Assembly (NCBI GenBank): GCA_037721215.1
Contig: JBBJNV010000013.1
Location: 1-64,000, forward strand
Origin: Gemmatimonadaceae bacterium
Lineage (GTDB): Bacteria > Gemmatimonadota > Gemmatimonadetes > Gemmatimonadales > Gemmatimonadaceae
Reading direction: 5' to 3'
DNA: 64,000 nt
The notes beneath the pieces are model-generated. The model saw only the letters and a list, made by a program, of their open reading frames with translations. It was not told the DNA's origin and searched no databases. The position numbers and the translations under genes were made by a program. Positions 1 to 64,000 of this stretch are shown here, piece after piece (position 1 is the stretch's first letter; every line of letters begins with the position of its first letter).

Positions 1-960
1 ACCGACAACGACGGCGTGGAAGGGTCTGGTGAAGCCGCGCCTAACCGGTTTTACGGTGAGAGCACTGCTACAGTCGCCGCCGCGCTCGCGCAGTTCGCTC
101 CCATTCTCCTCACTGCCGACTCGTGGTCGCTCGAATCGATTGAATTGAAGCTCGATCGCGTGCTGCGCGGCAACGGGTCAGCGAAAAGCGCCGTCAGTGC
201 GGCGTTGCATGACATCGCCGGTAAGCGGACAGGATTGCCGGTGCACCGGCTCTGGGGGCTCGACGCAGGCGATGCGCCGGAATCCAGTTTCACCATCGGC
301 ATCGCGGATAACGAAGGCCTGCAACAGCGAGTTGCCGATGCGTCCGATTACCCCATTCTCAAGCTGAAGCTCGGCAGCAACCGCGACGAGGAGATAGTAC
401 GCGTCGTCCGCGACGCCGCGCCGGGAAAGAAGCTGCGCGTCGACGCCAACGCCGCCTGGACTCCATCAAGAGCAGTCCGGATGATCGACTTCCTTGCAGA
501 TCACGACGTTGAATTCGTCGAGCAGCCGGTCGCTCATCACGACATCGAAGGCATGCGCTTCGTCCGCACCAGATCGAGGTTGCCGATAGTCGCCGATGAA
601 TCGTGCCTCGTTGCGACGGATATTCCCCGGCTGGCGGGCGCAGTGGATGGCATCAACATTAAGCTCGCAAAGTGCGGCAGCCTGCGGGAAGCATTGCGCA
701 TGGTCCACACCGCGCGCGCGTTCGGAATGATGGTAATGGCGGGGTGCATGATAGAATCGAGCCTCGGAATCTCGGCTATCGCGCAGCTCGCGCCGTTACT
801 CGACAGCGCGGACCTGGACGGCGCCGCGCTGCTCGCCAATGACCCGTTCACCGGGGCCGGAATTCCATGCGGGCGGATTACGCTGAGTGACCTGCCCGGA
901 CTCGGCGCCGAACGGGCGCAACGGCCTCTGCCCGAGCTGGACAGCAGCAGCGCGCGCTGA
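1..960 (+). CDS. Dipeptide epimerase (enolase superfamily), 5' end cut by window
   Basis: Likely an L-Ala-D/L-Glu-type dipeptide epimerase, which inverts the C-terminal residue of muropeptide-derived dipeptides so they can be degraded in the cytoplasm. The reading frame is open from base 1 and the first residues (TDNDGVEGSGEAAPN) match the interior of the family's N-terminal domain, so the start lies upstream of the window; the GTG at 16 is probably not the start. Enolase-superfamily catalytic elements are present in order: KLKLGS (KxK), VDANAAW, EQPV, ADES and INIKLAKCG (second lysine), then the CMIESSLGIS segment near the end. The second-lysine motif reads KCGS rather than the common KSGG, so substrate preference is uncertain. 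priA follows after 7 bases. Another dipeptide epimerase subtype is the main alternative. Confidence 0.85.
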   Translation, partial: TDNDGVEGSGEAAPNRFYGESTATVAAALAQFAPILLTADSWSLESIELKLDRVLRGNGSAKSAVSAALHDIAGKRTGLPVHRLWGLDAGDAPESSFTIGIADNEGLQQRVADASDYPILKLKLGSNRDEEIVRVVRDAAPGKKLRVDANAAWTPSRAVRMIDFLADHDVEFVEQPVAHHDIEGMRFVRTRSRLPIVADESCLVATDIPRLAGAVDGINIKLAKCGSLREALRMVHTARAFGMMVMAGCMIESSLGISAIAQLAPLLDSADLDGAALLANDPFTGAGIPCGRITLSDLPGLGAERAQRPLPELDSSSAR

Positions 961-967
961 TCGGCCC

Positions 968-3244
968 ATGAGGCAACGGGCGACGTCACTGGTGGAAGTG
1001 GCCATTCCAGTGCCGCTGTTTCAGACTTTCACGTATGCGCTCGATCCTGACGAGCGCCGAATCCCGACGGCGGGATCGCGAGTGCTCGTACCCTTTCGAA
1101 ACCGCCGCAAGATCGGAATCTGCCTCGGTCAGGCGGACGGTGCGACAGAAATGCGACAAGAGGCGAAGCAGGTCATCGAAGTGCCCGACGACGGGCCTGT
1201 AATCAGCGCGAACATGCTTTCTCTGGGGCAATGGATTGCAGAGTACTACATCGTGCCCATCGGCATCGCGCTTCGCTCCGTGCTGCCGGCGGCGATGACC
1301 GGCGCGGGTCAGCCACAGCCGACGCGCAAAACCCATCGCGTCGTTCGCCTGCTGGATGATCTGCCCACTCTCACCCACCGGGAGAAAGCGTTTGCGCGTG
1401 CACCGCAGCAGCGCGCGGTGTTCGAGATGCTCGAGTCACTGGGAGGCACGAGTACTCTGGAACATCTTCTGGGACAGCTCGCGTTCTCGCCGTCGGTTCT
1501 CAAGGGTCTTGAAAAACGGAGGCTCATCGGCATTGATGCCGAGGCTGTGGACCGGGATCCGTTCGCGTCGCGCGCGATAAAACCGCCGACCCTACATGTG
1601 CCAACCGATGCACAGCAGCGCGCGATTGACGCGACCGCCGCTGGAAATGACGGAGAAGTGTTTCTGCTTCACGGAATTACGGGCAGCGGCAAGACACTCG
1701 TTTACATCGAGTTGTTGCGTGAGATCGTCGGGAATCGCGGGAAGACCGCAATCGTGCTGGTTCCTGAGATTGCGCTCACTCCCCAGACCGTCGACAGATT
1801 CCGTTCAGTTTTCGGCGATCAGATTGCTGTGCTCCATTCGGCTCTCAGCGACGGCGAGCGATACGACGCGTGGCGGGCACTGCAGCGGGGTGACAAGCGC
1901 ATCGCCGTTGGCGCACGCTCGGCGGTCTTCGCTCCAATGTCCAACCTCGGAGCAATCATCGTCGACGAGGAGCACGAGTCGAGCTACAAGCAGGGCGAGA
2001 ATCCCCGCTATCACGCCCGGGAGGTGGCAATCGTCCGCGCCAGAGCCGAGGGCGCAATCGTGGTGCTCGGCAGTGCGACGCCCTCGCTGGAGTCATGGAC
2101 GAACGCCGTTGGCGGGAAGTACTCATTGCTGACGCTGCCGGCGCGTGTCGGCGGCGGGAGTCTGCCGCGGGTCGGCGTGATCGATCTGCGCCGCCAGCCG
2201 TTGCCCTCCGGGCAACCCGTCAGCGGGTACGGTGTGACATACGGCAACGTGATCCGGGAGGAGCTCGATGGCGCATTGACGGAAACCATGCGCCGTGGCG
2301 ACCAATCCATCCTGCTTCTCAACCGCCGGGGATACTCGGCTTTCGTTCAGTGTAACGATTGCGGTGATGTAGTGGTGTGTCCCAACTGCAGTATCACGCT
2401 GACACATCACCGCGCGCCCGAGCGCCTGTTGTGCCACTATTGCGCGTACCAGGACGCAGTGCGTGACTCGTGCGCGCGTTGTGGAGGACTTACGCTGAAC
2501 AATCGTGGGCTTGGCACCCAGCAGGTGGAGAGGCTGCTTGCCGACCGGTTTCCAGGCGCACGGATCGCGCGCATGGATGTGGATACAACGAGTGGCAAGT
2601 GGGCGCACACTGAAATCCTCGACAGGGTTGGGGCCGGAGCGATAGATATTCTTCTGGGTACGCAGATGATCGCCAAAGGGCTCGACTTTCCCGATGTGAC
2701 GCTCGTCGGGGTGATCGATGCGGATGTGGGGATCAATCTCCCGGACTTCCGCGCCTCGGAACGATGTTTCCAGTTGCTCAGCCAGGTTGCGGGACGCGCC
2801 GGGCGTGGCGTCAAAGGCGGGCGGGTGCTGATTCAGACGCGAGTCCCGGGACATCACGCGGTCGTCTGCGCGGTTGCACACGATTATCACACGTTCGTGC
2901 GCGAGGAGCTCGACGGTCGGGTAAATCCAGCGTATCCGCCGAACGTGCGACTGGTGAACATCGTTTTCAGCGGGACGAACGCCGAGGCAACCGCTATTCT
3001 TGCGACGCGGGCGTCGGAATGGATGCGGGAGCTCATTGCGTCGCAGACGGCGGGCGCGGTCGGCATTGTCGGGCCAGCCCCATGCCCGATCGAGCGCGTC
3101 AAGACGCGCTGGCGCTGGCACCTTCTGCTGAAATCGGCGCAGGCGGCGGAACTGACGCGCGTATCCCGTTATTTCATGGAGCGGTTTCCGGTGCCGATGG
3201 CACTTCGCGTCACGCTCGATCGCGATCCGGTAGCATTGTTGTAG
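968..3244 (+). CDS. priA: Primosomal replication-restart helicase PriA
   Basis: PriA is the 3'-to-5' superfamily 2 helicase that reloads the replisome at stalled forks and D-loops. The 758-residue product has the full family architecture: an N-terminal DNA-binding region beginning VEVAIPVPLFQTFTYAL, Walker A GITGSGKT (about 236-243), a DEEH box (about 333-336), and a zinc-binding cysteine cluster from about residue 462 (CNDCGDVVVCPNC, then further CxxC pairs), followed by the helicase motifs GTQMIAKGLDFP and QVAGRAGRG. The ATG at 968 is chosen because the family N-terminus begins just after it; a frame-open GTG lies upstream at 887 but would overlap the epimerase gene by 74 bases. It follows the epimerase by 7 bases and could be co-transcribed with it. 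Confidence 0.96.
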   Translation: MRQRATSLVEVAIPVPLFQTFTYALDPDERRIPTAGSRVLVPFRNRRKIGICLGQADGATEMRQEAKQVIEVPDDGPVISANMLSLGQWIAEYYIVPIGIALRSVLPAAMTGAGQPQPTRKTHRVVRLLDDLPTLTHREKAFARAPQQRAVFEMLESLGGTSTLEHLLGQLAFSPSVLKGLEKRRLIGIDAEAVDRDPFASRAIKPPTLHVPTDAQQRAIDATAAGNDGEVFLLHGITGSGKTLVYIELLREIVGNRGKTAIVLVPEIALTPQTVDRFRSVFGDQIAVLHSALSDGERYDAWRALQRGDKRIAVGARSAVFAPMSNLGAIIVDEEHESSYKQGENPRYHAREVAIVRARAEGAIVVLGSATPSLESWTNAVGGKYSLLTLPARVGGGSLPRVGVIDLRRQPLPSGQPVSGYGVTYGNVIREELDGALTETMRRGDQSILLLNRRGYSAFVQCNDCGDVVVCPNCSITLTHHRAPERLLCHYCAYQDAVRDSCARCGGLTLNNRGLGTQQVERLLADRFPGARIARMDVDTTSGKWAHTEILDRVGAGAIDILLGTQMIAKGLDFPDVTLVGVIDADVGINLPDFRASERCFQLLSQVAGRAGRGVKGGRVLIQTRVPGHHAVVCAVAHDYHTFVREELDGRVNPAYPPNVRLVNIVFSGTNAEATAILATRASEWMRELIASQTAGAVGIVGPAPCPIERVKTRWRWHLLLKSAQAAELTRVSRYFMERFPVPMALRVTLDRDPVALL

Positions 3245-3267
3245 GGCAGGGAACAACTTCAGCGTGA

Positions 3268-3654
3268 ATGATCGACACTACCGAAAGATTTCTGAGAGAT
3301 ATCGCCGTCCGGCTGGACGCGGGCTCGGTGGAAGAGGTACGGCTGTTTCCCCCCATCCGGCAGGGTGGTCTGGAGACCGGCGCCGCTATCGTAGCTGTGC
3401 ACGTGCCGTTGCAGGAGCGGCGCACAGTGTACAGTGCGCGATATTGCCACACGCTCAAAGGGAAAGAGCGAGGGAAGTGGGAAGTCGACGTAACCGCAGA
3501 AGCAGACGCTCCGCTCATCACGCTCGACGCGGTGGTGCAGGGTGTGATGAAACGGGCCGGCGAACCGTTCGAGCCGGAAAAGATAGGAGGCGCCGCATTT
3601 CGCTCGCTCGTCAGCTGGGTGCCTTCAGTCGCTGACAGCTCGCGGGTACCGTGA
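3268..3654 (+). CDS. Conserved-looking hypothetical protein, 128 aa
   Basis: Unrecognised soluble protein downstream of priA. It begins MIDTTERFLRDIAVRL and has alternating hydrophobic strands (AAIVAVHVPL, WEVDVTAEADAPLITLDAVV), suggesting a small alpha/beta domain; no signal peptide, membrane segment or catalytic motif is visible. Coding is supported by its position 23 bases after priA on the same strand and by smooth codon usage. A GTG at 3264 opens a different frame that looks less protein-like. Its last 30 bases overlap the 3' end of the convergent phosphatase-like gene. Function unknown. Confidence 0.6.
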   Translation: MIDTTERFLRDIAVRLDAGSVEEVRLFPPIRQGGLETGAAIVAVHVPLQERRTVYSARYCHTLKGKERGKWEVDVTAEADAPLITLDAVVQGVMKRAGEPFEPEKIGGAAFRSLVSWVPSVADSSRVP

Positions 3655-5331
3655 CAGCACCACCCGGTGCATGTCCCGGGCGTTCTCCATCACCGCGTTT
3701 TCCACGTCGAGCCACCTGGGCGCAATGAGAAACGGGTAGACCTGATCACCCCCTGCCGATCCGTGGGCGCCAATCTGGTCGTCGAACGATACGATCTCAT
3801 TTCCATCATAATCGCCAAACAGGACGCAATCGCCCGCGTTCGGCTGGGTTACCAGCTCCACGATTGCATTCACCACATAGACCTCGGTTCCGTACGGCTC
3901 GAGCGGATTGCGTCCCTCCAGGGTTTTGACGCCTCCGTCTTTCAAAAGTGCCCTGCCTGTTCTGCTCTGGACGTAGACCTCGCCTGAGTCACGGGTTGCA
4001 ACCAGTCCGATTCCCGGGTGCGCGAGAAGTGCATCGTAAAGTGCTCGCCATTTCGGCTCGCTCAGAATCTCGCTGAGATCGAGCTGACGCTCGACGCTCG
4101 CAAAATAGACGAGGGCGAGGCAGGAACTGTACGTGACTACGAGGTCGTGACGGGCGGCGACACGATACTTCTCGGGGATGATGATTTCCCTGATTCCGTA
4201 GCGGCTGCGGAGCCAGTCACGGGTGCGCCTCAGGGCGCGTCTCGTTCCTTGTCGCGCAGCGGGGGTGATGAGCGCAAACGCTTCGATGACTTCGGGACCG
4301 ATGTCGGCGTACTCGCTTGCTTCTGAATGACTGGCAAGTACGTCGCCGTCGAGAACGCGCTGTACGGTCGCGCCCAGCGACTCACCAAACTTCACACGGT
4401 AGCTCTGCGCCGGAGTCATTCCGTGATCGGACAGTATTACAAGATCATAGCCGCGACCACCGGCAAGCCGGGCCATTCTCCAGATCTCCGAAATCCGGGC
4501 GTCAGTGCGGCGAAGGTCTCCGAGCGCCTGCTTGCTCGACGGACCGAAGTGATGGGCAAGCTCATCGTATTGCATGAAGGTGCTGTAGATGATCGGGACG
4601 CCCAGATAGACATCCAGCAGTATCGCCATCGTCTGCAGCTCGCGAATAATGACGTTGCTGAGAATGCGGATGAAGGGAAAAATTCCTTCGGAGTGCGTGA
4701 CGCGGCCCGCCAGTTCTCCACGCAGCCGCTCCCATTCCTCGAGCAGATACTCGAAGACACCTTGAACCAGCATTCTCGCAATGCGAACGGGATGCAGGAC
4801 CATCAGCAGGGCCATGCGGGTACCCCCAAGTCGTTCGTACACGGACATTTTTTCCCGTGTCGCGACCGTGAATGCAACGGTGTCCGCGTCGCCATCGAGG
4901 AGATTTACATAGCTCGAACCGCCGGCGAGCCCTCCCGGTGATTTGATCCTGTCGCGGATGTACTGTACGCCGTGGGGCGCATTGCAGGTGATCACTTTTC
5001 TCGCCGGCTTGTCATAAAACCGGAATGCAGGAATTCCGTGGTTCTCTCCGTGGAAGATTCCCGCCTGGCAATACGGCGTTGCCGAAGGAAGCCCGCAGAA
5101 CCATCGTCGAAGTGTGAACTGGTCGTCGCGCAGCAGACGCTCGATTGTCGGGCAGAGCCCGCGCTCGAGCGCTCGCTGCAGATCGGCGTATGCCAGGGCA
5201 TCAACCTGAAGCATGATGAGCCCGCGGCGGCCATCACGAGGCCTCTTTTCGCGCTCGAAAAGGTGATACTTGGCGGAATAATACCAGCGCATCCATGGAC
5301 CTGCCCGCGGATGCGAACGCCGGTCGGTCAC
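3625..5331 (-). CDS. Alkaline phosphatase superfamily (type I phosphodiesterase/nucleotide pyrophosphatase-like) protein
   Basis: A 568-residue hydrolase of the alkaline phosphatase fold. The first metal-binding aspartate lies in LIMLQVDALAY near residue 40, the probable nucleophile region is GLPSATPYCQAGIFHG, and a later metal site is LSDHG followed by MTPAQSYRVKFG. No signal peptide or membrane helix is evident, so it is probably cytoplasmic or peripheral. The substrate cannot be read from sequence: a phosphodiester, a nucleotide or a sulfate/phosphonate ester are all possible. The GTG start shares bases with the stop of the response-regulator gene (GTGA overlap), so it is probably the last gene of a kinase-regulator-phosphatase operon. 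An ATG 13 codons in (5292) is an alternative start. Confidence 0.8.
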   Translation of the reverse strand: MTDRRSHPRAGPWMRWYYSAKYHLFEREKRPRDGRRGLIMLQVDALAYADLQRALERGLCPTIERLLRDDQFTLRRWFCGLPSATPYCQAGIFHGENHGIPAFRFYDKPARKVITCNAPHGVQYIRDRIKSPGGLAGGSSYVNLLDGDADTVAFTVATREKMSVYERLGGTRMALLMVLHPVRIARMLVQGVFEYLLEEWERLRGELAGRVTHSEGIFPFIRILSNVIIRELQTMAILLDVYLGVPIIYSTFMQYDELAHHFGPSSKQALGDLRRTDARISEIWRMARLAGGRGYDLVILSDHGMTPAQSYRVKFGESLGATVQRVLDGDVLASHSEASEYADIGPEVIEAFALITPAARQGTRRALRRTRDWLRSRYGIREIIIPEKYRVAARHDLVVTYSSCLALVYFASVERQLDLSEILSEPKWRALYDALLAHPGIGLVATRDSGEVYVQSRTGRALLKDGGVKTLEGRNPLEPYGTEVYVVNAIVELVTQPNAGDCVLFGDYDGNEIVSFDDQIGAHGSAGGDQVYPFLIAPRWLDVENAVMENARDMHRVVLSRYPRAVSD

Positions 5332-5690
5332 GCCATTCTTTCGGCGATGAGCTGCAGAAGCTGTCGCAGCGGGACCGGCTTGACCAGCACCTCATCGCAT
5401 CCAGCCGAAATGCACCGCTGTCGTGTCGCCAGATCAGCGTGACCGGTCAATGCAAGGACGGACCGTGGTAGCAATCCGCGGGCTCTGAGTCCGCCGATTA
5501 CGGACAATCCGTCAGCGTCCGGAAGGGTAAGGTCCAGCAGCATCAGGTCGTGGGGTGTCGATGCATCGACGGCAATCGCGTCGGCTGCAGTTGCCGCCAG
5601 GTCTACCTCGTAGCCACTGGCTTTGAGTAGCGTGCGAATAGCGCCCGATACCATCACGCTGTCTTCGACGAGAAATATCCGCCCCGGCAC
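5328..5690 (-). CDS. Single-domain (CheY-like) response regulator
   Basis: A 120-residue receiver domain with no output domain. The conserved elements are present: acidic pocket LVEDS, phosphoacceptor aspartate in LMLLDLTLP, ALTGH for the switch threonine and LVKPV for the conserved lysine. It would act by protein interaction or as a phosphorelay intermediate. Its GTG start overlaps the stop of the upstream histidine kinase and its stop overlaps the start of the phosphatase-like gene, so the three are translationally coupled; the kinase is its likely phosphodonor (inference). Confidence 0.92.
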   Translation of the reverse strand: MPGRIFLVEDSVMVSGAIRTLLKASGYEVDLAATAADAIAVDASTPHDLMLLDLTLPDADGLSVIGGLRARGLLPRSVLALTGHADLATRQRCISAGCDEVLVKPVPLRQLLQLIAERMA

Positions 5691-6517
5691 TACTGATCAC
5701 AGCCAGCCGGCAGTGTGAAAAAAAACCTGCTGCCCGCACCCAGCTCGCTCTCCACCCAGATTCGTCCGCCATGCAGCTCCACATACCGCCGCGCGATTGT
5801 CAATCCGAGGCCCGTGCCATGATGGGCGCGGGACGCGGAAGAGTCGACCTGCGCGAACTCCCGGAAAATTAGATCGTGGTGTTCTGCGGCAATGCCTGGT
5901 CCGGTGTCGCCAACTTCGAGCAGGATCATGCGAGCCGGATCTTCGTGAGCGCGGCAGGCCCTGATCCATACCCGTCCGCCAGGGGGGGTAAAATCGAACG
6001 CGTTGCCCAACAGGTTCGTCAGCACGTGAACGAGTTTGGTCCAGTCCGCCCTGAGAGGGGGAAGGTCGCTGGCAATGTGGCGCTCGAGCATTACGCCCTT
6101 CCGGGCTGCGAGTGACTGGTTCAGCACGGTCACTTCATGCACAATATCGTCGACGCGAAAAGCCGTCGTGTCCAATCCGACGGGTTCGCTCGACTCCCGG
6201 GCGTGCACCAGGATCTCGGATATCATCTCGAGCAGCTGACGCCCGCCAGCGATGATGACCGAAATACTCTCACGCTGCTGATGAGGCATTTCTCCGAGGA
6301 TCCCGTCACGCAGAATCTCGGCGTGCGTGATGATGGCGGTGAGCGGCGTCCTGAGGTCGTGCGAGATGTTGGACAGAAACTGCGTCTTGAGCGCATCTCT
6401 TTCCACGAGTTCCTGTATCACACGCTGAGACGCCGCCAGCTCAGTCTCGAGACGTGTGCTTGCCGACGCTGTGGCGTGCCGGCCGCCGCTGCCGTTCAGG
6501 TCACGCGGCTCAGGCAA
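5690..6517 (-). CDS. Soluble sensor histidine kinase
   Basis: A 275-residue histidine kinase reduced to its catalytic core. A short N-terminal helix ([20 protein letters not shown], coiled-coil-like) leads into the H box [11 protein letters not shown], followed by the dimerisation helix and an ATPase domain with N box [12 protein letters not shown]1 DTGPGIA, F box IFREFAQ and G2 [11 protein letters not shown]. There is no transmembrane or recognisable sensory domain, so it must sense a cytoplasmic cue or a partner. The start is a TTG without an obvious ribosome-binding site, so the true N-terminus may differ. It is the first gene of the operon with the receiver protein and the phosphatase-superfamily enzyme. 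Confidence 0.92.
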
Positions 6518-6746
6518 GATTTGCCGCAGGAACGAAACTGATGGTCGTCGGACTCACGATCGCCTTTTCGGGGAATTGGATCACCCGCGAAGCATCATCT
6601 CTTTCACGGTGTATAAAAATAGTCAACCGACACGATGCACGAATCGCCCTGGATCCACCGAAATAAATGGCATGCCGATTGCGCCTTTGACAAAGCAGCC
6701 CCATTGAGCTACGGCAGGCCTCACACATAACGGAGGCAGTTGATAA

Positions 6747-7829
6747 ATGTCACACTACAACACTTGCTCGAGGGCACTGCTGATGCTCTCGGCGGCATTT
6801 CTCATCGGGGCGTGCGAAGACGATAAACCGAGCGGCGACGCGCTCGCGCAGGACACCACACTGAACCGCGACCTGGAAATGGCCAATCAGGACAGTGTCG
6901 CCCAGCCGGCATTGCAGGATGTGGCCGTCGGTGACGAGCCCGATCCGCTGGCTTCGGCGGCGCCGGAGAGAGGTGAGGGGGCGGTGCGTGGAAGGTCGGG
7001 ATCGCCAGGCAGTACCTCCACTGAAAGTCGCCCTTCCGTCCGGACGTCGCCGCCGGTCGTTCGAACTCCGCCGCGGTCCACGGGTGGTCGAGTTGTAAAC
7101 CGGCCCGCTCCGCCGCGGCCTACTCAGACACGTCCTGCGCCGAGTCGCTCTGCTTCGAACCGTCCCGCTCCGAGCGCTCCTGTTGCCAGCAGACCCGCAA
7201 CGCGCCAGCCTGTTCCGAATCGTTCAGGCGCCATGTCTGAGCGGACCGGCACGACTTCGAGTGGAAATACGGTCACGCGAACGCCTTCGGGTAGCGAACG
7301 AAACGTCGGCACGATTCCGGCGGGTTCGACATTGAGCCTGGCATCGAATGCAAGGATCTGCACTAACACGAATCGCGTTGGACAGCGATTCAATGCAACC
7401 GTCAGGGAGTCGATCGAAGGTTCAAACGGTACTCGTATTCCCGCCGGCGCGTCAGCGACAGTCGAGATCACCGAGCTCGATCGCAGCGACAATATTAACG
7501 ACGAAGTGCGAATCGGCTTCCGCGTGGTTGCCGTGTCGTTTGGCGGGCGGAGCTATCCGATTGATGCGACAACCACATACGCCAAAGTCGACAAGGTCAG
7601 GAGCAAACAAAACAACAAGGATGTGAAAAAAGTTGTCGGAGGCGCGGCTGTCGGTGCTATTCTGGGCCAGGTACTCGGCAAGGACACCAAATCGACCGTG
7701 ATCGGCGCGGCCGGCGGCGCAGCAGCCGGAACGGCCGCTGCTGCGGCGACCGCCAAGTACGATGGTTGCGTTCCGTCGGGCGGCCAGATCACCGTCACAC
7801 TGGACTCGTCGACCCAGATTCAGGCGTAA
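6747..7829 (+). CDS. Lipoprotein with Pro/Arg-rich linker and C-terminal glycine-zipper
   Basis: A 360-residue predicted lipoprotein. The signal peptide ends in the lipobox LIGAC (Cys 23), followed by an acidic stretch, then a low-complexity Pro/Ala/Arg/Ser region (about residues 80-170, repeats such as RPAP and PSRSASNRPAP). A folded beta-rich domain follows (GSTLSLASNARICTNTNRVG onward), and the C-terminus has a glycine zipper (VGGAAVGAILGQVLG, then GAAGGAAAGTAAAAATA), a motif that inserts in or packs at the outer membrane. A GGAGG-like ribosome site precedes the ATG. The linker could span the periplasm or bind peptidoglycan; that is inference. Not assignable to a named family. Confidence 0.8.
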   Translation: MSHYNTCSRALLMLSAAFLIGACEDDKPSGDALAQDTTLNRDLEMANQDSVAQPALQDVAVGDEPDPLASAAPERGEGAVRGRSGSPGSTSTESRPSVRTSPPVVRTPPRSTGGRVVNRPAPPRPTQTRPAPSRSASNRPAPSAPVASRPATRQPVPNRSGAMSERTGTTSSGNTVTRTPSGSERNVGTIPAGSTLSLASNARICTNTNRVGQRFNATVRESIEGSNGTRIPAGASATVEITELDRSDNINDEVRIGFRVVAVSFGGRSYPIDATTTYAKVDKVRSKQNNKDVKKVVGGAAVGAILGQVLGKDTKSTVIGAAGGAAAGTAAAAATAKYDGCVPSGGQITVTLDSSTQIQA

Positions 7830-7852
7830 CCGGAAGCGACGGTCCTGGCAAA

Positions 7853-7884
7853 GCGCGGTCGTGCCTTCACCGGCGCGACCGCGC
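7853..7884. terminator. GC-rich stem-loop between convergent genes
   Basis: A perfect 9-base-pair stem (GCGCGGTCG at 7853-7861 with CGACCGCGC at 7876-7884) and a 14-base loop lies between the stops of the glycine-zipper lipoprotein and the gamma-glutamyltransferase. There is no U-tract on either strand, so it may act as a transcript-stabilising or weak bidirectional terminator hairpin rather than a classical intrinsic terminator. Confidence 0.4.
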
Positions 7885-7886
7885 AC

Positions 7887-9695
7887 TCAGTAACCGACTG
7901 CCGCTCCGTTTGAACGAGGATCGTCCATTCCCTCGTACCCGGTGGAAATCCGCTTTATGGCAACGATGCTGGCGCCGATGGTGGACTGCTCTGAAAGCGC
8001 ATGGCCCATCCGTATCAGCCGGTCGACCGTGCCGGCATCAAGGCCGCCGCGCTCGTACCGCATTGAGTCCGGAAGCGCCTGATGATGAATTCGCGGCGCA
8101 CTCATGGCATCCGACAGGTTCATACGGTGATCGATCACATTGAGAATCACTTCAGCGGTGCTGGTGATTATTCTCGGGCCACCGCGCCCGCCTATGACCA
8201 GCAGCAGGCCGCCGCGCGGGTCGAGCACGATCGTTGGAGACATGGCGCTGAGCATTCGCTTGCCTGGCGCAATTGCATTGCTTTCGCCCTGTACGAGCCC
8301 AAACTGATTGGGCCGGCCCGGCTGTGAAGCAAAATCATCCATCTCGTTGTTCATGAAAAATCCGGCGCCGCGGATCAGTACACCGGATCCATAAAGGCTG
8401 TTGATCGTGGTCGTTGTCGAGACTGCGTTACCGGTTGCATCGACGACCGAATAGTGAGTTGTTTCGCTACCCTCGCGCAGAGGCGCCGCCAATGCAGAAG
8501 TCGGCGTGGCGCGATCGGCCTTGATACCGAGACGCAGGGAGCGCGCATACTCCTTGCTCTCCAGCCTGGCGCGCGGAATTTTCACGAAGGCAGGATCGCC
8601 AAGCAGCGCATTCCTGTCCATGAATGCACGCTGGAACGACGAGCCCGCGAGATGGAAGTACCCAGCGCTGCCGAACGCGGGCATCCGCTCGAACCCTTCG
8701 AGGATGTTCAGCGTTTCACCGACAGTGATCCCGCCGGACGACGACGGGGGCATCGACAAGACAGTATAGCCGCGATAGTTCGTCCTGATCGGTTCACGCC
8801 ACGCCGCTTTGTACTGCTCCATGTCTCGGGTCGTGATAATCCCGCAACCGTTGGCGGCCCGTGTTCTCGGCGTAACACCGGCTGGGCAATCGCGCTGCAT
8901 CTCAGCCGCAACCAGCTCGGCAACCCGGCCGCGATAAAATCCTGCGGCGCCGTTTCGTGCTATCAGATTCAGCGTCATGGCGAGCTCAGGCTGGAATATT
9001 CTTGTCCCCGGCACGATTGGCCTGCCGCCCGGCAGAAAAATGCCAGCTCCTGCAAACTGCGAAATCAGCGAAGCCTTGCCCGCAACTGACCTCGAAAGTG
9101 TGCTGTCGACGATAAACCCATCGGTCGCCATCCTGATTGCGGGTGCCATTACCCTCGCCAGCGGCATCGAGCCGTACTTGCTCAGTGCCTCGGTCAATCC
9201 AGCGACAGCTCCGGGTACCCCGGATGCGGCACGGCCAGTGACCCCTGCCCCGGTCAGTCTTCCCGAGGCATCGAGGTACATGTCCCGAAATGAGGCGAGG
9301 GGCGCAATTTCCCTGTAATCGATCGCGGCGGTTCGGCCGTCCGCCATCCGAATGACCATGTAGCCACCACCACCGATGTTGCCCGCCTCCGGATAAACCA
9401 CGGCCAGCGCAAAACCGACAGCCACGGCGGCATCGATGGCGTTCCCACCGGCCTTCAGAATCTCGATTCCTGCCTCACTCGAAAGGCGGCTGCTGCTCGC
9501 AACCATTGCGTGTTCCGCAACAGTGGCTTTCGCAGAACCCGAGGGAAATCGCCATCCCGCCGGAAAAGTCGCAGCGACGCGCTCAGGTACATCGGCGGGG
9601 TAAATGACGGCTCGCGGCTCGCGGGGTATCGTCCCGGGTGAACATGCAGCTGCGATCGCGGACAGCACGCCAAGCCAGACCCTCTGGTTGTTCAA
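7887..9695 (-). CDS. ggt: Gamma-glutamyltransferase, lipoprotein-type signal
   Basis: A gamma-glutamyl transpeptidase/hydrolase (602 residues), which cleaves glutathione and other gamma-glutamyl peptides after autoprocessing into two chains. The N-terminal sequence ends in a lipobox-like AAAC (Cys 18), suggesting a lipid-anchored periplasmic enzyme. The large chain begins AMVASSSRLSSEAGIEIL and contains GGNAIDAAVAVGFAL; the processing and catalytic threonine is the second T of TTHYSVVDATGNAVS, followed by NSLYGSGV, and the small chain carries GGRGGPRIITSTAEV. The start is TTG with a good AAGGAG site six bases upstream. In this neighbourhood it may help degrade gamma-D-Glu-containing muropeptides, but glutathione turnover is equally possible. 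Confidence 0.94.
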   Translation of the reverse strand: MNNQRVWLGVLSAIAAACSPGTIPREPRAVIYPADVPERVAATFPAGWRFPSGSAKATVAEHAMVASSSRLSSEAGIEILKAGGNAIDAAVAVGFALAVVYPEAGNIGGGGYMVIRMADGRTAAIDYREIAPLASFRDMYLDASGRLTGAGVTGRAASGVPGAVAGLTEALSKYGSMPLARVMAPAIRMATDGFIVDSTLSRSVAGKASLISQFAGAGIFLPGGRPIVPGTRIFQPELAMTLNLIARNGAAGFYRGRVAELVAAEMQRDCPAGVTPRTRAANGCGIITTRDMEQYKAAWREPIRTNYRGYTVLSMPPSSSGGITVGETLNILEGFERMPAFGSAGYFHLAGSSFQRAFMDRNALLGDPAFVKIPRARLESKEYARSLRLGIKADRATPTSALAAPLREGSETTHYSVVDATGNAVSTTTTINSLYGSGVLIRGAGFFMNNEMDDFASQPGRPNQFGLVQGESNAIAPGKRMLSAMSPTIVLDPRGGLLLVIGGRGGPRIITSTAEVILNVIDHRMNLSDAMSAPRIHHQALPDSMRYERGGLDAGTVDRLIRMGHALSEQSTIGASIVAIKRISTGYEGMDDPRSNGAAVGY

Positions 9696-9720
9696 GGGAA
9701 TCTCCTTCTCGTTGATGACA

Positions 9721-10404
9721 CTATCGGACGCGCGATCGCCGGCCCGTACCGTAGCGGAAGTTGAGCCGGATGGTTCGCTGCCGAAGCGTGTTGCTCAACT
9801 CGCTCGACAGCCCTTTGCGCTCGTGCACGACGATACCAAAATCCTGCACCACGCTCGCATGCATCCGATTGCTGAATGCATAACCGAACCCATAACCGAA
9901 AGTGAAATATGGGTCGGTGTTGCCATTGAGCGGAGCCAGCGACGAGCCGTCGCTGTCGCGGCGCAGGTTGCGGTACTGGGCGATGCCTGCGGACCCCTCC
10001 AGTACCTGGTGCAATCCTGCTCCGCCGCCAACGTGGAACGAAGCTCCCAGCGACAGCAGATCGAGATGCGCCGCGCACCTGGCGCAGCTGTTAGCACCTT
10101 CGTTTCCGATGTATGTAAATGGCGCGCCGAGGTAGGTTGCCGCGAGTCCAATTGACATGTGATTCTGGAGAATTGTTCGCTCGACGGCAGCGCGAGCCTG
10201 GAAATTTGAGGCTTGGCCAAAATCCCATGTGCTTGCCGTCTGACTGTCGCTTACCCCATTGGCGTTGAACAATCCGCCGCTGATGGAAATCCAGGTCGCT
10301 GGTTCGGCTGCTCTCGTCGTGGGAAGCCTTACCTGCGCATGCGATTCAGCGGCGCCCGCCAGCACGGACAGAATGGTGACCAGCAACGAGGTATGTCTGC
10401 TCAA
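9721..10404 (-). CDS. Small outer-membrane beta-barrel protein
   Basis: A 227-residue exported protein with a signal peptide ending ESHAQ, followed by alternating amphipathic strands (TWISISGGLFNANG, MSIGLAATYLGAPFTYIG, HLDLLSLGASFHVGGGAG, YFTFGYGFGYAFSNR, RTIRLNFRYGTG) typical of an 8- to 10-strand outer-membrane barrel. A CARC motif lies between two strands, probably in a loop. The start is TTG with GGAG five bases upstream. It ends 25 bases before the gamma-glutamyltransferase start on the same strand and may be co-transcribed with it. The specific function is not recognisable. Confidence 0.75.
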   Translation of the reverse strand: MSRHTSLLVTILSVLAGAAESHAQVRLPTTRAAEPATWISISGGLFNANGVSDSQTASTWDFGQASNFQARAAVERTILQNHMSIGLAATYLGAPFTYIGNEGANSCARCAAHLDLLSLGASFHVGGGAGLHQVLEGSAGIAQYRNLRRDSDGSSLAPLNGNTDPYFTFGYGFGYAFSNRMHASVVQDFGIVVHERKGLSSELSNTLRQRTIRLNFRYGTGRRSRVR

Positions 10405-10479
10405 AATTGCTCCAGTTTGTCTTGCGGCCCGCGCGAAACGGCGGGTAAGTTAGGGCCGTGGCACACGATACAGCTTCGC

Positions 10480-11394
10480 ATGAATGACCCCCGCGCAACG
10501 GAACGTCGCAATCCGCGGACTGCTTCGATAGATCTGGCATCCCCGCTGGAGATCGTCGATGTGATAAACGCGGAAGACCGCATCGTTCCGGACGCCGTCG
10601 CAAGCCAGCGATCCGAAGTTGCGCGCGCCATCGCCATTGCCGAAAAATCATTTCGGGCAGGGGGAAGGCTTTTTTACATCGGCGCCGGAACATCCGGCCG
10701 CCTTGGAGTTCTCGATGCGAGCGAATGCCCACCGACATTTGGCACTGATCCGGACATGGTTCAGGGCATAATTGCAGGCGGCCTTCCGGCGCTTACCCGC
10801 TCGCAGGAAGGCGCCGAGGACATCGCGGAAAATGGTGCGCGTGAGATGGATGCGCTTGCGGTGGCCTCTGACGATTTCGTAGTTGGCATTGCGGCTTCCG
10901 GCACAACGCCATACGTCCACGCGGCACTTCGTCGTGCCGCGGAGCTCGGCGCAAGTACCGCGATCGTTTCCTGCTCGCCCCCGCCTGCTGAAGTAATCGA
11001 CGGCGTCGACGTCGCAATCCTTCCGATCGTAGGCCCCGAGGTCGTAACCGGCTCGACACGTCTCAAGGCAGGTACCGCGACGAAGCTTGTTCTGAACGCA
11101 ATCACCACGGGCGCCATGATCAGGCTTGGAAAGACGTATGGCAATCTGATGGTGGACATGAGGGCAACCAACAACAAGCTCACCGATCGCGCCGAACGAA
11201 TCGTAATCGAGGTATGCGGTGTGACTCGCAACGAAGCGAAGCGGCTGCTGGACGACGCCGGGAGGAGTGTGAAGACTGCCATCGTCATGCAGAAGCTGGC
11301 AGTGGGAAAGGACGAGGCGCTCGCTGCGCTCGAGCGTGCAGATGGTGTCATACGGCGCGCAATCCCGGATGCGCCACCGCCGGTGATCGAATGA
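10480..11394 (+). CDS. murQ: N-acetylmuramic acid 6-phosphate etherase
   Basis: MurQ removes the lactyl ether from MurNAc-6-phosphate, giving GlcNAc-6-phosphate and D-lactate, a core step of cell-wall recycling. The 304-residue product has the sugar-isomerase (SIS) fold signatures: FYIGAGTSGRLGVLDASECP (phosphosugar loop and catalytic region), FVVGIAASGTTPYVHAAL, the VGPEVVTGSTRLKAGTA segment and NKLTDRAERIV. The ATG at 10480 is chosen because it gives the usual family length; the same frame is open upstream to 10213 but that part overlaps the divergent outer-membrane protein gene. anmK starts within its stop codon (ATGA). Confidence 0.96.
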   Translation: MNDPRATERRNPRTASIDLASPLEIVDVINAEDRIVPDAVASQRSEVARAIAIAEKSFRAGGRLFYIGAGTSGRLGVLDASECPPTFGTDPDMVQGIIAGGLPALTRSQEGAEDIAENGAREMDALAVASDDFVVGIAASGTTPYVHAALRRAAELGASTAIVSCSPPPAEVIDGVDVAILPIVGPEVVTGSTRLKAGTATKLVLNAITTGAMIRLGKTYGNLMVDMRATNNKLTDRAERIVIEVCGVTRNEAKRLLDDAGRSVKTAIVMQKLAVGKDEALAALERADGVIRRAIPDAPPPVIE

Positions 11395-12524
11395 ATACGG
11401 CGGTCGTGGTCGGTCTCATGTCCGGCACATCTCTCGATGGAATAGCCGCGGCTGTCACAAGGTTCGAGCGCACCGCGGGCGGAACGGTCAGCGCCGAGCT
11501 GCTCGCGTTCATCACCCATGACTACACGGCGGTGCAACGGAAGCGGCTCGCGAACGCGCTTACCGGCGTCTCCGCTTCGGAGTACTGTCGTCTCAACTTC
11601 GATCTTGGCGGTTGGCTGGGAGATGCGGCCGTCGCGGTGATCGCCGAATCCGGCGTGTCGCGTGCGCACATCTCGGCCGTTGCATCCCACGGGCAGACCG
11701 TCTGGCACGAGCCCGGACACTCCACCTGGCAGTTCGGCGAAGCGGCCGTGATCGCGGAACGGACCGGGCTCGACGTTATAAGTGACTTCCGGGTGCGCGA
11801 CATGGCTGCCGGAGGACAGGGTGCACCGCTCGTCCCTATGGCCGATTCGATGCTCTTCGCTCACGAAGCTGAATGGAGAGCGCTGCAGAACCTGGGCGGC
11901 ATCGGGAACGTCACTGTGGTACCCCCCGGGGGGGATCTCAACGGTGTCCGAGCCTTCGATACAGGACCCGGATGCGGAGTTATCGACAAGGTCACACGCC
12001 AGTTGCGGCCAGACTTGAAGTACGACGTCGACGGCCGACTGGCCACTGCGGGTACGCCCATTGCGGCGGTCATCGACAAGCTTCTTCGCCAACCATACTT
12101 CCTTGCGTCTCCGCCCAAGTCGACTGGTCCCGAATTGTTCAGTCAGGGCTTTTCAGAAAATCTGATAGCGCTTTGCCGGCAGGAGTCCGCGCAGTGCCGG
12201 GACGAGGACATCATTGCAACCGCAGTCTCCCTGACCGCGCGCAGTATCGGCGACGCATACAACCGATTTATCGCTGAGCCCGTTAATGAAGTATTCCTCT
12301 CGGGGGGGGGCGCGAAAAATCCGGCGCTTTTTGCGGCGATCAGTGCTGCGCTGGCGCCGCGAAGCGTAAGCTCGTTCGACACAAAGTTCTTTGACGGAGA
12401 AGCGAAAGAAGCAGTCGCATTCGCGCTTCTCGGATACCTCCATCTGACCAGCGTTTCCGGAAACGTTCCCACTGCAACTGGTGCGAGTGGACCGCGGATT
12501 CTGGGTAAGCGAACGCCCGCATAA
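11391..12524 (+). CDS. anmK: Anhydro-N-acetylmuramic acid kinase
   Basis: AnmK opens the 1,6-anhydro ring of anhMurNAc and phosphorylates it, giving MurNAc-6-phosphate, the substrate of MurQ. The 377-residue protein has the family motifs GLMSGTSLDGIAAAV at the N-terminus, SHGQTVWHEPG, the nucleotide-site NLGGIGNVT, AFDTGPGCGVID, and SGGGAKNPALFAAI near the C-terminus. The start ATG overlaps the murQ stop as ATGA, so the two steps are translationally coupled. The upstream in-frame extension is a murQ shadow and is excluded. Confidence 0.97.
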   Translation: MNTAVVVGLMSGTSLDGIAAAVTRFERTAGGTVSAELLAFITHDYTAVQRKRLANALTGVSASEYCRLNFDLGGWLGDAAVAVIAESGVSRAHISAVASHGQTVWHEPGHSTWQFGEAAVIAERTGLDVISDFRVRDMAAGGQGAPLVPMADSMLFAHEAEWRALQNLGGIGNVTVVPPGGDLNGVRAFDTGPGCGVIDKVTRQLRPDLKYDVDGRLATAGTPIAAVIDKLLRQPYFLASPPKSTGPELFSQGFSENLIALCRQESAQCRDEDIIATAVSLTARSIGDAYNRFIAEPVNEVFLSGGGAKNPALFAAISAALAPRSVSSFDTKFFDGEAKEAVAFALLGYLHLTSVSGNVPTATGASGPRILGKRTPA

Positions 12525-12578
12525 TTATTGGCAGGGCAGCGTGCGGGTCATGATTTTTTTCCGGGAGATCGCAATCAG

Positions 12579-13865
12579 ATGACAGCTCCGCGCGCCGCGT
12601 CGCCGCTGAGGTTGTTCGGCCAGCCGAAGATGGCGGCACTCCTCGTACTCGGATTCTCGTCGGGCCTGCCGCTCTGGCTCACTGACAGAACACTCAAAGC
12701 GTGGATGACGACGGCGAACGTCGATCTCACCACGATCGGTTTGTTCAGCCTGGTAGCGCTGCCGTATTCGATAAAGTTTCTCTGGGCTCCCTTCATCGAC
12801 CGCTATGTCCCTCCATTCCTCGGCAGGCGAAGAGGATGGCTGCTCATCACGCAGATTCTGCTGCTGATTGCCATTGCCGCGATGGCCGCGCATGATCCCG
12901 CACGCGGGCTCCAGGCGCTCGCGCTGAATGCAATTCTGATTGCCGTCTTCAGTGCCAGCCAGGACGTTGCAGGCGACGCGTACAGGACGGATGTACTCGA
13001 TGAACGCGAGATGGGCGCTGGTACGGCGCTCTGGGTTCTCGGATACCGGATCGCGTTGCTGGTGACGGGGTCGCTGGCGTTCGTGCTCGCCGACAGCATC
13101 TCATGGCCGAACGTTTACCTGCTTCTCTCAGCGCTGATGCTGATCGGCATGATTGCCGCTTTCCTGGCGCCCGAGCCAGTCCTGCGTGACGCGCCGCCAC
13201 AGTCCCTTGGCGAAGCGGTGGTGCTGCCATTTCACGAATTCTTCACGCGCTCCGGAATAGGGCGGGGAATTCTGATACTTGGCTTCATCGTTCTCTATCG
13301 ATACTCCGATGGTGTGGCCGCCAACATGAGCACGCCGTTTCTGCTTCAGGCCGGGTACACACAGGCGGAGATCGGGGTCATACTCGGTGGTGCAGGTTTG
13401 ATCGCGACGATCGTCGGAGTGCTTGCGGGCGGCGCGGCGCTTGGCCGTCTGGGAATCAACAAGATGCTCTGGATTGTCGCCGTGCTTCAGGCCATCAGCA
13501 ACCTCGGCTATTATTTCCTGTCGATCACCGGTCGCAGCCAGAGCAATCTGCTGGGTGTGATCGTCATTGAAAACTTCGTCACCGGACTTGTCACGGCGGC
13601 GCTGCTCTCATTCCTGATGGCGATGTGCAACAAGCGCTTTTCCGCGACGCAGTTTGCGCTATTGTCGAGCCTGATGGCTGCCAGCCGCGATATTCTGGTG
13701 GCTCCCGCCGGCGCCATCGCCGAGGCAGCAGGCTGGCCTTCGTTTTTCCTGATAACGATTGCTGCCGGACTGCCGGCGTTGCTGCTGCTGCCGTTCATCG
13801 CACCGTGGTCGCGGGAAAACCCCGTCGGTGCCGCCTCGCATACCGGTGAGACCGCCGCTGTCTGA
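12579..13865 (+). CDS. ampG: AmpG-type muropeptide permease (MFS)
   Basis: A 428-residue major facilitator with about 12 hydrophobic helices. The N-terminal LVLGFSSGLPLWLTDRTLK and the loop LPYSIKFLWAPFIDRYVPP followed by GRRRGW match AmpG, which imports GlcNAc-anhMurNAc muropeptides from the periplasm. Other recognisable parts are AVFSASQDVAGDAYRTDVL and a long C-terminal helix pair. ATG 12579 has GGGAG eight bases upstream; a TTG at 12528 would add 17 residues and is less likely. It follows anmK by 54 bases, so import, ring opening and ether cleavage are encoded together. It is shorter than the 14-helix E. coli AmpG. Confidence 0.9.
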   Translation: MTAPRAASPLRLFGQPKMAALLVLGFSSGLPLWLTDRTLKAWMTTANVDLTTIGLFSLVALPYSIKFLWAPFIDRYVPPFLGRRRGWLLITQILLLIAIAAMAAHDPARGLQALALNAILIAVFSASQDVAGDAYRTDVLDEREMGAGTALWVLGYRIALLVTGSLAFVLADSISWPNVYLLLSALMLIGMIAAFLAPEPVLRDAPPQSLGEAVVLPFHEFFTRSGIGRGILILGFIVLYRYSDGVAANMSTPFLLQAGYTQAEIGVILGGAGLIATIVGVLAGGAALGRLGINKMLWIVAVLQAISNLGYYFLSITGRSQSNLLGVIVIENFVTGLVTAALLSFLMAMCNKRFSATQFALLSSLMAASRDILVAPAGAIAEAAGWPSFFLITIAAGLPALLLLPFIAPWSRENPVGAASHTGETAAV

Positions 13866-13869
13866 CAGG

Positions 13870-14787
13870 CTACCCGGTGGGAATGGTGTACCGTCCAACA
13901 ACCACTGTAGCGTTGTCGGGCGCGCCGGTCTGGAGTGCGAGGTCGATTAACGCTGTGCACATCGCCTCGAGATCTTCGTGTACAATTGCGATTGCCGCTA
14001 TCTCGGACGACGTCATCTGGTTGGAAAGCCCGTCACTGCAGAGAAGTATGATGTCTCCGTGCTGCAGTTTCTCGCGCGTGAACTCGGGCACGATCGATTC
14101 TTCGGGCCCGAGCGCCTGCAGGATGATGTTGCGGTGTTCGCTTCTTTCAGCCTGCTCGGGTGTCAGCTTTCCGGCATCGACCATGCGCTGCACGAGCGAC
14201 TGATCCTTGGTCATCTGGCGAGCGCTCGCGTTCCGGATGATATAGGCGCGGCTGTCACCAACCTGAGCGAAGTAGATCATGCCATGCACGACGAGCGCGA
14301 GCGTCGCGGTAGTGCCCATTCCACGATGCAGCGGATCGGCTTTCGCGCGGGCATGAATTGCTGCGTTGGCTTCGACGACCGCGAGTTTGAGAGAGTCGGC
14401 GATTATGACCGCGCCCTTGAGAGCACCTCGCTCGCGGCGCTCACGCAACTGGCGGAACGCAACTTCCGCGGCGAGATCACTGGCGACTTCACCAGACACC
14501 GCGCCTCCTACGCCGTCAGCGACCATCAGCAGGGCGGGAACGGCTTCGACTCTCATCGAACCGCCGCCGTTCTCGCGAATCGTCTCGCCAGTGGCGAGAT
14601 TGCCGAACAGGAACGAATCTTCGTTGCGCTCGCGAATCAGGCCGACATCGCTTTTCCCGACGATTTCAATCGTACCTTCGGGAAGCGCCGGGAACTCTGC
14701 TGTGAACGGTTCGGCTCTGTTCACGAGGCGGCCGACGCGGCGCATTCCTGGATGCGCGGTGACGTATTCGAAGTATGGTGGGGCCAC
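13870..14787 (-). CDS. PP2C-family Ser/Thr protein phosphatase
   Basis: A Stp/PrpC-type metal-dependent phosphatase that removes phosphate from Ser/Thr in kinase substrates. Motifs appear in order: DVGLIRERNEDSF, LMVADGVGGAVSG (metal-binding DG), GMGTTATLALV, AQVGDSRAYII, LLCSDGLSN and GAPDNATVVV. The catalytic domain starts near residue 40; the N-terminal 40 residues are of uncertain reality because the GTG start lacks a clear ribosome site and an ATG at codon 15 is an alternative. It faces ampG with only four bases between stops. A Ser/Thr kinase at 61015 is the only eukaryotic-type kinase in the window and a possible, unproven partner. Confidence 0.93.
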   Translation of the reverse strand: MAPPYFEYVTAHPGMRRVGRLVNRAEPFTAEFPALPEGTIEIVGKSDVGLIRERNEDSFLFGNLATGETIRENGGGSMRVEAVPALLMVADGVGGAVSGEVASDLAAEVAFRQLRERRERGALKGAVIIADSLKLAVVEANAAIHARAKADPLHRGMGTTATLALVVHGMIYFAQVGDSRAYIIRNASARQMTKDQSLVQRMVDAGKLTPEQAERSEHRNIILQALGPEESIVPEFTREKLQHGDIILLCSDGLSNQMTSSEIAAIAIVHEDLEAMCTALIDLALQTGAPDNATVVVGRYTIPTG

Positions 14788-14908
14788 GGCATCCGCGAGA
14801 ATATAGGTTAGACACGGCGGATTCGCCTGAGATGCAGGAACTCACCCGCGATACCCATGGTATCGAGCACGCAATCAGCTTCAATCGAAAGACGATCAGG
14901 CACCCATT

Positions 14909-16561
14909 ATGACAACGAACATTTTGTTGAGACTTTTCGCTGCCACTGCTGTCGCCGCAACATTTGCGTGCACTCCACGTGGTCCATCCGCGCCGAGCCC
15001 TGATGCCGGGCCTCCTCGCTCCCCGCCGAGCCCTGAAGCCGGGCCTCCGCGCTCCCCGCCGGTCGTCCTGCGAGCGCCAGTACCGCCCGCCAACCCGGCC
15101 CTGCCGGCAGTGCCGACCGTCACGGGACCGTTGGCGATACGAGTGGTATATCCGCCGGCAGGGCATCTCATACAGTCGCGCGACTCGAACTTCGTTTTTG
15201 GGTCTGTCGGCAACGGCCTGGCCGGCCTCACCGTCAACGGCGTTCCAACACCCGTCTGGCCAAATGGCGCATTCGTCGCCTGGCTGGCAAATCCCTCGCC
15301 CGAGAATCCGCGATACGACATCGTGGCGACGACGGGCTTCGACACCGTCAGACTCGCGCAGCCAGTGAAGATCGCCCCGGCCGTAACGGCACCACTGACG
15401 CCACTGCCTCCCGACACGATATTACCGATGTCGCCGGCACGATACGCAACGTTGATTGGACCCGCGGTATATCCGAGCGATACCGACCGGGTTGTCACAG
15501 GGTATGCGCCAGGTGGCGGAGCCCAGCGCTGGTTTCTCTTCCCCGGGACGATCGTGAAGGTTACCGGGACGAAAGGCCCTGACGCCTACATCGACCTCGA
15601 CGGCAGGGAGAAAATCAGGATCGCGAGGAGCGATCTTGATACGCTGCCGCTTGCGTACCGTCCGGTGCCGCTACGAGCCGGCGTATTCCGCACCGCCGTG
15701 GCGGAGGAATGGACAGATCTCAACATACCTGTCACTGACAGGCCTGCTTACCTTGTGCGACAAACCGACTCCTCCCTCACGCTCACGCTATACGGTGTCG
15801 CCGGCCCGCGGACGACGCCCGTGAGCGTCAATCCTGGCGGGAATAGCTACGTGACTTCCGCCCGCTCGATGGCGGTCGGGGCGCTGATGCAATACTCTCT
15901 CGCTCTCCGCGGCCCGGTGTTCGGATATCTGCCGCTATGGGAAAACGGCGTGTTCACCTTCAGGGTTCGGCGGCCTCCCGCGGTCGATTCCGCCGCACCG
16001 TTGCGAGGTCTCACTATCACCGTCGATCCAGGTCATCCACCGATCGGCGCAACCGGACCCACTGGTTTGTGGGAGCCTGAAGCCACGCTGCCTATCGGGC
16101 TCCGCATGCAAGCTCTCCTTGTGGCACAAGGTGCAAACGTCATCATGACGCGAACGACGCCCGAAGCGGTGGCGCTCAACGACAGGCCGGCACTGGCGCG
16201 CCGCGCTGGCTCGCACGCGCTGGTCTCGATCCACCTGAACGCGGTGCCCGACGGAGTCAATCCGCTGCGTGTTGACGGCACCGCAACCTACCATTTTCAC
16301 CCGCACTCGCAGGCGCTTGCGCGGACAACCCAGCGGGGTCTGGTGCGGGAGCTTGCACTCAGGGACAACGGTGTGAAGCGTGAAAACTTCGCTGTCGTGC
16401 GGCTGACGTGGATGCCATCGGTTCTGGCGGAAGGCGCATTTATCATTGTGCCCGAGCAGGAGGCGGCCCTCCGCACTGCGGAGTATCAGGAACGGTACGC
16501 GAAAGGACTGGTGACGGGATTGGAGGATTACTTTCGCACACTCGCCGGTGCGCGCCGTTGA
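14909..16561 (+). CDS. N-acetylmuramoyl-L-alanine amidase, lipoprotein
   Basis: A 550-residue zinc amidase (Amidase_3 family) that cleaves the MurNAc-L-Ala bond. The signal peptide ends in TFAC, a lipobox, so it is probably anchored in a membrane facing the periplasm. A Pro-rich linker made of two copies of a 33-base repeat follows, then a long beta-rich region (SH3- or AMIN-like, roughly residues 60-360), then the catalytic domain: ITVDPGHP (zinc His), GLWEPEATL (zinc Glu), MTRTTPEAVALNDRPALARR, SIHLNAVPDG (second His) and a final glutamate in VLAEGAFIIVPEQE. Its stop overlaps the TTG start of the following protease-barrel gene. Confidence 0.9.
   Translation: MTTNILLRLFAATAVAATFACTPRGPSAPSPDAGPPRSPPSPEAGPPRSPPVVLRAPVPPANPALPAVPTVTGPLAIRVVYPPAGHLIQSRDSNFVFGSVGNGLAGLTVNGVPTPVWPNGAFVAWLANPSPENPRYDIVATTGFDTVRLAQPVKIAPAVTAPLTPLPPDTILPMSPARYATLIGPAVYPSDTDRVVTGYAPGGGAQRWFLFPGTIVKVTGTKGPDAYIDLDGREKIRIARSDLDTLPLAYRPVPLRAGVFRTAVAEEWTDLNIPVTDRPAYLVRQTDSSLTLTLYGVAGPRTTPVSVNPGGNSYVTSARSMAVGALMQYSLALRGPVFGYLPLWENGVFTFRVRRPPAVDSAAPLRGLTITVDPGHPPIGATGPTGLWEPEATLPIGLRMQALLVAQGANVIMTRTTPEAVALNDRPALARRAGSHALVSIHLNAVPDGVNPLRVDGTATYHFHPHSQALARTTQRGLVRELALRDNGVKRENFAVVRLTWMPSVLAEGAFIIVPEQEAALRTAEYQERYAKGLVTGLEDYFRTLAGARR
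14993..15058 (+). repeat. Tandem direct repeat of 33 bp in the amidase linker
   Basis: Two adjacent 33-base units (14993-15025 and 15026-15058) differ at only two positions. Each encodes PSPxAGPPRSP plus flanking residues, so the Pro-rich linker just behind the lipobox cysteine is a recent in-frame duplication. Copy number could vary between strains and change linker length. Confidence 0.85.
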
Positions 16562-19554
16562 CGCCGGTCGCGGTCGGCAGACGCATTGCAAAACGACTCT
16601 GCTTCTCGAAGCTCGCATTGTGCCTGGCAGCCATCCTTGCGGGTGTGTATCCTGAGCGCGCAAGTGCGCAACTCGTGCCGAGTGACAAGTGGCTCACCGT
16701 CGAAACAGAGCACTTCCGTGTGCATTTCACACGGCCGCTCGAGTCCGAAGCACGCCGCGGCGCAGTGAATGCCGAGCGGGCTTTTCGGCTGCTGTCCACG
16801 GAGCTGCATCCGCCCTCGGGCAAGGTCGATCTCGTGATCGCCGACAACGTCGATTACGTGAATGGATACGCAACTCCTTTTCCGTCCAACCGGATAGTCG
16901 TGTTTGCCAATCCGCCCGTCGACACCCCGGAATTGCGCAACTTCGATGACTGGAGCACGCTCGTCATTACGCACGAGCTCGCTCACATCTTTCATCTCGA
17001 TCGCGCTGGTGGAATCTGGAAAATTGGCCGGTCAATCTTCGGGCGCCACCCAGTTCTGTTTCCCGCGGCGTTTCAGCCGGCATGGCTTGTGGAAGGCCTT
17101 GCCGTCTATCTCGAATCACGGCTGACGGGCGCGGGAAGACTCGACGGGTCGGAGTACTACATGATCGCCCGCGCTGCCGCCGAGGCGAACCGCTTTCCGC
17201 GTCTGGGCGAAATCTCCCGGGAAACCTCACGTTTCCCCGGGGGCGAGACGGTTTACGCATACGGCGGCATGATATTCGATCATCTGTCGCGAACCCGCGG
17301 ACCGAAGTCGGTGGGGCAGTTCGTCGATATCGCAAGCTCGTCCGTGTTCCCCCTCTCGCTCAACGGGAAGGCGAAGCGCGCGTTCGGCATCAGCTTCGAA
17401 AATGCGTGGAGGCAGTGGAGCGATTCGCTGCGGCGTGCAACTCCGCGGGGAACCGAACCCATGAGTGGCTGGCGTGAGCTCACCGGAGACGGACGATATG
17501 TCTCTTCTCCGCAGTGGCTGAACGACACGGCGTTGGTTTATACCGCCGCGAACGGACGCGAGGTAGCATCGGCCTACTCGGTATTGACCAACGGAAGGGT
17601 GACGAAGCTTGGGAGGCGTAATTCCCTCGGGCCGAGCGTGCCGCTTTCAAATGGTGGAATTCTTTTCTCGCAGCCCGACTACGCCGACGCCTTTCATTTT
17701 CGAAATGATCTGTACATCGAGCGTGACGGACGCCAGACAAGGCTGACTCGTGGGGCGCGATTGTCGCGTGCAGATGCGAGAAAGGACGGGGCCATCGTCG
17801 CAGTGCAAGCGGTTCCGGGGTCCACTCGTATTGTGCGCGTCTCACGGGATGGCTCGCGAATCGACCCCATTACCACGGGGGACAGTGCGACCCAGTGGGG
17901 GGAGCCGGCCTGGTCACCGGACGGTTCGCGGATCGCGGTCCTTCGTCTCAGGAGAGGCGGTTTTTCTGACATCGTCGTTCTGGACACGCTTGGGAGCGTG
18001 ACGGACATTCTGATATCGGAGCGGGCGGTTGCCGGGTCGCCGACGTGGGCACCCGATGGAGCACGAGTGTTCTTCACTTCCGACCGGTCGGGTATCACGC
18101 AAGTGTACGTCACCGCCGCAACGCGTGGAGGGCAGCTTGTTCGATTGACGGCATCCAACACTGGAGCGTTTTCACCTGAACCCTCGCCCGACGCCCGCTC
18201 ACTCGCTGTCCTCGGATTCAGGTTCGATGGGTATCACCTCGGCGTTGCGCCCCTGCCATCGGCTGCTGAGAAGGCAGAGCCGTACGATGCACTGATCCGA
18301 AATCCCCGCGGTGAGTGTCGCGGATGCCGCGCCGCCGGGGTGCTTGAGCCGCCAACAGCTCCGGCCGAAGTCACGCCCACCCGCCCATACTCGCCATGGC
18401 GCTCGCTGGCACCCACGTACTGGGAGCCGATCATCGAGGGTTCGACTGAAACAGGGACACTTGTCGGCGCCGCCACCAGTGGAAACGACATTGTGGGACG
18501 GCACGGATACTTCGTGTCTGCCGCATGGAATACCAGATATCGCGAGGCCGACGGATACGCCGGTTACCGATACGGCGGATTCGGGCAGCCATTCGTGAAC
18601 GCGAGTGCCGAGCAGGCGTGGGAGCATTTCCCGTTGTTCAACCGGGGTCGTGATAAAGTTGGAGATCTCGCGAGACGATCGCGCATCTATCGAGTCGATG
18701 CGACGCTGATTCGGCCAAGGGCCCGAACGTTCGCGTCATTCACGAGCGGCGGTGAGGTGGAGTCGCGGAATCACGGCACCGATCCAGACACGCTGCTGGC
18801 GAAGCTTCCCTCGCTATTCGGCAGAACTCGGCATTATCCCTCGGTTTTTGCATCCGGAGGATGGTCGAACACCAGGCGTCCATCCCTGAGTATTTCGCGC
18901 GAAGATGGAGTTTCACTCAGCGGTACAGCCCGGCAGCGGTGGCAAAGCGGAGGGTCGGCCGGGGGAAGCCGGAGTGTGGTTGGCGTGGCGGCGGGGTACA
19001 AATCGCTCGACCTGCCGGGCTTCGCGCACCACGTGCTGGCATTGCGCACTGCGGCCGGCATCGCGGACGACCGCGCCATAACCTCGTTTTCCGTGGGCGG
19101 GCTGAGCGGTGGAAGCATCGAGGGACTCAGCAGCCTGGGGATCGGTGATCAGCGCCGCACTTTCGGCATCCGGGGGTTCCCGCCATCGGCGCAGCAGGGG
19201 ATCAGGGCCTTTTCCGGATCTCTCGAGTACCGCGCGCCGCTCGCTGCTCCTTCGCGGCGGTATCCGTACATTCCACTGCTCATTGACCGGATATCGGTTT
19301 CCGGGTTCGCGGATGCAGGCAGGGCGTATTGTCCCGCGGGCGCAGACACCACGTCGGTAGTATGTGGCGCCACCCGAAAAAGCACGAGCGCGCCATGGCT
19401 GGCCTCAGTCGGGGGCGAGCTGAATTTCGACACGGCAATTCAGTACGATGTCCCTGCCAGGCTCAGGGCCGGTGTTGCGGTGCCGGTGGCCAACGGGCAG
19501 GAAGGTCGCGCGCGATCAGCGAGCTTCTATCTGACGTTCGGGTCTTCTTTTTAG
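16558..19554 (+). CDS. Exported gluzincin-like peptidase with TolB-type propeller and C-terminal outer-membrane barrel
   Basis: A 998-residue exported protein. After a signal peptide (cleavage near ERASAQ) comes an MA-clan peptidase-like domain with THELAHIFHLD (HExxH at residues 139-143) and, 36 residues later, WLVEGLAVYLE, whose Glu 179 fits the third zinc ligand. The middle carries WD40/TolB-like propeller repeats (WSPDGSRIAVLR, WAPDGARVFFTSDRSG, PSPDARSLAVLG). The C-terminal third looks like an Omp85/BamA-type barrel: RRTFGIRGFPPSAQQG, SGSLEYRAPL, a strand with ISVSGFADAGRAY, and a final FYLTFGSSF ending in Phe. The TTG start overlaps the amidase stop (TTGA) and directly precedes a normal signal peptide. 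Role unknown; surface-exposed proteolysis or barrel assembly are guesses. Confidence 0.8.
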   Translation: MTPVAVGRRIAKRLCFSKLALCLAAILAGVYPERASAQLVPSDKWLTVETEHFRVHFTRPLESEARRGAVNAERAFRLLSTELHPPSGKVDLVIADNVDYVNGYATPFPSNRIVVFANPPVDTPELRNFDDWSTLVITHELAHIFHLDRAGGIWKIGRSIFGRHPVLFPAAFQPAWLVEGLAVYLESRLTGAGRLDGSEYYMIARAAAEANRFPRLGEISRETSRFPGGETVYAYGGMIFDHLSRTRGPKSVGQFVDIASSSVFPLSLNGKAKRAFGISFENAWRQWSDSLRRATPRGTEPMSGWRELTGDGRYVSSPQWLNDTALVYTAANGREVASAYSVLTNGRVTKLGRRNSLGPSVPLSNGGILFSQPDYADAFHFRNDLYIERDGRQTRLTRGARLSRADARKDGAIVAVQAVPGSTRIVRVSRDGSRIDPITTGDSATQWGEPAWSPDGSRIAVLRLRRGGFSDIVVLDTLGSVTDILISERAVAGSPTWAPDGARVFFTSDRSGITQVYVTAATRGGQLVRLTASNTGAFSPEPSPDARSLAVLGFRFDGYHLGVAPLPSAAEKAEPYDALIRNPRGECRGCRAAGVLEPPTAPAEVTPTRPYSPWRSLAPTYWEPIIEGSTETGTLVGAATSGNDIVGRHGYFVSAAWNTRYREADGYAGYRYGGFGQPFVNASAEQAWEHFPLFNRGRDKVGDLARRSRIYRVDATLIRPRARTFASFTSGGEVESRNHGTDPDTLLAKLPSLFGRTRHYPSVFASGGWSNTRRPSLSISREDGVSLSGTARQRWQSGGSAGGSRSVVGVAAGYKSLDLPGFAHHVLALRTAAGIADDRAITSFSVGGLSGGSIEGLSSLGIGDQRRTFGIRGFPPSAQQGIRAFSGSLEYRAPLAAPSRRYPYIPLLIDRISVSGFADAGRAYCPAGADTTSVVCGATRKSTSAPWLASVGGELNFDTAIQYDVPARLRAGVAVPVANGQEGRARSASFYLTFGSSF

Positions 19555-19653
19555 CGGCTTCCTTCCGTTTGTGCACGTGTCTCCAGGCAAGCGGCTTCCG
19601 CTACGGCGGTAAAAGCCCGTGGAAACCCGCCCATCGTCGACGCATTCGTGATG

Positions 19654-19681
19654 TTGATACCGTAACCGATTGCGGTATAAC
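19654..19681 (+). promoter_or_regulatory. Putative promoter of the ribonucleotide reductase gene with dyad in the spacer
   Basis: A sigma-70-like promoter: -35 TTGATA (19654-19659), 16-base spacer, -10 TATAAC (19676-19681). An inverted repeat ATACCG-N10-CGGTAT (19657-19662 and 19673-19678) overlaps both hexamers, so a bound repressor or MerR-like activator could control access. The transcript would start near 19688 and have about 130 bases of leader before the gene. Confidence 0.45.
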
Positions 19682-19820
19682 GATTTAAATAACCACTGGC
19701 GTGGATACACGAACGTGACTAAACTGCCCACCCCGACTAAATCGCGCTTATGCCGAAAGGCCGAAGTTTTGAAGTAAATTCAGTGTTGACATCCATTTTT
19801 TTCAGCGGAGAGTTGTCTTG

Positions 19821-22325
19821 ATGCATGTGCCATCCACGCCACCACCCGGTCGCGCCCAGCTCAATCAGAATGCGCGCACGGTTATCGAAAAAAGGTATCT
19901 GATCAAGGACGGTTACGGCAAACCGACCGAGCAGCCCGAAGACATGTTCTGGCGGGTATCGAGCACTGTCGCAGAGGCCGACCGGCGATATGGGTCCAAC
20001 GATGGCGATGTCACTGCTGCAGCAAACGAATTCTATGAGCTGATGACGCAGCGTCGCTTCGAGCCCAACTCGCCAACGCTGATGAACGCCGGCCGTCCGC
20101 TGGGCCAGCTTTCCGCGTGCTTCGTGCTGCCTGTGGAAGACGCGCTGTCCAACGGACAGAACGGTATCTACGATACTCTCCGTTCGATGGCCCTCATCCA
20201 CCAGTCGGGTGGCGGCACCGGGTTCGGGTTTTCGCGGCTGCGGGGCACAGGTGCGATGGTGCGATCGACAACGGGCGTTGCCTCGGGACCAGTGTCGTTC
20301 ATGAAGCTTTACGACGCATCAACCGATGCTGTAAAGCAGGGGGGCACCCGTCGTGGCGCCAACATGGGAATTCTGCGCGTCGATCACCCCGACGTCATGC
20401 AGTTTATCGCCTGCAAGGAAGATCTCACCCAGATCACCAATTTCAACATTTCGGTAGCGGTAACCGATGCGTTCATGGCGGCGGTGCGGGCGGGCACGAG
20501 CTACGATCTCGTCGACCCGTCGTCAGGCAGCGTCGTCGGCCAGATGGATGCTCGCGAGGTATGGGACAGGATGATTGACGGCGCATGGCGCACGGGCGAG
20601 CCGGGATGCTTCTTCATCGACGAAGCCAACCGGCACAACCCCGTCCCACACGTTGGAAGCTATGAGGCGACGAATCCGTGCGGCGAACAGCCGCTTCTTC
20701 CATACGATGTATGCAACCTTGGATCGATCAACATCGGATGCTACATCAATGATGGCCAGATGGATCTCGACGGCCTTGCGCTCGATATCCACAAGTGTGT
20801 TCGCTTCCTCGACAACATCATCGATGTCAACAAGTATCCGCTGCCCGAGATCGATGCCCTCTCGAAGCGCATTCGCCGCATCGGTTTCGGCATCATGGGC
20901 TTTGCCGATGCACTCATAAAGCTTGGGCTCCCATACAATTCCGATGAAGGCGTGGAATTCGGCCGTGAGCTTCAGGAGTTCGTCGATATCGAGTCGAAGC
21001 GCGAGAGCGAGCGTCTGGCACACGCGCGCGGCCCGTTCCCGGAATGGGCGCGATCGATATGGGGCCCGGATGAGACGTGCGCCCGCGATGCGGCCGGGAA
21101 GCGTATCCGTCCGATGCAGATGCTCCGCAACTGCAACGTGAACACCATCGCCCCCACCGGTACGATCTCCATCATTGCGGGTTGCTCGTCGGGAATCGAG
21201 CCACTTTTTGCGGTCGCGTTCATGCGGAATCAGGCCGGCGCGATGATGCCGGATGTAAACGAGGACTTCCTCGAGATTTCAAGGCGCGAAGGCTGGTACT
21301 CAGACGAGCTGATTGAAAAGATCGCGAGGCAGGGTCACATCCATTTCGAGGAAGTTCCCGACAAGTGGCAGCGGGTCTTCGTAACCGCGCACGACATTGC
21401 CCCTGAGTGGCACGTTCGAATGCAGTCTGCTTTCCAGGAGAACTGCGACTCGGCCATCTCCAAGACGACGAATTTTTCGCACGCGGCGACGCGCGAGGAC
21501 GTGCGTGCCATTTATGAGCTTGCGTATGACCTCAAGTGCAAAGGCGTCACGGTGTATCGCGATGGCTCGCGCGACAATCAGGTCCTGTCCACCGGCGCAA
21601 CGGACAAGGCGAAAGCCGAGCGTGAGGGAAGCATGGATGCACGGGGCGAGATTGGCGATCTCAAGGGCACCGTTGCGGAGCACGAAGCCGAGATAGAGCG
21701 CTTGCGTAAGATGTTGTTCGATGCCGAAGCGGAGAATCTGCAGCGCCGGCAGAAGCGGGCACGGCCTCACACGCTGCGCGGCACCACATCGCGCACGGAA
21801 ACCCCGCTCGGCACCATGTTCGTCAATATTACCGAGGATGATCTGGGGCAGCCGTTCGAGGTATTCATCAACCTCGGCAAGGCCGGGGGTGCGGCAATGG
21901 CCGATGTCGAGGCGATTGGCCGGCTCATTTCGCTGGCGCTCCGATCCGGGATTTCGATACAGGCAATTCACCGCCAGCTCAGAGGCATTGCATCGGACCG
22001 CGCGATCGGGCTCGGGCCAAACAAGGTGCTCTCGGTTCCCGATGCGATCGGAATAGCGCTCGAAAACTGGATGCGTGTGAAACAGGGCGTGCAGCAGGAG
22101 CTACTGAGAACGGAGACTCCCGGCATGCAGCAATCGGCATCTGCTCCCTTGCTCAACGTGCCCACAGGGAGCGCCGTCTCAGGCGGAGCGCAGACTCAGT
22201 ATGACTTTGAGAACGTGAATCGTGATCAGTCGTTCATGGGAACCTGCCCCGACTGCGGGTCTCAGATGGAATTCGCCGAGGGATGTGCGAAATGCCACGT
22301 CTGCGGTTTTTCGGAGTGCGGTTGA
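19821..22325 (+). CDS. nrdJ: Adenosylcobalamin-dependent (class II) ribonucleoside-diphosphate reductase
   Basis: Reduces ribonucleotides to deoxyribonucleotides using a cobalamin-generated thiyl radical, without oxygen. The 834-residue single chain has the N-terminal RRFEPNSPTLMNAG, first redox cysteine in LSACFVLPVED, glycine-rich SGGGTGFGFSRLR, the active-site NPCGEQPLLPYDVCNLGSIN (radical Cys and Glu), NTIAPTGTISIIAGCSSGIEP and KGVTVYRDGSRDNQVLS. The tail ends in a cysteine-rich ribbon (CPDCGSQ, then CAKCHVCGFSECG) that fits the family's redox or zinc C-terminus. ATG 19821 is used, with GGAG about ten bases upstream; the adjacent TTG at 19818 is possible. No beta subunit gene is nearby, as expected for class II. 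Confidence 0.95.
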   Translation: MHVPSTPPPGRAQLNQNARTVIEKRYLIKDGYGKPTEQPEDMFWRVSSTVAEADRRYGSNDGDVTAAANEFYELMTQRRFEPNSPTLMNAGRPLGQLSACFVLPVEDALSNGQNGIYDTLRSMALIHQSGGGTGFGFSRLRGTGAMVRSTTGVASGPVSFMKLYDASTDAVKQGGTRRGANMGILRVDHPDVMQFIACKEDLTQITNFNISVAVTDAFMAAVRAGTSYDLVDPSSGSVVGQMDAREVWDRMIDGAWRTGEPGCFFIDEANRHNPVPHVGSYEATNPCGEQPLLPYDVCNLGSINIGCYINDGQMDLDGLALDIHKCVRFLDNIIDVNKYPLPEIDALSKRIRRIGFGIMGFADALIKLGLPYNSDEGVEFGRELQEFVDIESKRESERLAHARGPFPEWARSIWGPDETCARDAAGKRIRPMQMLRNCNVNTIAPTGTISIIAGCSSGIEPLFAVAFMRNQAGAMMPDVNEDFLEISRREGWYSDELIEKIARQGHIHFEEVPDKWQRVFVTAHDIAPEWHVRMQSAFQENCDSAISKTTNFSHAATREDVRAIYELAYDLKCKGVTVYRDGSRDNQVLSTGATDKAKAEREGSMDARGEIGDLKGTVAEHEAEIERLRKMLFDAEAENLQRRQKRARPHTLRGTTSRTETPLGTMFVNITEDDLGQPFEVFINLGKAGGAAMADVEAIGRLISLALRSGISIQAIHRQLRGIASDRAIGLGPNKVLSVPDAIGIALENWMRVKQGVQQELLRTETPGMQQSASAPLLNVPTGSAVSGGAQTQYDFENVNRDQSFMGTCPDCGSQMEFAEGCAKCHVCGFSECG

Positions 22326-22371
22326 AGCAGGTGTAGATGACGCTGTTGCCAAACGCGGGCAGCGAAACCAA

Positions 22372-22403
22372 AAAACCCTGCCATGGTTCCGCGGCAGGGT
22401 TTT
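22372..22403. terminator. Bidirectional intrinsic terminator
   Basis: A perfect 11-base-pair stem, AAAACCCTGCC (22372-22382) with GGCAGGGTTTT (22393-22403), closes a 10-base loop. A T-run follows the stem on both strands, so it can end the nrdJ transcript and the convergent L,D-transpeptidase transcript. Confidence 0.88.
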
Positions 22404-22461
22404 CTGTTGATGAACCTTTCACTTGTGCGAGACCAGCGTTCCGCTGGCCGGAGTCAGGACA

Positions 22462-23064
22462 TTACTTAGTGATGGTGAGCGAAACCGGGGTCCTGAGATA
22501 GACCACTTTTTCTTCCCGGCGGGAATGCAACACCCGCAAGAACCAGTTTTCCGGCCGCGGCGCGCCGCCATGCGCCATTATCCAGCGCGCCACCTCTGCC
22601 GCCTCTGTCGGGTTCATTCGCAGACACCCATGCGAGGCCCTTCCCCCAAGGCTGTTGAGGTCAGCGGTACCATGGATGTAGTAATCCGGCTCCTTGAAAA
22701 AAATCTTCACGACTTTCATCGGATTCAGCTTGTCGCCGGGCGCCTTCGCTGTCTTGTTCTTCGCCCACTCTGCGTCAGGCGGGACCCATCGCGGGTTCCA
22801 GATGAGCTTCTTGATCTTGAACGTTCCGTTTGGGGTTGGATGCTCATCCTTTCCAATCGAGATGTCGTAAGTACCAAGCAGCGAATCGCCGCGCGTCACA
22901 TCGAGGCGATGCTCCGAGAGGACCGCCGTCAGCTTCAGACCCGCCGCCGGTCGCTTCGCGACGGCGGATTGCCCGTCGACCCTGTCGGCCCGGAAAGCGG
23001 TCATACCCAGCGTAGCCAGCACCAGGGCGGGAACTATCACTACTCTATAACCAAGTCTCATCAT
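22462..23064 (-). CDS. L,D-transpeptidase (YkuD family)
   Basis: A periplasmic or membrane-anchored YkuD enzyme of about 200 residues, which forms 3-3 peptidoglycan cross-links or attaches proteins to peptidoglycan. An N-terminal hydrophobic segment (VVIVPALVLATLGMTAF) is a signal or anchor. The catalytic site is YIHGTADLNSLGGRASHGCLRM, with the nucleophile Cys in SHGCLRM and the conserved HGT upstream; the strand region TYDISIGKDEHPTPNGTFKI is also typical. The ATG at 23064 is preferred because GGAG lies ten bases upstream; an in-frame ATG at 23082 lacks a ribosome site. Convergent with nrdJ across a shared terminator. Confidence 0.93.
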   Translation of the reverse strand: MMRLGYRVVIVPALVLATLGMTAFRADRVDGQSAVAKRPAAGLKLTAVLSEHRLDVTRGDSLLGTYDISIGKDEHPTPNGTFKIKKLIWNPRWVPPDAEWAKNKTAKAPGDKLNPMKVVKIFFKEPDYYIHGTADLNSLGGRASHGCLRMNPTEAAEVARWIMAHGGAPRPENWFLRVLHSRREEKVVYLRTPVSLTITK

Positions 23065-23111
23065 CGGTACACATCTCCGCATGTTTTATTGTTCTGCATG
23101 CACTGAATACC

Positions 23112-23129
23112 CAGCGTTTGCAAACGCTG
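23112..23129. promoter_or_regulatory. Perfect 18-bp palindrome upstream of the L,D-transpeptidase
   Basis: CAGCGTTTG immediately followed by its reverse complement CAAACGCTG, 48 bases upstream of the L,D-transpeptidase start. A second 10-base palindrome, CCGCATGCGG, lies at 23132-23141. A gapless perfect palindrome at this distance is a plausible operator for a dimeric regulator; no known consensus is matched with certainty. Confidence 0.4.
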
Positions 23130-23206
23130 TTCCGCATGCGGACAACATAATCCTCCCGGTAAACTGGAGGTCCGGCTGGGGACGAATTGCAGATCCGCCG
23201 GCAGGA

Positions 23207-23234
23207 ATAAAAAGACCGGCATTAAGCCGGTCTT
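23207..23234 (-). terminator. Intrinsic terminator of the DUF892 gene
   Basis: Nine-base-pair stem AAGACCGGC (23212-23220) / GCCGGTCTT (23226-23234), five-base loop, followed on the minus strand by a T-rich run (23207-23211 on the plus strand is A-rich). It lies 25 bases past the stop of the ferritin-like gene. Confidence 0.85.
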
Positions 23235-23259
23235 CTCACTGTAAACCAGCGGAATCCTG

Positions 23260-23751
23260 CTACATCTCCGCCTGAATATTGATCGACCTCTCGGCAATTT
23301 CAGTCAACAGCTTGTCGCAATCGCCTTCCTCGTCGAGTGTGGTCTGCAGCAATACCGCCTGGTCGTGGTAACCCAGCTGGCGCGCATAGGTTCTGACGCA
23401 TCCATAGCCGGCCATTTCGTAATGCTCCACGTGCTGGGCCGACGCGATGAGGCCAGCATCCAGAACATCCTCGTCCGGCTTGTCCTTGATGAGCTCGGTG
23501 CCCTCCTTTAACAAGCCCTCCATGCCGATGCATTTCTTTCCTTTCGGGCTGACGCCAAGCTGCTTGCACACCTTCTCAAGCCTTTTGACATGGGTCTCGG
23601 ACTGTTTCAGATGCTTCGTAAAGGCCCGCTTGAGCTCGGAATGCCCGGATGCCTTGATCATTTTAGGCAGTGCCTTGATGATCTGATTCTCCGCACTGTA
23701 GAGATCCTTTAATTCTTCGATGTAAAGGTCCTTGAGGGTATCGAGCTCCAT
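23260..23751 (-). CDS. Ferritin-like DUF892 (YciE/YciF-type) protein
   Basis: A 163-residue helical protein of the DUF892 family, a ferritin-like four-helix bundle associated with stress responses; metal binding is likely but the biochemical activity is not established for the family. It starts MELDTLKDLYIEELKDLYSAENQIIKAL in two overlapping blocks and has the helices HLKQSETHVKRLEKV, ASAQHVEHYEMAGYG and TTLDEEGDCDKLL, which supply Glu/His candidates for a di-metal site. ATG 23751 is chosen because GGAG stands seven bases upstream; the longer in-frame form adds 14 unconserved-looking residues. Confidence 0.88.
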   Translation of the reverse strand: MELDTLKDLYIEELKDLYSAENQIIKALPKMIKASGHSELKRAFTKHLKQSETHVKRLEKVCKQLGVSPKGKKCIGMEGLLKEGTELIKDKPDEDVLDAGLIASAQHVEHYEMAGYGCVRTYARQLGYHDQAVLLQTTLDEEGDCDKLLTEIAERSINIQAEM

Positions 23752-23964
23752 GGTATTCTCCGTTTGGGTTGAGCGATGACCGGTTTTTGCCATACCGAAG
23801 CAATACGGGGGCCAGACGCAGCCCGGCCCCCCGGCCCATGCCGCGGGGGATTCCGAAGCTGACTCCGCGGGGTCTTGCGATCAGTCTGGAAATGTTACTG
23901 AGTTCAGGAGCGCCCGCGAAAAACACTGAATCCACTCGCCGGCAACCTTCAGCCACTCGGAGCC

Positions 23965-24156
23965 ATGGACAAGAAAAAACTCGCCGCGCTGGCGAAAAAG
24001 AACGCCACCAAATCAGGCAGTACGTCAAAGATCCCGAAAGGCTTCGGCCGGAAGTATGACGGGAATCTGTCGGACGATCCGACGGACGAGGCGACGATCA
24101 AGCAGCGAGCAGAGAGCGAGCGCTTCTTCGCCGAAATGAAGAAGCGGGACTTCTAG
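23965..24156 (+). CDS. Small basic hypothetical protein, 63 aa
   Basis: A small charged protein, MDKKKLAALAKKNATKSG at the start and a helical Glu/Lys-rich end (RAESERFFAEMKKRDF). A GGAG ribosome site lies five bases before the ATG, which supports translation. No signal peptide or membrane segment. The Lys/Arg-rich N-terminus suggests nucleic-acid or ribosome binding, but that is only composition. Its stop codon shares the sequence CTAG with the stop of the convergent zinc-ribbon gene. Confidence 0.6.
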   Translation: MDKKKLAALAKKNATKSGSTSKIPKGFGRKYDGNLSDDPTDEATIKQRAESERFFAEMKKRDF

Positions 24157-24377
24157 ACCGCCGGATCCTTTTTCTTCACCGTTCGGCGCTCGAACGGCAG
24201 GGGAGCTTCTTCCGCCACCCAGGCGTCGGCCTTGTTCCACATGTGAGTACCCCCACAACTGGAGCAGCGCGACTTGTTGCCCTCGGCGCTGATCGCCGCA
24301 AACGACTTGCTGTCATTGGAGTGGCCGGTTGATACCGGCCGGCCGGTTTTCGGACATTTGATCATCATTGGCGGCAT
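24153..24377 (-). CDS. Small zinc-ribbon-like hypothetical protein, 74 aa
   Basis: A 74-residue protein with CPKTGRPVSTG at the N-terminus and CSSCGGTHMWNKADAWVAEE in the middle, consistent with a single zinc ribbon (one Cys near the start, a CxxC later). Translation is supported by AAGGAG seven bases before the ATG. It sits between two small genes of equally compact size on a stretch that holds ferritin-like and YHS-domain proteins, which may point to metal or stress handling. Function unknown. Confidence 0.65.
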   Translation of the reverse strand: MPPMMIKCPKTGRPVSTGHSNDSKSFAAISAEGNKSRCSSCGGTHMWNKADAWVAEEAPLPFERRTVKKKDPAV

Positions 24378-24446
24378 CTGACAGCTCCTTGGTGGATGCG
24401 GTAACCTATCGTGATCCCCAGGTTATTGCATTGTCGGTGCGAACGG

Positions 24447-24758
24447 CTACTTGTCGTGCTGCTCGGGAAGACGCTCATACTCGGCGCCGCCGCTGCCGGC
24501 CGAACCGAACTTTGGGGAGACCATTCCGCCTGACTTGGTGAACGGCGGCTCGTGATGCTCGATATCGATGTCGCCGCCGGCGTTCCCTCCGGCTGATTTC
24601 CTGTGCGCATACTTTTCCGGCTCAGCTTCAAACTGCTGCCTGCAGTCACTGGAGCAGAAGTAGTAGGTCTTACCTTCGTGTTCCGCTTCGCCGGCGGCGG
24701 TGTCTTTCGTTACCGTCATTCCGCATACAGGGTCTTTCATCTCTGTTAGATCCACCAT
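24447..24758 (-). CDS. YHS-domain protein
   Basis: A 103-residue protein whose N-terminal half is a YHS domain: MKDPVCGMTVTKDTAAGEAEHEG, then TYYFCSSDCRQQFEAEPEKYAH. This short Cys-containing domain occurs in copper-transporting ATPases and oxygenases and is thought to bind metal. The C-terminal 45 residues are Gly/Glu-rich and look disordered. GGAG seven bases upstream supports the ATG at 24758. No transporter is adjacent, so it is a stand-alone metal-binding candidate. Confidence 0.85.
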   Translation of the reverse strand: MVDLTEMKDPVCGMTVTKDTAAGEAEHEGKTYYFCSSDCRQQFEAEPEKYAHRKSAGGNAGGDIDIEHHEPPFTKSGGMVSPKFGSAGSGGAEYERLPEQHDK

Positions 24759-24853
24759 CTGGCAACTCCGTTCAGGTTCACTACACGTGGTGCAAGCTCC
24801 AAGCCAGCGCCGGCTGTATATATTCCGGCGTCATTCCGAGATCGGGGGTCATC

Positions 24854-25240
24854 ATGCAGCTGTGCAAATTGCTTGCGGTTGTCCTGCTCTGCGCGGCTTG
24901 TGCGGCGACGTCCTCCGGAGGGTCGCGAGGTAGCTCGCGAAATCGCGATGTCATCGAGAGCGCTGAGATTGCCGGGTCGAGCGGGGCTACGGCGTATGAC
25001 GTGGTGGCACAGCTCAGGCCTGAGTACCTGAGGTCCAGAGGACAATCCTCGCTGACCGAGACCGCGCCGGCAACGGCCGTCGTCTACATTGACAACATCC
25101 AGATGGGCTCGCTCAGTGCACTTCGCAATCTCGACGCACAGGCGATGTTGCGAGTGGAGTACCTGAATGCGCCGGACGCAACGACGAGATTCGGCACCGA
25201 CCACAACGGCGGTGCAGTTCTCGTGTTCACCAAACGATAG
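24854..25240 (+). CDS. Small lipoprotein resembling a TonB-receptor plug-domain end
   Basis: A 128-residue lipoprotein (signal MQLCKLLAVVLLCAAC, lipobox Cys 16). The mature part has AYDVVAQLRPEYLRSRG, VVYIDNIQMGSLSALRNLD and ends TRFGTDHNGGAVLVFTKR. That ending resembles the plug-domain signature of SusC/TonB-dependent receptors (a Gly-rich turn then a strand ending in TK), here without any barrel. It may be a free-standing plug-like adaptor; this is inference from short similarity. It lies 13 bases before the DUF2911 gene on the same strand. Confidence 0.7.
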   Translation: MQLCKLLAVVLLCAACAATSSGGSRGSSRNRDVIESAEIAGSSGATAYDVVAQLRPEYLRSRGQSSLTETAPATAVVYIDNIQMGSLSALRNLDAQAMLRVEYLNAPDATTRFGTDHNGGAVLVFTKR

Positions 25241-25253
25241 GGGATTTAACAAG

Positions 25254-25898
25254 ATGCCATCTGTACGCAGTCTTCTTGCAACCGCGATGCTTGCGGGTTC
25301 CGCGTCGGTCGCCGGCGCCCAGACGCCTCCTGCGCCACCAGCCGCAGCCGCGCAGCCGCCTGCCATCCCGAGAGCGGCCCCCAGCACCCGCGCATCCGTG
25401 GAAGTGCTCATCAGCATGCGGATGATAGGCGGGAATTGGCGCGCCGCTGCCGCGGTCTCTGGCCCGGCACGCATCGCCATCGATTACGGCCAGCCACATG
25501 CCCGCGGGCGCGCCGTCTTCGGCGATCTCGTCCCTTTCGATTCGACGTGGAGATCGGGTGCCAACGTCGCAACCCATCTCACCACCGAAGTCGACCTCAC
25601 GATCGGTAACTCTTTTGTACCGCGTGGTGTCTATTCGCTGTTTACTATTCCATCGCGGACCGGGTGGAAGCTCGTGATCAGCAAACAGGTGTTCGAATGG
25701 GGTACTGACTACGACGCGCGCCAGGATCTTGCCCGCGTGGACATGAGGGTGCGGTCAGTGGCTACACCTCTCGAGAGTCTGACATGGTGGTTGATTCCCA
25801 CACCGGAAAACGCTCCGTCGACGACGCTTCCTCACGGTATCCTCAAGCTCGGCTGGGGAACCGTGGAGGCCACCACCGAGTGGCGCGTTGGACGGTAA
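25254..25898 (+). CDS. Exported DUF2911-family protein
   Basis: A 214-residue exported protein with a signal peptide ending SVAGAQ, a Pro/Ala-rich linker (TPPAPPAAAAQPPAIPRAAP), and a DUF2911-type beta domain: ARIAIDYGQPHARGRAVFG, VPFDSTWRSGANVATHL, RGVYSLFTIPSRTGWKLVI and a final HGILKLGWGTVEATTEW. Proteins of this family are secreted or periplasmic and of unknown activity. A GGGGA-like site precedes the ATG; the frame-open upstream extension overlaps the preceding lipoprotein gene and is excluded. Confidence 0.85.
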   Translation: MPSVRSLLATAMLAGSASVAGAQTPPAPPAAAAQPPAIPRAAPSTRASVEVLISMRMIGGNWRAAAAVSGPARIAIDYGQPHARGRAVFGDLVPFDSTWRSGANVATHLTTEVDLTIGNSFVPRGVYSLFTIPSRTGWKLVISKQVFEWGTDYDARQDLARVDMRVRSVATPLESLTWWLIPTPENAPSTTLPHGILKLGWGTVEATTEWRVGR

Positions 25899-25942
25899 TC
25901 GACAAAGGGTCGGCTCCGGTAGCATTGAACCACAGAGGAACC

Positions 25943-27076
25943 ATGCCCATTAACAGGCTTGCAAAGCTCCACGAAGAAGGCCAGTCCATCTGGCTCGACA
26001 ATATCGACCGGACGATGCTCTACGATGGAACCCTTGGACAGAGAATCGAAGAGGATTCACTCACGGGGATGACATCCAACCCGACAATCTTCGAGAAAGC
26101 GCTCGCCGAAGGCGAGTCTTACGACGAGCAGCTGATGGGTGCTGAAGCCGGGTTGTCTCCTTCGCAGTTGTTCGAGCTCGTCGAAACCACAGACGTTCGT
26201 CGTGCATGCGATCTGTTCGCCAGCACGTACGAGGCGACCAACGGATCCGATGGCTATGTCTCGATAGAAGTCTCGCCCGGCGTTGCGCACGAATGCAATC
26301 AGACGGTCGACGAGGCGTGCCGTCTCTGGCAATCTGTCGGCCGGCCCAACGTCATGGTAAAAGTGCCCGGTACTGCCCAGGGAACCCTTGCTGTGAGGCA
26401 GCTCATTTCGGAAGGGATCAATGTCAACATCACGCTGCTGTTCTCGCTGGCTGCGCACGACGGCGTAATTGACGCGTACATGTCTGGTATCGAGGACCGC
26501 ATCGCGGCAGGAAAATCCGTCAACGGCATTTTTTCTGTCGGGAGCTTCTTCGTCAGCAGGGTCGACACCGAAGTCGACGTGCGGCTCGACGAGCTGATCA
26601 AGTCCGCGAATCCTGCTGACAAGGATCGCATAAAGCTCCTGAAGGGTCGCGCCGCGGTTGCAAATGCCAAGCTCGCTTATCGATTGTTTACCAGACGATT
26701 TGCCGAGCCCAGATGGGAGGCACTTGCAGCCCGGGGAGCGCGGGTTCAACAGCCGCTCTGGGCGAGCACCGGCGTCAAGAATCCCGCCTATCGCGACGTG
26801 CTGTACGTGGAGGAGTTGATCGGACCCGATACAGTCAATACGATGCCGCCAAAGCTCATCGACGCGTTCCGCGATCACGGAGACGTGCAGCGAACCGTAG
26901 ACAGGAGACTCGGGGCGGCCGAAGGCGTGCTTCGGGAAATCGAGGCGGTTGGAGTGTCGATGGAATCGGTCACCGACAAGCTTCTGATCGACGGGCTTTC
27001 AAGCTTCCAGAAGTCCTTTGACACACTCATCGGCGGCATCGGACAGAAGATGAGTCAGTTGACAGCGCGGCAGTGA
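25943..27076 (+). CDS. tal: Transaldolase
   Basis: Transfers dihydroxyacetone units between sedoheptulose-7-phosphate and glyceraldehyde-3-phosphate in the pentose phosphate pathway. The 377-residue product is the long TalB-divergent type seen in actinobacteria and cyanobacteria: LDNIDRTML, LTGMTSNPTIFEKAL, VSIEVSPGVAH, PNVMVKVPGTAQG (Schiff-base lysine) and GINVNITLLFSLAAH. GAGGAA stands five bases before the ATG. The stop overlaps the GTG start of pyk (GTGA), so the two enzymes are co-translated. In-frame sequence upstream belongs to the DUF2911 gene region. Confidence 0.95.
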   Translation: MPINRLAKLHEEGQSIWLDNIDRTMLYDGTLGQRIEEDSLTGMTSNPTIFEKALAEGESYDEQLMGAEAGLSPSQLFELVETTDVRRACDLFASTYEATNGSDGYVSIEVSPGVAHECNQTVDEACRLWQSVGRPNVMVKVPGTAQGTLAVRQLISEGINVNITLLFSLAAHDGVIDAYMSGIEDRIAAGKSVNGIFSVGSFFVSRVDTEVDVRLDELIKSANPADKDRIKLLKGRAAVANAKLAYRLFTRRFAEPRWEALAARGARVQQPLWASTGVKNPAYRDVLYVEELIGPDTVNTMPPKLIDAFRDHGDVQRTVDRRLGAAEGVLREIEAVGVSMESVTDKLLIDGLSSFQKSFDTLIGGIGQKMSQLTARQ

Positions 27077-28491
27077 CATCGGCGCACATCCCGCGCACCA
27101 AGATCGTCTGCACTATTGGGCCGGCCAGCGCGACTGAAGACGGCATCCGGGGGCTGATGGAGGCGGGCATGAATGTGGCCCGCCTCAACTTTTCGCACGG
27201 CATGCATCATCAGCATGCCGAGATGATCGAGACCATCCGCAGGGTATCCACCACTCTGTCGCGCCCGGTGGCGATTCTGGGCGACCTGCAGGGACCCCGT
27301 ATTCGGGTTGGGGACATTCCCGGCACGATTCACGTTGCCCAGGGTGAAGACATCACGCTCGTGCATGAAGGCCTCGAGACAGAGGGTGAGATCCCGATCA
27401 CCTACGACCAGCTGGCGTTGGATGTCAAAGTCGGCGACCGCATTCTCGTGGACGATGGCCTGATCGAGCTCATCGCAATGGAAGTCGCCGCCCCGCGGGT
27501 GAGAACGCGCGTTCTTCACGGGGGGGGTATCAATCCCCATAAGGGACTCAACCTGCCGGGAGTGCAGGTGTCGGCTCCGTCGATAACGCTCAAGGATGAG
27601 GCGGACATTGCTTTTGCCATCGAGAACGAGCTCGACTACCTCGCGCTCAGCTTCGTTCGGCGCGCGCAGGATATCGAGCAGCTCCGATCGATGGTTCCGC
27701 GTGGTCTCCTTATCGTGGCGAAGATTGAAAAAGACATTGCGCTGGCCAACATCGAGAGCATCATCATCGCCTCGGATGCGGTGATGGTGGCGCGCGGCGA
27801 TCTCGGTGTCGAGCTTCCGTTCGAGGAAGTTCCGGGAGCCCAAAAGCGCATTATCGGACTGGCAAACAGGCTCGGTCGTCCGGTTATCACGGCGACGCAG
27901 ATGCTGGAGTCGATGATCACGCATCCCCGCCCGACGCGCGCCGAAGCAAGCGACGTTGCCAATGCGATTCTCGACGGCACGGACGCCGTCATGCTGTCGG
28001 CGGAAACAGCGGTGGGGGAGTATCCGCGCCTGGCCGTCGAGGCAATGCGCAGGATCATCACTGAAGTGGAAAAACACCCGCCGCCGGCAAAGCCCATGCG
28101 CGACAGCAATCGCGAAGTGAATGGAGGCGTGACGACGGAGGTGGCCATTGCTGCAGCCACAACGGCAGCGGTGGACATGCTGAATGCTCCGCTCGTCGTT
28201 GTATTCACCAAGAGCGGCTTCTCAGCACGCATTGTCGCTGCCCACCGTCCAGGCGTATCGATTCTTGTGCTAACCGACCAGCCACGAACGTATCGGCAAC
28301 TCGCGCTCGTTTGGGGCGTCATCCCCGAGCTCGTTCCGCATTGCGAGAACTATGAGGAGATGATGGAGCGGGCAAAGGAGGCGGTTGTTCGCCGCGAGCT
28401 CGCTGTTACGGGCGACAGGATCATCGTGACGGCTGGTGTACCATTCGACCGGCCAGGTACGACCAATCTGCTGAAGGTCGAAACGGTGTGA
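27073..28491 (+). CDS. pyk: Pyruvate kinase
   Basis: Converts phosphoenolpyruvate and ADP to pyruvate and ATP, the last step of glycolysis. The 472-residue protein starts MTSAHIPRTKIVCTIGPAS and has NVARLNFSHG, LGDLQGPRIRVG, the catalytic-lysine motif LLIVAKIEKDIALANI, VMVARGDLGVELPFEEV, and ITATQMLESMITHPRPTRAE. The C-terminal domain (after residue 340) is complete. The start GTG overlaps the tal stop. No phosphofructokinase gene is seen nearby. Confidence 0.97.
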   Translation: MTSAHIPRTKIVCTIGPASATEDGIRGLMEAGMNVARLNFSHGMHHQHAEMIETIRRVSTTLSRPVAILGDLQGPRIRVGDIPGTIHVAQGEDITLVHEGLETEGEIPITYDQLALDVKVGDRILVDDGLIELIAMEVAAPRVRTRVLHGGGINPHKGLNLPGVQVSAPSITLKDEADIAFAIENELDYLALSFVRRAQDIEQLRSMVPRGLLIVAKIEKDIALANIESIIIASDAVMVARGDLGVELPFEEVPGAQKRIIGLANRLGRPVITATQMLESMITHPRPTRAEASDVANAILDGTDAVMLSAETAVGEYPRLAVEAMRRIITEVEKHPPPAKPMRDSNREVNGGVTTEVAIAAATTAAVDMLNAPLVVVFTKSGFSARIVAAHRPGVSILVLTDQPRTYRQLALVWGVIPELVPHCENYEEMMERAKEAVVRRELAVTGDRIIVTAGVPFDRPGTTNLLKVETV

Positions 28492-28537
28492 CGCTGCTCG
28501 CCGAGCGCGCGGCCACTGAACCGACTCAGCGCCTGCT

Positions 28538-29317
28538 GTGAAGCTGACTTTCCTGGGAACCGGCACCAGCTTCGGGGTGCCACAGGTTGGCTGCCAGTGT
28601 GCGGTGTGCAAGTCGCCCGACCCGCGGGATAAGCGAACCCGCGTGGGCGCGCTGGTAGAGACCGACAATGGCGCGCGTCTGTTGATCGACACGCCTCCTG
28701 AATTGCGCCTGCAGCTGATATCCGCGGGCGTCGACAGAGTCGACGCCGTGTTGTTCACCCACGACCATGCGGATCATACCCATGGACTCGACGACATTCG
28801 CGCAATCTCGAACAGACGTGATGCCCCGCTCGAGATGTATGGACCTGCCGATTCTCTCACTCGACTGGCGTCACGATTCCCATATATCTTCGACGACAGC
28901 ATCCGCGCGCTTCCCGGTACTTCCAAGCCCGAAGGCCGCGCGATGCCTCTTGCCGACGACGAGATGACCGAGATTGCGGGCGCAGGAGTGCTTCCTGTTG
29001 CCGTGCCTCATGGGCAGGTAAATGTTTTCGGTTATCGTATCGGTTCCCTGGGTTACGTAACGGATGCCAAGACGCTTTCACAGCGGGCGATCGAGAGGTT
29101 CACGGGGGTGAAGGTAATGGTGGTCAACGCCCTTTTTCGGAGCGGGCACCCGACGCATCTCAGTATTCCTGAAGCCATTCGCGTCGCACAGGCAGTAGGT
29201 GCGGAGCGAACTTATCTGACGCATCTCACCCACGACAATTTTCACGCCGACCTCGAAGCCGAGCTGCCGCACGGCATAGCACCAGCTTTTGATGGACTAA
29301 CCGTTCGCGTGGACTGA
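28538..29317 (+). CDS. Metallo-beta-lactamase-fold phosphodiesterase, PhnP-like
   Basis: A 259-residue MBL-fold hydrolase. It begins MKLTFLGTGTSFGVPQVGC and has the metal-binding THDHADHTHGLDDI motif, later His in VPHGQVNVFGYRIG, GYVTDAKTLS (bridging Asp), and the final THLTHDNFHADLE. The early CQCAVCKSPDPRDKR cysteines also occur in PhnP, which hydrolyses cyclic ribose phosphates in phosphonate breakdown, but no other phn gene is present here. Other MBL cyclic-phosphate or nucleotide hydrolases of this subgroup are possible. The GTG start has only a weak ribosome site; it is 13 bases before pgi. Confidence 0.88.
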   Translation: MKLTFLGTGTSFGVPQVGCQCAVCKSPDPRDKRTRVGALVETDNGARLLIDTPPELRLQLISAGVDRVDAVLFTHDHADHTHGLDDIRAISNRRDAPLEMYGPADSLTRLASRFPYIFDDSIRALPGTSKPEGRAMPLADDEMTEIAGAGVLPVAVPHGQVNVFGYRIGSLGYVTDAKTLSQRAIERFTGVKVMVVNALFRSGHPTHLSIPEAIRVAQAVGAERTYLTHLTHDNFHADLEAELPHGIAPAFDGLTVRVD

Positions 29318-29330
29318 CCAGAGGATTGTT

Positions 29331-30710
29331 ATGAGTATCCGCATCGACTACTCCAACATGATCGGCGCAGGCGTGGGTGGCCTCGACGAAGCCGCATGGG
29401 GCGACGCTGCCCAGGCATTCAGCGCGGCCCATGCCGATTTCACACGGCTTCGGGAGGCCCGAGCGGTGGGCTTTGCGGACGTCGTTTCCGAACCGGCGCT
29501 TCGCCAGCAAGTTACTGACTACGTTGCCTCGGCCCGTGGTGCCCACGACGACATCGTCGTTCTGGGCATTGGCGGTTCGGCACTAGGGCCCATCGCGCTG
29601 AGAACCTCTCTGAGGCCCAGCGGCTGGAACATGCTCTCTGCGGCGGAGCGCGGTGGATTTCCGCGCCTGCACGTACTCGACAACGTCGACCCGGTGACGA
29701 TCAGCGCGCTGCTCGGCCAGCTGGCACTGTCGCGCACACTTTTCGTCGTAACTTCCAAATCCGGTGGTACCGCGGAGACGATGTCGCAGTTTCTCATCGT
29801 CGCCGGGCGGCTCCGGGACGCCGGCATCCCCATCACCGACCGGTTCGTCTTCATCACCGATCCGGCGCAGGGAGCCTTGCGACCGCTGGCGGCTGCCGAA
29901 GGGATTCCAGCACTCGACATACCTTCGAATGTAGGAGGGCGATTCAGCGTACTTACGCCCGTGGGAATGCTTCCCGCGGCGCTGGTGGGCGTCGATGTGG
30001 GCGAGCTGCTCGACGGCGCCGCCGCAATGGCGGCTCGCTGCGACACCGATGAGTTGCGACAGAATCCGGCGGGGGTGTTCGCTACCCTGCAGTGGATGGC
30101 CGATACCCGCAACGGCAAGCTGATTAACGTCTTCATGCCCTATTCCGACCAGCTTCGCGATTTCGCGGCGTGGTTTGTCCAGCTGTGGGCAGAGAGTCTG
30201 GGCAAGCAAAAGCCCGACGGCACCTTTGTCGGGCCAACGCCTCTCGCCGCGCTTGGCGCCACCGACCAGCACAGCCAGGTGCAGCTTTTCATGGAAGGTC
30301 CGATGAACAAGACAGTGACATTCGTGGCGATCGTGGAACGATCGATGGACGTGACAATTCCAGCCGGCTTCGGCCATATCACAGAGCTTGGATATCTGGG
30401 GTCCCATACACTCGGCGAGCTTATCGATGTCGAGCAGCGTGCCACCGCCGGGGCGCTTGCCCGGCGAAAGCGGCCGAACATGACTATCATGCTCGACCGG
30501 GTGGACCCGTGGCATGTCGGCGGGTTGATGATGATGCTCGAGCTGGCGACTGCTTACGCGGGTCAGCTATACGGAATCGACGCGTTCAATCAACCCGGTG
30601 TCGAGCTTGGGAAGCAGTTCGCGTATGCGCTTCTTGGCAGACCCGGCTCGGATGACGCGCGCAGGGAATGGGAATCGTTGCCCGCGGCCGATCCGCGCTG
30701 GACAGTCTGA
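29331..30710 (+). CDS. pgi: Glucose-6-phosphate isomerase
   Basis: Interconverts glucose-6-phosphate and fructose-6-phosphate. The 459-residue product is shorter than the 550-residue E. coli enzyme, as in many short-form bacterial enzymes. Motifs: VLGIGGSALGPIALR, FVVTSKSGGTAETMSQF, and the C-terminal NQPGVELGKQFAYALLG with catalytic-region lysine. GAGG lies about eight bases before the ATG. It is in the same direction as tal, pyk and the aldolase-like gene, making a sugar-phosphate cluster. Confidence 0.95.
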   Translation: MSIRIDYSNMIGAGVGGLDEAAWGDAAQAFSAAHADFTRLREARAVGFADVVSEPALRQQVTDYVASARGAHDDIVVLGIGGSALGPIALRTSLRPSGWNMLSAAERGGFPRLHVLDNVDPVTISALLGQLALSRTLFVVTSKSGGTAETMSQFLIVAGRLRDAGIPITDRFVFITDPAQGALRPLAAAEGIPALDIPSNVGGRFSVLTPVGMLPAALVGVDVGELLDGAAAMAARCDTDELRQNPAGVFATLQWMADTRNGKLINVFMPYSDQLRDFAAWFVQLWAESLGKQKPDGTFVGPTPLAALGATDQHSQVQLFMEGPMNKTVTFVAIVERSMDVTIPAGFGHITELGYLGSHTLGELIDVEQRATAGALARRKRPNMTIMLDRVDPWHVGGLMMMLELATAYAGQLYGIDAFNQPGVELGKQFAYALLGRPGSDDARREWESLPAADPRWTV

Positions 30711-30752
30711 TGGTCTTGCCCTTACTACCTACGCAGCGAGTTTCTCGATCAA

Positions 30753-32156
30753 ATGCATGAAAAACTGATGAAGGGCTCGGTCCGCGTCGACGACGGCGTG
30801 GTGACAGTGAATGATGAGGCCGTTCTCGCATCGCCGGCGATGGACGAGCTCGTTCGCGCGGCTGTTTTCGGCGATCAGGCCGGCCGGGAAAACGCGCGCT
30901 GGCTGATCTGGGAAATCGGGCAGACAGTGGGCGTTGTGCCGTCGTCGATTCACGAATTGTACCTGGCTCGCGGACGCGGCGAAACCGGTGGCTACACGGT
31001 ACCGGCAATGAACGTCCGCGGGATGGCTTACGACACCGCCCGTGCGATATTCAGAACTGCAATCAAGCTCGATGCCGGGGCGTTTATCTGTGAGATCGCG
31101 CGGTCCGAGATCGCCTACACCGATCAGCGCCCGTCGGAGTATGTGGCGGTCCTGATGGCAGCTGCGCTGCGCGAAGGGTGGCGGGGTCCTCTGTTCATTC
31201 AGGGAGATCATTTTCAGGTGAGCGCAAAAAAATTCGCCGTCGACCCGGTGGCGGAGGTGGACGCTGTGAAACAGCTGGCCCTCGAGGCCGTGTCAGCAGG
31301 TTTCTACAACATCGATATCGATACTTCGACGCTGGTGGATTTGTCGAAACCGGAGCTGAACGAACAGCAGCGGACGAACTATGAACAGGCGGCGGCGCTT
31401 GCCCTGTACGTCCGCGGTCTGCAACCCGAGGGGATCGACATTTCGCTCGGCGGTGAGATCGGGGAGGTGGGAACCGAAAACAGCACCGTGGAGGAGCTGC
31501 GTGCGTACATGAATGGATTCAATCGCACGCTGGAGAATCAGGCCCCGGGAATGGCGGGCCTCTCGAAAATCAGTGTTCAGTCCGGAACGACACACGGCGG
31601 AGTCGTGCTGGCGGATGGCACAATTGCCGATGTGAAGATCGATCTGGACACGCTCAAAATTCTTTCGGACGTGGCCCGCGACGATTATGGGCTTGCCGGT
31701 GCGGTTCAACATGGTGCATCCACGCTTTCGGACAACGCGTTCAACAATTTTCCGCGCACCGGTACGGCCGAGATCCACCTTGCAACCAATTTTCAGACGA
31801 TGCTCTATGATCGCATTCCGGCGGGGCTTCGCGCCGAGATCTATGAGTGGTTGAAGACAAATGCCGTCGACGAGCGGAAAGGAACGGATTCCGATGAGCA
31901 GTTTTTCTACAAGACGAGGAAGAAGGCGCTGGGGCCTTTCAAGAAGCGTTTCTGGGATCTCGACGCCGAATGCAAACAGGTGCTTGCGGACGCGTACGAC
32001 GCCAAGTTCAACTTCCTTTTCACACAGCTTGGCGTTGCCGGCACAGCTGGAGCTGCGGCAAAGCATGTCAAGATCGTGAGGCAGCACCGGCAACAGCCCC
32101 ACGAAGGAATGGCAACTGTGGCGGCTGCGCCTGATGACGCGGACCTGAGTGACTGA
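30753..32156 (+). CDS. Class II fructose-bisphosphate aldolase-like protein
   Basis: A 467-residue protein, much longer than a classical 300-360-residue class II aldolase. Class II elements can be aligned: PAMNVRGMAYDTA, FIQGDHFQVSAKK (zinc-His region with GDHF), YNIDIDTST, SLGGEIGEVGTENSTVEEL (zinc-Glu), SGTTHGGVVLADG (zinc-His) and AVQHGASTLSDNAF (zinc-His and Gly-rich phosphate loop). The C-terminal 120 residues contain Lys-rich FYKTRKKALGPFKKRFWD and are outside the known aldolase core. Substrate may be fructose-1,6-bisphosphate or another ketose bisphosphate. Its 3' end overlaps the next gene by eight bases. Confidence 0.75.
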   Translation: MHEKLMKGSVRVDDGVVTVNDEAVLASPAMDELVRAAVFGDQAGRENARWLIWEIGQTVGVVPSSIHELYLARGRGETGGYTVPAMNVRGMAYDTARAIFRTAIKLDAGAFICEIARSEIAYTDQRPSEYVAVLMAAALREGWRGPLFIQGDHFQVSAKKFAVDPVAEVDAVKQLALEAVSAGFYNIDIDTSTLVDLSKPELNEQQRTNYEQAAALALYVRGLQPEGIDISLGGEIGEVGTENSTVEELRAYMNGFNRTLENQAPGMAGLSKISVQSGTTHGGVVLADGTIADVKIDLDTLKILSDVARDDYGLAGAVQHGASTLSDNAFNNFPRTGTAEIHLATNFQTMLYDRIPAGLRAEIYEWLKTNAVDERKGTDSDEQFFYKTRKKALGPFKKRFWDLDAECKQVLADAYDAKFNFLFTQLGVAGTAGAAAKHVKIVRQHRQQPHEGMATVAAAPDDADLSD

Positions 32157-32601
32157 CGCCCGATCGACTGGCGGTTGTCAGTGCGTACCAATCCTGCTCG
32201 AGGCGACCCACCGATTGGGACACGAACTGCGAAATGCCTTGAACGGACTACTGGTGAACCTCGAGGTAGTTCGCGCCATAACCAGCGGGGCAGGAGGCGA
32301 TGTAGCTGCTGCAGAGCAGTTTGTGGCGCAGGCCGTGGAGCAGGCCGAGGCGTCGGCGAAGCTTGCCGAAGCCGCTCTTGGCCTGTTGGACCTGCTGCTC
32401 GGCGCGGTGGGCACGAACGGCGAGGTGAAGTGTGAGCTGATCTCTTCGCATTCCGTTCGCGTAGCGGCGGCGGGGCCGGAGTCAGAGCGCGTGCTGGGCC
32501 GTCTGGCCGTGCTCGGTGCTGCCGCGGGAGTGCGCACCGAAGCAATCGACACAGCGATTATATTAACCCTCTCCGCAAGAAGCCTGGCTGACACAGACTG
32601 A
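32149..32601 (+). CDS. Histidine-phosphotransfer-like protein (HisKA-type H-box without ATPase domain)
   Basis: A 150-residue protein whose N-terminal helix carries THRLGHELRNALNGLLVNLE, very close to a histidine kinase H box (HELRN, His 25). The following helix (AEQFVAQAVEQAEASAKLAEA) could form a dimerisation hairpin. The remaining 80 residues lack N, G1, F and G2 boxes, so no ATP would be bound; the fold may be a degenerate ATPase domain as in ChpT. It would act as a phosphotransfer relay rather than a kinase. The GTG start overlaps the aldolase-like gene, and the NtrC-type regulator starts four bases after its stop, making that regulator the obvious partner (inference). Confidence 0.65.
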   Translation: MTDARSTGGCQCVPILLEATHRLGHELRNALNGLLVNLEVVRAITSGAGGDVAAAEQFVAQAVEQAEASAKLAEAALGLLDLLLGAVGTNGEVKCELISSHSVRVAAAGPESERVLGRLAVLGAAAGVRTEAIDTAIILTLSARSLADTD

Positions 32602-32605
32602 ACGC

Positions 32606-34060
32606 ATGAACAAAGCAAAAATCCTGATAGCCGATGACGAGCTTTCCATGACGAACGCACTTAGTGCGATCCTCAGCGGAGAGGGTTACGAAGTCGCGGT
32701 GGCGCAGGATGGGAAAAGGGCGCTCGACCAGCTCAGTGCCGACAGTTTCGGTCTGGTACTGGCCGACCTCAAGATGCCGAAGATCGACGGACTTGCCCTG
32801 CTCAAGGAGCTGCAACGCCTTGGCATCCCCACTGAGTGCATAATCGTCACTGGCCAGGGCACGGTTGATTCGGCGGTTCAGGCAATGCGCGAGGGCGCAT
32901 ATGATTACATAGAAAAGCCGCTGACAGCGGAGAAGCTGAACCGGCTCAAGGCATTGATTCCAAAGGCACTGGAGAAGTTCAACGTGCAGCAGCGAAATCG
33001 CGAGCTGTCGTCGAAACTCGAAGGCTTCACCCATTACGGTGAGCTCACGGGCCAGTCCGACGAGATGCGCTCCGTTTATCAGATCATCGACGCCGTCGCA
33101 ACGTCAACCGCGAGCGTGATGATTCTGGGTGAGTCGGGGACTGGCAAGGAGCTGGTGGCCCGTGCTCTTCACACTCAAAGTGACCGGGCCAAGGGGCCGT
33201 TTTTCGCTCTGAACTGTGCTGCGCTGCCGAAAGATATCCTCGAGAACGAGCTGTTTGGCCATGAGAAGGGTGCGTTCACCGGCTCGACGAATGAGAAGGC
33301 CGGCGCGTTCGAGATGGCGGATGGCGGAACCATATTTCTCGATGAAGTCGCCGAGATGGCGACCGATATTCAGGTCAAGCTGCTTCGCGCGATCGAGACC
33401 CGGACCATCCGGCGTCTCGGGGGCAAGAAGGAAATCTCGGTGGATATCCGTATTGTCGCCGCGACCAACCGGGATCTTCAGAAAGCGCTCGCTGAAAACG
33501 AGTTGCGCGAAGATCTCTACTACCGGCTGGCCGTCGTCGAGGTGATGTTGCCGCCGTTGCGAGACCGGGCGGGCGATATCAAGCTGCTGGCCAACGAGTT
33601 CCTGGCTCGGTTTTCACAGCAGAATGGCAAGAAGATCACAACATTCGACGAGCGCGCTTGGGAGTGGCTGATCTCCCATAACTGGCCGGGAAATGTTCGG
33701 GAGTTGAAGAACGCTGTCGAGCGGGCAGTGATCATGGCTCGGGGCGAGAAAATCGAATGGGACGATATCATGCCGCGCCATATGCGGATTACCGGAGAAA
33801 CGCCGCTTCCAATTATTGTTGCGGTGGGGGCATCGCTTGCGGACACGCGAAAGCAGCTTGTGCTTCGCACGTTTGCTTCCATGAACGGCGATGCTGTCCG
33901 TACTGCCAAGGTAGTGGGCATCTCGGCTGAGGACGTGCGCGCGGAGATTGCATCACTGATTCATGTAAACGGGTCGGCGCGTGCCGAGCCCGTGGAAATA
34001 CCGGCCTTCGCCGGCGCGTCGAAAAGTCGCACGGCGAAGAGCAAGGTCAAAAAGCGCTAA
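32606..34060 (+). CDS. NtrC-family sigma-54-dependent response regulator
   Basis: A 484-residue transcriptional activator. The receiver domain has IADDELSM, phosphoacceptor Asp in [14 protein letters not shown] and YIEKPL. The AAA+ domain starts near residue 150 with Walker A GESGTGKE, the sigma-54-contacting loop GAFTGS, Walker [11 protein letters not shown] and [10 protein letters not shown]. The C-terminal region contains an apparently variant Fis-type helix-turn-helix ([23 protein letters not shown]), then a basic tail. It needs RpoN, not encoded in this window. No conventional kinase is adjacent; the upstream HisKA-like protein is the only candidate phosphodonor seen. Confidence 0.93.
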
Positions 34061-34076
34061 TTGGAGGATGTAGCAA

Positions 34077-34481
34077 ATGTCGAGCTATAATTTTGATGAA
34101 GAGGATGCGTACGTGGTAATTGAACGGCAGCAGCCTGGTATAGGGTCGTTCATGGCAGGCCTGGCGGTTGGTGCCGGCCTTGCGCTCCTCTTCGCGCCGC
34201 GCAGCGGGGAAGCCACACGTCGGGAACTTGAGCGCAGCGCGCGGAAGGTGGGCGATCAAGCCCAGAATCTCGTCTCGGACGTCAGCGGGACGGTGAATCA
34301 GACCATTCAGGACGCTAGGTATCGCGTTGAAAATCGAATTGGCGCTGCACGGGATGCTGTCGATCTCAAGCGACGCCAGGTCACCAACGCTGTGGACGCT
34401 GGACGTTTGGCGGCCCGCGAAGCGCGTGTCGAGCTCGAAGGGCGCATCGCCGAAACGAAGGCTGCGTATAAAGAGAGCTAG
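34077..34481 (+). CDS. YtxH-domain small membrane protein
   Basis: A 134-residue protein with one N-terminal membrane helix (SFMAGLAVGAGLALLFAPRSG), the hallmark of YtxH proteins, followed by a long charged amphipathic helix with late-embryogenesis-like repeats (QAQNLVSDVSGTVNQTIQ, AARDAVDLKRRQVTNAV). GGAGG lies about nine bases before the ATG. The YihY gene begins inside its stop codon (TAGTG). Stress or cell-envelope role is inferred from the family only. Confidence 0.85.
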   Translation: MSSYNFDEEDAYVVIERQQPGIGSFMAGLAVGAGLALLFAPRSGEATRRELERSARKVGDQAQNLVSDVSGTVNQTIQDARYRVENRIGAARDAVDLKRRQVTNAVDAGRLAAREARVELEGRIAETKAAYKES

Positions 34482-35389
34482 TGGCGAAACGGCCGCTCCA
34501 TATCAGGATCGGCTGGACGCTTCGGGACTACTCCAGGCGCGTCTGGGATAATGCCGGTGAGGACAATATTTTTTTTCTGGCGGGGGGAATAGCGTTCAAC
34601 CTTCTCCTCGCGGCCGTGCCGTTCTTCCTGCTGCTGGCCACCGGACTGGCATATATTCTCAATCACTCCGCCGATGTCACCTCCGGCGAGATCAATCAGA
34701 TTATCGACAGCTTCCTTCCCGAGCGTCCGGCAGGACAGGAATCGCCGATTGGGACGATCATGGTCGATATCGTCAATTCGAGGCAGGCGCTCGGCACTTA
34801 CGCCGTGCTGAGCTTCATATGGTTATCGACGCGGCTGTTCGGCTCGCTGCGCAGCGTGCTGGCGCAGATCTTCGACATCGACTCCGACCGTGGCATCATC
34901 GCTGGTAAAATTTTCGACGTCCAGATCACGATCGTCTCGACTCTGCTGCTGATTGCGTACACCGGACTCAGCGCATATCTGGCGCTCGCGACTTCGCAGG
35001 GGCTGCTGGTGCTCGGGGAGCTGGGATTGCGGAAGGACGTGATGGGTGCATTGGAATACAACATCGGTCAGATCGTTGCGTTCAGCTTCATCGCAATGAT
35101 GTTTTTCTCCCTGTACAAGTTTTTGCCGAACCGCCGCATCCGCTGGCAGACGGCGCTGATTGCCTCGCTGTTTACGAGTTTCCTGCTTGAAGTGGCGAAG
35201 AATGTGTTCGGCGCCTACGTTCGGTCGTTCAATCCGGGTTCCTTCTACAGCGGCACACTGGCGGCGCTGGTGATCGTCGTCGTGTGGGTTTACTACGTCG
35301 CCATACTTTTTATTCTCGGCGGCGAGGTCGCGCAAGTCTATGACCTGCGGCGAGTTAGAAAGCTTCAGCGTGAGGCGTTCGAGGATTGA
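34481..35389 (+). CDS. YihY/BrkB-family inner-membrane protein
   Basis: A 302-residue polytopic protein with about six membrane helices. Recognisable parts include DNIFFLAGGIAFNLLLAAVPFFLLLATGLAYI split across helices 1 and 2, YAVLSFIWLSTRLFGSLRS, YTGLSAYLALATSQG and the final SFNPGSFYSGTLAALVIVVVWVYYVAILFILG region. YihY/BrkB proteins were formerly called ribonuclease BN and are now of uncertain transport or envelope function. The GTG start overlaps the stop of the YtxH gene by one base, so translation is coupled. Confidence 0.92.
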   Translation: MAKRPLHIRIGWTLRDYSRRVWDNAGEDNIFFLAGGIAFNLLLAAVPFFLLLATGLAYILNHSADVTSGEINQIIDSFLPERPAGQESPIGTIMVDIVNSRQALGTYAVLSFIWLSTRLFGSLRSVLAQIFDIDSDRGIIAGKIFDVQITIVSTLLLIAYTGLSAYLALATSQGLLVLGELGLRKDVMGALEYNIGQIVAFSFIAMMFFSLYKFLPNRRIRWQTALIASLFTSFLLEVAKNVFGAYVRSFNPGSFYSGTLAALVIVVVWVYYVAILFILGGEVAQVYDLRRVRKLQREAFED

Positions 35390-35390
35390 G

Positions 35391-35419
35391 TTGTTTAGGC
35401 AAGGTTGTTGCGATATAAT
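35391..35419 (+). promoter_or_regulatory. Strong sigma-70-like promoter of the tiny lipoprotein gene
   Basis: -35 TTGTTT (35391-35396), exactly 17 bases of spacer, then a consensus -10 TATAAT (35414-35419). It begins two bases after the YihY stop. Transcription would start near 35426, about 44 bases ahead of the lipoprotein GTG, which is preceded by GGGGGAGG. Confidence 0.65.
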
Positions 35420-35469
35420 ACATAGCGCCGTAGAGAGCGGCGCGACTTACATTCTGGGGGAGGCGTCTC

Positions 35470-35700
35470 GTGCGCAAGCTATTTGCAGTGGCCGTTCTGG
35501 CCGTATCGATTACCGCGTGCAGCAAGACTGCGGACGGTGATCTTGAAGTAGAAAAGCCTGTGGTCGGGACAGTCACCGACACAATGAACATTCCGTCGGT
35601 CGAAGTCGGCACTGATACGACGAGAGTCGTGACACCCGATATCGACGTGAAGAAGGACACGACGATGATCAAGACACCCGACATCAAGGTGAAGCGCTAG
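35470..35700 (+). CDS. Tiny acidic/repetitive lipoprotein, 76 aa
   Basis: A 76-residue lipoprotein with signal MRKLFAVAVLAVSITAC (lipobox Cys 17). The mature part is 60 residues of alternating charge with near-repeats: VGTVTDTMNIPSVEVGTDTT, VVTPDIDVKKDTT and IKTPDIKVKR. GTG start preceded by GGGGGAGG. It has its own consensus promoter and a strong terminator, so it is a monocistronic and probably abundant transcript. No homologous family recognised; an outer-membrane-peptidoglycan spacer similar in size to Lpp is a guess. Confidence 0.7.
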   Translation: MRKLFAVAVLAVSITACSKTADGDLEVEKPVVGTVTDTMNIPSVEVGTDTTRVVTPDIDVKKDTTMIKTPDIKVKR

Positions 35701-35722
35701 TATACGGCGCTCATGGAAACAC

Positions 35723-35757
35723 GCCCGCTGCCGGAGAATCCCGGCAGCGGGCTTTTT
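35723..35757 (+). terminator. Strong intrinsic terminator
   Basis: A perfect 12-base-pair stem, GCCCGCTGCCGG (35723-35734) with CCGGCAGCGGGC (35741-35752), a six-base loop and a T-run (35753-35757). It ends the tiny lipoprotein transcript just before the SRP RNA promoter. Confidence 0.93.
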
Positions 35758-35762
35758 CATAT

Positions 35763-35791
35763 TTGCCCGCACTTCCAGGCGGTGCTTATAT
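35763..35791 (+). promoter_or_regulatory. Putative promoter of the SRP RNA gene
   Basis: -35 TTGCCC (35763-35768), 17-base spacer, -10 TTATAT (35786-35791). Transcription starting near 35798 would place +1 at the 5' strand of the RNA's closing stem, as expected for a stable RNA. Confidence 0.55.
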
Positions 35792-35797
35792 TTCCAG

Positions 35798-35897
35798 TGC
35801 CCCAGGTCCCGGAGGGCGAAAGCCCACTAACTCCGTCAGGACCCCGAAGGTAGCAGCGGCATGCGGTGTCTTCTGTTGCTCCGTCAGGCCTGGGGTA
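35798..35897 (+). ncRNA. ffs: Signal recognition particle RNA (4.5S, small bacterial type)
   Basis: About 100 bases that fold as one hairpin. The terminal stem pairs CCCCAGG (35800-35806) with CCTGGGG (35889-35895); inside it CGGAG (35810-35814) pairs with CTCCG (35879-35883). The universally conserved domain IV that binds Ffh is present as GTCAGGACC, CGAAGG and AGCAGC (35834-35857). It is followed by a T-rich stretch and then dnaX 13 bases later, a gene order known in other bacteria. Ends are estimated from the stem and the -10 element. Confidence 0.92.
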
Positions 35898-35910
35898 TTT
35901 TCCCTCCCTA

Positions 35911-37395
35911 ATGTCGCTCGCACTCGCCCGTAAATACCGACCTCGAAACTTCGCCGGCGTGGCCGTGCAGTCGCATGTGTCCAACACGCTCAAGGGTGCG
36001 ATTGCGCGCGGACGGGTGGCTCATGGCTACCTGCTCTGCGGGCCGAGAGGCGTGGGGAAGACAACGCTCGCCCGCGTGCTGGCGATGGCGCTCAACTGCG
36101 ACAACAAGCAGGCGGACGGGGAGCCATGCGGCGAATGTGTTTCCTGCAAACGCATCTGGAGCGGCAGTTCGAGCCTCGACGTAGTCGAGATCGATGCGGC
36201 ATCGAACCGCGGCGTCGACGACGCCCGTGACCTTCGCGAACGCGCGATGTACGCGCCATCCGGGGATGATCGGTACAAGGTCTACATCGTCGATGAAGCG
36301 CATATGCTCACTAGAGAAGCATGGAATGCGCTGCTCAAGATCCTGGAAGAACCGCCGTCGCGCGTGGTGTTCGTGTTTGCGACTACTGAACCCCAGAAAA
36401 TCGCGCAGTCGGCAGCGCCGGTATTGAGCCGGTTGCAGCGATTCGATCTGAAGCGGATCGGTGCAGCAGAAATCATCAAACGTCTCGAATCTATCCTCGC
36501 GGAAGAAAACATTCCGGCGGCTCCTGAGGCGCTGGCCATAATCGCCCGTGCAGCCGACGGCTCTATGAGAGATGCGTTGAGTCTCACGGACCAGGTGATA
36601 TCGATCGGCGATGGCGGAATGACAGCCGATCGCGTTCGCACTGCTCTCGGCCTTGTCCCTGAAGACGAATACCTGGCGGTTCTCGAGCTTGTTGCCGGCC
36701 GCCGGGCAGGCGACGTGTTCGGGGTTACGGGGCGACTTGCGAATTCGGGCGTCGATTTTGGTCTTTTCCTCTCCGGCCTTTCCGACATGCTCCGGGCTCA
36801 GCTGGCGGTAGTGCTGGAGGGATCGATAGAGGGGTTGAGCTCACGTGCCCGAGCAGCTCTCGAGATGCGCAAGTCCGACTTTTCCGCGGGCGATCTGTTG
36901 CGCATGTTGTCGATGCTGAACGGCATGGAAATCCAGTTTCGCCGGAGCTCGCAGCAGCAGCTTCTCGTCGAGATGCTTCTCGTGCGCTTTGCGCTGCTCG
37001 ATCGGTCAGTTTCTCTGGAGGAAGTGTTGAAGGGGCTGAGCGGGCCGACGCCACCGGCGTCGCCGGCAGCGCGGCCGGCGCGCCGTCGCGACAGTTCAGT
37101 CAGCAGTGAGCAGCCCCCTCCGCGACGCAGTGTACAGGAGTCTCCGACCGAGCTTACCTCAGCTTCGGGTATGCCGGCCGCGGATGGGTCCGCTTCGGAT
37201 ATGCCGAAGTCGACCACGCCCCCGTTCACACCGTCCGGCAACTGGAAGCATGGCTTCAACCAGACCGCAGGCGACGCTTCAACTCCGAGGCTCACCACGG
37301 AATCGGTGATCGCCGAGCGTCTGCAGTCATTGCGTGCACAGGATCCGGTGCTCGACGCCGCTGTCGATGCCCTCGACCTCGAATTGCTCGACTGA
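35911..37395 (+). CDS. dnaX: DNA polymerase III gamma/tau subunit
   Basis: Clamp-loader ATPase of the replicase, 494 residues. It starts MSLALARKYRPRNFAGV and has Walker A GPRGVGKT, a zinc module (CGECVSCKRI), ATPase motif VYIVDEAHMLT, sensor 1 FATTEP, and a domain III helix bundle. The C-terminal 110 residues are Pro/Ser-rich (PTPPASPAARPARR) and differ from the E. coli tau domain. ATG 35911 is chosen because the family N-terminus starts there; the longer in-frame form would overlap the SRP RNA. No A-rich frameshift signal of the E. coli type is visible. Confidence 0.96.
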   Translation: MSLALARKYRPRNFAGVAVQSHVSNTLKGAIARGRVAHGYLLCGPRGVGKTTLARVLAMALNCDNKQADGEPCGECVSCKRIWSGSSSLDVVEIDAASNRGVDDARDLRERAMYAPSGDDRYKVYIVDEAHMLTREAWNALLKILEEPPSRVVFVFATTEPQKIAQSAAPVLSRLQRFDLKRIGAAEIIKRLESILAEENIPAAPEALAIIARAADGSMRDALSLTDQVISIGDGGMTADRVRTALGLVPEDEYLAVLELVAGRRAGDVFGVTGRLANSGVDFGLFLSGLSDMLRAQLAVVLEGSIEGLSSRARAALEMRKSDFSAGDLLRMLSMLNGMEIQFRRSSQQQLLVEMLLVRFALLDRSVSLEEVLKGLSGPTPPASPAARPARRRDSSVSSEQPPPRRSVQESPTELTSASGMPAADGSASDMPKSTTPPFTPSGNWKHGFNQTAGDASTPRLTTESVIAERLQSLRAQDPVLDAAVDALDLELLD

Positions 37396-37421
37396 CAAGA
37401 ACCTACAACCGAAGAGAACAC

Positions 37422-37739
37422 ATGGCCGATTTCACCAAAATCCTGGAGCAGGCTCAGCAGATGCAGGGCCGACTCGAAAAGATCCAGGACGAGCTGCAGA
37501 ATATGTCGGTGTCCGGCAGCTCAGGGGGCGGTATGGTAAACGTCGAAGCCGACGGCAAGGGCCAGATTACGAAGGTGAGGGTTGATCCGTCTATTGTGAG
37601 CGCATCCGATGTCGAAATGCTCGAGGATCTGTTGTTGGTGGCCTTGAGGGATGCACAGCAGAAATCGGCGGACCTTGCAAAGCAGGAGATGTCCAAGCTC
37701 ACCGGTGGCATGGCGTTGCCGTTCAAACTGCCGTTCTGA
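37422..37739 (+). CDS. ebfC: YbaB/EbfC nucleoid-associated protein
   Basis: A 105-residue dimeric DNA-binding protein of the YbaB family, commonly between dnaX and recR. It opens MADFTKILEQAQQMQGRLEK, has the glycine-serine turn SGSSGGGMVNVEADGKGQI, KVRVDPSIVSASDVEMLEDL and the C-terminal LTGGMALPFKL. The start is preceded by an AAGAG-type site. recR starts directly after its stop. Confidence 0.95.
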   Translation: MADFTKILEQAQQMQGRLEKIQDELQNMSVSGSSGGGMVNVEADGKGQITKVRVDPSIVSASDVEMLEDLLLVALRDAQQKSADLAKQEMSKLTGGMALPFKLPF

Positions 37740-38324
37740 GTGTCGGCAATCGAGACGCTTACGACCGAGCTGGCCCGACTGCCGGGCATAGGTCGAAAGA
37801 CGGCGTTGCGTCTTACATACCATCTTCTCAAGCAGCCGACGGAGCATGTCAGCCGGCTGGCGGCGGCGCTGGCTACGCTGGAGCGGGTGCGTGCATGCAC
37901 CCGCTGTTTCAATCTTACCGAGGAGGATGTCTGCTCGATCTGCAGCGATGTACGGCGGGACAATGCGACGATCTGTACTGTGGAAGATGCGGCGGACATC
38001 GGTGCGATCGAGCGGGCCGGCGAATTTCGCGGGGTTTATCACGTTCTGGGTGGACGCCTGTCGCCGCTCGATGGGATCGGGCCCGACGACCTCACGATTC
38101 CGCAGCTGGAGCAGCGTGTTTCGGGAGGCCTGGTGCGTGAAGTGATTCTCGCGACAAACCCAAGCATTGAGGGCGAGGCCACGGCATTGTACGTTCAGCG
38201 CAAGTTATCCCCGTTCCATCTCGTGGTTACGCGCATAGCGCGCGGGCTCCCGGTAGGTGGAGATCTCGAATACGCTGACGGAGTGACGATTGCACAAGCA
38301 CTGTCCGCACGGCGGGCGATGTGA
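37740..38324 (+). CDS. recR: Recombination mediator RecR
   Basis: RecR works with RecF/RecO to load RecA at single-strand gaps. The 194-residue product has the helix-hairpin-helix LARLPGIGRKTALRLTYHLL, a zinc finger (CTRCFNLTEEDVCSICSD) and a Toprim domain with VEDAADIGAIERAGEFRGVY, HVLGGRLSPLDGIGP and LATNPSIEGEATALY. The GTG start sits immediately after the ebfC stop, so the genes are co-translated; the next gene begins in its stop (GTGA). Confidence 0.97.
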   Translation: MSAIETLTTELARLPGIGRKTALRLTYHLLKQPTEHVSRLAAALATLERVRACTRCFNLTEEDVCSICSDVRRDNATICTVEDAADIGAIERAGEFRGVYHVLGGRLSPLDGIGPDDLTIPQLEQRVSGGLVREVILATNPSIEGEATALYVQRKLSPFHLVVTRIARGLPVGGDLEYADGVTIAQALSARRAM

Positions 38325-38596
38325 TTGATCGCCGTAATGGCTCGTTTGCCGCGCTGGGGTTTTTTGGAGGCCTGACGCTTGGTGCGCTCGTGTGGAGCCG
38401 CATTCAGCGGGAGTTTCAGCACGATCTGTTCAGCCGTCATCCCCTGCGACGACTCGGCGCGCTCAGCTTTCTGCGCACTCGCCCGTCAGTTGGCACAGCG
38501 CGTTTGCTTCGCGAGTATATCGCGTGGGAACGAAGCCCTGCGCTCCGGCAGCGTGGCGTCGCGCTGATGCGGCGCGTCGAAGCATCGTTACCCTAG
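38321..38596 (+). CDS. Small membrane-associated hypothetical protein, 91 aa
   Basis: A 91-residue protein with an N-terminal glycine-rich hydrophobic segment (FAALGFFGGLTLGALVW) and an arginine-rich remainder (RPSVGTARLLREYIAWERSP). The GTG start overlaps the recR stop, and the roadblock gene begins five bases after its stop, so it lies within one operon. No known domain. It may anchor or modulate the adjacent MglA/roadblock pair, but that is only neighbourhood inference. Confidence 0.65.
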   Translation: MIDRRNGSFAALGFFGGLTLGALVWSRIQREFQHDLFSRHPLRRLGALSFLRTRPSVGTARLLREYIAWERSPALRQRGVALMRRVEASLP

Positions 38597-38601
38597 ACGC
38601 G

Positions 38602-39092
38602 ATGCAACCTGGCTCAGCGAGCTGGTCATTCGACGAAGAAGACCTTGGCGGCATACAGCCACCGTGCTGCGGTGCCTGGCCGAAACCGGCGCGCACTCTG
38701 CGCTTATCGTGGACCGGTCGGGACAGTTGATCACGACGGTCGGCCAGGCCCTGACATTCGATCCCACGGTTTTCGCTACGCTGACAGCCGCCGATTTCAG
38801 CGCGAACGACCAGCTGGCTCGTCTCATTGGCGAAACGGACTTCACGACGCTTTTTCATCAGGGAGAAAAGGAGTCGATGTCTGTGGCCGACGTAGCCCGG
38901 CGGCTGATTCTCGTTGTCCTCTTCGATACCCGCACTCCGATCGGACTGGTCCGGCTCAAAATGAAACCGGTCGTTGAAGAGCTGACCGCGCATCTGGATC
39001 GAGCCTTCACGCGCGCCCGCGAAAGCGGCAACACGCAGCCGAACATCCTCGCCGGCGCCCGCGATGAGACCGACGAGCTGTTCAACTGGTAA
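38602..39092 (+). CDS. Roadblock/LC7 (MglB-like) GTPase-activating partner of MglA, with apparent frameshift
   Basis: The C-terminal 142 codons (frame of 38664) encode a roadblock domain: [40 protein letters not shown] and [17 protein letters not shown]. The frame of ATG 38602 encodes [19 protein letters not shown], a plausible N-terminus of the same protein, but the two frames differ by one base between about 38650 and 38664. One missing base there (sequence error or real mutation) would give a normal protein of about 163 residues. Alternatively the true start is GTG 38664 and the N-terminal helix is lost. It precedes mglA by 13 bases; roadblock proteins act as MglA GTPase-activating partners. 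Confidence 0.65.
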
Positions 39093-39105
39093 GGAGAGAA
39101 CGGCC

Positions 39106-39783
39106 ATGTCGATGATCAACTACGCGGCGCGAGAGATCAATTGCAAGATCGTCTACTACGGCCCGGGCCTTGGTGGCAAGACGACGAATCTCGAGCATAT
39201 ATACGGCAAGGTAAAGCCGGATACGCGGGGAAAGCTGATCTCGCTCGCTACCGAGACAGAACGCACGCTGTTCTTCGATTTTCTCCCCGTCGACCTCGGG
39301 ACAATCCGCGGCTTCAACACGCGATTCCATCTCCACACAGTGCCCGGTCAGGTCTACTACAACGCCAGCCGCAAGCTGATTCTGAAGAACGTCGATGGAA
39401 TTGTCTTTGTCGCCGATTCGCAGGTCGAGCGGATGGAGGCCAATCTCGAGTCGATGCAGAATCTTTATGACAACGTGGCAGAATACGGATACGACCTCAC
39501 CCGAATGCCATTCGTCATTCAATACAACAAGCGTGACCTGCCGAATGCGGCGCCGGTCGGCGAGCTCCAGTCGGCACTGAATCCGGGGTGGGAACCGGCG
39601 GAACCGGCAAAGGCGAGGATCATTCCCGATCCCTACCATTCGGAGGAAAACCTCGTCGATCAGCTGCCGGGGGGCGACTGGGTCGAGCGTGTCTCCTATT
39701 TTGAGGGCATCGCGATCGAGGGAGATGGAGTATTCGACACGCTCAAGGCCGTCAGCAAGCTGGTGCTAAAGGAGCTCGCCTGA
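39106..39783 (+). CDS. mglA: MglA-family Ras-like GTPase
   Basis: A 225-residue small GTPase of the bacterial MglA family, which sets cell polarity and, in myxobacteria, directs gliding and type IV pili. It starts [19 protein letters not shown] and has the P-loop [10 protein letters not shown], switch region [21 protein letters not shown]3 TVPGQ (with Gln, not Asp), and NKRD for guanine specificity. AAGGAG lies about nine bases before the ATG. It is adjacent to its roadblock partner; its last base pairs overlap the CTG start of pgsA. Confidence 0.95.
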
Positions 39784-40469
39784 GCCGACCGAGCCAGCTG
39801 AACCTTCCGAACGCGCTCACGGTCGGCAGGATTCTCGTAGCGCCGCTGATTGCGGTTTTGCCGTTCATTACATCGCCAGCGGTCAGACTCGCGGCATTCG
39901 TGATCTACATCGTTGCTGCCGTATCCGACTATTACGATGGCAAGCTCGCGCGCACACGGAATCTCGTAACGGACCTCGGCAGCCTCCTCGATCCGCTCGC
40001 CGACAAACTGCTGCTGTTCGCAACACTGATTCCAATGTTCATCCTGATGTCGCCTGCCGGCGACCCACTGGCACCCACGCAGGAAGCACTTCGCTCAGCG
40101 CATGGCTTTCCCTTTCTTACGCCGGTTGGCATCGTTGGTCTTCCCTGGTGGATCGTCGCGATCGTAGTGGGAAGAGAACTGTTCATGACTGCTTTCCGTC
40201 ACCTTGCCGCCCGGCGCGGAGTCGTGATCTCGGCGATCGGGCCAGCCAAATGGAAAACAGGATTTCAGTCGGTGTGGGTGGGAGCGGCGTATTTCTGGTT
40301 TTTCGCGGCAAGCCTTGCCGCGGCCAGGGGCTGGGATGGCGATCAATGGCGGGCATTCGCTTATTTCAACGGGTCTGTCGGCACGGTGACAATGATCGCG
40401 GCCCTGATTCTCACGCTGTACTCGCTGTTCCTGTACATGAAGCGGTACCACCACGTACTCGCCGTCTGA
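39780..40469 (+). CDS. pgsA: CDP-alcohol phosphatidyltransferase (phosphatidylglycerophosphate synthase-like), CTG start
   Basis: Makes phosphatidylglycerophosphate from CDP-diacylglycerol and glycerol-3-phosphate. The 229-residue membrane protein has the family signature [13 protein letters not shown] with [10 protein letters not shown] (DG-AR-G-D-D metal and substrate site) and about five further helices. The homologous N-terminus ([18 protein letters not shown]) lies upstream of any ATG/GTG/TTG: the only fitting start is CTG 39780, which overlaps the mglA stop (CTGA) and has AAAGGAG five bases upstream. CTG 39798 is an alternative with no ribosome site. Confidence 0.88.
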
Positions 40470-40471
40470 AC

Positions 40472-41734
40472 GTGCGGATAGAAATCGTCACGATTGGCGA
40501 CGAGCTGCTTCTCGGCTTCACGATCGACACCAACGCGGCGCACGTCGCGCGCGAGCTGGCGGCTGTCGGCGTTGAAATCGTCCGCCGTACGACGGTGGGT
40601 GACACCGCCGATATGATTGTTTCTGCGGTTAGCGATGCCCTCGGGCGGACGGGGGCCGTCGTAACCACCGGCGGACTTGGCCCGACCAGTGACGACTTGA
40701 CGAAGGCTTCGATTGCTGCGCTCTTCGGACGGAGGCTGACGCTCAACGACGGGCTGGTGCGGCGGCTGAGGGAGCGGTGGGCGCTGTTGAGAAGAGACGG
40801 CGACATGCCAGAGTCGAATCTTGTTCAGGCAATGGTTCCCGAGGGGGCCGCCATCCTTACCAACCATCATGGCACGGCGCCGGGCATCTGGCTCGAGGAT
40901 GATCGCGGGTTGTGGACGGCGATGTTGCCTGGTGTTCCGCGGGAGATGCGGGAGATGCTGCGCACCGAGTTGTTGCCACGAGTGCGCGAACGCGCTGCGG
41001 CGCTCGAAGGGCGCACGCCGTCGGTGATTCAATCGCGTACACTTCGAACGACCGGTGTCGCCGAATCGACACTTGCCGATAAGCTTGGCGCGCTGGGGAG
41101 GGGCGTGGATGGACTCGCGCTGGCTTTTCTCCCGGGCGTCGAAGGCGTCGATCTGCGGCTGACGAGTCGCGACCTCGACGCAGATGCGGCAGAGAGTGCG
41201 CTGAGTGCCGGAGCATTGAAACTTCGCGCGGCAGTCGGACAGTACGTGTATGGAGTTGATGACACAGACCTGGCGGCGGTCGTTCTCGATCTCTGTCGCG
41301 AGAAAGGACTGCGAATCGCTGTCGCCGAGAGTTGCACGGGCGGCATGCTTGGTGCGCGGATTACGTCGATACCCGGGTCCAGTGACGTCTTCGTTGGCGG
41401 CGTGATCGCGTACGATAACTCGGTGAAAACTGAGCTGCTGGGCGTACGCGATGAGGATCTCGCCAGGCATGGTGCGGTGAGTGAGGCAGTGGCCAGGACG
41501 ATGGCCAGAGAAGTCCGGTTGCGATTCGCGGCCGAAATCGGGATTGCCATAACCGGGGTAGCAGGACCCGGCGGGGGGTCTCCGGAAAAGCCGGTCGGAA
41601 CCATCTGGATTGCTGTCGACGGGCCGACAGTGCAGTCGTACTGCAGGCAATCGTTCGGAAGCCGCGAGGAAATTCGCCAGCGTGCGGCGCAGGCCGCGCT
41701 GGAAACGGTTCGGCATGCACTGAAAACAGGTTAA
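40472..41734 (+). CDS. cinA: CinA-family nicotinamide-nucleotide amidase
   Basis: A two-domain protein of 420 residues. The N-terminal MoaB-like domain (IVTIGDELLLGFTIDTNAAH, TTGGLGPTSDDLTK, LPGVPREMREML) and the C-terminal amidase domain (VAESCTGGMLGARITSIPGSS, GVIAYDNSVKTELLGV, GVAGPGGGSPEKPVGTIW) are both complete. CinA deamidates nicotinamide mononucleotide in NAD recycling and in some bacteria is damage- or competence-induced. The GTG start lies two bases after the pgsA stop; the longer frame upstream is a pgsA shadow. Confidence 0.95.
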   Translation: MRIEIVTIGDELLLGFTIDTNAAHVARELAAVGVEIVRRTTVGDTADMIVSAVSDALGRTGAVVTTGGLGPTSDDLTKASIAALFGRRLTLNDGLVRRLRERWALLRRDGDMPESNLVQAMVPEGAAILTNHHGTAPGIWLEDDRGLWTAMLPGVPREMREMLRTELLPRVRERAAALEGRTPSVIQSRTLRTTGVAESTLADKLGALGRGVDGLALAFLPGVEGVDLRLTSRDLDADAAESALSAGALKLRAAVGQYVYGVDDTDLAAVVLDLCREKGLRIAVAESCTGGMLGARITSIPGSSDVFVGGVIAYDNSVKTELLGVRDEDLARHGAVSEAVARTMAREVRLRFAAEIGIAITGVAGPGGGSPEKPVGTIWIAVDGPTVQSYCRQSFGSREEIRQRAAQAALETVRHALKTG

Positions 41735-41742
41735 ATTGAGAA

Positions 41743-42360
41743 ATGGCCAGGAACAGACGCGACATGAGAGACGGACGAGCTGAGGACAGTGACACCGACG
41801 CGCTGACCGACACGTTCGCCGACGGTGAAGTTCTGCTTGGCGAAGAAGTCATGCAGGGCGTCGGTGAAGCTGTGGCAACTGACGATGCGGGCGATGATCT
41901 CCTGTCGCAGCTTCAGCGCGATCTGACGCTCGAGCGAGACAAGAACCTGAGACTTGTCGCCGAGTTCGACAATTTCCGCAAGCGGATGATGAAGGGCATG
42001 ATCGAATCCGAGGCAAGAGGGCAGGCGGATCTCGTCAAGACAATTCTCGATCCCCTCGACGACATCGCCCGTTTCGCGCACGTCGATCCAGTCACCACCG
42101 ATGCCGCGATGTTGGTCGAAGGGGTTGAAATGGTTGAGAAAAAGCTCGCCAAGTCACTTCGGAGTGCTGGGCTCGACACGGTCAATCCCGTTGGCGAGCT
42201 ATTCGACCCGGCCATGCACGAGGCCGTCAGCACCGACCCCGCAGCCACTGACGCCGAAGACGGCACTGTTTCGCGGGTTTTCCAGGTTGGGTACACTTTC
42301 AAGGGACAGCTCCTTCGCCCCGCGCGCGTAGTGGTCAGGCAGCACAGCGGCCTGAGCTGA
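41743..42360 (+). CDS. grpE: Nucleotide exchange factor GrpE
   Basis: GrpE releases ADP from DnaK. The 205-residue protein has an acidic disordered N-terminus, the long coiled-coil LQRDLTLERDKNLRLVAEFDNFRKRM and the beta-wing domain ending VGYTFKGQLLRPARVVV. The FDPAMHEAVS motif is the family signature (usually NPxxHEA). It lies eight bases after cinA and 15 before dnaJ; no dnaK is present, and no HrcA/CIRCE site is seen in the short gap. Confidence 0.93.
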   Translation: MARNRRDMRDGRAEDSDTDALTDTFADGEVLLGEEVMQGVGEAVATDDAGDDLLSQLQRDLTLERDKNLRLVAEFDNFRKRMMKGMIESEARGQADLVKTILDPLDDIARFAHVDPVTTDAAMLVEGVEMVEKKLAKSLRSAGLDTVNPVGELFDPAMHEAVSTDPAATDAEDGTVSRVFQVGYTFKGQLLRPARVVVRQHSGLS

Positions 42361-42375
42361 AGAGCCAGTCGTTTC

Positions 42376-43506
42376 ATGGCTCAGACAAAGGATTTCTATG
42401 CGGTGATGGGCGTGCCATCCACCGCTTCGCAGGACGAGGTTAAAAAGGCCTACCGCAAGCTCGCGAAACGTTTTCATCCCGATGCCAATGCCAACGATCC
42501 CAAGGCAGCGGAGCGATTCAAGGAAATCTCGGAGGCTAACAACGTTCTCGGCGACGCCGCCAAGCGCAGACAGTATGATGAGATGCGCCGCCTCGGTGCG
42601 TTCAGTGGCTTCGGTGGCGCTGGCTCGCCGCGCGGTGGGTACTCGAGCAGGACGGCGGGTGCTCCGCCGGGTGCAGGCAACCCGAACTTCCAGGATTTCG
42701 ATATTGGGGGGCTGGGCGGCCTGGGTGATCTCTTTGGTTCGATTTTCGGCGGTGCGCGTGGCGGGGCCAGGCCGTCCGGTCCGCAGCGTGGGCAGAACGT
42801 CGAAACCCAGCTGGAGATTCCATTTCGTACCGCCGCCCGCGGTGCGAAGGTGCCAATAGATCTCGAAGTGACCGAGGAATGCTCGACGTGTCGTGGCAAC
42901 GGGGGCGCTGTGGGTGCCACGATGAGGGTCTGTCCTGAATGTTCAGGTCGTGGTGTTGTCTCGTTTGGACAGGGAGGGTTTGCGGTCAACCGGCCGTGTC
43001 CGCTCTGCCTTGGCCGCGGTCAGGTTCCGTCCCAGCGCTGTCCGACGTGCAATGGTGCCGGCGATGTGCGCACGCGCAAGAAAGTGCTGATTTCCGTACC
43101 GGCCGGCATTGACACCGGATCCAAGATCAGATTGAAGGGCCAGGGCGGAAAAGGCTCGAGCAACGGCCCCCCGGGCGATCTTCTGATCACATTCAGCGTC
43201 AAGGCGGACAAGTTCTTCCAACGCGAAGGGCTGGATGTGGTTGCCCCGTTGCCGCTCAACATTGCGCAGGCCACCCTGGGATCGAAGGTCAAGGTCACAT
43301 CTCTCGATGGCAAGCAGGTGCTGGTTCGCATTCCGCCTGGCACGGCTTCGGGCAAGCGTTTCAAGGTGCGTGGTCAGGGAATAGAGAAGGGCACCCTCAG
43401 GGGAGATCTCATCGTCGAAGTAAGGATCGAAGCGCCCGATAAACTTTCCGAGGAACAGGAGCGGATCATGAAAGAGTTTGCCGCCGCCGGAGACATGAAG
43501 TATTAG
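42376..43506 (+). CDS. dnaJ: Chaperone DnaJ
   Basis: Type I J-protein, 376 residues. J-domain with KDFYAVMGVPSTASQDEVKK and the HPD motif (KRFHPDANAND), a Gly/Phe-rich linker (GFGGAGSPRGG, GGLGGLGDLFGSIFGG), four CxxCxGxG-type zinc repeats (CSTCRGNG, CPECSGRG, CPLCLGRG, CPTCNGAG) and a C-terminal substrate-binding domain with LPLNIAQATLGSKVKV. It partners GrpE from the preceding gene. The M23 peptidase gene appears to begin inside its last codons. Confidence 0.97.
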   Translation: MAQTKDFYAVMGVPSTASQDEVKKAYRKLAKRFHPDANANDPKAAERFKEISEANNVLGDAAKRRQYDEMRRLGAFSGFGGAGSPRGGYSSRTAGAPPGAGNPNFQDFDIGGLGGLGDLFGSIFGGARGGARPSGPQRGQNVETQLEIPFRTAARGAKVPIDLEVTEECSTCRGNGGAVGATMRVCPECSGRGVVSFGQGGFAVNRPCPLCLGRGQVPSQRCPTCNGAGDVRTRKKVLISVPAGIDTGSKIRLKGQGGKGSSNGPPGDLLITFSVKADKFFQREGLDVVAPLPLNIAQATLGSKVKVTSLDGKQVLVRIPPGTASGKRFKVRGQGIEKGTLRGDLIVEVRIEAPDKLSEEQERIMKEFAAAGDMKY

Positions 43507-44290
43507 GGATCCCGGAGAACGTGCCATCGTCGCGACATTCGCCGGCGCTTTCCTGCTTGGTCTCGTCTACTCGACGAAGCCGAACACGGGCGAGACGGGC
43601 ATCACGCTCGCGCGCCGTGGCGATACGACAATCGTAGTCGACACGGGGGGTCCGGCGGCCACCGCCCGTGCAGAGAGCTTGACGACGGTCTCCCCCGATA
43701 CCGCGGCGGTATCTCCGAATTCTGGCGTCGCATCGATAACGGGTATGGCGCCGCCCGGGACCGGACTGCCGCCAACGCCACCCGCTGCGCTTTCCACGCC
43801 CGGCACCGCAGGATCATCATTTCCCGCCGTCGTACCATCCGACGTCGCCGCGCTTCGCGCCAAATCTCCGGTAATTCCCGTCACGGGCATCGCAAAAGAA
43901 AAGCTTGTCGACAGCTTCGATGATGCCCGCGGGCAAACGCGCCGTCACAATGCCATCGACATCATGGCCGCGCGGAACACGCCCGTGGTCGCGACAACTG
44001 ATGGCAGGATTCTCAAGCTGCACAACAGCAAGGCGGGCGGCCTCACCGTGTACGCAACCGATGTGACGAGCCGCTACATCTTTCTTTACGGGCATCTTGA
44101 CTCATATCGCCCGGGTCTCGCCGAAGGAGCGATTGTGAAACGTGGCGATGTCATCGGGTTCGTCGGCACCACCGGCAATGCGCAGCCGGCTGGTCCCCAT
44201 CTGCACTTCGCGATTACCCGGAGCGATAACGTGAAGGAATGGTGGAAGGGCACGCCGCTCAATCCCTTTCTGGTCTACAGGGGCAATTGA
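43502..44290 (+). CDS. M23 (LytM-type) peptidase, membrane-anchored, unusual start
   Basis: A zinc endopeptidase of the M23 family, cutting peptidoglycan peptide bridges. The catalytic domain has RRHNAIDIMAARNTPVVA (HxxxD), TDGRILKLH, YGHLDSYRPGLAEGA, GFVGTTGNA and HLHFAITR (HxH). Upstream are a Pro/Ser-rich linker and one hydrophobic segment (IVATFAGAFLLGLVYS), so it is anchored. The open frame reaches back only to 43499 and contains no ATG/GTG upstream of this segment. ATT 43502 has GGAG nine bases upstream; ATC 43526 has GGAG eight upstream; a frameshift at the dnaJ junction is also possible. N-terminus therefore uncertain. Confidence 0.8.
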   Translation: MRDPGERAIVATFAGAFLLGLVYSTKPNTGETGITLARRGDTTIVVDTGGPAATARAESLTTVSPDTAAVSPNSGVASITGMAPPGTGLPPTPPAALSTPGTAGSSFPAVVPSDVAALRAKSPVIPVTGIAKEKLVDSFDDARGQTRRHNAIDIMAARNTPVVATTDGRILKLHNSKAGGLTVYATDVTSRYIFLYGHLDSYRPGLAEGAIVKRGDVIGFVGTTGNAQPAGPHLHFAITRSDNVKEWWKGTPLNPFLVYRGN

Positions 44291-44312
44291 ACAGAGGAGC
44301 AGTGCTTCCGGA

Positions 44313-45422
44313 TCAGGCAGCGAGAATGGGCAAGGGTGAGCGAAAGCGCACATTACCTGGCACAGCTTCGATGAAAGCGCCCCCCAGCACGCGTTCGCCG
44401 TCGTAAAGCACTACTGACTGGCCTGGCGAAATAGCAGACACCGCCTCCTCGAGGGCAATCTCGATTTCGTCTGTCCCCGCTCTGATGAGCACCCCTGCTG
44501 CGAGCGATGCGCGATGCCGCACGCGTACGAGAACGGATGACCCGCAGGGTGGCTCATCGACGAGCCAGTTCACCTGCCGCGCGATTATTCCGCGACCCAG
44601 AAGCTCGTCGCGCGGTCCGATAACCACAGCGCGGTCGGCGGGCCGGATCGCAATAACATACATCGGAATGCGGAAGCCGCCGGGCAGACCGCGGCGCTGG
44701 CCGACGGTGTAGCGCGCGAAGCCGTCGTGCTCGCCAACCTGACGGCCATCGGAAGTCACTACCGGCCCGCGGGTCAGCGCTGGAGCATCGTCACCGAGCT
44801 TCTCACGCAGAATGCGAACGTAGTCGCCATCGGGAACAAAACAGATTTCCTGGCTCTCCGGCTTGTCGGCTACGAGTGATAACCCGAGCGTTCTGGCAAG
44901 CTCGCGCGTTTCGGCCTTTGTCGACTCCCCAATTGGCAAAAGCATTCGCGAGAGAACCGCGCGATCGATTCCCCAAAGGAAATAGGTCTGGTCCTTGTTG
45001 TCGTCGCGCCCTCGGCTCAGGACGCCATTACCGACCCGGGCGTAATGGCCAGTGGCAATCCACCGAGCGTCGATTGCGTCTGCTTTTTTCACAAGATCGC
45101 GAAACTTCGTAAACGTGTTACAGCGGACGCATGGAATGGGGGTGCGACCGCGGGCGTACTCGTCGACAAAATCATCGATCACGTCATGACCGAACTTTGT
45201 CTCGAGATTGATGACGTAATGAGGCACGCCGAGCTTCTCGCACACCCGGCGCGCATCATTGACTGAATCGAGAGAACAGCACGGCCGGTCGGGGACGTCT
45301 TCCCCATGGCAGAAGAGCTTCATGGTCGCGCCAACGACATCGTACCCCTGCGCGACGAGCAGCGCAGCAGCCACCGACGAATCGACGCCGCCCGACATTG
45401 CCACAAGAACGCGATCGCTCAT
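44313..45422 (-). CDS. mnmA: tRNA-specific 2-thiouridylase MnmA
   Basis: Thiolates U34 of tRNA for Lys, Glu and Gln. The 369-residue protein has the PP-loop MSGGVDSSVAAALL, catalytic cysteines in CVRCNTFTKF and QEICFVPDGDY, GHYARVGNG, DQTYFLWGI and the C-terminal beta-barrel. The ATG start overlaps the stop of the upstream cysteine desulfurase (ATGA), which supplies the persulfide sulfur, so the sulfur donor and the acceptor enzyme are encoded together. In-frame upstream sequence is a shadow of that gene. Confidence 0.96.
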   Translation of the reverse strand: MSDRVLVAMSGGVDSSVAAALLVAQGYDVVGATMKLFCHGEDVPDRPCCSLDSVNDARRVCEKLGVPHYVINLETKFGHDVIDDFVDEYARGRTPIPCVRCNTFTKFRDLVKKADAIDARWIATGHYARVGNGVLSRGRDDNKDQTYFLWGIDRAVLSRMLLPIGESTKAETRELARTLGLSLVADKPESQEICFVPDGDYVRILREKLGDDAPALTRGPVVTSDGRQVGEHDGFARYTVGQRRGLPGGFRIPMYVIAIRPADRAVVIGPRDELLGRGIIARQVNWLVDEPPCGSSVLVRVRHRASLAAGVLIRAGTDEIEIALEEAVSAISPGQSVVLYDGERVLGGAFIEAVPGNVRFRSPLPILAA

Positions 45423-46585
45423 TGTCCACTCCCAGACACGCGCCGCGCCTTGTCGACAAGGGCGGGAAACACTTCCGCGACGCGAGCGACGCACGCATCA
45501 GTGGTCAGTGCGCCAAGGCTCATCCGTATGGCCGCACCGGCCAGGCCTGGCTGCACCCCCATTGCAAGCAACACATGCGAAGGCGAGATACTTCCGCTCT
45601 GACAGGCAGATCCGCCAGATGCGGCGATGCCCTGGAGGTCGAGCGCCATGAGCAGCGACTCGCTGTCAGTGCCGGGGACCGACACGCTTACGATATGGTG
45701 CGCGCGATCAGCGTTCCGCCCGTGAATGACGGCGTCGGGTATGCGTTCCAGGATGGCCCGTTCGAGCGCGTCACGCATTGCCAGAAGTCGCGCACTTTCG
45801 CTTTCCTGTTCGGCAAGAGTGATTTCGGCCGCTTCAGCAAGACCGACGGCGAAGGCAACGTTCTCAGTCCCCGGTCGCCGGCCGCGATTCTGAAGGCCAC
45901 CGTGCATCAGCGGCTCGAGTTTGGTGCTACGCCGTATGAAAACGGCACCAATCCCCTTGGGCGCACCAATCTTGTGACCGGATATCGACAGCACATCGAA
46001 TCGTTGAGTCCGGGAATCGATCGACACCTTCCCGAATGCCTGGACCGCGTCGGTGTGCATGAGCGTTCCCCTCCCGGCAGCACGGTCGGCAAGTCGCGCG
46101 ATCGGCTGAATGGTGCCGGTTTCGTTGTTGACCCACATCACTGAACAGATGGCAACGTCATCGCGGACGGCCGCATCAAACGACGCATCGCTGACTACAC
46201 CGTTCTGGTCAACAGCAACGAACCGCTCTTCCGCGCCCTCGCGCACAGCCTGATGCGCGGCGCCGAGGATCGCCTTGTGTTCGATCGGCGTCGTTGCAAT
46301 TGCGTTTCGTCCCTCTGGGCGACGCAAGCGCCACGCGCCAAGAATCGCGAGGTTGCCGCCTTCGGTTCCGCCGGATGTAAAGCATATCTCATCTGCATGC
46401 GCACCCAGGCAGCCAGCCACGCGTTCGCGCGCCTCGTCGAGCGCGACGCGGGCTTCGCGACCCCAGTGGTGGGAGCTCGAGGGATTACCAAAACATGCAC
46501 CAAAGAAAGGCTGCATTGCTTCCGCAACCTCGCGTCGCACCGGTGTCGTAGCTGCATGGTCGAGATATATCCGCGGGGCACTCAT
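45419..46585 (-). CDS. Cysteine desulfurase (IscS/NifS-type)
   Basis: A PLP enzyme that converts cysteine to alanine and a protein persulfide for iron-sulfur clusters and tRNA thiolation. The 388-residue product has YLDHAATTPVRREV, the PLP-site SGGTEGGN, VNNETGTIQPI, the Schiff-base lysine in LSISGHKIGAPKGIGA, RRPGTEN and the mobile active-site loop SGGSACQSGSISPSHVLLA carrying the catalytic Cys. It is coupled to mnmA and lacks adjacent iscU or nifU, so tRNA thiolation may be its main job (inference). Confidence 0.95.
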   Translation of the reverse strand: MSAPRIYLDHAATTPVRREVAEAMQPFFGACFGNPSSSHHWGREARVALDEARERVAGCLGAHADEICFTSGGTEGGNLAILGAWRLRRPEGRNAIATTPIEHKAILGAAHQAVREGAEERFVAVDQNGVVSDASFDAAVRDDVAICSVMWVNNETGTIQPIARLADRAAGRGTLMHTDAVQAFGKVSIDSRTQRFDVLSISGHKIGAPKGIGAVFIRRSTKLEPLMHGGLQNRGRRPGTENVAFAVGLAEAAEITLAEQESESARLLAMRDALERAILERIPDAVIHGRNADRAHHIVSVSVPGTDSESLLMALDLQGIAASGGSACQSGSISPSHVLLAMGVQPGLAGAAIRMSLGALTTDACVARVAEVFPALVDKARRVSGSGQ

Positions 46586-46641
46586 GCTAAAAAAGCTAAA
46601 CCGGCGGCGGTGAAGGGGCGAGACTCGGCACCGGCAGCGAG

Positions 46642-47382
46642 CTAACCCTTGTAAAAACCGCCGCGAATCGCCCAGAGATCGGGGAAGAATTTCTGCGATA
46701 TGGTACGCTGCAGATACCGCGCGCCAAGTGTTCCCCCGGTACCTCCGACATCAGGGCCGATGATCCGTTCGACAAGCTGGACGTGAAGAAACCGCCACAT
46801 TGCGAACCCCTGTTCATACTCCAGCAGGCCTTCTGCGAGCATCTGCATGGGACGATGTTGCTCGTCGGCGTAGATGTCCGCCAGTGTTGCCCCGCTGGCG
46901 GTGATCAGATTGATGAATTGCGTCTGAAGCGGCGGCCGCTCAAGTGCGCGCTGGACGATTGGCGGAATGCCACCGTGGTCTTCCAGAACCTGGATGAAAT
47001 GTGGATCGCGCAGGCCAGACACAGCCTCGATTGCCCGAAACTGCCCGCTCTGTGACCCGCTGGAAGTGCCAAGGTATCCGCGAAACTGGGCGAAGTGTTG
47101 TGGCGGCAGCGTTTCCAGCGCTGAGAGCTGCGACGTGACGATGCGAACGAGCGCGTTCACTCTCCTGATGGATGTCAATCCTCCAAGGGTATCGTTCGCA
47201 TCGAACCGGTCGTTGAGACCGCTCAACTCGTGCAGTATCAACTTGAACCACAACTCGCTCGCCTGGTGAACGACGATGAACAACAACTCATCGGGATGCT
47301 CCGGGCTGGACCGAAGGCGCTGAAGCGATAGCAGCTCATCCAGGGCGAGATATGACCCGTAGGTGACTTCTGATTCGCTCAA
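46642..47382 (-). CDS. kynA: Tryptophan 2,3-dioxygenase
   Basis: Haem dioxygenase that opens the tryptophan indole ring to N-formylkynurenine. The 246-residue product is slightly shorter than typical 260-280-residue bacterial enzymes. Motifs: LTYGSYL-like VTYGSYLALDELL, FIVVHQASELWFKLILHE (distal His region), FAQFRGYLGTSSGSQSGQFR (substrate-binding Arg and Ser), MWRFLHVQLVERIIG (proximal His) and GTGGTLGARYLQ. The TTG start overlaps the stop of the deacetylase-like gene (TTGA). No kynurenine formamidase or kynureninase is visible here. Confidence 0.94.
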   Translation of the reverse strand: MSESEVTYGSYLALDELLSLQRLRSSPEHPDELLFIVVHQASELWFKLILHELSGLNDRFDANDTLGGLTSIRRVNALVRIVTSQLSALETLPPQHFAQFRGYLGTSSGSQSGQFRAIEAVSGLRDPHFIQVLEDHGGIPPIVQRALERPPLQTQFINLITASGATLADIYADEQHRPMQMLAEGLLEYEQGFAMWRFLHVQLVERIIGPDVGGTGGTLGARYLQRTISQKFFPDLWAIRGGFYKG

Positions 47383-48098
47383 AACGTAGACACCTCGAGT
47401 GCGGCAATGTCGTCGCAGCGCATTGTCTCGCTGGTGAAAAACGGTTCACCATACTTTGTCCGGATCAGAGACCCGTAGTGCGCTGCCTGATGCCGGATGA
47501 TGTCGTAGAGGGGTTCGCCGTTCGGATATACTTCACCCGCCTGAACGGCGTCATCGAACTGTGAGGAATAACACTTGATAGCCTCCAGTTTTCGTTCGAA
47601 TGCATCCGTGATGTCGACGACAAAAGTGGGTTTGACGGAGTCTTCGCGGTAAGCCAGTGAATGCACGACCTTCCTTGGACGGTGCGCCGGAGTGTCCGGC
47701 TCGATTTTCTGGAGCCCGGCGATGAAGCAGGCGTCCCTGACGAGCGCCGCCGTCGCCGCATGGTCCGGATGCCGGCCATTGACCGACGGAGCGATTACGA
47801 CGGCCGGAGCGAATCGCCTGATGGCAACTGCCAGCAGTGCTCTCGTCTCCGGAGAGTTGACGATGCCGGCGTCCGGTAGACCGAGGTTTTCACGAGCAGT
47901 TACTCCCAGAATTTCCGCAGCCTTCGATGCTTCCTCTCCACGAATCTCAGCGGATCCACGGGTTCCCAACTCTCCGGCTGTGAGATCGATGATTGCCGTC
48001 CGCCGTCCGAGCATCGCCGCGCGAATGAGCGTGCCTCCGCAGGTCAGCTCGACGTCATCCCGGTGCGGACCGATCGCGAGGATGTCTACCTTTGGCAT
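47379..48098 (-). CDS. PIG-L family deacetylase, BshB1-like
   Basis: A zinc deacetylase of the PIG-L/LmbE fold, 239 residues. It opens MPKVDILAIGPHRDDVELTCGG, where the usual PHPDD zinc motif reads PHRDD, and has the family TAGELGTRG, PDAGI, VIAPSVNGRHPDHAATAALVRDA (catalytic His pair) and YGSLIRTKYGEPF at the end. These features match BshB1, which removes the acetyl group from GlcNAc-malate in bacillithiol synthesis. bshA and bshC are not seen in this window. It shares bases with the start of tryptophan dioxygenase. An in-frame ATG 13 codons upstream is less likely. Confidence 0.88.
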   Translation of the reverse strand: MPKVDILAIGPHRDDVELTCGGTLIRAAMLGRRTAIIDLTAGELGTRGSAEIRGEEASKAAEILGVTARENLGLPDAGIVNSPETRALLAVAIRRFAPAVVIAPSVNGRHPDHAATAALVRDACFIAGLQKIEPDTPAHRPRKVVHSLAYREDSVKPTFVVDITDAFERKLEAIKCYSSQFDDAVQAGEVYPNGEPLYDIIRHQAAHYGSLIRTKYGEPFFTSETMRCDDIAALEVSTF

Positions 48099-48183
48099 GC
48101 GAGCGAATATAGCGGGGGCGGAATGGACGCGCTTCACTTGTCGCGGCCAGCATGTGCTTTACTCGAGTGGTGGAGAACGCGAG

Positions 48184-49425
48184 CTACTCGTGCCGCAATG
48201 CCTCGATTGGATCGAGACGTGCTGCCCGCCTCGCCGGTACCATGCCAAAGACGATGCCGATTCCCACCGACACCGTTACCGCGACGACGGTAAGCGTAAC
48301 TGGAACTCCTGCGTCGATGCCCATGAACGCGGTCACCAGCTTCCCGAGCGACAGCCCGACGACGATCCCGATAATCCCTCCGATACCCGTGAGCGTGGCC
48401 GCCTCGACGAGGAACTGCAGCAGTATCTCACGCTGCGTCGCGCCCAGCGCTTTGCGAACGCCAATCTCACGCGTGCGATTAGTGACCGACACCATCATGA
48501 TCGCCATCACGCCGATTCCGCCGACCATCAGGCCGACACTGGAAAGCACGATCATGACCAGAAAAAATACCCCGGTGATCTTGTTGAACGTGTCGAGAAT
48601 CTGATCCTGAGTGATCAGGTCGAAACTGTTGAGGTCAGCGGGCCTCAGCCGGCGCATCTCCCGCAGCGCGATCGTCACCGCTTCGTGGGCGCGGGCGGCG
48701 GTCACTCCTTTCCTGGGCTTTACCGGGATGAACACCGCGTTCGTCTTGTCGAGCTGGAACTGGTGATCGAGCATCTGATAAGGAATGATTGCACCGATGT
48801 TCTGGCCGGGCGGCTCGAAAATGTTGCCTGCTTTCTGGTAAATGCCGATCACCTGCGCCGGACGTCCTCCCACACGGAGCGATTTGCCGACAGGATTCTC
48901 GCGTCCGAATACTTTCCGCGCCGCATCCTCCTCGAGTACCGCCACCGCGGCGCCACTGCCAAGTTCCGGCCGTGTGAACCATCGTCCGTCAACGAGGTCA
49001 CCGCCCTGAATCTCGACGAATCCTTCGTCGGCCCCCTGAATCATGAGATTCTGAGTGCGCTCACCTTTGTATTCTAAACGCCCCTGCGCCTGACCCCAGA
49101 TTGCGGAATACGCTACTTCAGGCAGCTCGCGGATGCGCTGCGCTTCGGCATCGGACAGGTCTGGCCGGATACGGATGTACGCCGGCAGATTATTCGGATC
49201 GACCGGCGTCTGGGAAAACGCCTTCACCACATAGAAGGTCGTCGGTCCGGCAATTTCGAGCGTTCGAACTATCTGGTCCTTGATCCCCTGGACGATCGCG
49301 GCCATCATCATCACGGTGGCGACGCCGATTACGACGCCGAGAATTGTCAGTCCCGATCTCAGCGTGTTGGCGCGGAGGGTGTCGAGCGCGACGACTACAT
49401 TGCTGCGAATATTCAGAGCGATCAT
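48184..49425 (-). CDS. MacB-like ABC transporter permease, B-type (copy 2)
   Basis: A 413-residue permease with one N-terminal helix (RSGLTILGVVIGVATVMMMAAIVQGI), a large periplasmic MacB-PCD-type domain (SDAEAQRIRELPEVAYSAIW, GGDLVDGRWFTRPELGSGAA) and three C-terminal helices (GVFFLVMIVLSSVGLMVGG, REIGVRKALGATQREILLQF, IVFGMVPARRAARLDPIEAL). The start ATG overlaps the stop of the preceding permease (TGATG). It resembles the permease at 50729 more than its immediate neighbour, giving the A-B-A-B pattern. It lacks the fused ATPase of true MacB and presumably uses the ATPase at 53238. Confidence 0.9.
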   Translation of the reverse strand: MIALNIRSNVVVALDTLRANTLRSGLTILGVVIGVATVMMMAAIVQGIKDQIVRTLEIAGPTTFYVVKAFSQTPVDPNNLPAYIRIRPDLSDAEAQRIRELPEVAYSAIWGQAQGRLEYKGERTQNLMIQGADEGFVEIQGGDLVDGRWFTRPELGSGAAVAVLEEDAARKVFGRENPVGKSLRVGGRPAQVIGIYQKAGNIFEPPGQNIGAIIPYQMLDHQFQLDKTNAVFIPVKPRKGVTAARAHEAVTIALREMRRLRPADLNSFDLITQDQILDTFNKITGVFFLVMIVLSSVGLMVGGIGVMAIMMVSVTNRTREIGVRKALGATQREILLQFLVEAATLTGIGGIIGIVVGLSLGKLVTAFMGIDAGVPVTLTVVAVTVSVGIGIVFGMVPARRAARLDPIEALRHE

Positions 49426-50666
49426 CACTCGGCGCGAAGGGCTGCGATAGGATCGAGCCTCGCCGCACGCGAGGCCGGATAGACGCCGAATATCACCCCC
49501 ACGCCGGCACCCAGCGCGAGCGCGAGTGAAACCGACCAAGTGCTGATGCGAGCCGGCAACGGCGACGCAAACGCAATCAGCGTTGCCAACCCCCACCCAG
49601 CGGCGACGCCCATCAAGCCACCCGCCGTCGCGAGCACGATTGCCTCCGCCAGAAACTGGCGCCTGATATCGCGGCGCGTTGCACCAAGCGCTTTTCGAAC
49701 GCCGATCTCGCGCGTGCGCTCGCTCACCGACATCAACATGATATTCATTATGACAATTCCTCCGACAACGATGCCGATGGCAACCATTGCTGGAATGACG
49801 GCAAACAGAATCCGCGTGAGGTTTCGCCAGAAAGCGACGAGAGCGTCGGCGGTTTCGATCGTGTAGTCGCTCTCCTGTCCGGGCCGCAGTCGGTGAGCCA
49901 TACGCATGGCGCCATCCGCCAGTGCCATCCCCCCGGCAACGTCGTCAGCGGAAGCCATTTTCACCGATACCGTCGTTGTCTTCCGGCGGCCGTAGAGCGA
50001 TTCAAACGTGGTGAGTGGTAGCAGCGCAAAGCCATCGAAGGATTGTCCCAGCACGCGCCCCTTCCTGGCAACCACGCCTATTACGGTAAAGTGAGAGCCG
50101 TGGATGCGGATATCCCGGCCAACCGGGTTTGTCTGCTCAAACAGCTTTTCGGCGACATCTGCACCGACGACTGCAACCGGGCGCCGCTCGCGAACGTCGA
50201 GGTCGGAAAGCGGACGACCGCTGGCGAATGAGTAATCCTGAACTACCTGGTAGGGAGCAGTGACGCCAAACACGGCAACGTCGCCAAGGGTGCGGTCACT
50301 CCAGGCAACGTCAGCCATTGGCGTAGGCCATCCGGACTGAAGGCTGACGGCCACTGCGTTTGGCACGGCGTCGATGACGGCTTTTGCATCATCCTCGGTA
50401 ATCCGCGGCCGTTTCTGGATGCGCCGGTACTCCTCGTCATCGAATAACCCTACCTGCAACGGCGAGCGCCGGACCTGAAACGAATTCTGGCCGATCAGAG
50501 CGCCCGCCAGATTCTCAGTCACATACGCGTTCATGCCCTGGATGATGGCGACCACAGCGACGAGGAATGTGACCGAAACGATGATGCCGAGGAGGGTAAA
50601 AAACGATCTCAGTTTGTTAGCTCGAATTTCACCGATCGCGGCGAGGATCACATCGGTGAATCGCAT
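49425..50666 (-). CDS. MacB-like ABC transporter permease, A-type (copy 2)
   Basis: A 413-residue FtsX/MacB-type permease. N-terminal KLRSFFTLLGIIVSVTFLVAVVAII is the first helix, followed by a long periplasmic domain (PNAVAVSLQSGWP, VDAD-like strands, GRPLSDLDVRERRPVAVVGA) and three C-terminal helices with REIGVRKALGATRRDI and the ending VIFGVYPASRAARLDPIAAL. Its best internal match is the permease at 52000-53238 (shared SFFTLLG, VYPASRA, LDPI). It is separated by 62 bases from the upstream B-type gene and overlaps the downstream one. Confidence 0.9.
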   Translation of the reverse strand: MRFTDVILAAIGEIRANKLRSFFTLLGIIVSVTFLVAVVAIIQGMNAYVTENLAGALIGQNSFQVRRSPLQVGLFDDEEYRRIQKRPRITEDDAKAVIDAVPNAVAVSLQSGWPTPMADVAWSDRTLGDVAVFGVTAPYQVVQDYSFASGRPLSDLDVRERRPVAVVGADVAEKLFEQTNPVGRDIRIHGSHFTVIGVVARKGRVLGQSFDGFALLPLTTFESLYGRRKTTTVSVKMASADDVAGGMALADGAMRMAHRLRPGQESDYTIETADALVAFWRNLTRILFAVIPAMVAIGIVVGGIVIMNIMLMSVSERTREIGVRKALGATRRDIRRQFLAEAIVLATAGGLMGVAAGWGLATLIAFASPLPARISTWSVSLALALGAGVGVIFGVYPASRAARLDPIAALRAE

Positions 50667-50728
50667 TGCCCAAAGATGGAAGCCGATCTGACGCTACAAC
50701 AGGGAAGCCGCAATCGCGGCCCGCTTCG

Positions 50729-52000
50729 TCACTCGTAACGCAGCGCCTCGACTGGATCGAGCCGGGAAGCCTTTGCCGCCGGCAGCATGCCGAAGACGAT
50801 ACCAGTAAAGGCGCTCACCGCCAGGGCAGCGACGATTGCCATCGGCGGGGTCGATGCTGGCACCGGCGTGAACCGGTTGATGAGAAACGCCACCGCAGAA
50901 CCCGCGATCAATCCGATGCTCGCGCCTACACAGGTAAGCGTCGCGGCCTCTACAAGAAACTGCCAAAGAATCGTCCGTCGGGTGGCACCGAGCGCCTTGC
51001 GCACGCCAATCTCGCGTGTCCGCTCCGTCACGCTGATCATCATGATCGCAATTACCCCAACCCCGCCCACAAGCAGGCCTACGGCGGACAATGCAATCAT
51101 GACGATGAAGAACACTCCAAAGAAGCCGTCATAGATCGCAAGCAACCCGTCCGAAGTCATGATCGCGAAGTTGTCAGGGGCGCTCGGCTTGAGGCCACGC
51201 TGACCGCGAAGCGTGGAAGTGACCGCATCGATCGCCTGGTCGCGCTGAACCGATTCATGCGGCCTTATCGTGAGATCCAGACGTCGCAGCTGCATGCCGA
51301 GCTGGCGGCGCCCGGTCTCGAGCGGAATCATCGCCTTTGGATCGTTGCCCGCGGCCGACGAGCTCGGTTTGCCCAGGAAGCTGCCGGTATTGTGGTGTAT
51401 TCCGATGACCTTGAAGGGAATGCCAGTGACATCGATGAACTTGTCCAGCGGGTCGGAATCCTTGAAAAGCCTTTCCGCCATCTTGTCGTTGATAACAATC
51501 ACCCGGGCGCCGGCGGTGTTCTCGGCGTACGTGAAGTTCCGGCCGGACACGATATCGCCACCGTCGGCCTGCAGCCAGCCGGCGCTGTAGGCATCGAGCC
51601 CACCCTGCGAAATTTCCTTGTCCTTGTACTTGTAGGTGGCATTCCATCCAATGTGGCTCGTCACCGCCTTGATCTCCGGGAGGCGCGCGACTGCCTCTGC
51701 TTCAGTCAGCGTGATCGGCGGGTTTCGGCGCGACGGGCAGGTGTTTTCGGTACCGTCACACATTTCGCTGAGGCTCACCGGCCGCCGGAAAACAAAAAAG
51801 CTGGTGGGGCCTGCCGACTCGAGATCCTTGGCGACGCTGGTGTTGATGCCGTGTACGGCGGCGGACAAGGTCACGACCACGAAAACACCGACAGCAACGC
51901 CGAGAATCGTGAGCGCGGCTCTGACCTTGTTTGCGCGGATGGCATCAAACGCGATCCCCACCCCTTCGGTGAGATTGAACAGCCAGGAGGAGAAACCCAT
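50729..52000 (-). CDS. MacB-like ABC transporter permease, B-type (copy 1)
   Basis: A 423-residue permease starting MGFSSWLFNLTEGVGIAFDA with first helix VRAALTILGVAVGVFVVVTL. The periplasmic domain includes a CDGTENTCPSRRNPPI segment with two cysteines that could form a disulfide, TEAEAVARLPEIKAV and LQADGGDIVSGRNFTY. The C-terminal helices contain REIGVRKALGATRRTILWQF and end GMLPAAKASRLDPVEALRYE. TGATG overlap with the A-type permease upstream. Paired with that gene as an A-B unit. Confidence 0.9.
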   Translation of the reverse strand: MGFSSWLFNLTEGVGIAFDAIRANKVRAALTILGVAVGVFVVVTLSAAVHGINTSVAKDLESAGPTSFFVFRRPVSLSEMCDGTENTCPSRRNPPITLTEAEAVARLPEIKAVTSHIGWNATYKYKDKEISQGGLDAYSAGWLQADGGDIVSGRNFTYAENTAGARVIVINDKMAERLFKDSDPLDKFIDVTGIPFKVIGIHHNTGSFLGKPSSSAAGNDPKAMIPLETGRRQLGMQLRRLDLTIRPHESVQRDQAIDAVTSTLRGQRGLKPSAPDNFAIMTSDGLLAIYDGFFGVFFIVMIALSAVGLLVGGVGVIAIMMISVTERTREIGVRKALGATRRTILWQFLVEAATLTCVGASIGLIAGSAVAFLINRFTPVPASTPPMAIVAALAVSAFTGIVFGMLPAAKASRLDPVEALRYE

Positions 52001-53237
52001 CAGTCAGACCTCAGCGCGAGGATGGGATCGAGCTTGGACGCGCGACTTGCCGGGTAAATGCCCGCGACGATTCCAACGCCCGCGCCGACAATGACACCCG
52101 CAACGATCGACCATGGAGCAATCGTCGCCGGCAGCGGTGACACGGCAGCAATCAGCTGAGACAGAAAAATGCCGATCGCGATACCGATGGCTGCGCCGAC
52201 GGTGCTGAGTGTCGCCGCCTCCACCAGGAACTGCGACATGATATCTCTGCGACGGGCGCCGAGTGCTTTTCGAATGCCGATCTCACGCGTTCGTTCAGCG
52301 ACAGCGACGAGCATGATGTTCATGATGACGATAGCGCCGACGACAAGCCCGATTGCGGGGAGGACCACCCCCGCAAGTACCAGCTTGGACTTGATACTCG
52401 TCCAGAAGCTGAGTGCCGACTCCGAGGTTTCGATCGCGAAATTGTCAGGCTGTGAAGGCCGCAGACCATGCCTGCCGCGCATGGTCTGCCGGATTGACTC
52501 CTGAACCTCGATCATGTCGGCGTCGCCAGGCACCTTGATCTTTACGGCATCGATCACATTCGGACGATTGACGTGATGGCGCAGCGGCGACTTGTATGGC
52601 GCAATGACGAAGCGATCCAGGGAGAATCCGAAAATGCTCCCCTGCGACTCCGCGACGCCTACAACCTGATACGGCAGTCCGCCCACCTTGAGCGAGCGTC
52701 CGAGCGGATTGAGTCTGGGGAAAAAGCGCTCCGCAATCTCTTCTCCGATCACAACCACCGTCGAGCCGAGCGCCATCTCCTGAACCGACAGCAGGCGGCC
52801 GGATGCGACGTTCATCTCACGAATCTTGAAATAATCCCCTTCCACTGCGCTCGCCTGGAGCGATTGCGGACGCGACCATTGCGAAGACATCGGGACGTTA
52901 TCGTAGCCTTCGGCTGACCACATTGTCCCAGCGGGCAGCGCGCTGATTACAGGTTCGACGTCGCTGATGAGGATGCGCGGCCACCGCTGCATCTCCCGCC
53001 ATTGGGACTCGCTCACATCACCGCCGATCTCCGGCCGGGTGCGCAGAGTGACGGTGTTTACGCCCACCAGCTTGCCGACGAAATCGTGCTCCATGTAGCT
53101 GCTCATGCCTTCGACGATCGACACTACGGCAATGAGAAACATGACGCCGATGGTGACGCCAAGGAGGGTGAAGAAACTCTTGAGCTTTTGCACACGAAGC
53201 TGCGCCAGTGCCAGCCTGACAGCGTCGATGAAGGGCA

Positions 53238-53238
<1 letters not shown>
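52000..53238 (-). CDS. MacB-like ABC transporter permease, A-type (copy 1)
   Basis: A 412-residue permease, first gene after the ATPase. It begins with VPFIDAVRLALAQL at a GTG that overlaps the ATPase stop (TAGTG) and has the first helix KSFFTLLGVTIGVMFLIAVV. Periplasmic region: PRILISDVEPVISALP, EMNVASGRLLSVQEM. C-terminal helices include REIGIRKALGARRRDIMSQF and end GIYPASRASKLDPILALRSD. An in-frame ATG at 53259 would add seven residues; the GTG is preferred because it gives the same N-terminal length as the A-type copy at 50666. Confidence 0.9.
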
Positions 53239-54055
<817 letters not shown>

Positions 54056-54056
<1 letters not shown>

Positions 54057-55348
54057 CAGGATTTTGCAGCCGGTACTTTCTTTCCATCATCCGGCTTGCT
54101 CTCTTTGACCCGGTTGCCATCCTTGAGATCGCGGATGGCCTGGTACGTTCCGCCGACGATGCGATCACCGCTCTTCAGACCGCTGATCACTTCGAAGAAC
54201 TTCTCGCCGGCAATACCCACCTTTACGGGGCGGAACGTCACTTTGTTGTCGGCAGCAACAACAAAAACGCCCTCGATGTCGCGTTTGCCGACCTGTTTCG
54301 TCGGTGCCGCCTTCGCCAGCGTTATGCCCGCCGTGTCGGCCTTCGCGGTGGAGTCCTCGCGGACGGTGAGCGCGATGATCGGTATCGACAACACGCTGTT
54401 GCGGGTGTCGGTGATGATTTTGGCCGTCGCCGAAAAGTCAGGCCTTGTCGCCGGCGGCGTATTGATGAGTTGAATGGTGACCTCATAATCGATCGCCTGA
54501 TCAGCCGGGCTGCCGCCGCCGCCCAGACCCGCCTTGATAGAGCTGTTCGAAATCTCCGATACGCGGCCGACGAATGTAGTGTCAGGGAACGCATCGATCT
54601 GAATTACGGTCGAGTCGCCGATCTGGATACGCGAAACATCGGTCTCGTCGACCTTGACCTTGGTCTCGAGGAGGCTCATGTCGCTGATTGTGAGCAGTGT
54701 TGCCGCATCCTTGTTGAGCGTGCCCATGATTGCGGTCTCGCCTTCGCGCACATTCAGGCGCGTCACCTTGCCGCTCATTGGAGCGACGATTGTCGTCTTG
54801 CCAAGGAGACTTTGTGCATCGCGGAACGATGCCTGGGCCTGTGCGATCCCGTTGTTCGCCGACTCGAGCTGGGCCTGCGACACTTCGACCTGGGTTTTCA
54901 GCTGCTCCACCTGTTCATCCGATACGAGGGTGGGGTTTGCCTTCTTGAGCTCAAGCATCCGATTGTAGTTACGGCGCGCCTGAACAAGTCCAGGGCTGGC
55001 AGTAGCGGCCTGCGACCGGCTGGAGGCAACCGCGGCTGCGGCGCGCTCTGCCGCCGCACGATACTGAGATGGGTCGATTTCAAGAAGGAACTGGCCTTTC
55101 GTGACCACATCTCCCTCTCTCACCGCCAGACGTACCACGCGGCCAGTAATGTCGGCGCTCAGGTCCACCTTGTTGTGCGGCTGCACCTGTCCGCTCGCAG
55201 TGACCGATGCCACGAGGTCGCGCTTTTCCACCGCCTCGATTCTCACTTCAGTCGCCTTGTTACGGCCTTTTGCCGCAGTTGTGGCACCAATGACCGAGAC
55301 AATCAGCACTACGACGCCAATGACTCCCCACTTTTTACGCTTTGACAT
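54056..55348 (-). CDS. Periplasmic adaptor (MacA/HlyD family)
   Basis: A 430-residue membrane-fusion protein with an N-terminal anchor ([17 protein letters not shown]). A lipoyl-type half-motif ([34 protein letters not shown]), an alpha-helical hairpin with a long coiled-coil (residues about 90-190, [20 protein letters not shown]), and a second lipoyl half ([16 protein letters not shown]) lead to beta-barrel domains. It links the ABC inner-membrane proteins to the TolC-type pore encoded next. The ATPase gene start overlaps its stop. Confidence 0.92.
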
Positions 55349-55357
55349 TGTCTTCCT

Positions 55358-56842
55358 TTATCTGAGTGGACGGCCGACGGCGCTCTCGAGCGCTGCGTAC
55401 GCCTTGTGGTAGTCGAAGATCGCATTGATTCGGTCGCTTTCCGCGCGTTCGTACGCTGCACGGGAGTCAGTGACGTCGACGAAGTTCACTGCGCCGCTGC
55501 GATAACGGTCCTGCGTGAACTTGAGCTCAAGTCTCGCCTTTGCCGAGTTCTGCGCCTGAAGGGCAGCAGTTTTTGCGGCGGTGGTGAGCGTCAGGTACGC
55601 AGCGGTGACATCGGCGGTAATTGCCAGCTCGCGAGCTCTCACTCCGTAGCGGGCGTCAAAACTCGCGGCCTGCGCTTCCTGCACCCGCTGCTCACGTGCA
55701 AAACCGTCGAACAACGGGAGTGAGACACTTGCGGAAAGTGACTTTGGCGAAGGCTGAAAACGGAATGGAAACTGGCTGTTCTCGCGACGCATCGCGCTTG
55801 CCTGGGCATCCGAGAAATCGATGGCGCCACACATCGCGAGATTGTTTGGAAGGTTCAACGCCGCCCTGACTTCCTCGGCGCGAATACACGATGCGCGTTG
55901 TTCGGCCGCTCCGCCCCGCGCCTGGTTGATGAGAAAGTTCGGATTGGCGTAGGAGTAGGTGTAGCCCGAGATACCGGTGTTGATGAACAGCGTCGGCGAG
56001 TACTCGCCCCGGGCCCGCTTGACGTTGAGTTCGGCGACCCTCTCGCGAGAGCGCAATGCGAGCACAACCGGATTGGCCTCGCGCGCGGACGCGAGAAGCT
56101 CAGCGAGCGGCGGGGGATCCATGGTTACCGTAAACTCGCTGGTAAGAACAACGTCCGACGGTTGTTCCACTCCCAGCAGCTGAAACAGTCTCAGCTTCTC
56201 GATCTCGATCTGATTCCGTGTCTGAAGCACCTGCACCTGCTGCTGACCCAGTGAGATCTCGGCCCGTTGTACGTCGAGGGCCGTGCCCGAACCAACGAGC
56301 GCTCGCGCCTGCGCCAGTACCACCTGGTTGCGCGTGGAGATCAGGAGCGTGTCCTGCAGATCAGCGCGGTCCTGCGCCTGCAGCACAGAGAGGTACTGCT
56401 GAGTTACCTGGCCTCGCAGCACTTCCTGGCTGCCGGTGATGTCGGCCTCTACTGCGTCGCGATTTGCCCGCTGAAGCTTCGGGGTTATCAGCGAGGCGCG
56501 GTTTAGTCGATAGCCAACGCCGATCTGATACGATGATTGATTCACGTCCGAGCTGGCACCGAAACTGCCGCCGTTGAATATCTGGCGGCCGCCTTGTTGT
56601 CGCTGTGCGTTCAGGCTCGCGTCCGCGCTCGGGAGCAACTGTCCGAACGCGCTTCGAACGGCCGCATCCGCACCGCGGCGATTGTTCATGGTCGACAGAT
56701 GTGCAGGGTTATTCCGCCGCGCCAGAGTGACTGCTTCCGCCAGCGTGAGTGTCGCACGGGTGGCTGGCGGCGCAGCAGGTGTCTGTGCGCCGGCCAGTGC
56801 CGGTCCGATGAATGCCAGCAGGAAGTACAAGCGTTTTTGCAT
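55358..56842 (-). CDS. TolC-family outer-membrane efflux protein
   Basis: A 494-residue outer-membrane factor with a signal peptide ending ALAGAQ. Two repeats of the TolC helical pattern are visible: TLAEAVTLARRNNPAHLSTM near the N-terminus and REANPVVLALRSRERVAEL in the middle, plus LKFTQDRYRSGAVNFVDVTD and the final IFDYHKAYAALESAVGR. A short insertion containing CIRAEEVR lies in the middle. The start of the adaptor gene lies nine bases downstream of its stop, and together with the ATPase and permeases it forms a tripartite exporter. Confidence 0.93.
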   Translation of the reverse strand: MQKRLYFLLAFIGPALAGAQTPAAPPATRATLTLAEAVTLARRNNPAHLSTMNNRRGADAAVRSAFGQLLPSADASLNAQRQQGGRQIFNGGSFGASSDVNQSSYQIGVGYRLNRASLITPKLQRANRDAVEADITGSQEVLRGQVTQQYLSVLQAQDRADLQDTLLISTRNQVVLAQARALVGSGTALDVQRAEISLGQQQVQVLQTRNQIEIEKLRLFQLLGVEQPSDVVLTSEFTVTMDPPPLAELLASAREANPVVLALRSRERVAELNVKRARGEYSPTLFINTGISGYTYSYANPNFLINQARGGAAEQRASCIRAEEVRAALNLPNNLAMCGAIDFSDAQASAMRRENSQFPFRFQPSPKSLSASVSLPLFDGFAREQRVQEAQAASFDARYGVRARELAITADVTAAYLTLTTAAKTAALQAQNSAKARLELKFTQDRYRSGAVNFVDVTDSRAAYERAESDRINAIFDYHKAYAALESAVGRPLR

Positions 56843-56907
56843 GGTATTTGTGTGGTTGAGTCAAGGGGCCATACGAATGCGGGTGAATCGCGGTTTCAGT
56901 ACAATCA

Positions 56908-57717
56908 TCACTCTGCCAGCGCCGGTGCGAGGAAGATGCGGTCGCTGATTCTGGAGCGGATGCGCTCGTATAGCACACGTCCTTTTTCTGCCGACGCCAG
57001 GGACGGGCGGCCGATCGAGCCCGCGCTGGCTCCGGGCACCTTAAGTGTCCCCCGACGGTATCGCCGCAGCTCCTCCCGCGACATCATGTAGTCCCTGGCG
57101 AGCTCATGGTGTACCATGTGAGGCGCCAGGTACATCATGATCGACGTATCCACTTCGTCGCCATGCATGGCTTCAATTTGTCCTTCCAGCAATTCCGAAA
57201 GATTGACAGCAAAGATATCCACTACGCGCACGCGGGCCCCCGCAGTGATGACGGTTGCCAAAGCTTCCTGATGTGGATCATGTCCGTGCGCCGTTAGCAG
57301 GATGAACTCCCTGAAACCCGTCGCTTCCCATGAATCGAGCAAATCGTTCAGGGATCGATGCAGAGTCTTCTTGCGCACGGACGCATTTCCGATGAACCCT
57401 CTTTCAGTGTCAACGTTGACACCGTATTCGATGGTAGGAGCGCGCAACACACCATATTCGGCCGAAAGGTCGTCGGCGAGGTGCTCGACAATTATCGTGG
57501 CGACTCCGAGCGGAAGGTGCGGCCCGTGCTGCTCGCACGTGCCCACTGGAATGATCAGCCGAGGATCTTCCGCGATGACGGCCTCGATCTGCATCGGAAT
57601 CAGCTCCTTGATACGGAGCGGAGCCTTTTGCGGAAGGGGCACTAGCGGAGCGTGCGGGGCGGTCGGAGTATGCAGATTGTCAGATCCGCGGGATGGAAGT
57701 GGTGATATTGGCTTCAT
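56908..57717 (-). CDS. Creatininase-family amidohydrolase
   Basis: A 269-residue protein of the creatininase/MftE fold. Metal-binding motifs include IIPVGTCEQHGPHLPLG (Glu and His), LLTAHGHDPH, and MHGDEVDTSIMMYLAPHMV (His, Asp, Glu). The usual aspartate after HLPLG is absent (VATI follows), so metal coordination may differ from creatininase. A Pro-rich 40-residue N-terminal stretch precedes the domain. Substrates in this family include creatinine, formamides and riboflavin-pathway amides, so none can be assigned. Divergent from the large sensor kinase with 19 bases between starts. Confidence 0.82.
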   Translation of the reverse strand: MKPISPLPSRGSDNLHTPTAPHAPLVPLPQKAPLRIKELIPMQIEAVIAEDPRLIIPVGTCEQHGPHLPLGVATIIVEHLADDLSAEYGVLRAPTIEYGVNVDTERGFIGNASVRKKTLHRSLNDLLDSWEATGFREFILLTAHGHDPHQEALATVITAGARVRVVDIFAVNLSELLEGQIEAMHGDEVDTSIMMYLAPHMVHHELARDYMMSREELRRYRRGTLKVPGASAGSIGRPSLASAEKGRVLYERIRSRISDRIFLAPALAE

Positions 57718-57736
57718 GCACCGGGAGCGGAATTAG

Positions 57737-60700
57737 GTGGTGACGGACAGTCCGAGGGGGCGGGTTTTCATCATTGCGGTCGGAATCGCAATCCTGCTGC
57801 TGGCGTTCTGGCTGCGTGACCCTTCCATACCTTATGCCAGTGAATGGAGCCGCGCCAGCAGTTCTTCGGCGACGCAGGATTTCCAGGGCGTCGATGCGCG
57901 CCGGCGTGCCATGGCGATCGAGCAGCTGCGTACAGGCATTGCGCGCGCAGAGCGAGACATTCGCCAGGTGGCGCTGAGGGCCCTCCGCGCCCCGGCATCC
58001 CCCGACGCGGCGTTTGATTTTCTGGCATCGGGGCCGGCTGATTCTGAAAGGGGAATCGTCATCATCGACAACGGCGTCCCCATCGCATGGTCGGGAAAGT
58101 TTCGTACCGATCCAAGGATAGCGAGCCACGGCGCCAGCGTTACCTCGACTGCGTTTTATACCGCTCTCAATTTTTCTGTAACCAGAGGGCGCCGGCGTGT
58201 TGTGGCCACTGCTCTCTTGCATGCCGAGCCGCCTGCGAACGTTCTGAGCCGGCCTCTGGACGCGTCCATCGACGGTCGCGACCAGGTCGAGTCGTTTTCC
58301 CTCGGCAGAGCGTCGGACGTGGCGGCCGGTGAAGTTGTCCGGGACGGCCGGGGATCTCCGCTCCTCAGGGTTGACGCGACGCCCTTACCCCCGGAAGTGC
58401 TGCAATTCGACCGCAGGGCGAAGCTACAGGCACGCGGGTCCCTTTTTCTCGGACTGGCGTTCGCGGTGTTTCTCGCGATGTGCTGGACAGACCGAAGGCA
58501 TCTCGGGACGAGAATCTTTGCGCTTTCGGTGGCGGCAGTGATGATCGCCGTGGTGCCCTGGAACAACTTTTCCAACGTCAGTCGCGCATTCGATCCCGCG
58601 TATTACTTCCTGCGCAACGGTGGCCCGTTTACGGCCAGTGCGGGTGCGGTCCTGATGTCGAGCATCATCGCCGCGTTGACGACGTTCGCGCTGATACGCT
58701 CCCGGCGCATCCGGCTGCCGCGGGGCCTCGCGGCAGTGACGGCGGTTGCACTCGCTGCTATCGGAATTCTGGCGGGCGTCAGCGCATCATCGGGTGTCGC
58801 TCTTACTCCCACCGGTACGACCCCGTTTCTGTGGCTCATCTGGGAGATTCCGGTTTTCCTCCTGCTTTTTTCGTTCTGGCTTGCGGCGTGGTGGCTGGGT
58901 CGGCTCGCGCGCGGGCAGGCGCCGACGGTGCACCTTGGCGTTGCATCGGTTGTGGCACTGATTGCCGGCACAGTCGCAGTCCTCATTGTCTGGCAGACCA
59001 CCACCCGACAGCGACTGACGCTCGCGACGCGCGATATCGCGGGGTTACAGCAGGCGGATGGAGAAGCCGCGAATCTCCTGCGCCGGTTCGGCGACGAACT
59101 CTCTGGTTTTGACTCGCCCGGCACTCGAGCCGACCTGCTCAAACGTTATGCCGATTCCGATCTCGCACCGGCCGCACTCCAGGTGTCGCTTGCCGCCTGG
59201 AGCTCGTCTGCGGTTCAGACGGCACAACTCGACATTGCGCCTTTGCTGTACAACCAAACCACTGTTGTTGCGGCCGTGGGACAGGCGATGCTTACAAAGG
59301 TGTCTGTGATCGCCCAATCGCTCGGCCCTACAGGTCGTCAGGTGATTCTTGCTGCGCCGCATTCACTGGGGGGTGTGACCACGGCGGTCGTGTCGCCAAA
59401 AACCCGTCTGGTTGCGAGCGACCCGTTTGCAGCGTTACTCGGCCTCGCGCATAGCGGCCAGAATGATGCGCCGTATACGCTGACAATCGATCCGGTTCCC
59501 ATGCAGATGGCAGATCAGGAAGATGTCGTCAGGTGGAGGAGGATCGGCGACGAGTGGCAGGGGGATCAGCTTATCAAAACCTCCCGTGGTCCCCTCCGTG
59601 CGCGAGCGGAGGTCGACCTGCGATCAGTTCCCGCGAGGTTCGTGCGTGCGTGTCTGACGGTGATACTGAATATTGCGGTCGCCGGCTTGCTGTGGGCGCT
59701 GGGAGCGATGGCGGAGGGCGGGTTCATCCGATGGGTCCGCGGACGGGCGTGGAAGTGGATTTACAGTTACCGTGGCCGGTTGACGCTGGCGCTATTCATG
59801 TTCTTTGTCGTTCCTGCAATCGCGTTTGGTGCATGGTCGTATCGGCGGCTTCGAACCGATGACCGTGAGGTGCGGGAGCTGCTCGTTCGAGAAACGCTGA
59901 GCGCTGCGTCTGCTCGTTATCAGGTCAGCTCCCCGTCAGAGCGGGTAGGCGGCACGCCTTTGTTTGCATACGCGGGCGGATTGTTGCAGAGCAGCAGCGA
60001 CCCATTATACGAGCAGATTGCTCCTGTTGGTCTCACGCTTCCCGGGCCGGTGCATCGGAGTATCGCGAGGGGCGGTGAGCTCGATGCTTCGTGGCAGCAG
60101 TCAATCGGCAGTGAAAAATCGTTGTGGGGATATCGTGCTGTCGCGGGGGGGTTGAACCAGCTATACGTTATCGCCGCTCCGGCGCGCGGTGACGAGCTGG
60201 TACTGGATCGACGGCGGGGTGACCTCACGATGCTGGTCCTGTTCGCCACCGCCGCCGGCGGGCTTGCGGCGCTCTGGCTCAGTGGCATCGCTGCCAAAAG
60301 ACTTGCGCGCGACCTTGAGTTGAGCCGAATCGAAGTCGCACGCGCGGAGCGAGTTCTGGCTTGGGGCGAAATGGCACGCCAGGTCGCGCATGAAATCAAG
60401 AATCCTCTCACCCCGATCCGGCTTGGTGTGCAGCATCTCCGACGCGCGCGGCTTGATAACCGAGTCGATTTTGACCGGGTGCTGGACGAGAACGTGACAC
60501 GCATACTGTCGGAGATAGACCGTCTTGACGAGATCGCCCGGGCTTTCAGCCGGTACGGAAGTGCTCCCGCAGATCTGCCGGCCGCTGAGTGCGTCGATGT
60601 CGCGGCGATTCTTCGCAGCGCCGTTGGGCTCGAAAAAATCGGCATTGGAGATGTATCGTGGACGCTGCAAGGTGCGGAGGGAGCAGTGTTTGGCGAGGCA

Positions 60701-61018
60701 AGGACCGATGAGCTACGCGAAGTTCTGCTGAACGTTTTCGAGAACGCCCGGCTGGCGCGGGCGCGCAACGTTACCGTTGTTCTCACAGAGCGCACGCGCA
60801 CGCTCTGCATTGAAGTTTCCGATGACGGCTCGGGAATTTCGCTGGCCTCTCTCCCTCGCGTATTTGAGCCTCATTTTTCCACGCGCACGGCGGGCAGCGG
60901 GCTGGGTCTTGCAATCAGCCGACGACTGCTCGAGTCATGGGGGGCAACTATCGATATTGCGAGCGAAGTGAACAGCGGCACACGCGTAACTATCACGCTA
61001 CAAAAGGCCGCGCTGTGA
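57737..61018 (+). CDS. Large multi-TM NtrY-like sensor histidine kinase
   Basis: A 1093-residue membrane sensor kinase. Helix 1 is near residues 10-25, a first periplasmic domain follows (to about 230), then about six helices (GSLFLGLAFAVFLAMCW to VVALIAGTVAVLIVW), a second periplasmic domain (about 425-640), two helices (VILNIAVAGLLWALG, LALFMFFVVPAIAFGAW), a short domain, and a last helix (LTMLVLFATAAGGLAALWL). Then comes the H box QVAHEIKNPLTPIRLGVQHL (His 885), N box LLNVFENARLAR, DDGSGIS, and GSGLGLAISRRLLE. No receiver or HAMP is obvious. The GTG start is divergent from the creatininase gene; the stop overlaps the Ser/Thr kinase start (GTGA). Confidence 0.92.
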   Translation: MVTDSPRGRVFIIAVGIAILLLAFWLRDPSIPYASEWSRASSSSATQDFQGVDARRRAMAIEQLRTGIARAERDIRQVALRALRAPASPDAAFDFLASGPADSERGIVIIDNGVPIAWSGKFRTDPRIASHGASVTSTAFYTALNFSVTRGRRRVVATALLHAEPPANVLSRPLDASIDGRDQVESFSLGRASDVAAGEVVRDGRGSPLLRVDATPLPPEVLQFDRRAKLQARGSLFLGLAFAVFLAMCWTDRRHLGTRIFALSVAAVMIAVVPWNNFSNVSRAFDPAYYFLRNGGPFTASAGAVLMSSIIAALTTFALIRSRRIRLPRGLAAVTAVALAAIGILAGVSASSGVALTPTGTTPFLWLIWEIPVFLLLFSFWLAAWWLGRLARGQAPTVHLGVASVVALIAGTVAVLIVWQTTTRQRLTLATRDIAGLQQADGEAANLLRRFGDELSGFDSPGTRADLLKRYADSDLAPAALQVSLAAWSSSAVQTAQLDIAPLLYNQTTVVAAVGQAMLTKVSVIAQSLGPTGRQVILAAPHSLGGVTTAVVSPKTRLVASDPFAALLGLAHSGQNDAPYTLTIDPVPMQMADQEDVVRWRRIGDEWQGDQLIKTSRGPLRARAEVDLRSVPARFVRACLTVILNIAVAGLLWALGAMAEGGFIRWVRGRAWKWIYSYRGRLTLALFMFFVVPAIAFGAWSYRRLRTDDREVRELLVRETLSAASARYQVSSPSERVGGTPLFAYAGGLLQSSSDPLYEQIAPVGLTLPGPVHRSIARGGELDASWQQSIGSEKSLWGYRAVAGGLNQLYVIAAPARGDELVLDRRRGDLTMLVLFATAAGGLAALWLSGIAAKRLARDLELSRIEVARAERVLAWGEMARQVAHEIKNPLTPIRLGVQHLRRARLDNRVDFDRVLDENVTRILSEIDRLDEIARAFSRYGSAPADLPAAECVDVAAILRSAVGLEKIGIGDVSWTLQGAEGAVFGEARTDELREVLLNVFENARLARARNVTVVLTERTRTLCIEVSDDGSGISLASLPRVFEPHFSTRTAGSGLGLAISRRLLESWGATIDIASEVNSGTRVTITLQKAAL

Positions 61019-62784
61019 GCAGTCCGCGACGCACGCCGCCCGCGGGGCGTCAGCCTTCGGCGTTGCCGAATCATATTGCCGGTTGGCAACTGCCTGCTGG
61101 ATGGCAGTGGGGAGCCCGGGGGTTGAGTGGCGACCGGCGGCACTACCAGCAGGTAATCGACGGATTTGGTCGATCCCTTTCTCTCGTGACTGTACCAGAC
61201 CGCGGGCACGAGGACTGGCTCATGTCGGAAGCGCGGCATCTCGCCCACCGCAATCATCCGGCGATTCCCACCACGTATCACTACTGGGCGGGGGAACGGG
61301 ATGCCAGGCGTGGACCGGCCTACCTGCGACGATGGGTGACGGGTGAATCCGCACGAGCGCATCTTGCGCGGCTTCATGCAGCCGAGATCCCGTACGTGTT
61401 GCAGATCCTGCGCGGCGCCGGTTCGACGTTGTCATATCTGCATGACAGCGGAACGTCACACGGTGCACTTACTCCCGACACGATCTGGGTTTCGCCAACT
61501 GGACGGCTCTGGTTGCTGGAATGGCAATGGGCAATCCCCCGCGGTGATTTGCCCGCGGGAATTTCGCCGACGCTTCACGACGTGGGTGGCGGGGTGGACA
61601 GCGTGCAGAGGTCAGTCCCTCCTGAGTGGGTAGGTGCAACATGGACACCCACGCCCGCGACCGACCAGTGGCAGCTTGCTGCGACCTGTTTTGCTGCGCT
61701 CACCGGGGAGCAGCCACCTTCGGCGGATATTCCCCCCGTCAGCTGGCTTCGGCCGGAATGTCCGGCCAGTGTGGCAACGGCGCTGGACCGGGCCCTGTTG
61801 CCCGATCCGGAAGAGCGATTTCCTTCCATCGCTGCCTTCCTGCGAGTCGCTGACCGTGGATACGCCAGCCGCGGAAGCATCGTCGTGCCCGTACCCGACC
61901 CCGATTTTGATTCCGGCCGCGCGCATACGTCGGAGGAAGCGAGAGTCCGGTGGGCGCTGGGAGATGATTACGAAGTGCTTTCATCACTTGGTTCGGGGAG
62001 CTTCGGACACGTGTGGCGCGCGCGCGATCTTTCGCTCGAACGTGAAGTCGCATTGAAAGTTCTGCATCCGCGCGTTGCAACCGATGCGCGTGCTGTCGCC
62101 GCGTTCTGGCGCGAAGCAAAACTTGCGGCGCAGCTGGCCCATCCCGCTATCGTCCCGATCTATGACTGGGACGGTCGCGGAGACCTTTCGTGGTACACGA
62201 TGGAACTTGCTGAAGAAGGCTCTGTCGCGAATCTGGTCGCCCGCAATGGTGCTCAGGCGATCGAGGAAATTGCCCCGCATGTGGAGTTGGTGCTCGATGG
62301 ACTCGGCGCTGCGCACTCTATCGGGATCATCCATCGTGATCTGAAACCCGAGAACATTCTCATCGATCGGTACCGCAGGTGGCGAATCACGGATTTTGGA
62401 ATAGCAAACATCACCGGCGAAGATGTAGCGGGTAACACGGGCACACCGGCGTTTGCCGCACCCGAGCAGCTTCTCGGGGAACCACAGAGCGCGAGCGTCG
62501 ATCTGTTCGCGCTCGCGGGCATTGTGGTGTTCGCAGTTTCGGGTCACACTCCGTTCGGGGATGGCGAGCCGAACATGATCGCCGCGCGCCAGTTAGCGGG
62601 CCGGATAGACCTTTCGGAGGTTCCTCCGATATTGTCAGGCTGGGTGAACCGTGCGCTTGCGCCGACTGCAGACGCCAGATTCACCGATGCGGCGGAGATG
62701 AAACAAGCATTGCGCGAGGCGCTGGTCGAGCCTCGCTGGCGGCACCGCGCGGGGTGGTGGCGCCGGCTGCCTCGGGAAGACTGA
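61015..62784 (+). CDS. Tandem pseudokinase-kinase Ser/Thr protein kinase
   Basis: A 589-residue soluble protein with two kinase-like domains. The C-terminal domain (from about residue 316) is complete: LGSGSFGHVW loop, Lys 348 in VALKVLHP, HRDLKPENILI (Asp 442), DFGIAN (Asp 460), APEQLLG. The N-terminal 300 residues look like a second kinase C-lobe and part of an N-lobe (AGSTLSYLHDSGTSHGALTP, residues 148-151 SHGA replacing HRD; LEW at 168-170 replacing DFG; ATDQWQLAATCFAALTGEQPP like the F helix), so it is predicted to be catalytically dead. No transmembrane segment. The GTG start overlaps the histidine kinase stop. Confidence 0.9.
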   Translation: MSSPRRTPPAGRQPSALPNHIAGWQLPAGWQWGARGLSGDRRHYQQVIDGFGRSLSLVTVPDRGHEDWLMSEARHLAHRNHPAIPTTYHYWAGERDARRGPAYLRRWVTGESARAHLARLHAAEIPYVLQILRGAGSTLSYLHDSGTSHGALTPDTIWVSPTGRLWLLEWQWAIPRGDLPAGISPTLHDVGGGVDSVQRSVPPEWVGATWTPTPATDQWQLAATCFAALTGEQPPSADIPPVSWLRPECPASVATALDRALLPDPEERFPSIAAFLRVADRGYASRGSIVVPVPDPDFDSGRAHTSEEARVRWALGDDYEVLSSLGSGSFGHVWRARDLSLEREVALKVLHPRVATDARAVAAFWREAKLAAQLAHPAIVPIYDWDGRGDLSWYTMELAEEGSVANLVARNGAQAIEEIAPHVELVLDGLGAAHSIGIIHRDLKPENILIDRYRRWRITDFGIANITGEDVAGNTGTPAFAAPEQLLGEPQSASVDLFALAGIVVFAVSGHTPFGDGEPNMIAARQLAGRIDLSEVPPILSGWVNRALAPTADARFTDAAEMKQALREALVEPRWRHRAGWWRRLPRED

Positions 62785-63129
62785 TTCCTGGGCCAATCGC
62801 GAGGTGCTGCGAGCACGGACGCTAAAACGCGCTCTCGCAGGCAGGCATGGCTTTGATTTTGCAGGCGTCAATTGGTTGACGCCGGTACCTGTAAAATGCC
62901 GAAATCGTTAGGCCTCATATGTTTACGATGGGGCGCCTCTAACATTGCTGGATGCCCATGTTCATGGCAAATAGCTGGCGCGATGACAAAAAGTCGCATA
63001 AGTTTCGCGGCGGGATAACGGAGCCGCTTGAGTGGCCCGCCCGCTCACCGGCATGCATCCTGCCTGAGGGCACCGCGTTATTCGTCCCGGTTGTAGAAGC
63101 TGTATCCACCATTCAAAGGGGTATTTCTT
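62785..63129. other. Intergenic region, 345 bp
   Basis: Between the Ser/Thr kinase and the outer-membrane protein gene. It holds one perfect inverted repeat (GCGTCAA at 62865-62871 and TTGACGC at 62876-62882, four-base loop) and several AT-rich patches, but no convincing promoter spacing, tRNA or open frame with a ribosome site was found. The repeat could be a weak hairpin or an operator; no T-run follows it. Confidence 0.5.
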
Positions 63130-64000
63130 ATGTTGAGAAGAAGTTTGACCGTCTGTGGAATGACGGCCTTGCTCTTCGGCGGAACGGCCGCAGCACAGCA
63201 GCCCGGAACGCTGTTGTTGGGCGGTTTTGGGCAGTACACGAAGTTTGACGATGCTCTTCAGCTCGAGAACGAGATCGGCGTTGGCGGACGCATTGGTGCG
63301 TTCTTCGCTCCGAACTGGAATCTCGAAGCCGAAAACTCGTACACCCGTCCGCAGCAGAGGGGCGCTGGCCAGCGCCAGGATAGCAAGATCTGGTATGGTC
63401 CGGTCTCGGCACGTGTCCGTTACAGCTTCCCCTTTGCGGGACTTGCTGCGTTTCACGTTGGCGCCGGTGGCGTCATCTCCTCCTACGCCGGATATGAGCC
63501 CGACGAACCACAGGGTCAGGAGCTGACCGACATCCGCTCGAATCGTCGTGGCTACAACTACGGCGTCGAAGGCAACGTCGGCTTCACATTCGGCCTGGGT
63601 GCTTTTTCAGTTCGTGTAGACGGCATCGCCGACTACATGCCGAACGGCGGCATTGTCGGCGGCAGCGCCAGTCGGGCCAATCAGACCTACGAGTCGCACA
63701 CGAATCTCCGGGCTCAGGCAGGCCTCGAGTTCCGTCCCGACATCGGATCACTGTTCGGCATGGGAAGCAGCATGGGCAGCGGCATGTCCATGGCGCCTTA
63801 TGCACCGTACGTGATGTGGGATGAACTTGGAACCGAGTGGGCCCTCCCGGGAATGCTCGAGATTGGTGCATTCGCGCAGTACACTTATTTCAACGACGAA
63901 GCTCCCGGCGATCCTAACGGTTCAGTCGGTGGTGGCGGCCGCATCGGTGTGTTCCTCTCCGATCCCCGCTTCGAGCTCGAAGGCGACGGCGCCTACATTC
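63130..64000 (+). CDS. Outer-membrane beta-barrel protein, 3' end cut by window
   Basis: At least 290 residues. Signal peptide MLRRSLTVCGMTALLFGGTAAAQ, then barrel strands: TLLLGGFGQYTKF, GVGGRIGAFFAPNWNLEAEN, ARVRYSFPF, YGVEGNVGFTFGLGAFSVRVDG. From about residue 247 the N-terminal pattern recurs (LEIGAFAQYTYFNDEAP, GGGGRIGVFLSDPRFELEG), so the protein appears to contain a second, similar barrel module. The gene runs off the window at base 64000. ATG 63130 directly precedes a normal signal peptide. Not assignable to a named porin family. Confidence 0.8.
   Translation, partial: MLRRSLTVCGMTALLFGGTAAAQQPGTLLLGGFGQYTKFDDALQLENEIGVGGRIGAFFAPNWNLEAENSYTRPQQRGAGQRQDSKIWYGPVSARVRYSFPFAGLAAFHVGAGGVISSYAGYEPDEPQGQELTDIRSNRRGYNYGVEGNVGFTFGLGAFSVRVDGIADYMPNGGIVGGSASRANQTYESHTNLRAQAGLEFRPDIGSLFGMGSSMGSGMSMAPYAPYVMWDELGTEWALPGMLEIGAFAQYTYFNDEAPGDPNGSVGGGGRIGVFLSDPRFELEGDGAYI

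Follow-up and report, generated by a model that had tools for sequence, protein, structure and literature searches.

Hanks-type Ser/Thr kinases are known to feed two-component systems in Bacillus subtilis, where WalR is phosphorylated at Thr101 by PrkC (PMC4478028) and DegS is phosphorylated at Ser76 by Hanks kinases (PMC3033389), and the targets of such cross-talk have usually been tracked down one by one. A closer, physical joining of the two kinase types is attributed to the HstK-type cyanobacterial proteins, in which Ser/Thr kinase and histidine kinase (HK) domains share one polypeptide (Phalip et al. 2001, cited in PMC2176072 and PMC1262709). Experimental work on bacterial pseudokinases is still sparse (PMC12599244). 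Among eukaryotic kinases, a pseudokinase followed by an active kinase in one chain is the JH2-JH1 order of JAK/TYK2. Nothing relevant was found in the open literature searched on Gemmatimonas kinase operons or bacterial tandem pseudokinase-kinases.

Here we describe a locus in a 64,000-nucleotide stretch of DNA from a Gemmatimonadaceae bacterium (hereafter the window) in which elements of these systems lie side by side. Two open reading frames on the + strand, both with GTG starts, encode an HK of 1093 aa (57737-61018) and a Hanks-type kinase of 589 aa (61015-62784), and the start codon of the kinase gene overlaps the stop codon of the HK gene in the sequence GTGA (61015-61018, + strand, as are all window features given below). 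An earlier note on this DNA had claimed this stop/start sharing, and its coordinates proved exact. At 17 of 17 readable junctions within the same genus the kinase frame opens in such an overlap (ATGA, GTGA or TTGA), which shows that the overlap is more than an accident of a single assembly. As in PrkC/WalRK and Hanks kinases/DegS, a Hanks-type kinase may feed a two-component system at this locus; neither of those systems is described as a stop/start-overlapping operon with an HK, and PrkC is a membrane PASTA kinase with no pseudokinase domain described, unlike the soluble, pseudokinase-bearing kinase of this locus. The Ser/Thr and His kinases are physically joined in HstK as well, in one polypeptide instead of by two overlapping genes, and the cited passages on HstK report no pseudokinase tandem.

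The multi-TM histidine kinase of 1093 residues announced in the earlier note was recovered, with ten hydrophobic TM segments, a HisKA domain (60362-60538; PF00512, 2.6e-07) and a HATPase_c domain (60707-61006; PF02518, 3.1e-21). The phospho-acceptor His (H885, in the H-box HEIKNPLTPI) and a HATPase_c match above the gathering score make it a HisKA-type sensor histidine kinase, and the H-box, N-box and G-boxes are invariant among 27 aligned orthologues. The topology is self-consistent: with ten TM segments, HisKA lies on the cytoplasmic side together with the N-terminus. In the AlphaFold2 model (mean pLDDT 79, pTM 0.66), three alpha/beta domains fall in predicted periplasmic stretches; from model secondary structure and hydropathy, these putative sensor domains span aa 27-231 (57815-58429), aa 419-637 behind a six-TM bundle (58991-59647), and aa 701-829 (59837-60223). 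In HK relatives of other genera, a segment of roughly 130 residues with HAMP and PAS separates HisKA from the last TM segment; it is absent from the HK of the window's genus, of genus g6 and of some others. Among the 25 of 76 NCBIfam families listed, the best for the HK is AtoS (130 of 646 bits) and no NtrY model appears. Identification as NtrY through a directly adjoining ntrX was rejected, the response regulator being linked and not adjacent.

That response regulator (RR), a REC plus sigma-54 protein, is encoded beyond the end of the window, about 15 kb downstream of the HK/kinase locus (G000:C13:77679-78998). Its closest family is NtrX (NCBIfam NF051870, 456.8 bits), and membership was rejected at the family cut-off of 600. 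The resemblance to NtrYX/PlrSR lies in the RR and in the TM-HAMP-PAS-HisKA-HATPase architecture of the HK relatives, and the differences lie in scores below the curated cut-offs for both proteins, in the ten TM segments and three predicted periplasmic domains of this HK, and in an RR that is mostly 7-56 kb away. Order and strand, with the RR downstream of the HK, are kept across families f1-f5, mostly at these distances. Nine order-level genomes span 8-56 kb. By genome, the two genes are separated by 8 kb in G049, 10 kb in G039 and G058, 12 kb in G046, some 14 kb in G157, 24 kb in both G037 and G057, and 43-56 kb in G047, G059 and G043. Outside the order, in f4/f5, they lie 7-20 kb apart in eight genomes (G069, G092, G101, G102, G184, G175, G212 and G065). 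The distance is about 70 kb in G026 and G030, and the genes are unlinked in G107 and G221; in the four f7/f9 genomes checked, neither a close HK nor a close RR match was found. By our estimate, chance alone would place a given gene on the same strand and no more than 20 kb downstream in about 0.25% of 4 Mb genomes. The NtrX-like RR is therefore likely the cognate regulator of the HK, judging from gene order, and this pairing is weakened by the synteny of the wider region.

The kinase gene encodes two domains in tandem and no TM segment outside the kinase core. The earlier note had described the first as kinase-like and lacking HRD and DFG, which was confirmed except for one residue of register: the equivalent of DFG is EWQ (E169-W170-Q171; 61519-61527) and not LEW. 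The HRD equivalent is H149-G150-A151, within a degenerate catalytic loop HGALTPDT where active kinases have HRDLKPEN (61459-61482), and the VAIK Lys of beta3 is also missing, with Leu, Val or Thr in this register and Arg in the sister families f2/f3. As a single sequence, the domain (aa 20-283; 61072-61863) has a weak Pfam match (E = 0.019), and only 5 of 22 orthologues reach 0.01. Searched against the PDB, by comparison, the alignment of family N-domains matches PknA and PknB along most of its length (5e-18 to 2e-14, with PknA at 5e-18), so that residues 1-300 resolve as a kinase fold and not a non-kinase one; the N-domains of the sister families find kinases at 2e-27 and align with those of the family. 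Comparison of the N-domain with its own C-domain by HHalign gave 219 columns with a probability of 99.9% (E = 3e-31), against 0.1% for a control in which the same approach was applied to the HK profile. The model of the tandem (mean pLDDT 82) has equal strand/helix order in both halves, and its pTM of 0.53 leaves the relative pose of the two domains open. The fold assignment rests on the profiles and on this order of secondary structure, the structural searches having used the whole tandem and listed essentially only the C-domain. Judged from these alignments, the first ~280 residues form a genuine kinase fold that has lost the VAIK Lys, the HRD Asp and the DFG Asp, the combination by which bacterial pseudokinases are recognized, and the domain is by motif dead as a kinase.

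The degenerate motifs recur among orthologues. The HRD position reads HG(A/G/S) in nearly all family members and HGD in two, and the HG(A/G) loop differs from the GLW motif described for GLW pseudokinases (PMC12599244). The DFG position is most often GWQ in the family; the f2/f3 sequences carry (V/L/I)RR and DLR. Trp170 and Trp172 are invariant in 22 aligned family N-domains. Family members are on average 59% identical in the N-domain against 65% in the C-domain, which indicates that the pseudokinase is maintained. The order of pseudokinase and kinase is that of JAK/TYK2; the tandem here is bacterial and of the Hanks Ser/Thr type, and no homology is claimed beyond the kinase fold.

The second domain (aa 318-575; 61966-62739) bears out the complete Ser/Thr kinase domain that had been claimed. 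Its Pkinase match is above the gathering score (2.3e-44) and it has the Lys (Lys348), HRD (62332-62340) and DFG (62392-62400) of an active, Hanks-type Ser/Thr kinase, all invariant in the orthologues apart from one damaged sequence. A VIA-align comparison with PknB (5u94) aligned 254 residues (Z 32.7, rmsd 1.6). A basic-aromatic tail, R..WWRR (62740-62781), follows the domain and is recurrent in the family. Assignment as a PASTA kinase (PknB/Stk1) was rejected, as NF033483 gave 196 of 450 bits on the kinase domain alone, with no TM segment outside the kinase core and no PASTA. The anti-phage kinase MADS6/PD-T4-6 was also rejected (NF047741, 158 of 460 bits; the neighbours are not defence genes), as were the other defence matches, PglW included, which are below cut-offs or generic, the best PADLOC models covering the kinase domain alone.

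The distribution of the gene pair was examined in a scan of named genomes that yielded 80 loci; nearly all carry the label Gemmatimonadaceae or Gemmatimonadetes, and family f1 is therefore taken to be Gemmatimonadaceae. The HK gene is directly upstream of the kinase gene and co-directional at 57 of the 80 loci, overlapping it at 20 and mostly separated from it by gaps of a few to 84 bases at the others. At 11 loci the two are convergent and in most cases separated by 1.5-2 kb, a gap that holds an aldehyde dehydrogenase gene where inspected; one locus has another order, and 11 have no HK in the stretch fetched, three of these with little upstream sequence. The convergent state occupies a single part of the kinase tree and requires two changes, and the window's clade of 17 rows comprises 15 overlaps and two without an HK. 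The HK has been lost in genus g36 (L136), where the kinase is kept between creatininase and ComM; in g6 (L085) the HK is kept and followed by an OmpA-family gene, with no kinase orthologue, and G084 likewise keeps an HK without the kinase. These losses look real.

In the sister families f2/f3, both orthologues are present at unlinked loci. The tandem kinase, a reciprocal best full-length match, is located elsewhere, and the HK retains its creatininase-TolC-MacA side. The kinase neighbourhoods in these families are inconsistent (QueC/QueE-like genes in three, others elsewhere) and gave no clue to function. The unlinked loci of f2/f3 rule out a phylum-wide pair, and the expectation of neighbours conserved across Gemmatimonadota holds for most of Gemmatimonadaceae only. 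In the simplest history, the tandem kinase and the HK are both older than their pairing, and the kinase was placed behind the HK in the ancestor of the family. Because the genes are separable, and unlinked in the sister families, the pair is an arrangement of Gemmatimonadaceae that joins two older modules and is kept across most of the family without being universal.

How much weight should this linkage carry? With ~34 kinase matches and ~25 HK candidates in a 3.5 Mb genome, the chance of one co-directional HK-kinase adjacency per genome is estimated to be of the order of 0.1 (34 x 25 / 3200 genes / 2). A single pair is therefore unremarkable, and it is the retention at 57 of 80 loci that counts. 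The neighbourhood is itself slow to rearrange, however; creatininase, TolC, MacA and ComM also persist, and the creatininase-HK link and the efflux genes have been retained even longer, so retention of the HK-kinase pair is not proof of joint function and linkage alone is weak evidence for it.

We tentatively favor, at a little short of an even chance, a two-part Gemmatimonadaceae module in which an envelope-sensing HK and its NtrX-like RR would be modulated by a co-made, pseudokinase-regulated Ser/Thr kinase. The HK, with its three predicted periplasmic sensor domains, would pass an envelope signal to the sigma-54 RR. Stop/start coupling would cause the HK and the Ser/Thr kinase to be made in a fixed ratio, and the two may meet at the membrane, the kinase contacting the periphery through its R..WWRR tail. 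The activity of this soluble kinase would be set by its own N-terminal pseudokinase, a putative docking or allosteric module that may bind the HK or the RR, or restrain the C-domain in a JAK-like manner. The kinase could then phosphorylate the HK or the RR and so tune the His-Asp pathway, as PrkC does through WalR and Hanks kinases through DegS. The intact His and Ser/Thr motifs, the degenerate N-domain, the overlapping genes and the old HK-RR order speak for the module; the kinase without HK in g36, the HK without kinase in g6 and G084, the 11 of 80 loci on opposite strands and the unlinked genes in f2/f3 speak against it. The stronger proposal, that a JAK-like pseudokinase-kinase is a dedicated third kinase of the two-component system, is translated together with the HK and docks through its pseudokinase to join His-Asp and Ser/Thr signalling in one complex throughout Gemmatimonadaceae, is unlikely. 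The one signalling unit put forward in the earlier note is plausible and not obligatory, given that each gene survives alone in some genera and that strands differ at some loci.

The alternative that survives best, possible if doubtful, is that these are co-transcribed neighbours with no direct link in function: the kinase, which serves other substrates, took its place after the HK in the ancestor of the family, and expression context together with slow rearrangement of the region has kept it there. Survival of each gene alone, unlinked loci in f2/f3, strand flips and the equal stability of other, non-signalling neighbours all agree with it. It accounts less well for uninterrupted abutment at 57 of 80 loci when the gene on the 3' side of the kinase varies (OmpA, ALDH and others), or for overlap at every readable genus-level junction. 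In a further, improbable reading, signalling runs in the reverse direction, with the HK as receptor and the pseudokinase as reader, so that a periplasmic signal switches the Ser/Thr kinase on and the His-Asp branch is secondary. The kinase, soluble and without its own sensor or TM segment, differs from PknB-type kinases in a way that would suit this reading, as would the three predicted sensor domains of the HK and the conserved pseudokinase; the strong conservation of the HK catalytic residues and of the RR linkage argues that the His-Asp branch is not vestigial, and the kinase is retained without HK in g36.

Other activities occur in certain kinase-like proteins that lack motifs. That the N-domain is such an atypical enzyme or nucleotide binder, with SelO- or SidJ-like chemistry, is very improbable despite its invariant alphaC Glu72, as almost no family orthologue retains the Lys, the HRD Asp or the DFG Asp, and the tryptophans surrounding the DFG position (W166, W170 and W172) suggest a pocket filled in the way described for MviN (PMC12599244). 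MviN, of the ActPs3 family of Mycobacterium tuberculosis, similarly has three degraded catalytic motifs and bulky aromatics near the pocket, and differs in belonging to an actinobacterial family and in not being fused to an active kinase (PMC12599244).

The locus adds a conserved bacterial pseudokinase, and the genetic coupling of the two kinases in one family provides a test case from nature whose partner is already predicted; the natural losses in g36 and g6 and the strand flips are ready-made comparisons.

Directly before the NtrX-like RR lies the gene for a protein of ~223 aa that has a hydrophobic segment at its N-terminus and matches no Pfam family. Some NtrYX systems have a periplasmic third component, PlrP, beside them (PMC13001219), and the ~223-aa protein may possibly be a parallel to it.

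Genes for creatininase, TolC, MacA and a MacB-like protein lie on the minus strand (window 53238-57717), divergent from the histidine kinase (HK) gene, and the start codons of creatininase and the HK are separated by about 20 bases. This divergent arrangement is retained beside the HK in the sister families. In the HK of the window's genus, of genus g6 and of others, the final TM segment is followed by HisKA without the intervening HAMP and PAS domains found in relatives; the corresponding site is at residues 861-866 (about 60317-60334). Apparently, this segment was lost in more than one event.

In one f2 genome (G057, L124:8424-13607), the tandem kinase adjoins and is convergent with a different pair of HK and response regulator (RR), the latter showing 41% identity to the NtrX-like RR. 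Genus g39 carries a second paralogue of the pseudokinase domain (G121:C9:260306-261136 and G080:C77:20169-20999), which is diverged (41% identity) and lies in an ORF of about 700 residues. At locus L053 (G192), the frames of both HK and kinase are broken where the two genes meet, the kinase match begins at residue 60, and the disruption is either an assembly error or a real deletion. The kinase on CALQGY020000036.1, labelled Candidatus Kuenenia stuttgartiensis, nests within Gemmatimonadaceae on the tree, and this contig is probably mis-binned or mislabelled.

Directly before the NtrX-like RR lies a gene for a protein of ~223 residues (L088:17012-17680; about 77.0-77.7 kb on the window's contig), which has no Pfam match and carries a hydrophobic segment at its N-terminus. 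It could be a two-component system accessory. The NtrX-like RR keeps this protein as a neighbour in several Gemmatimonadaceae.
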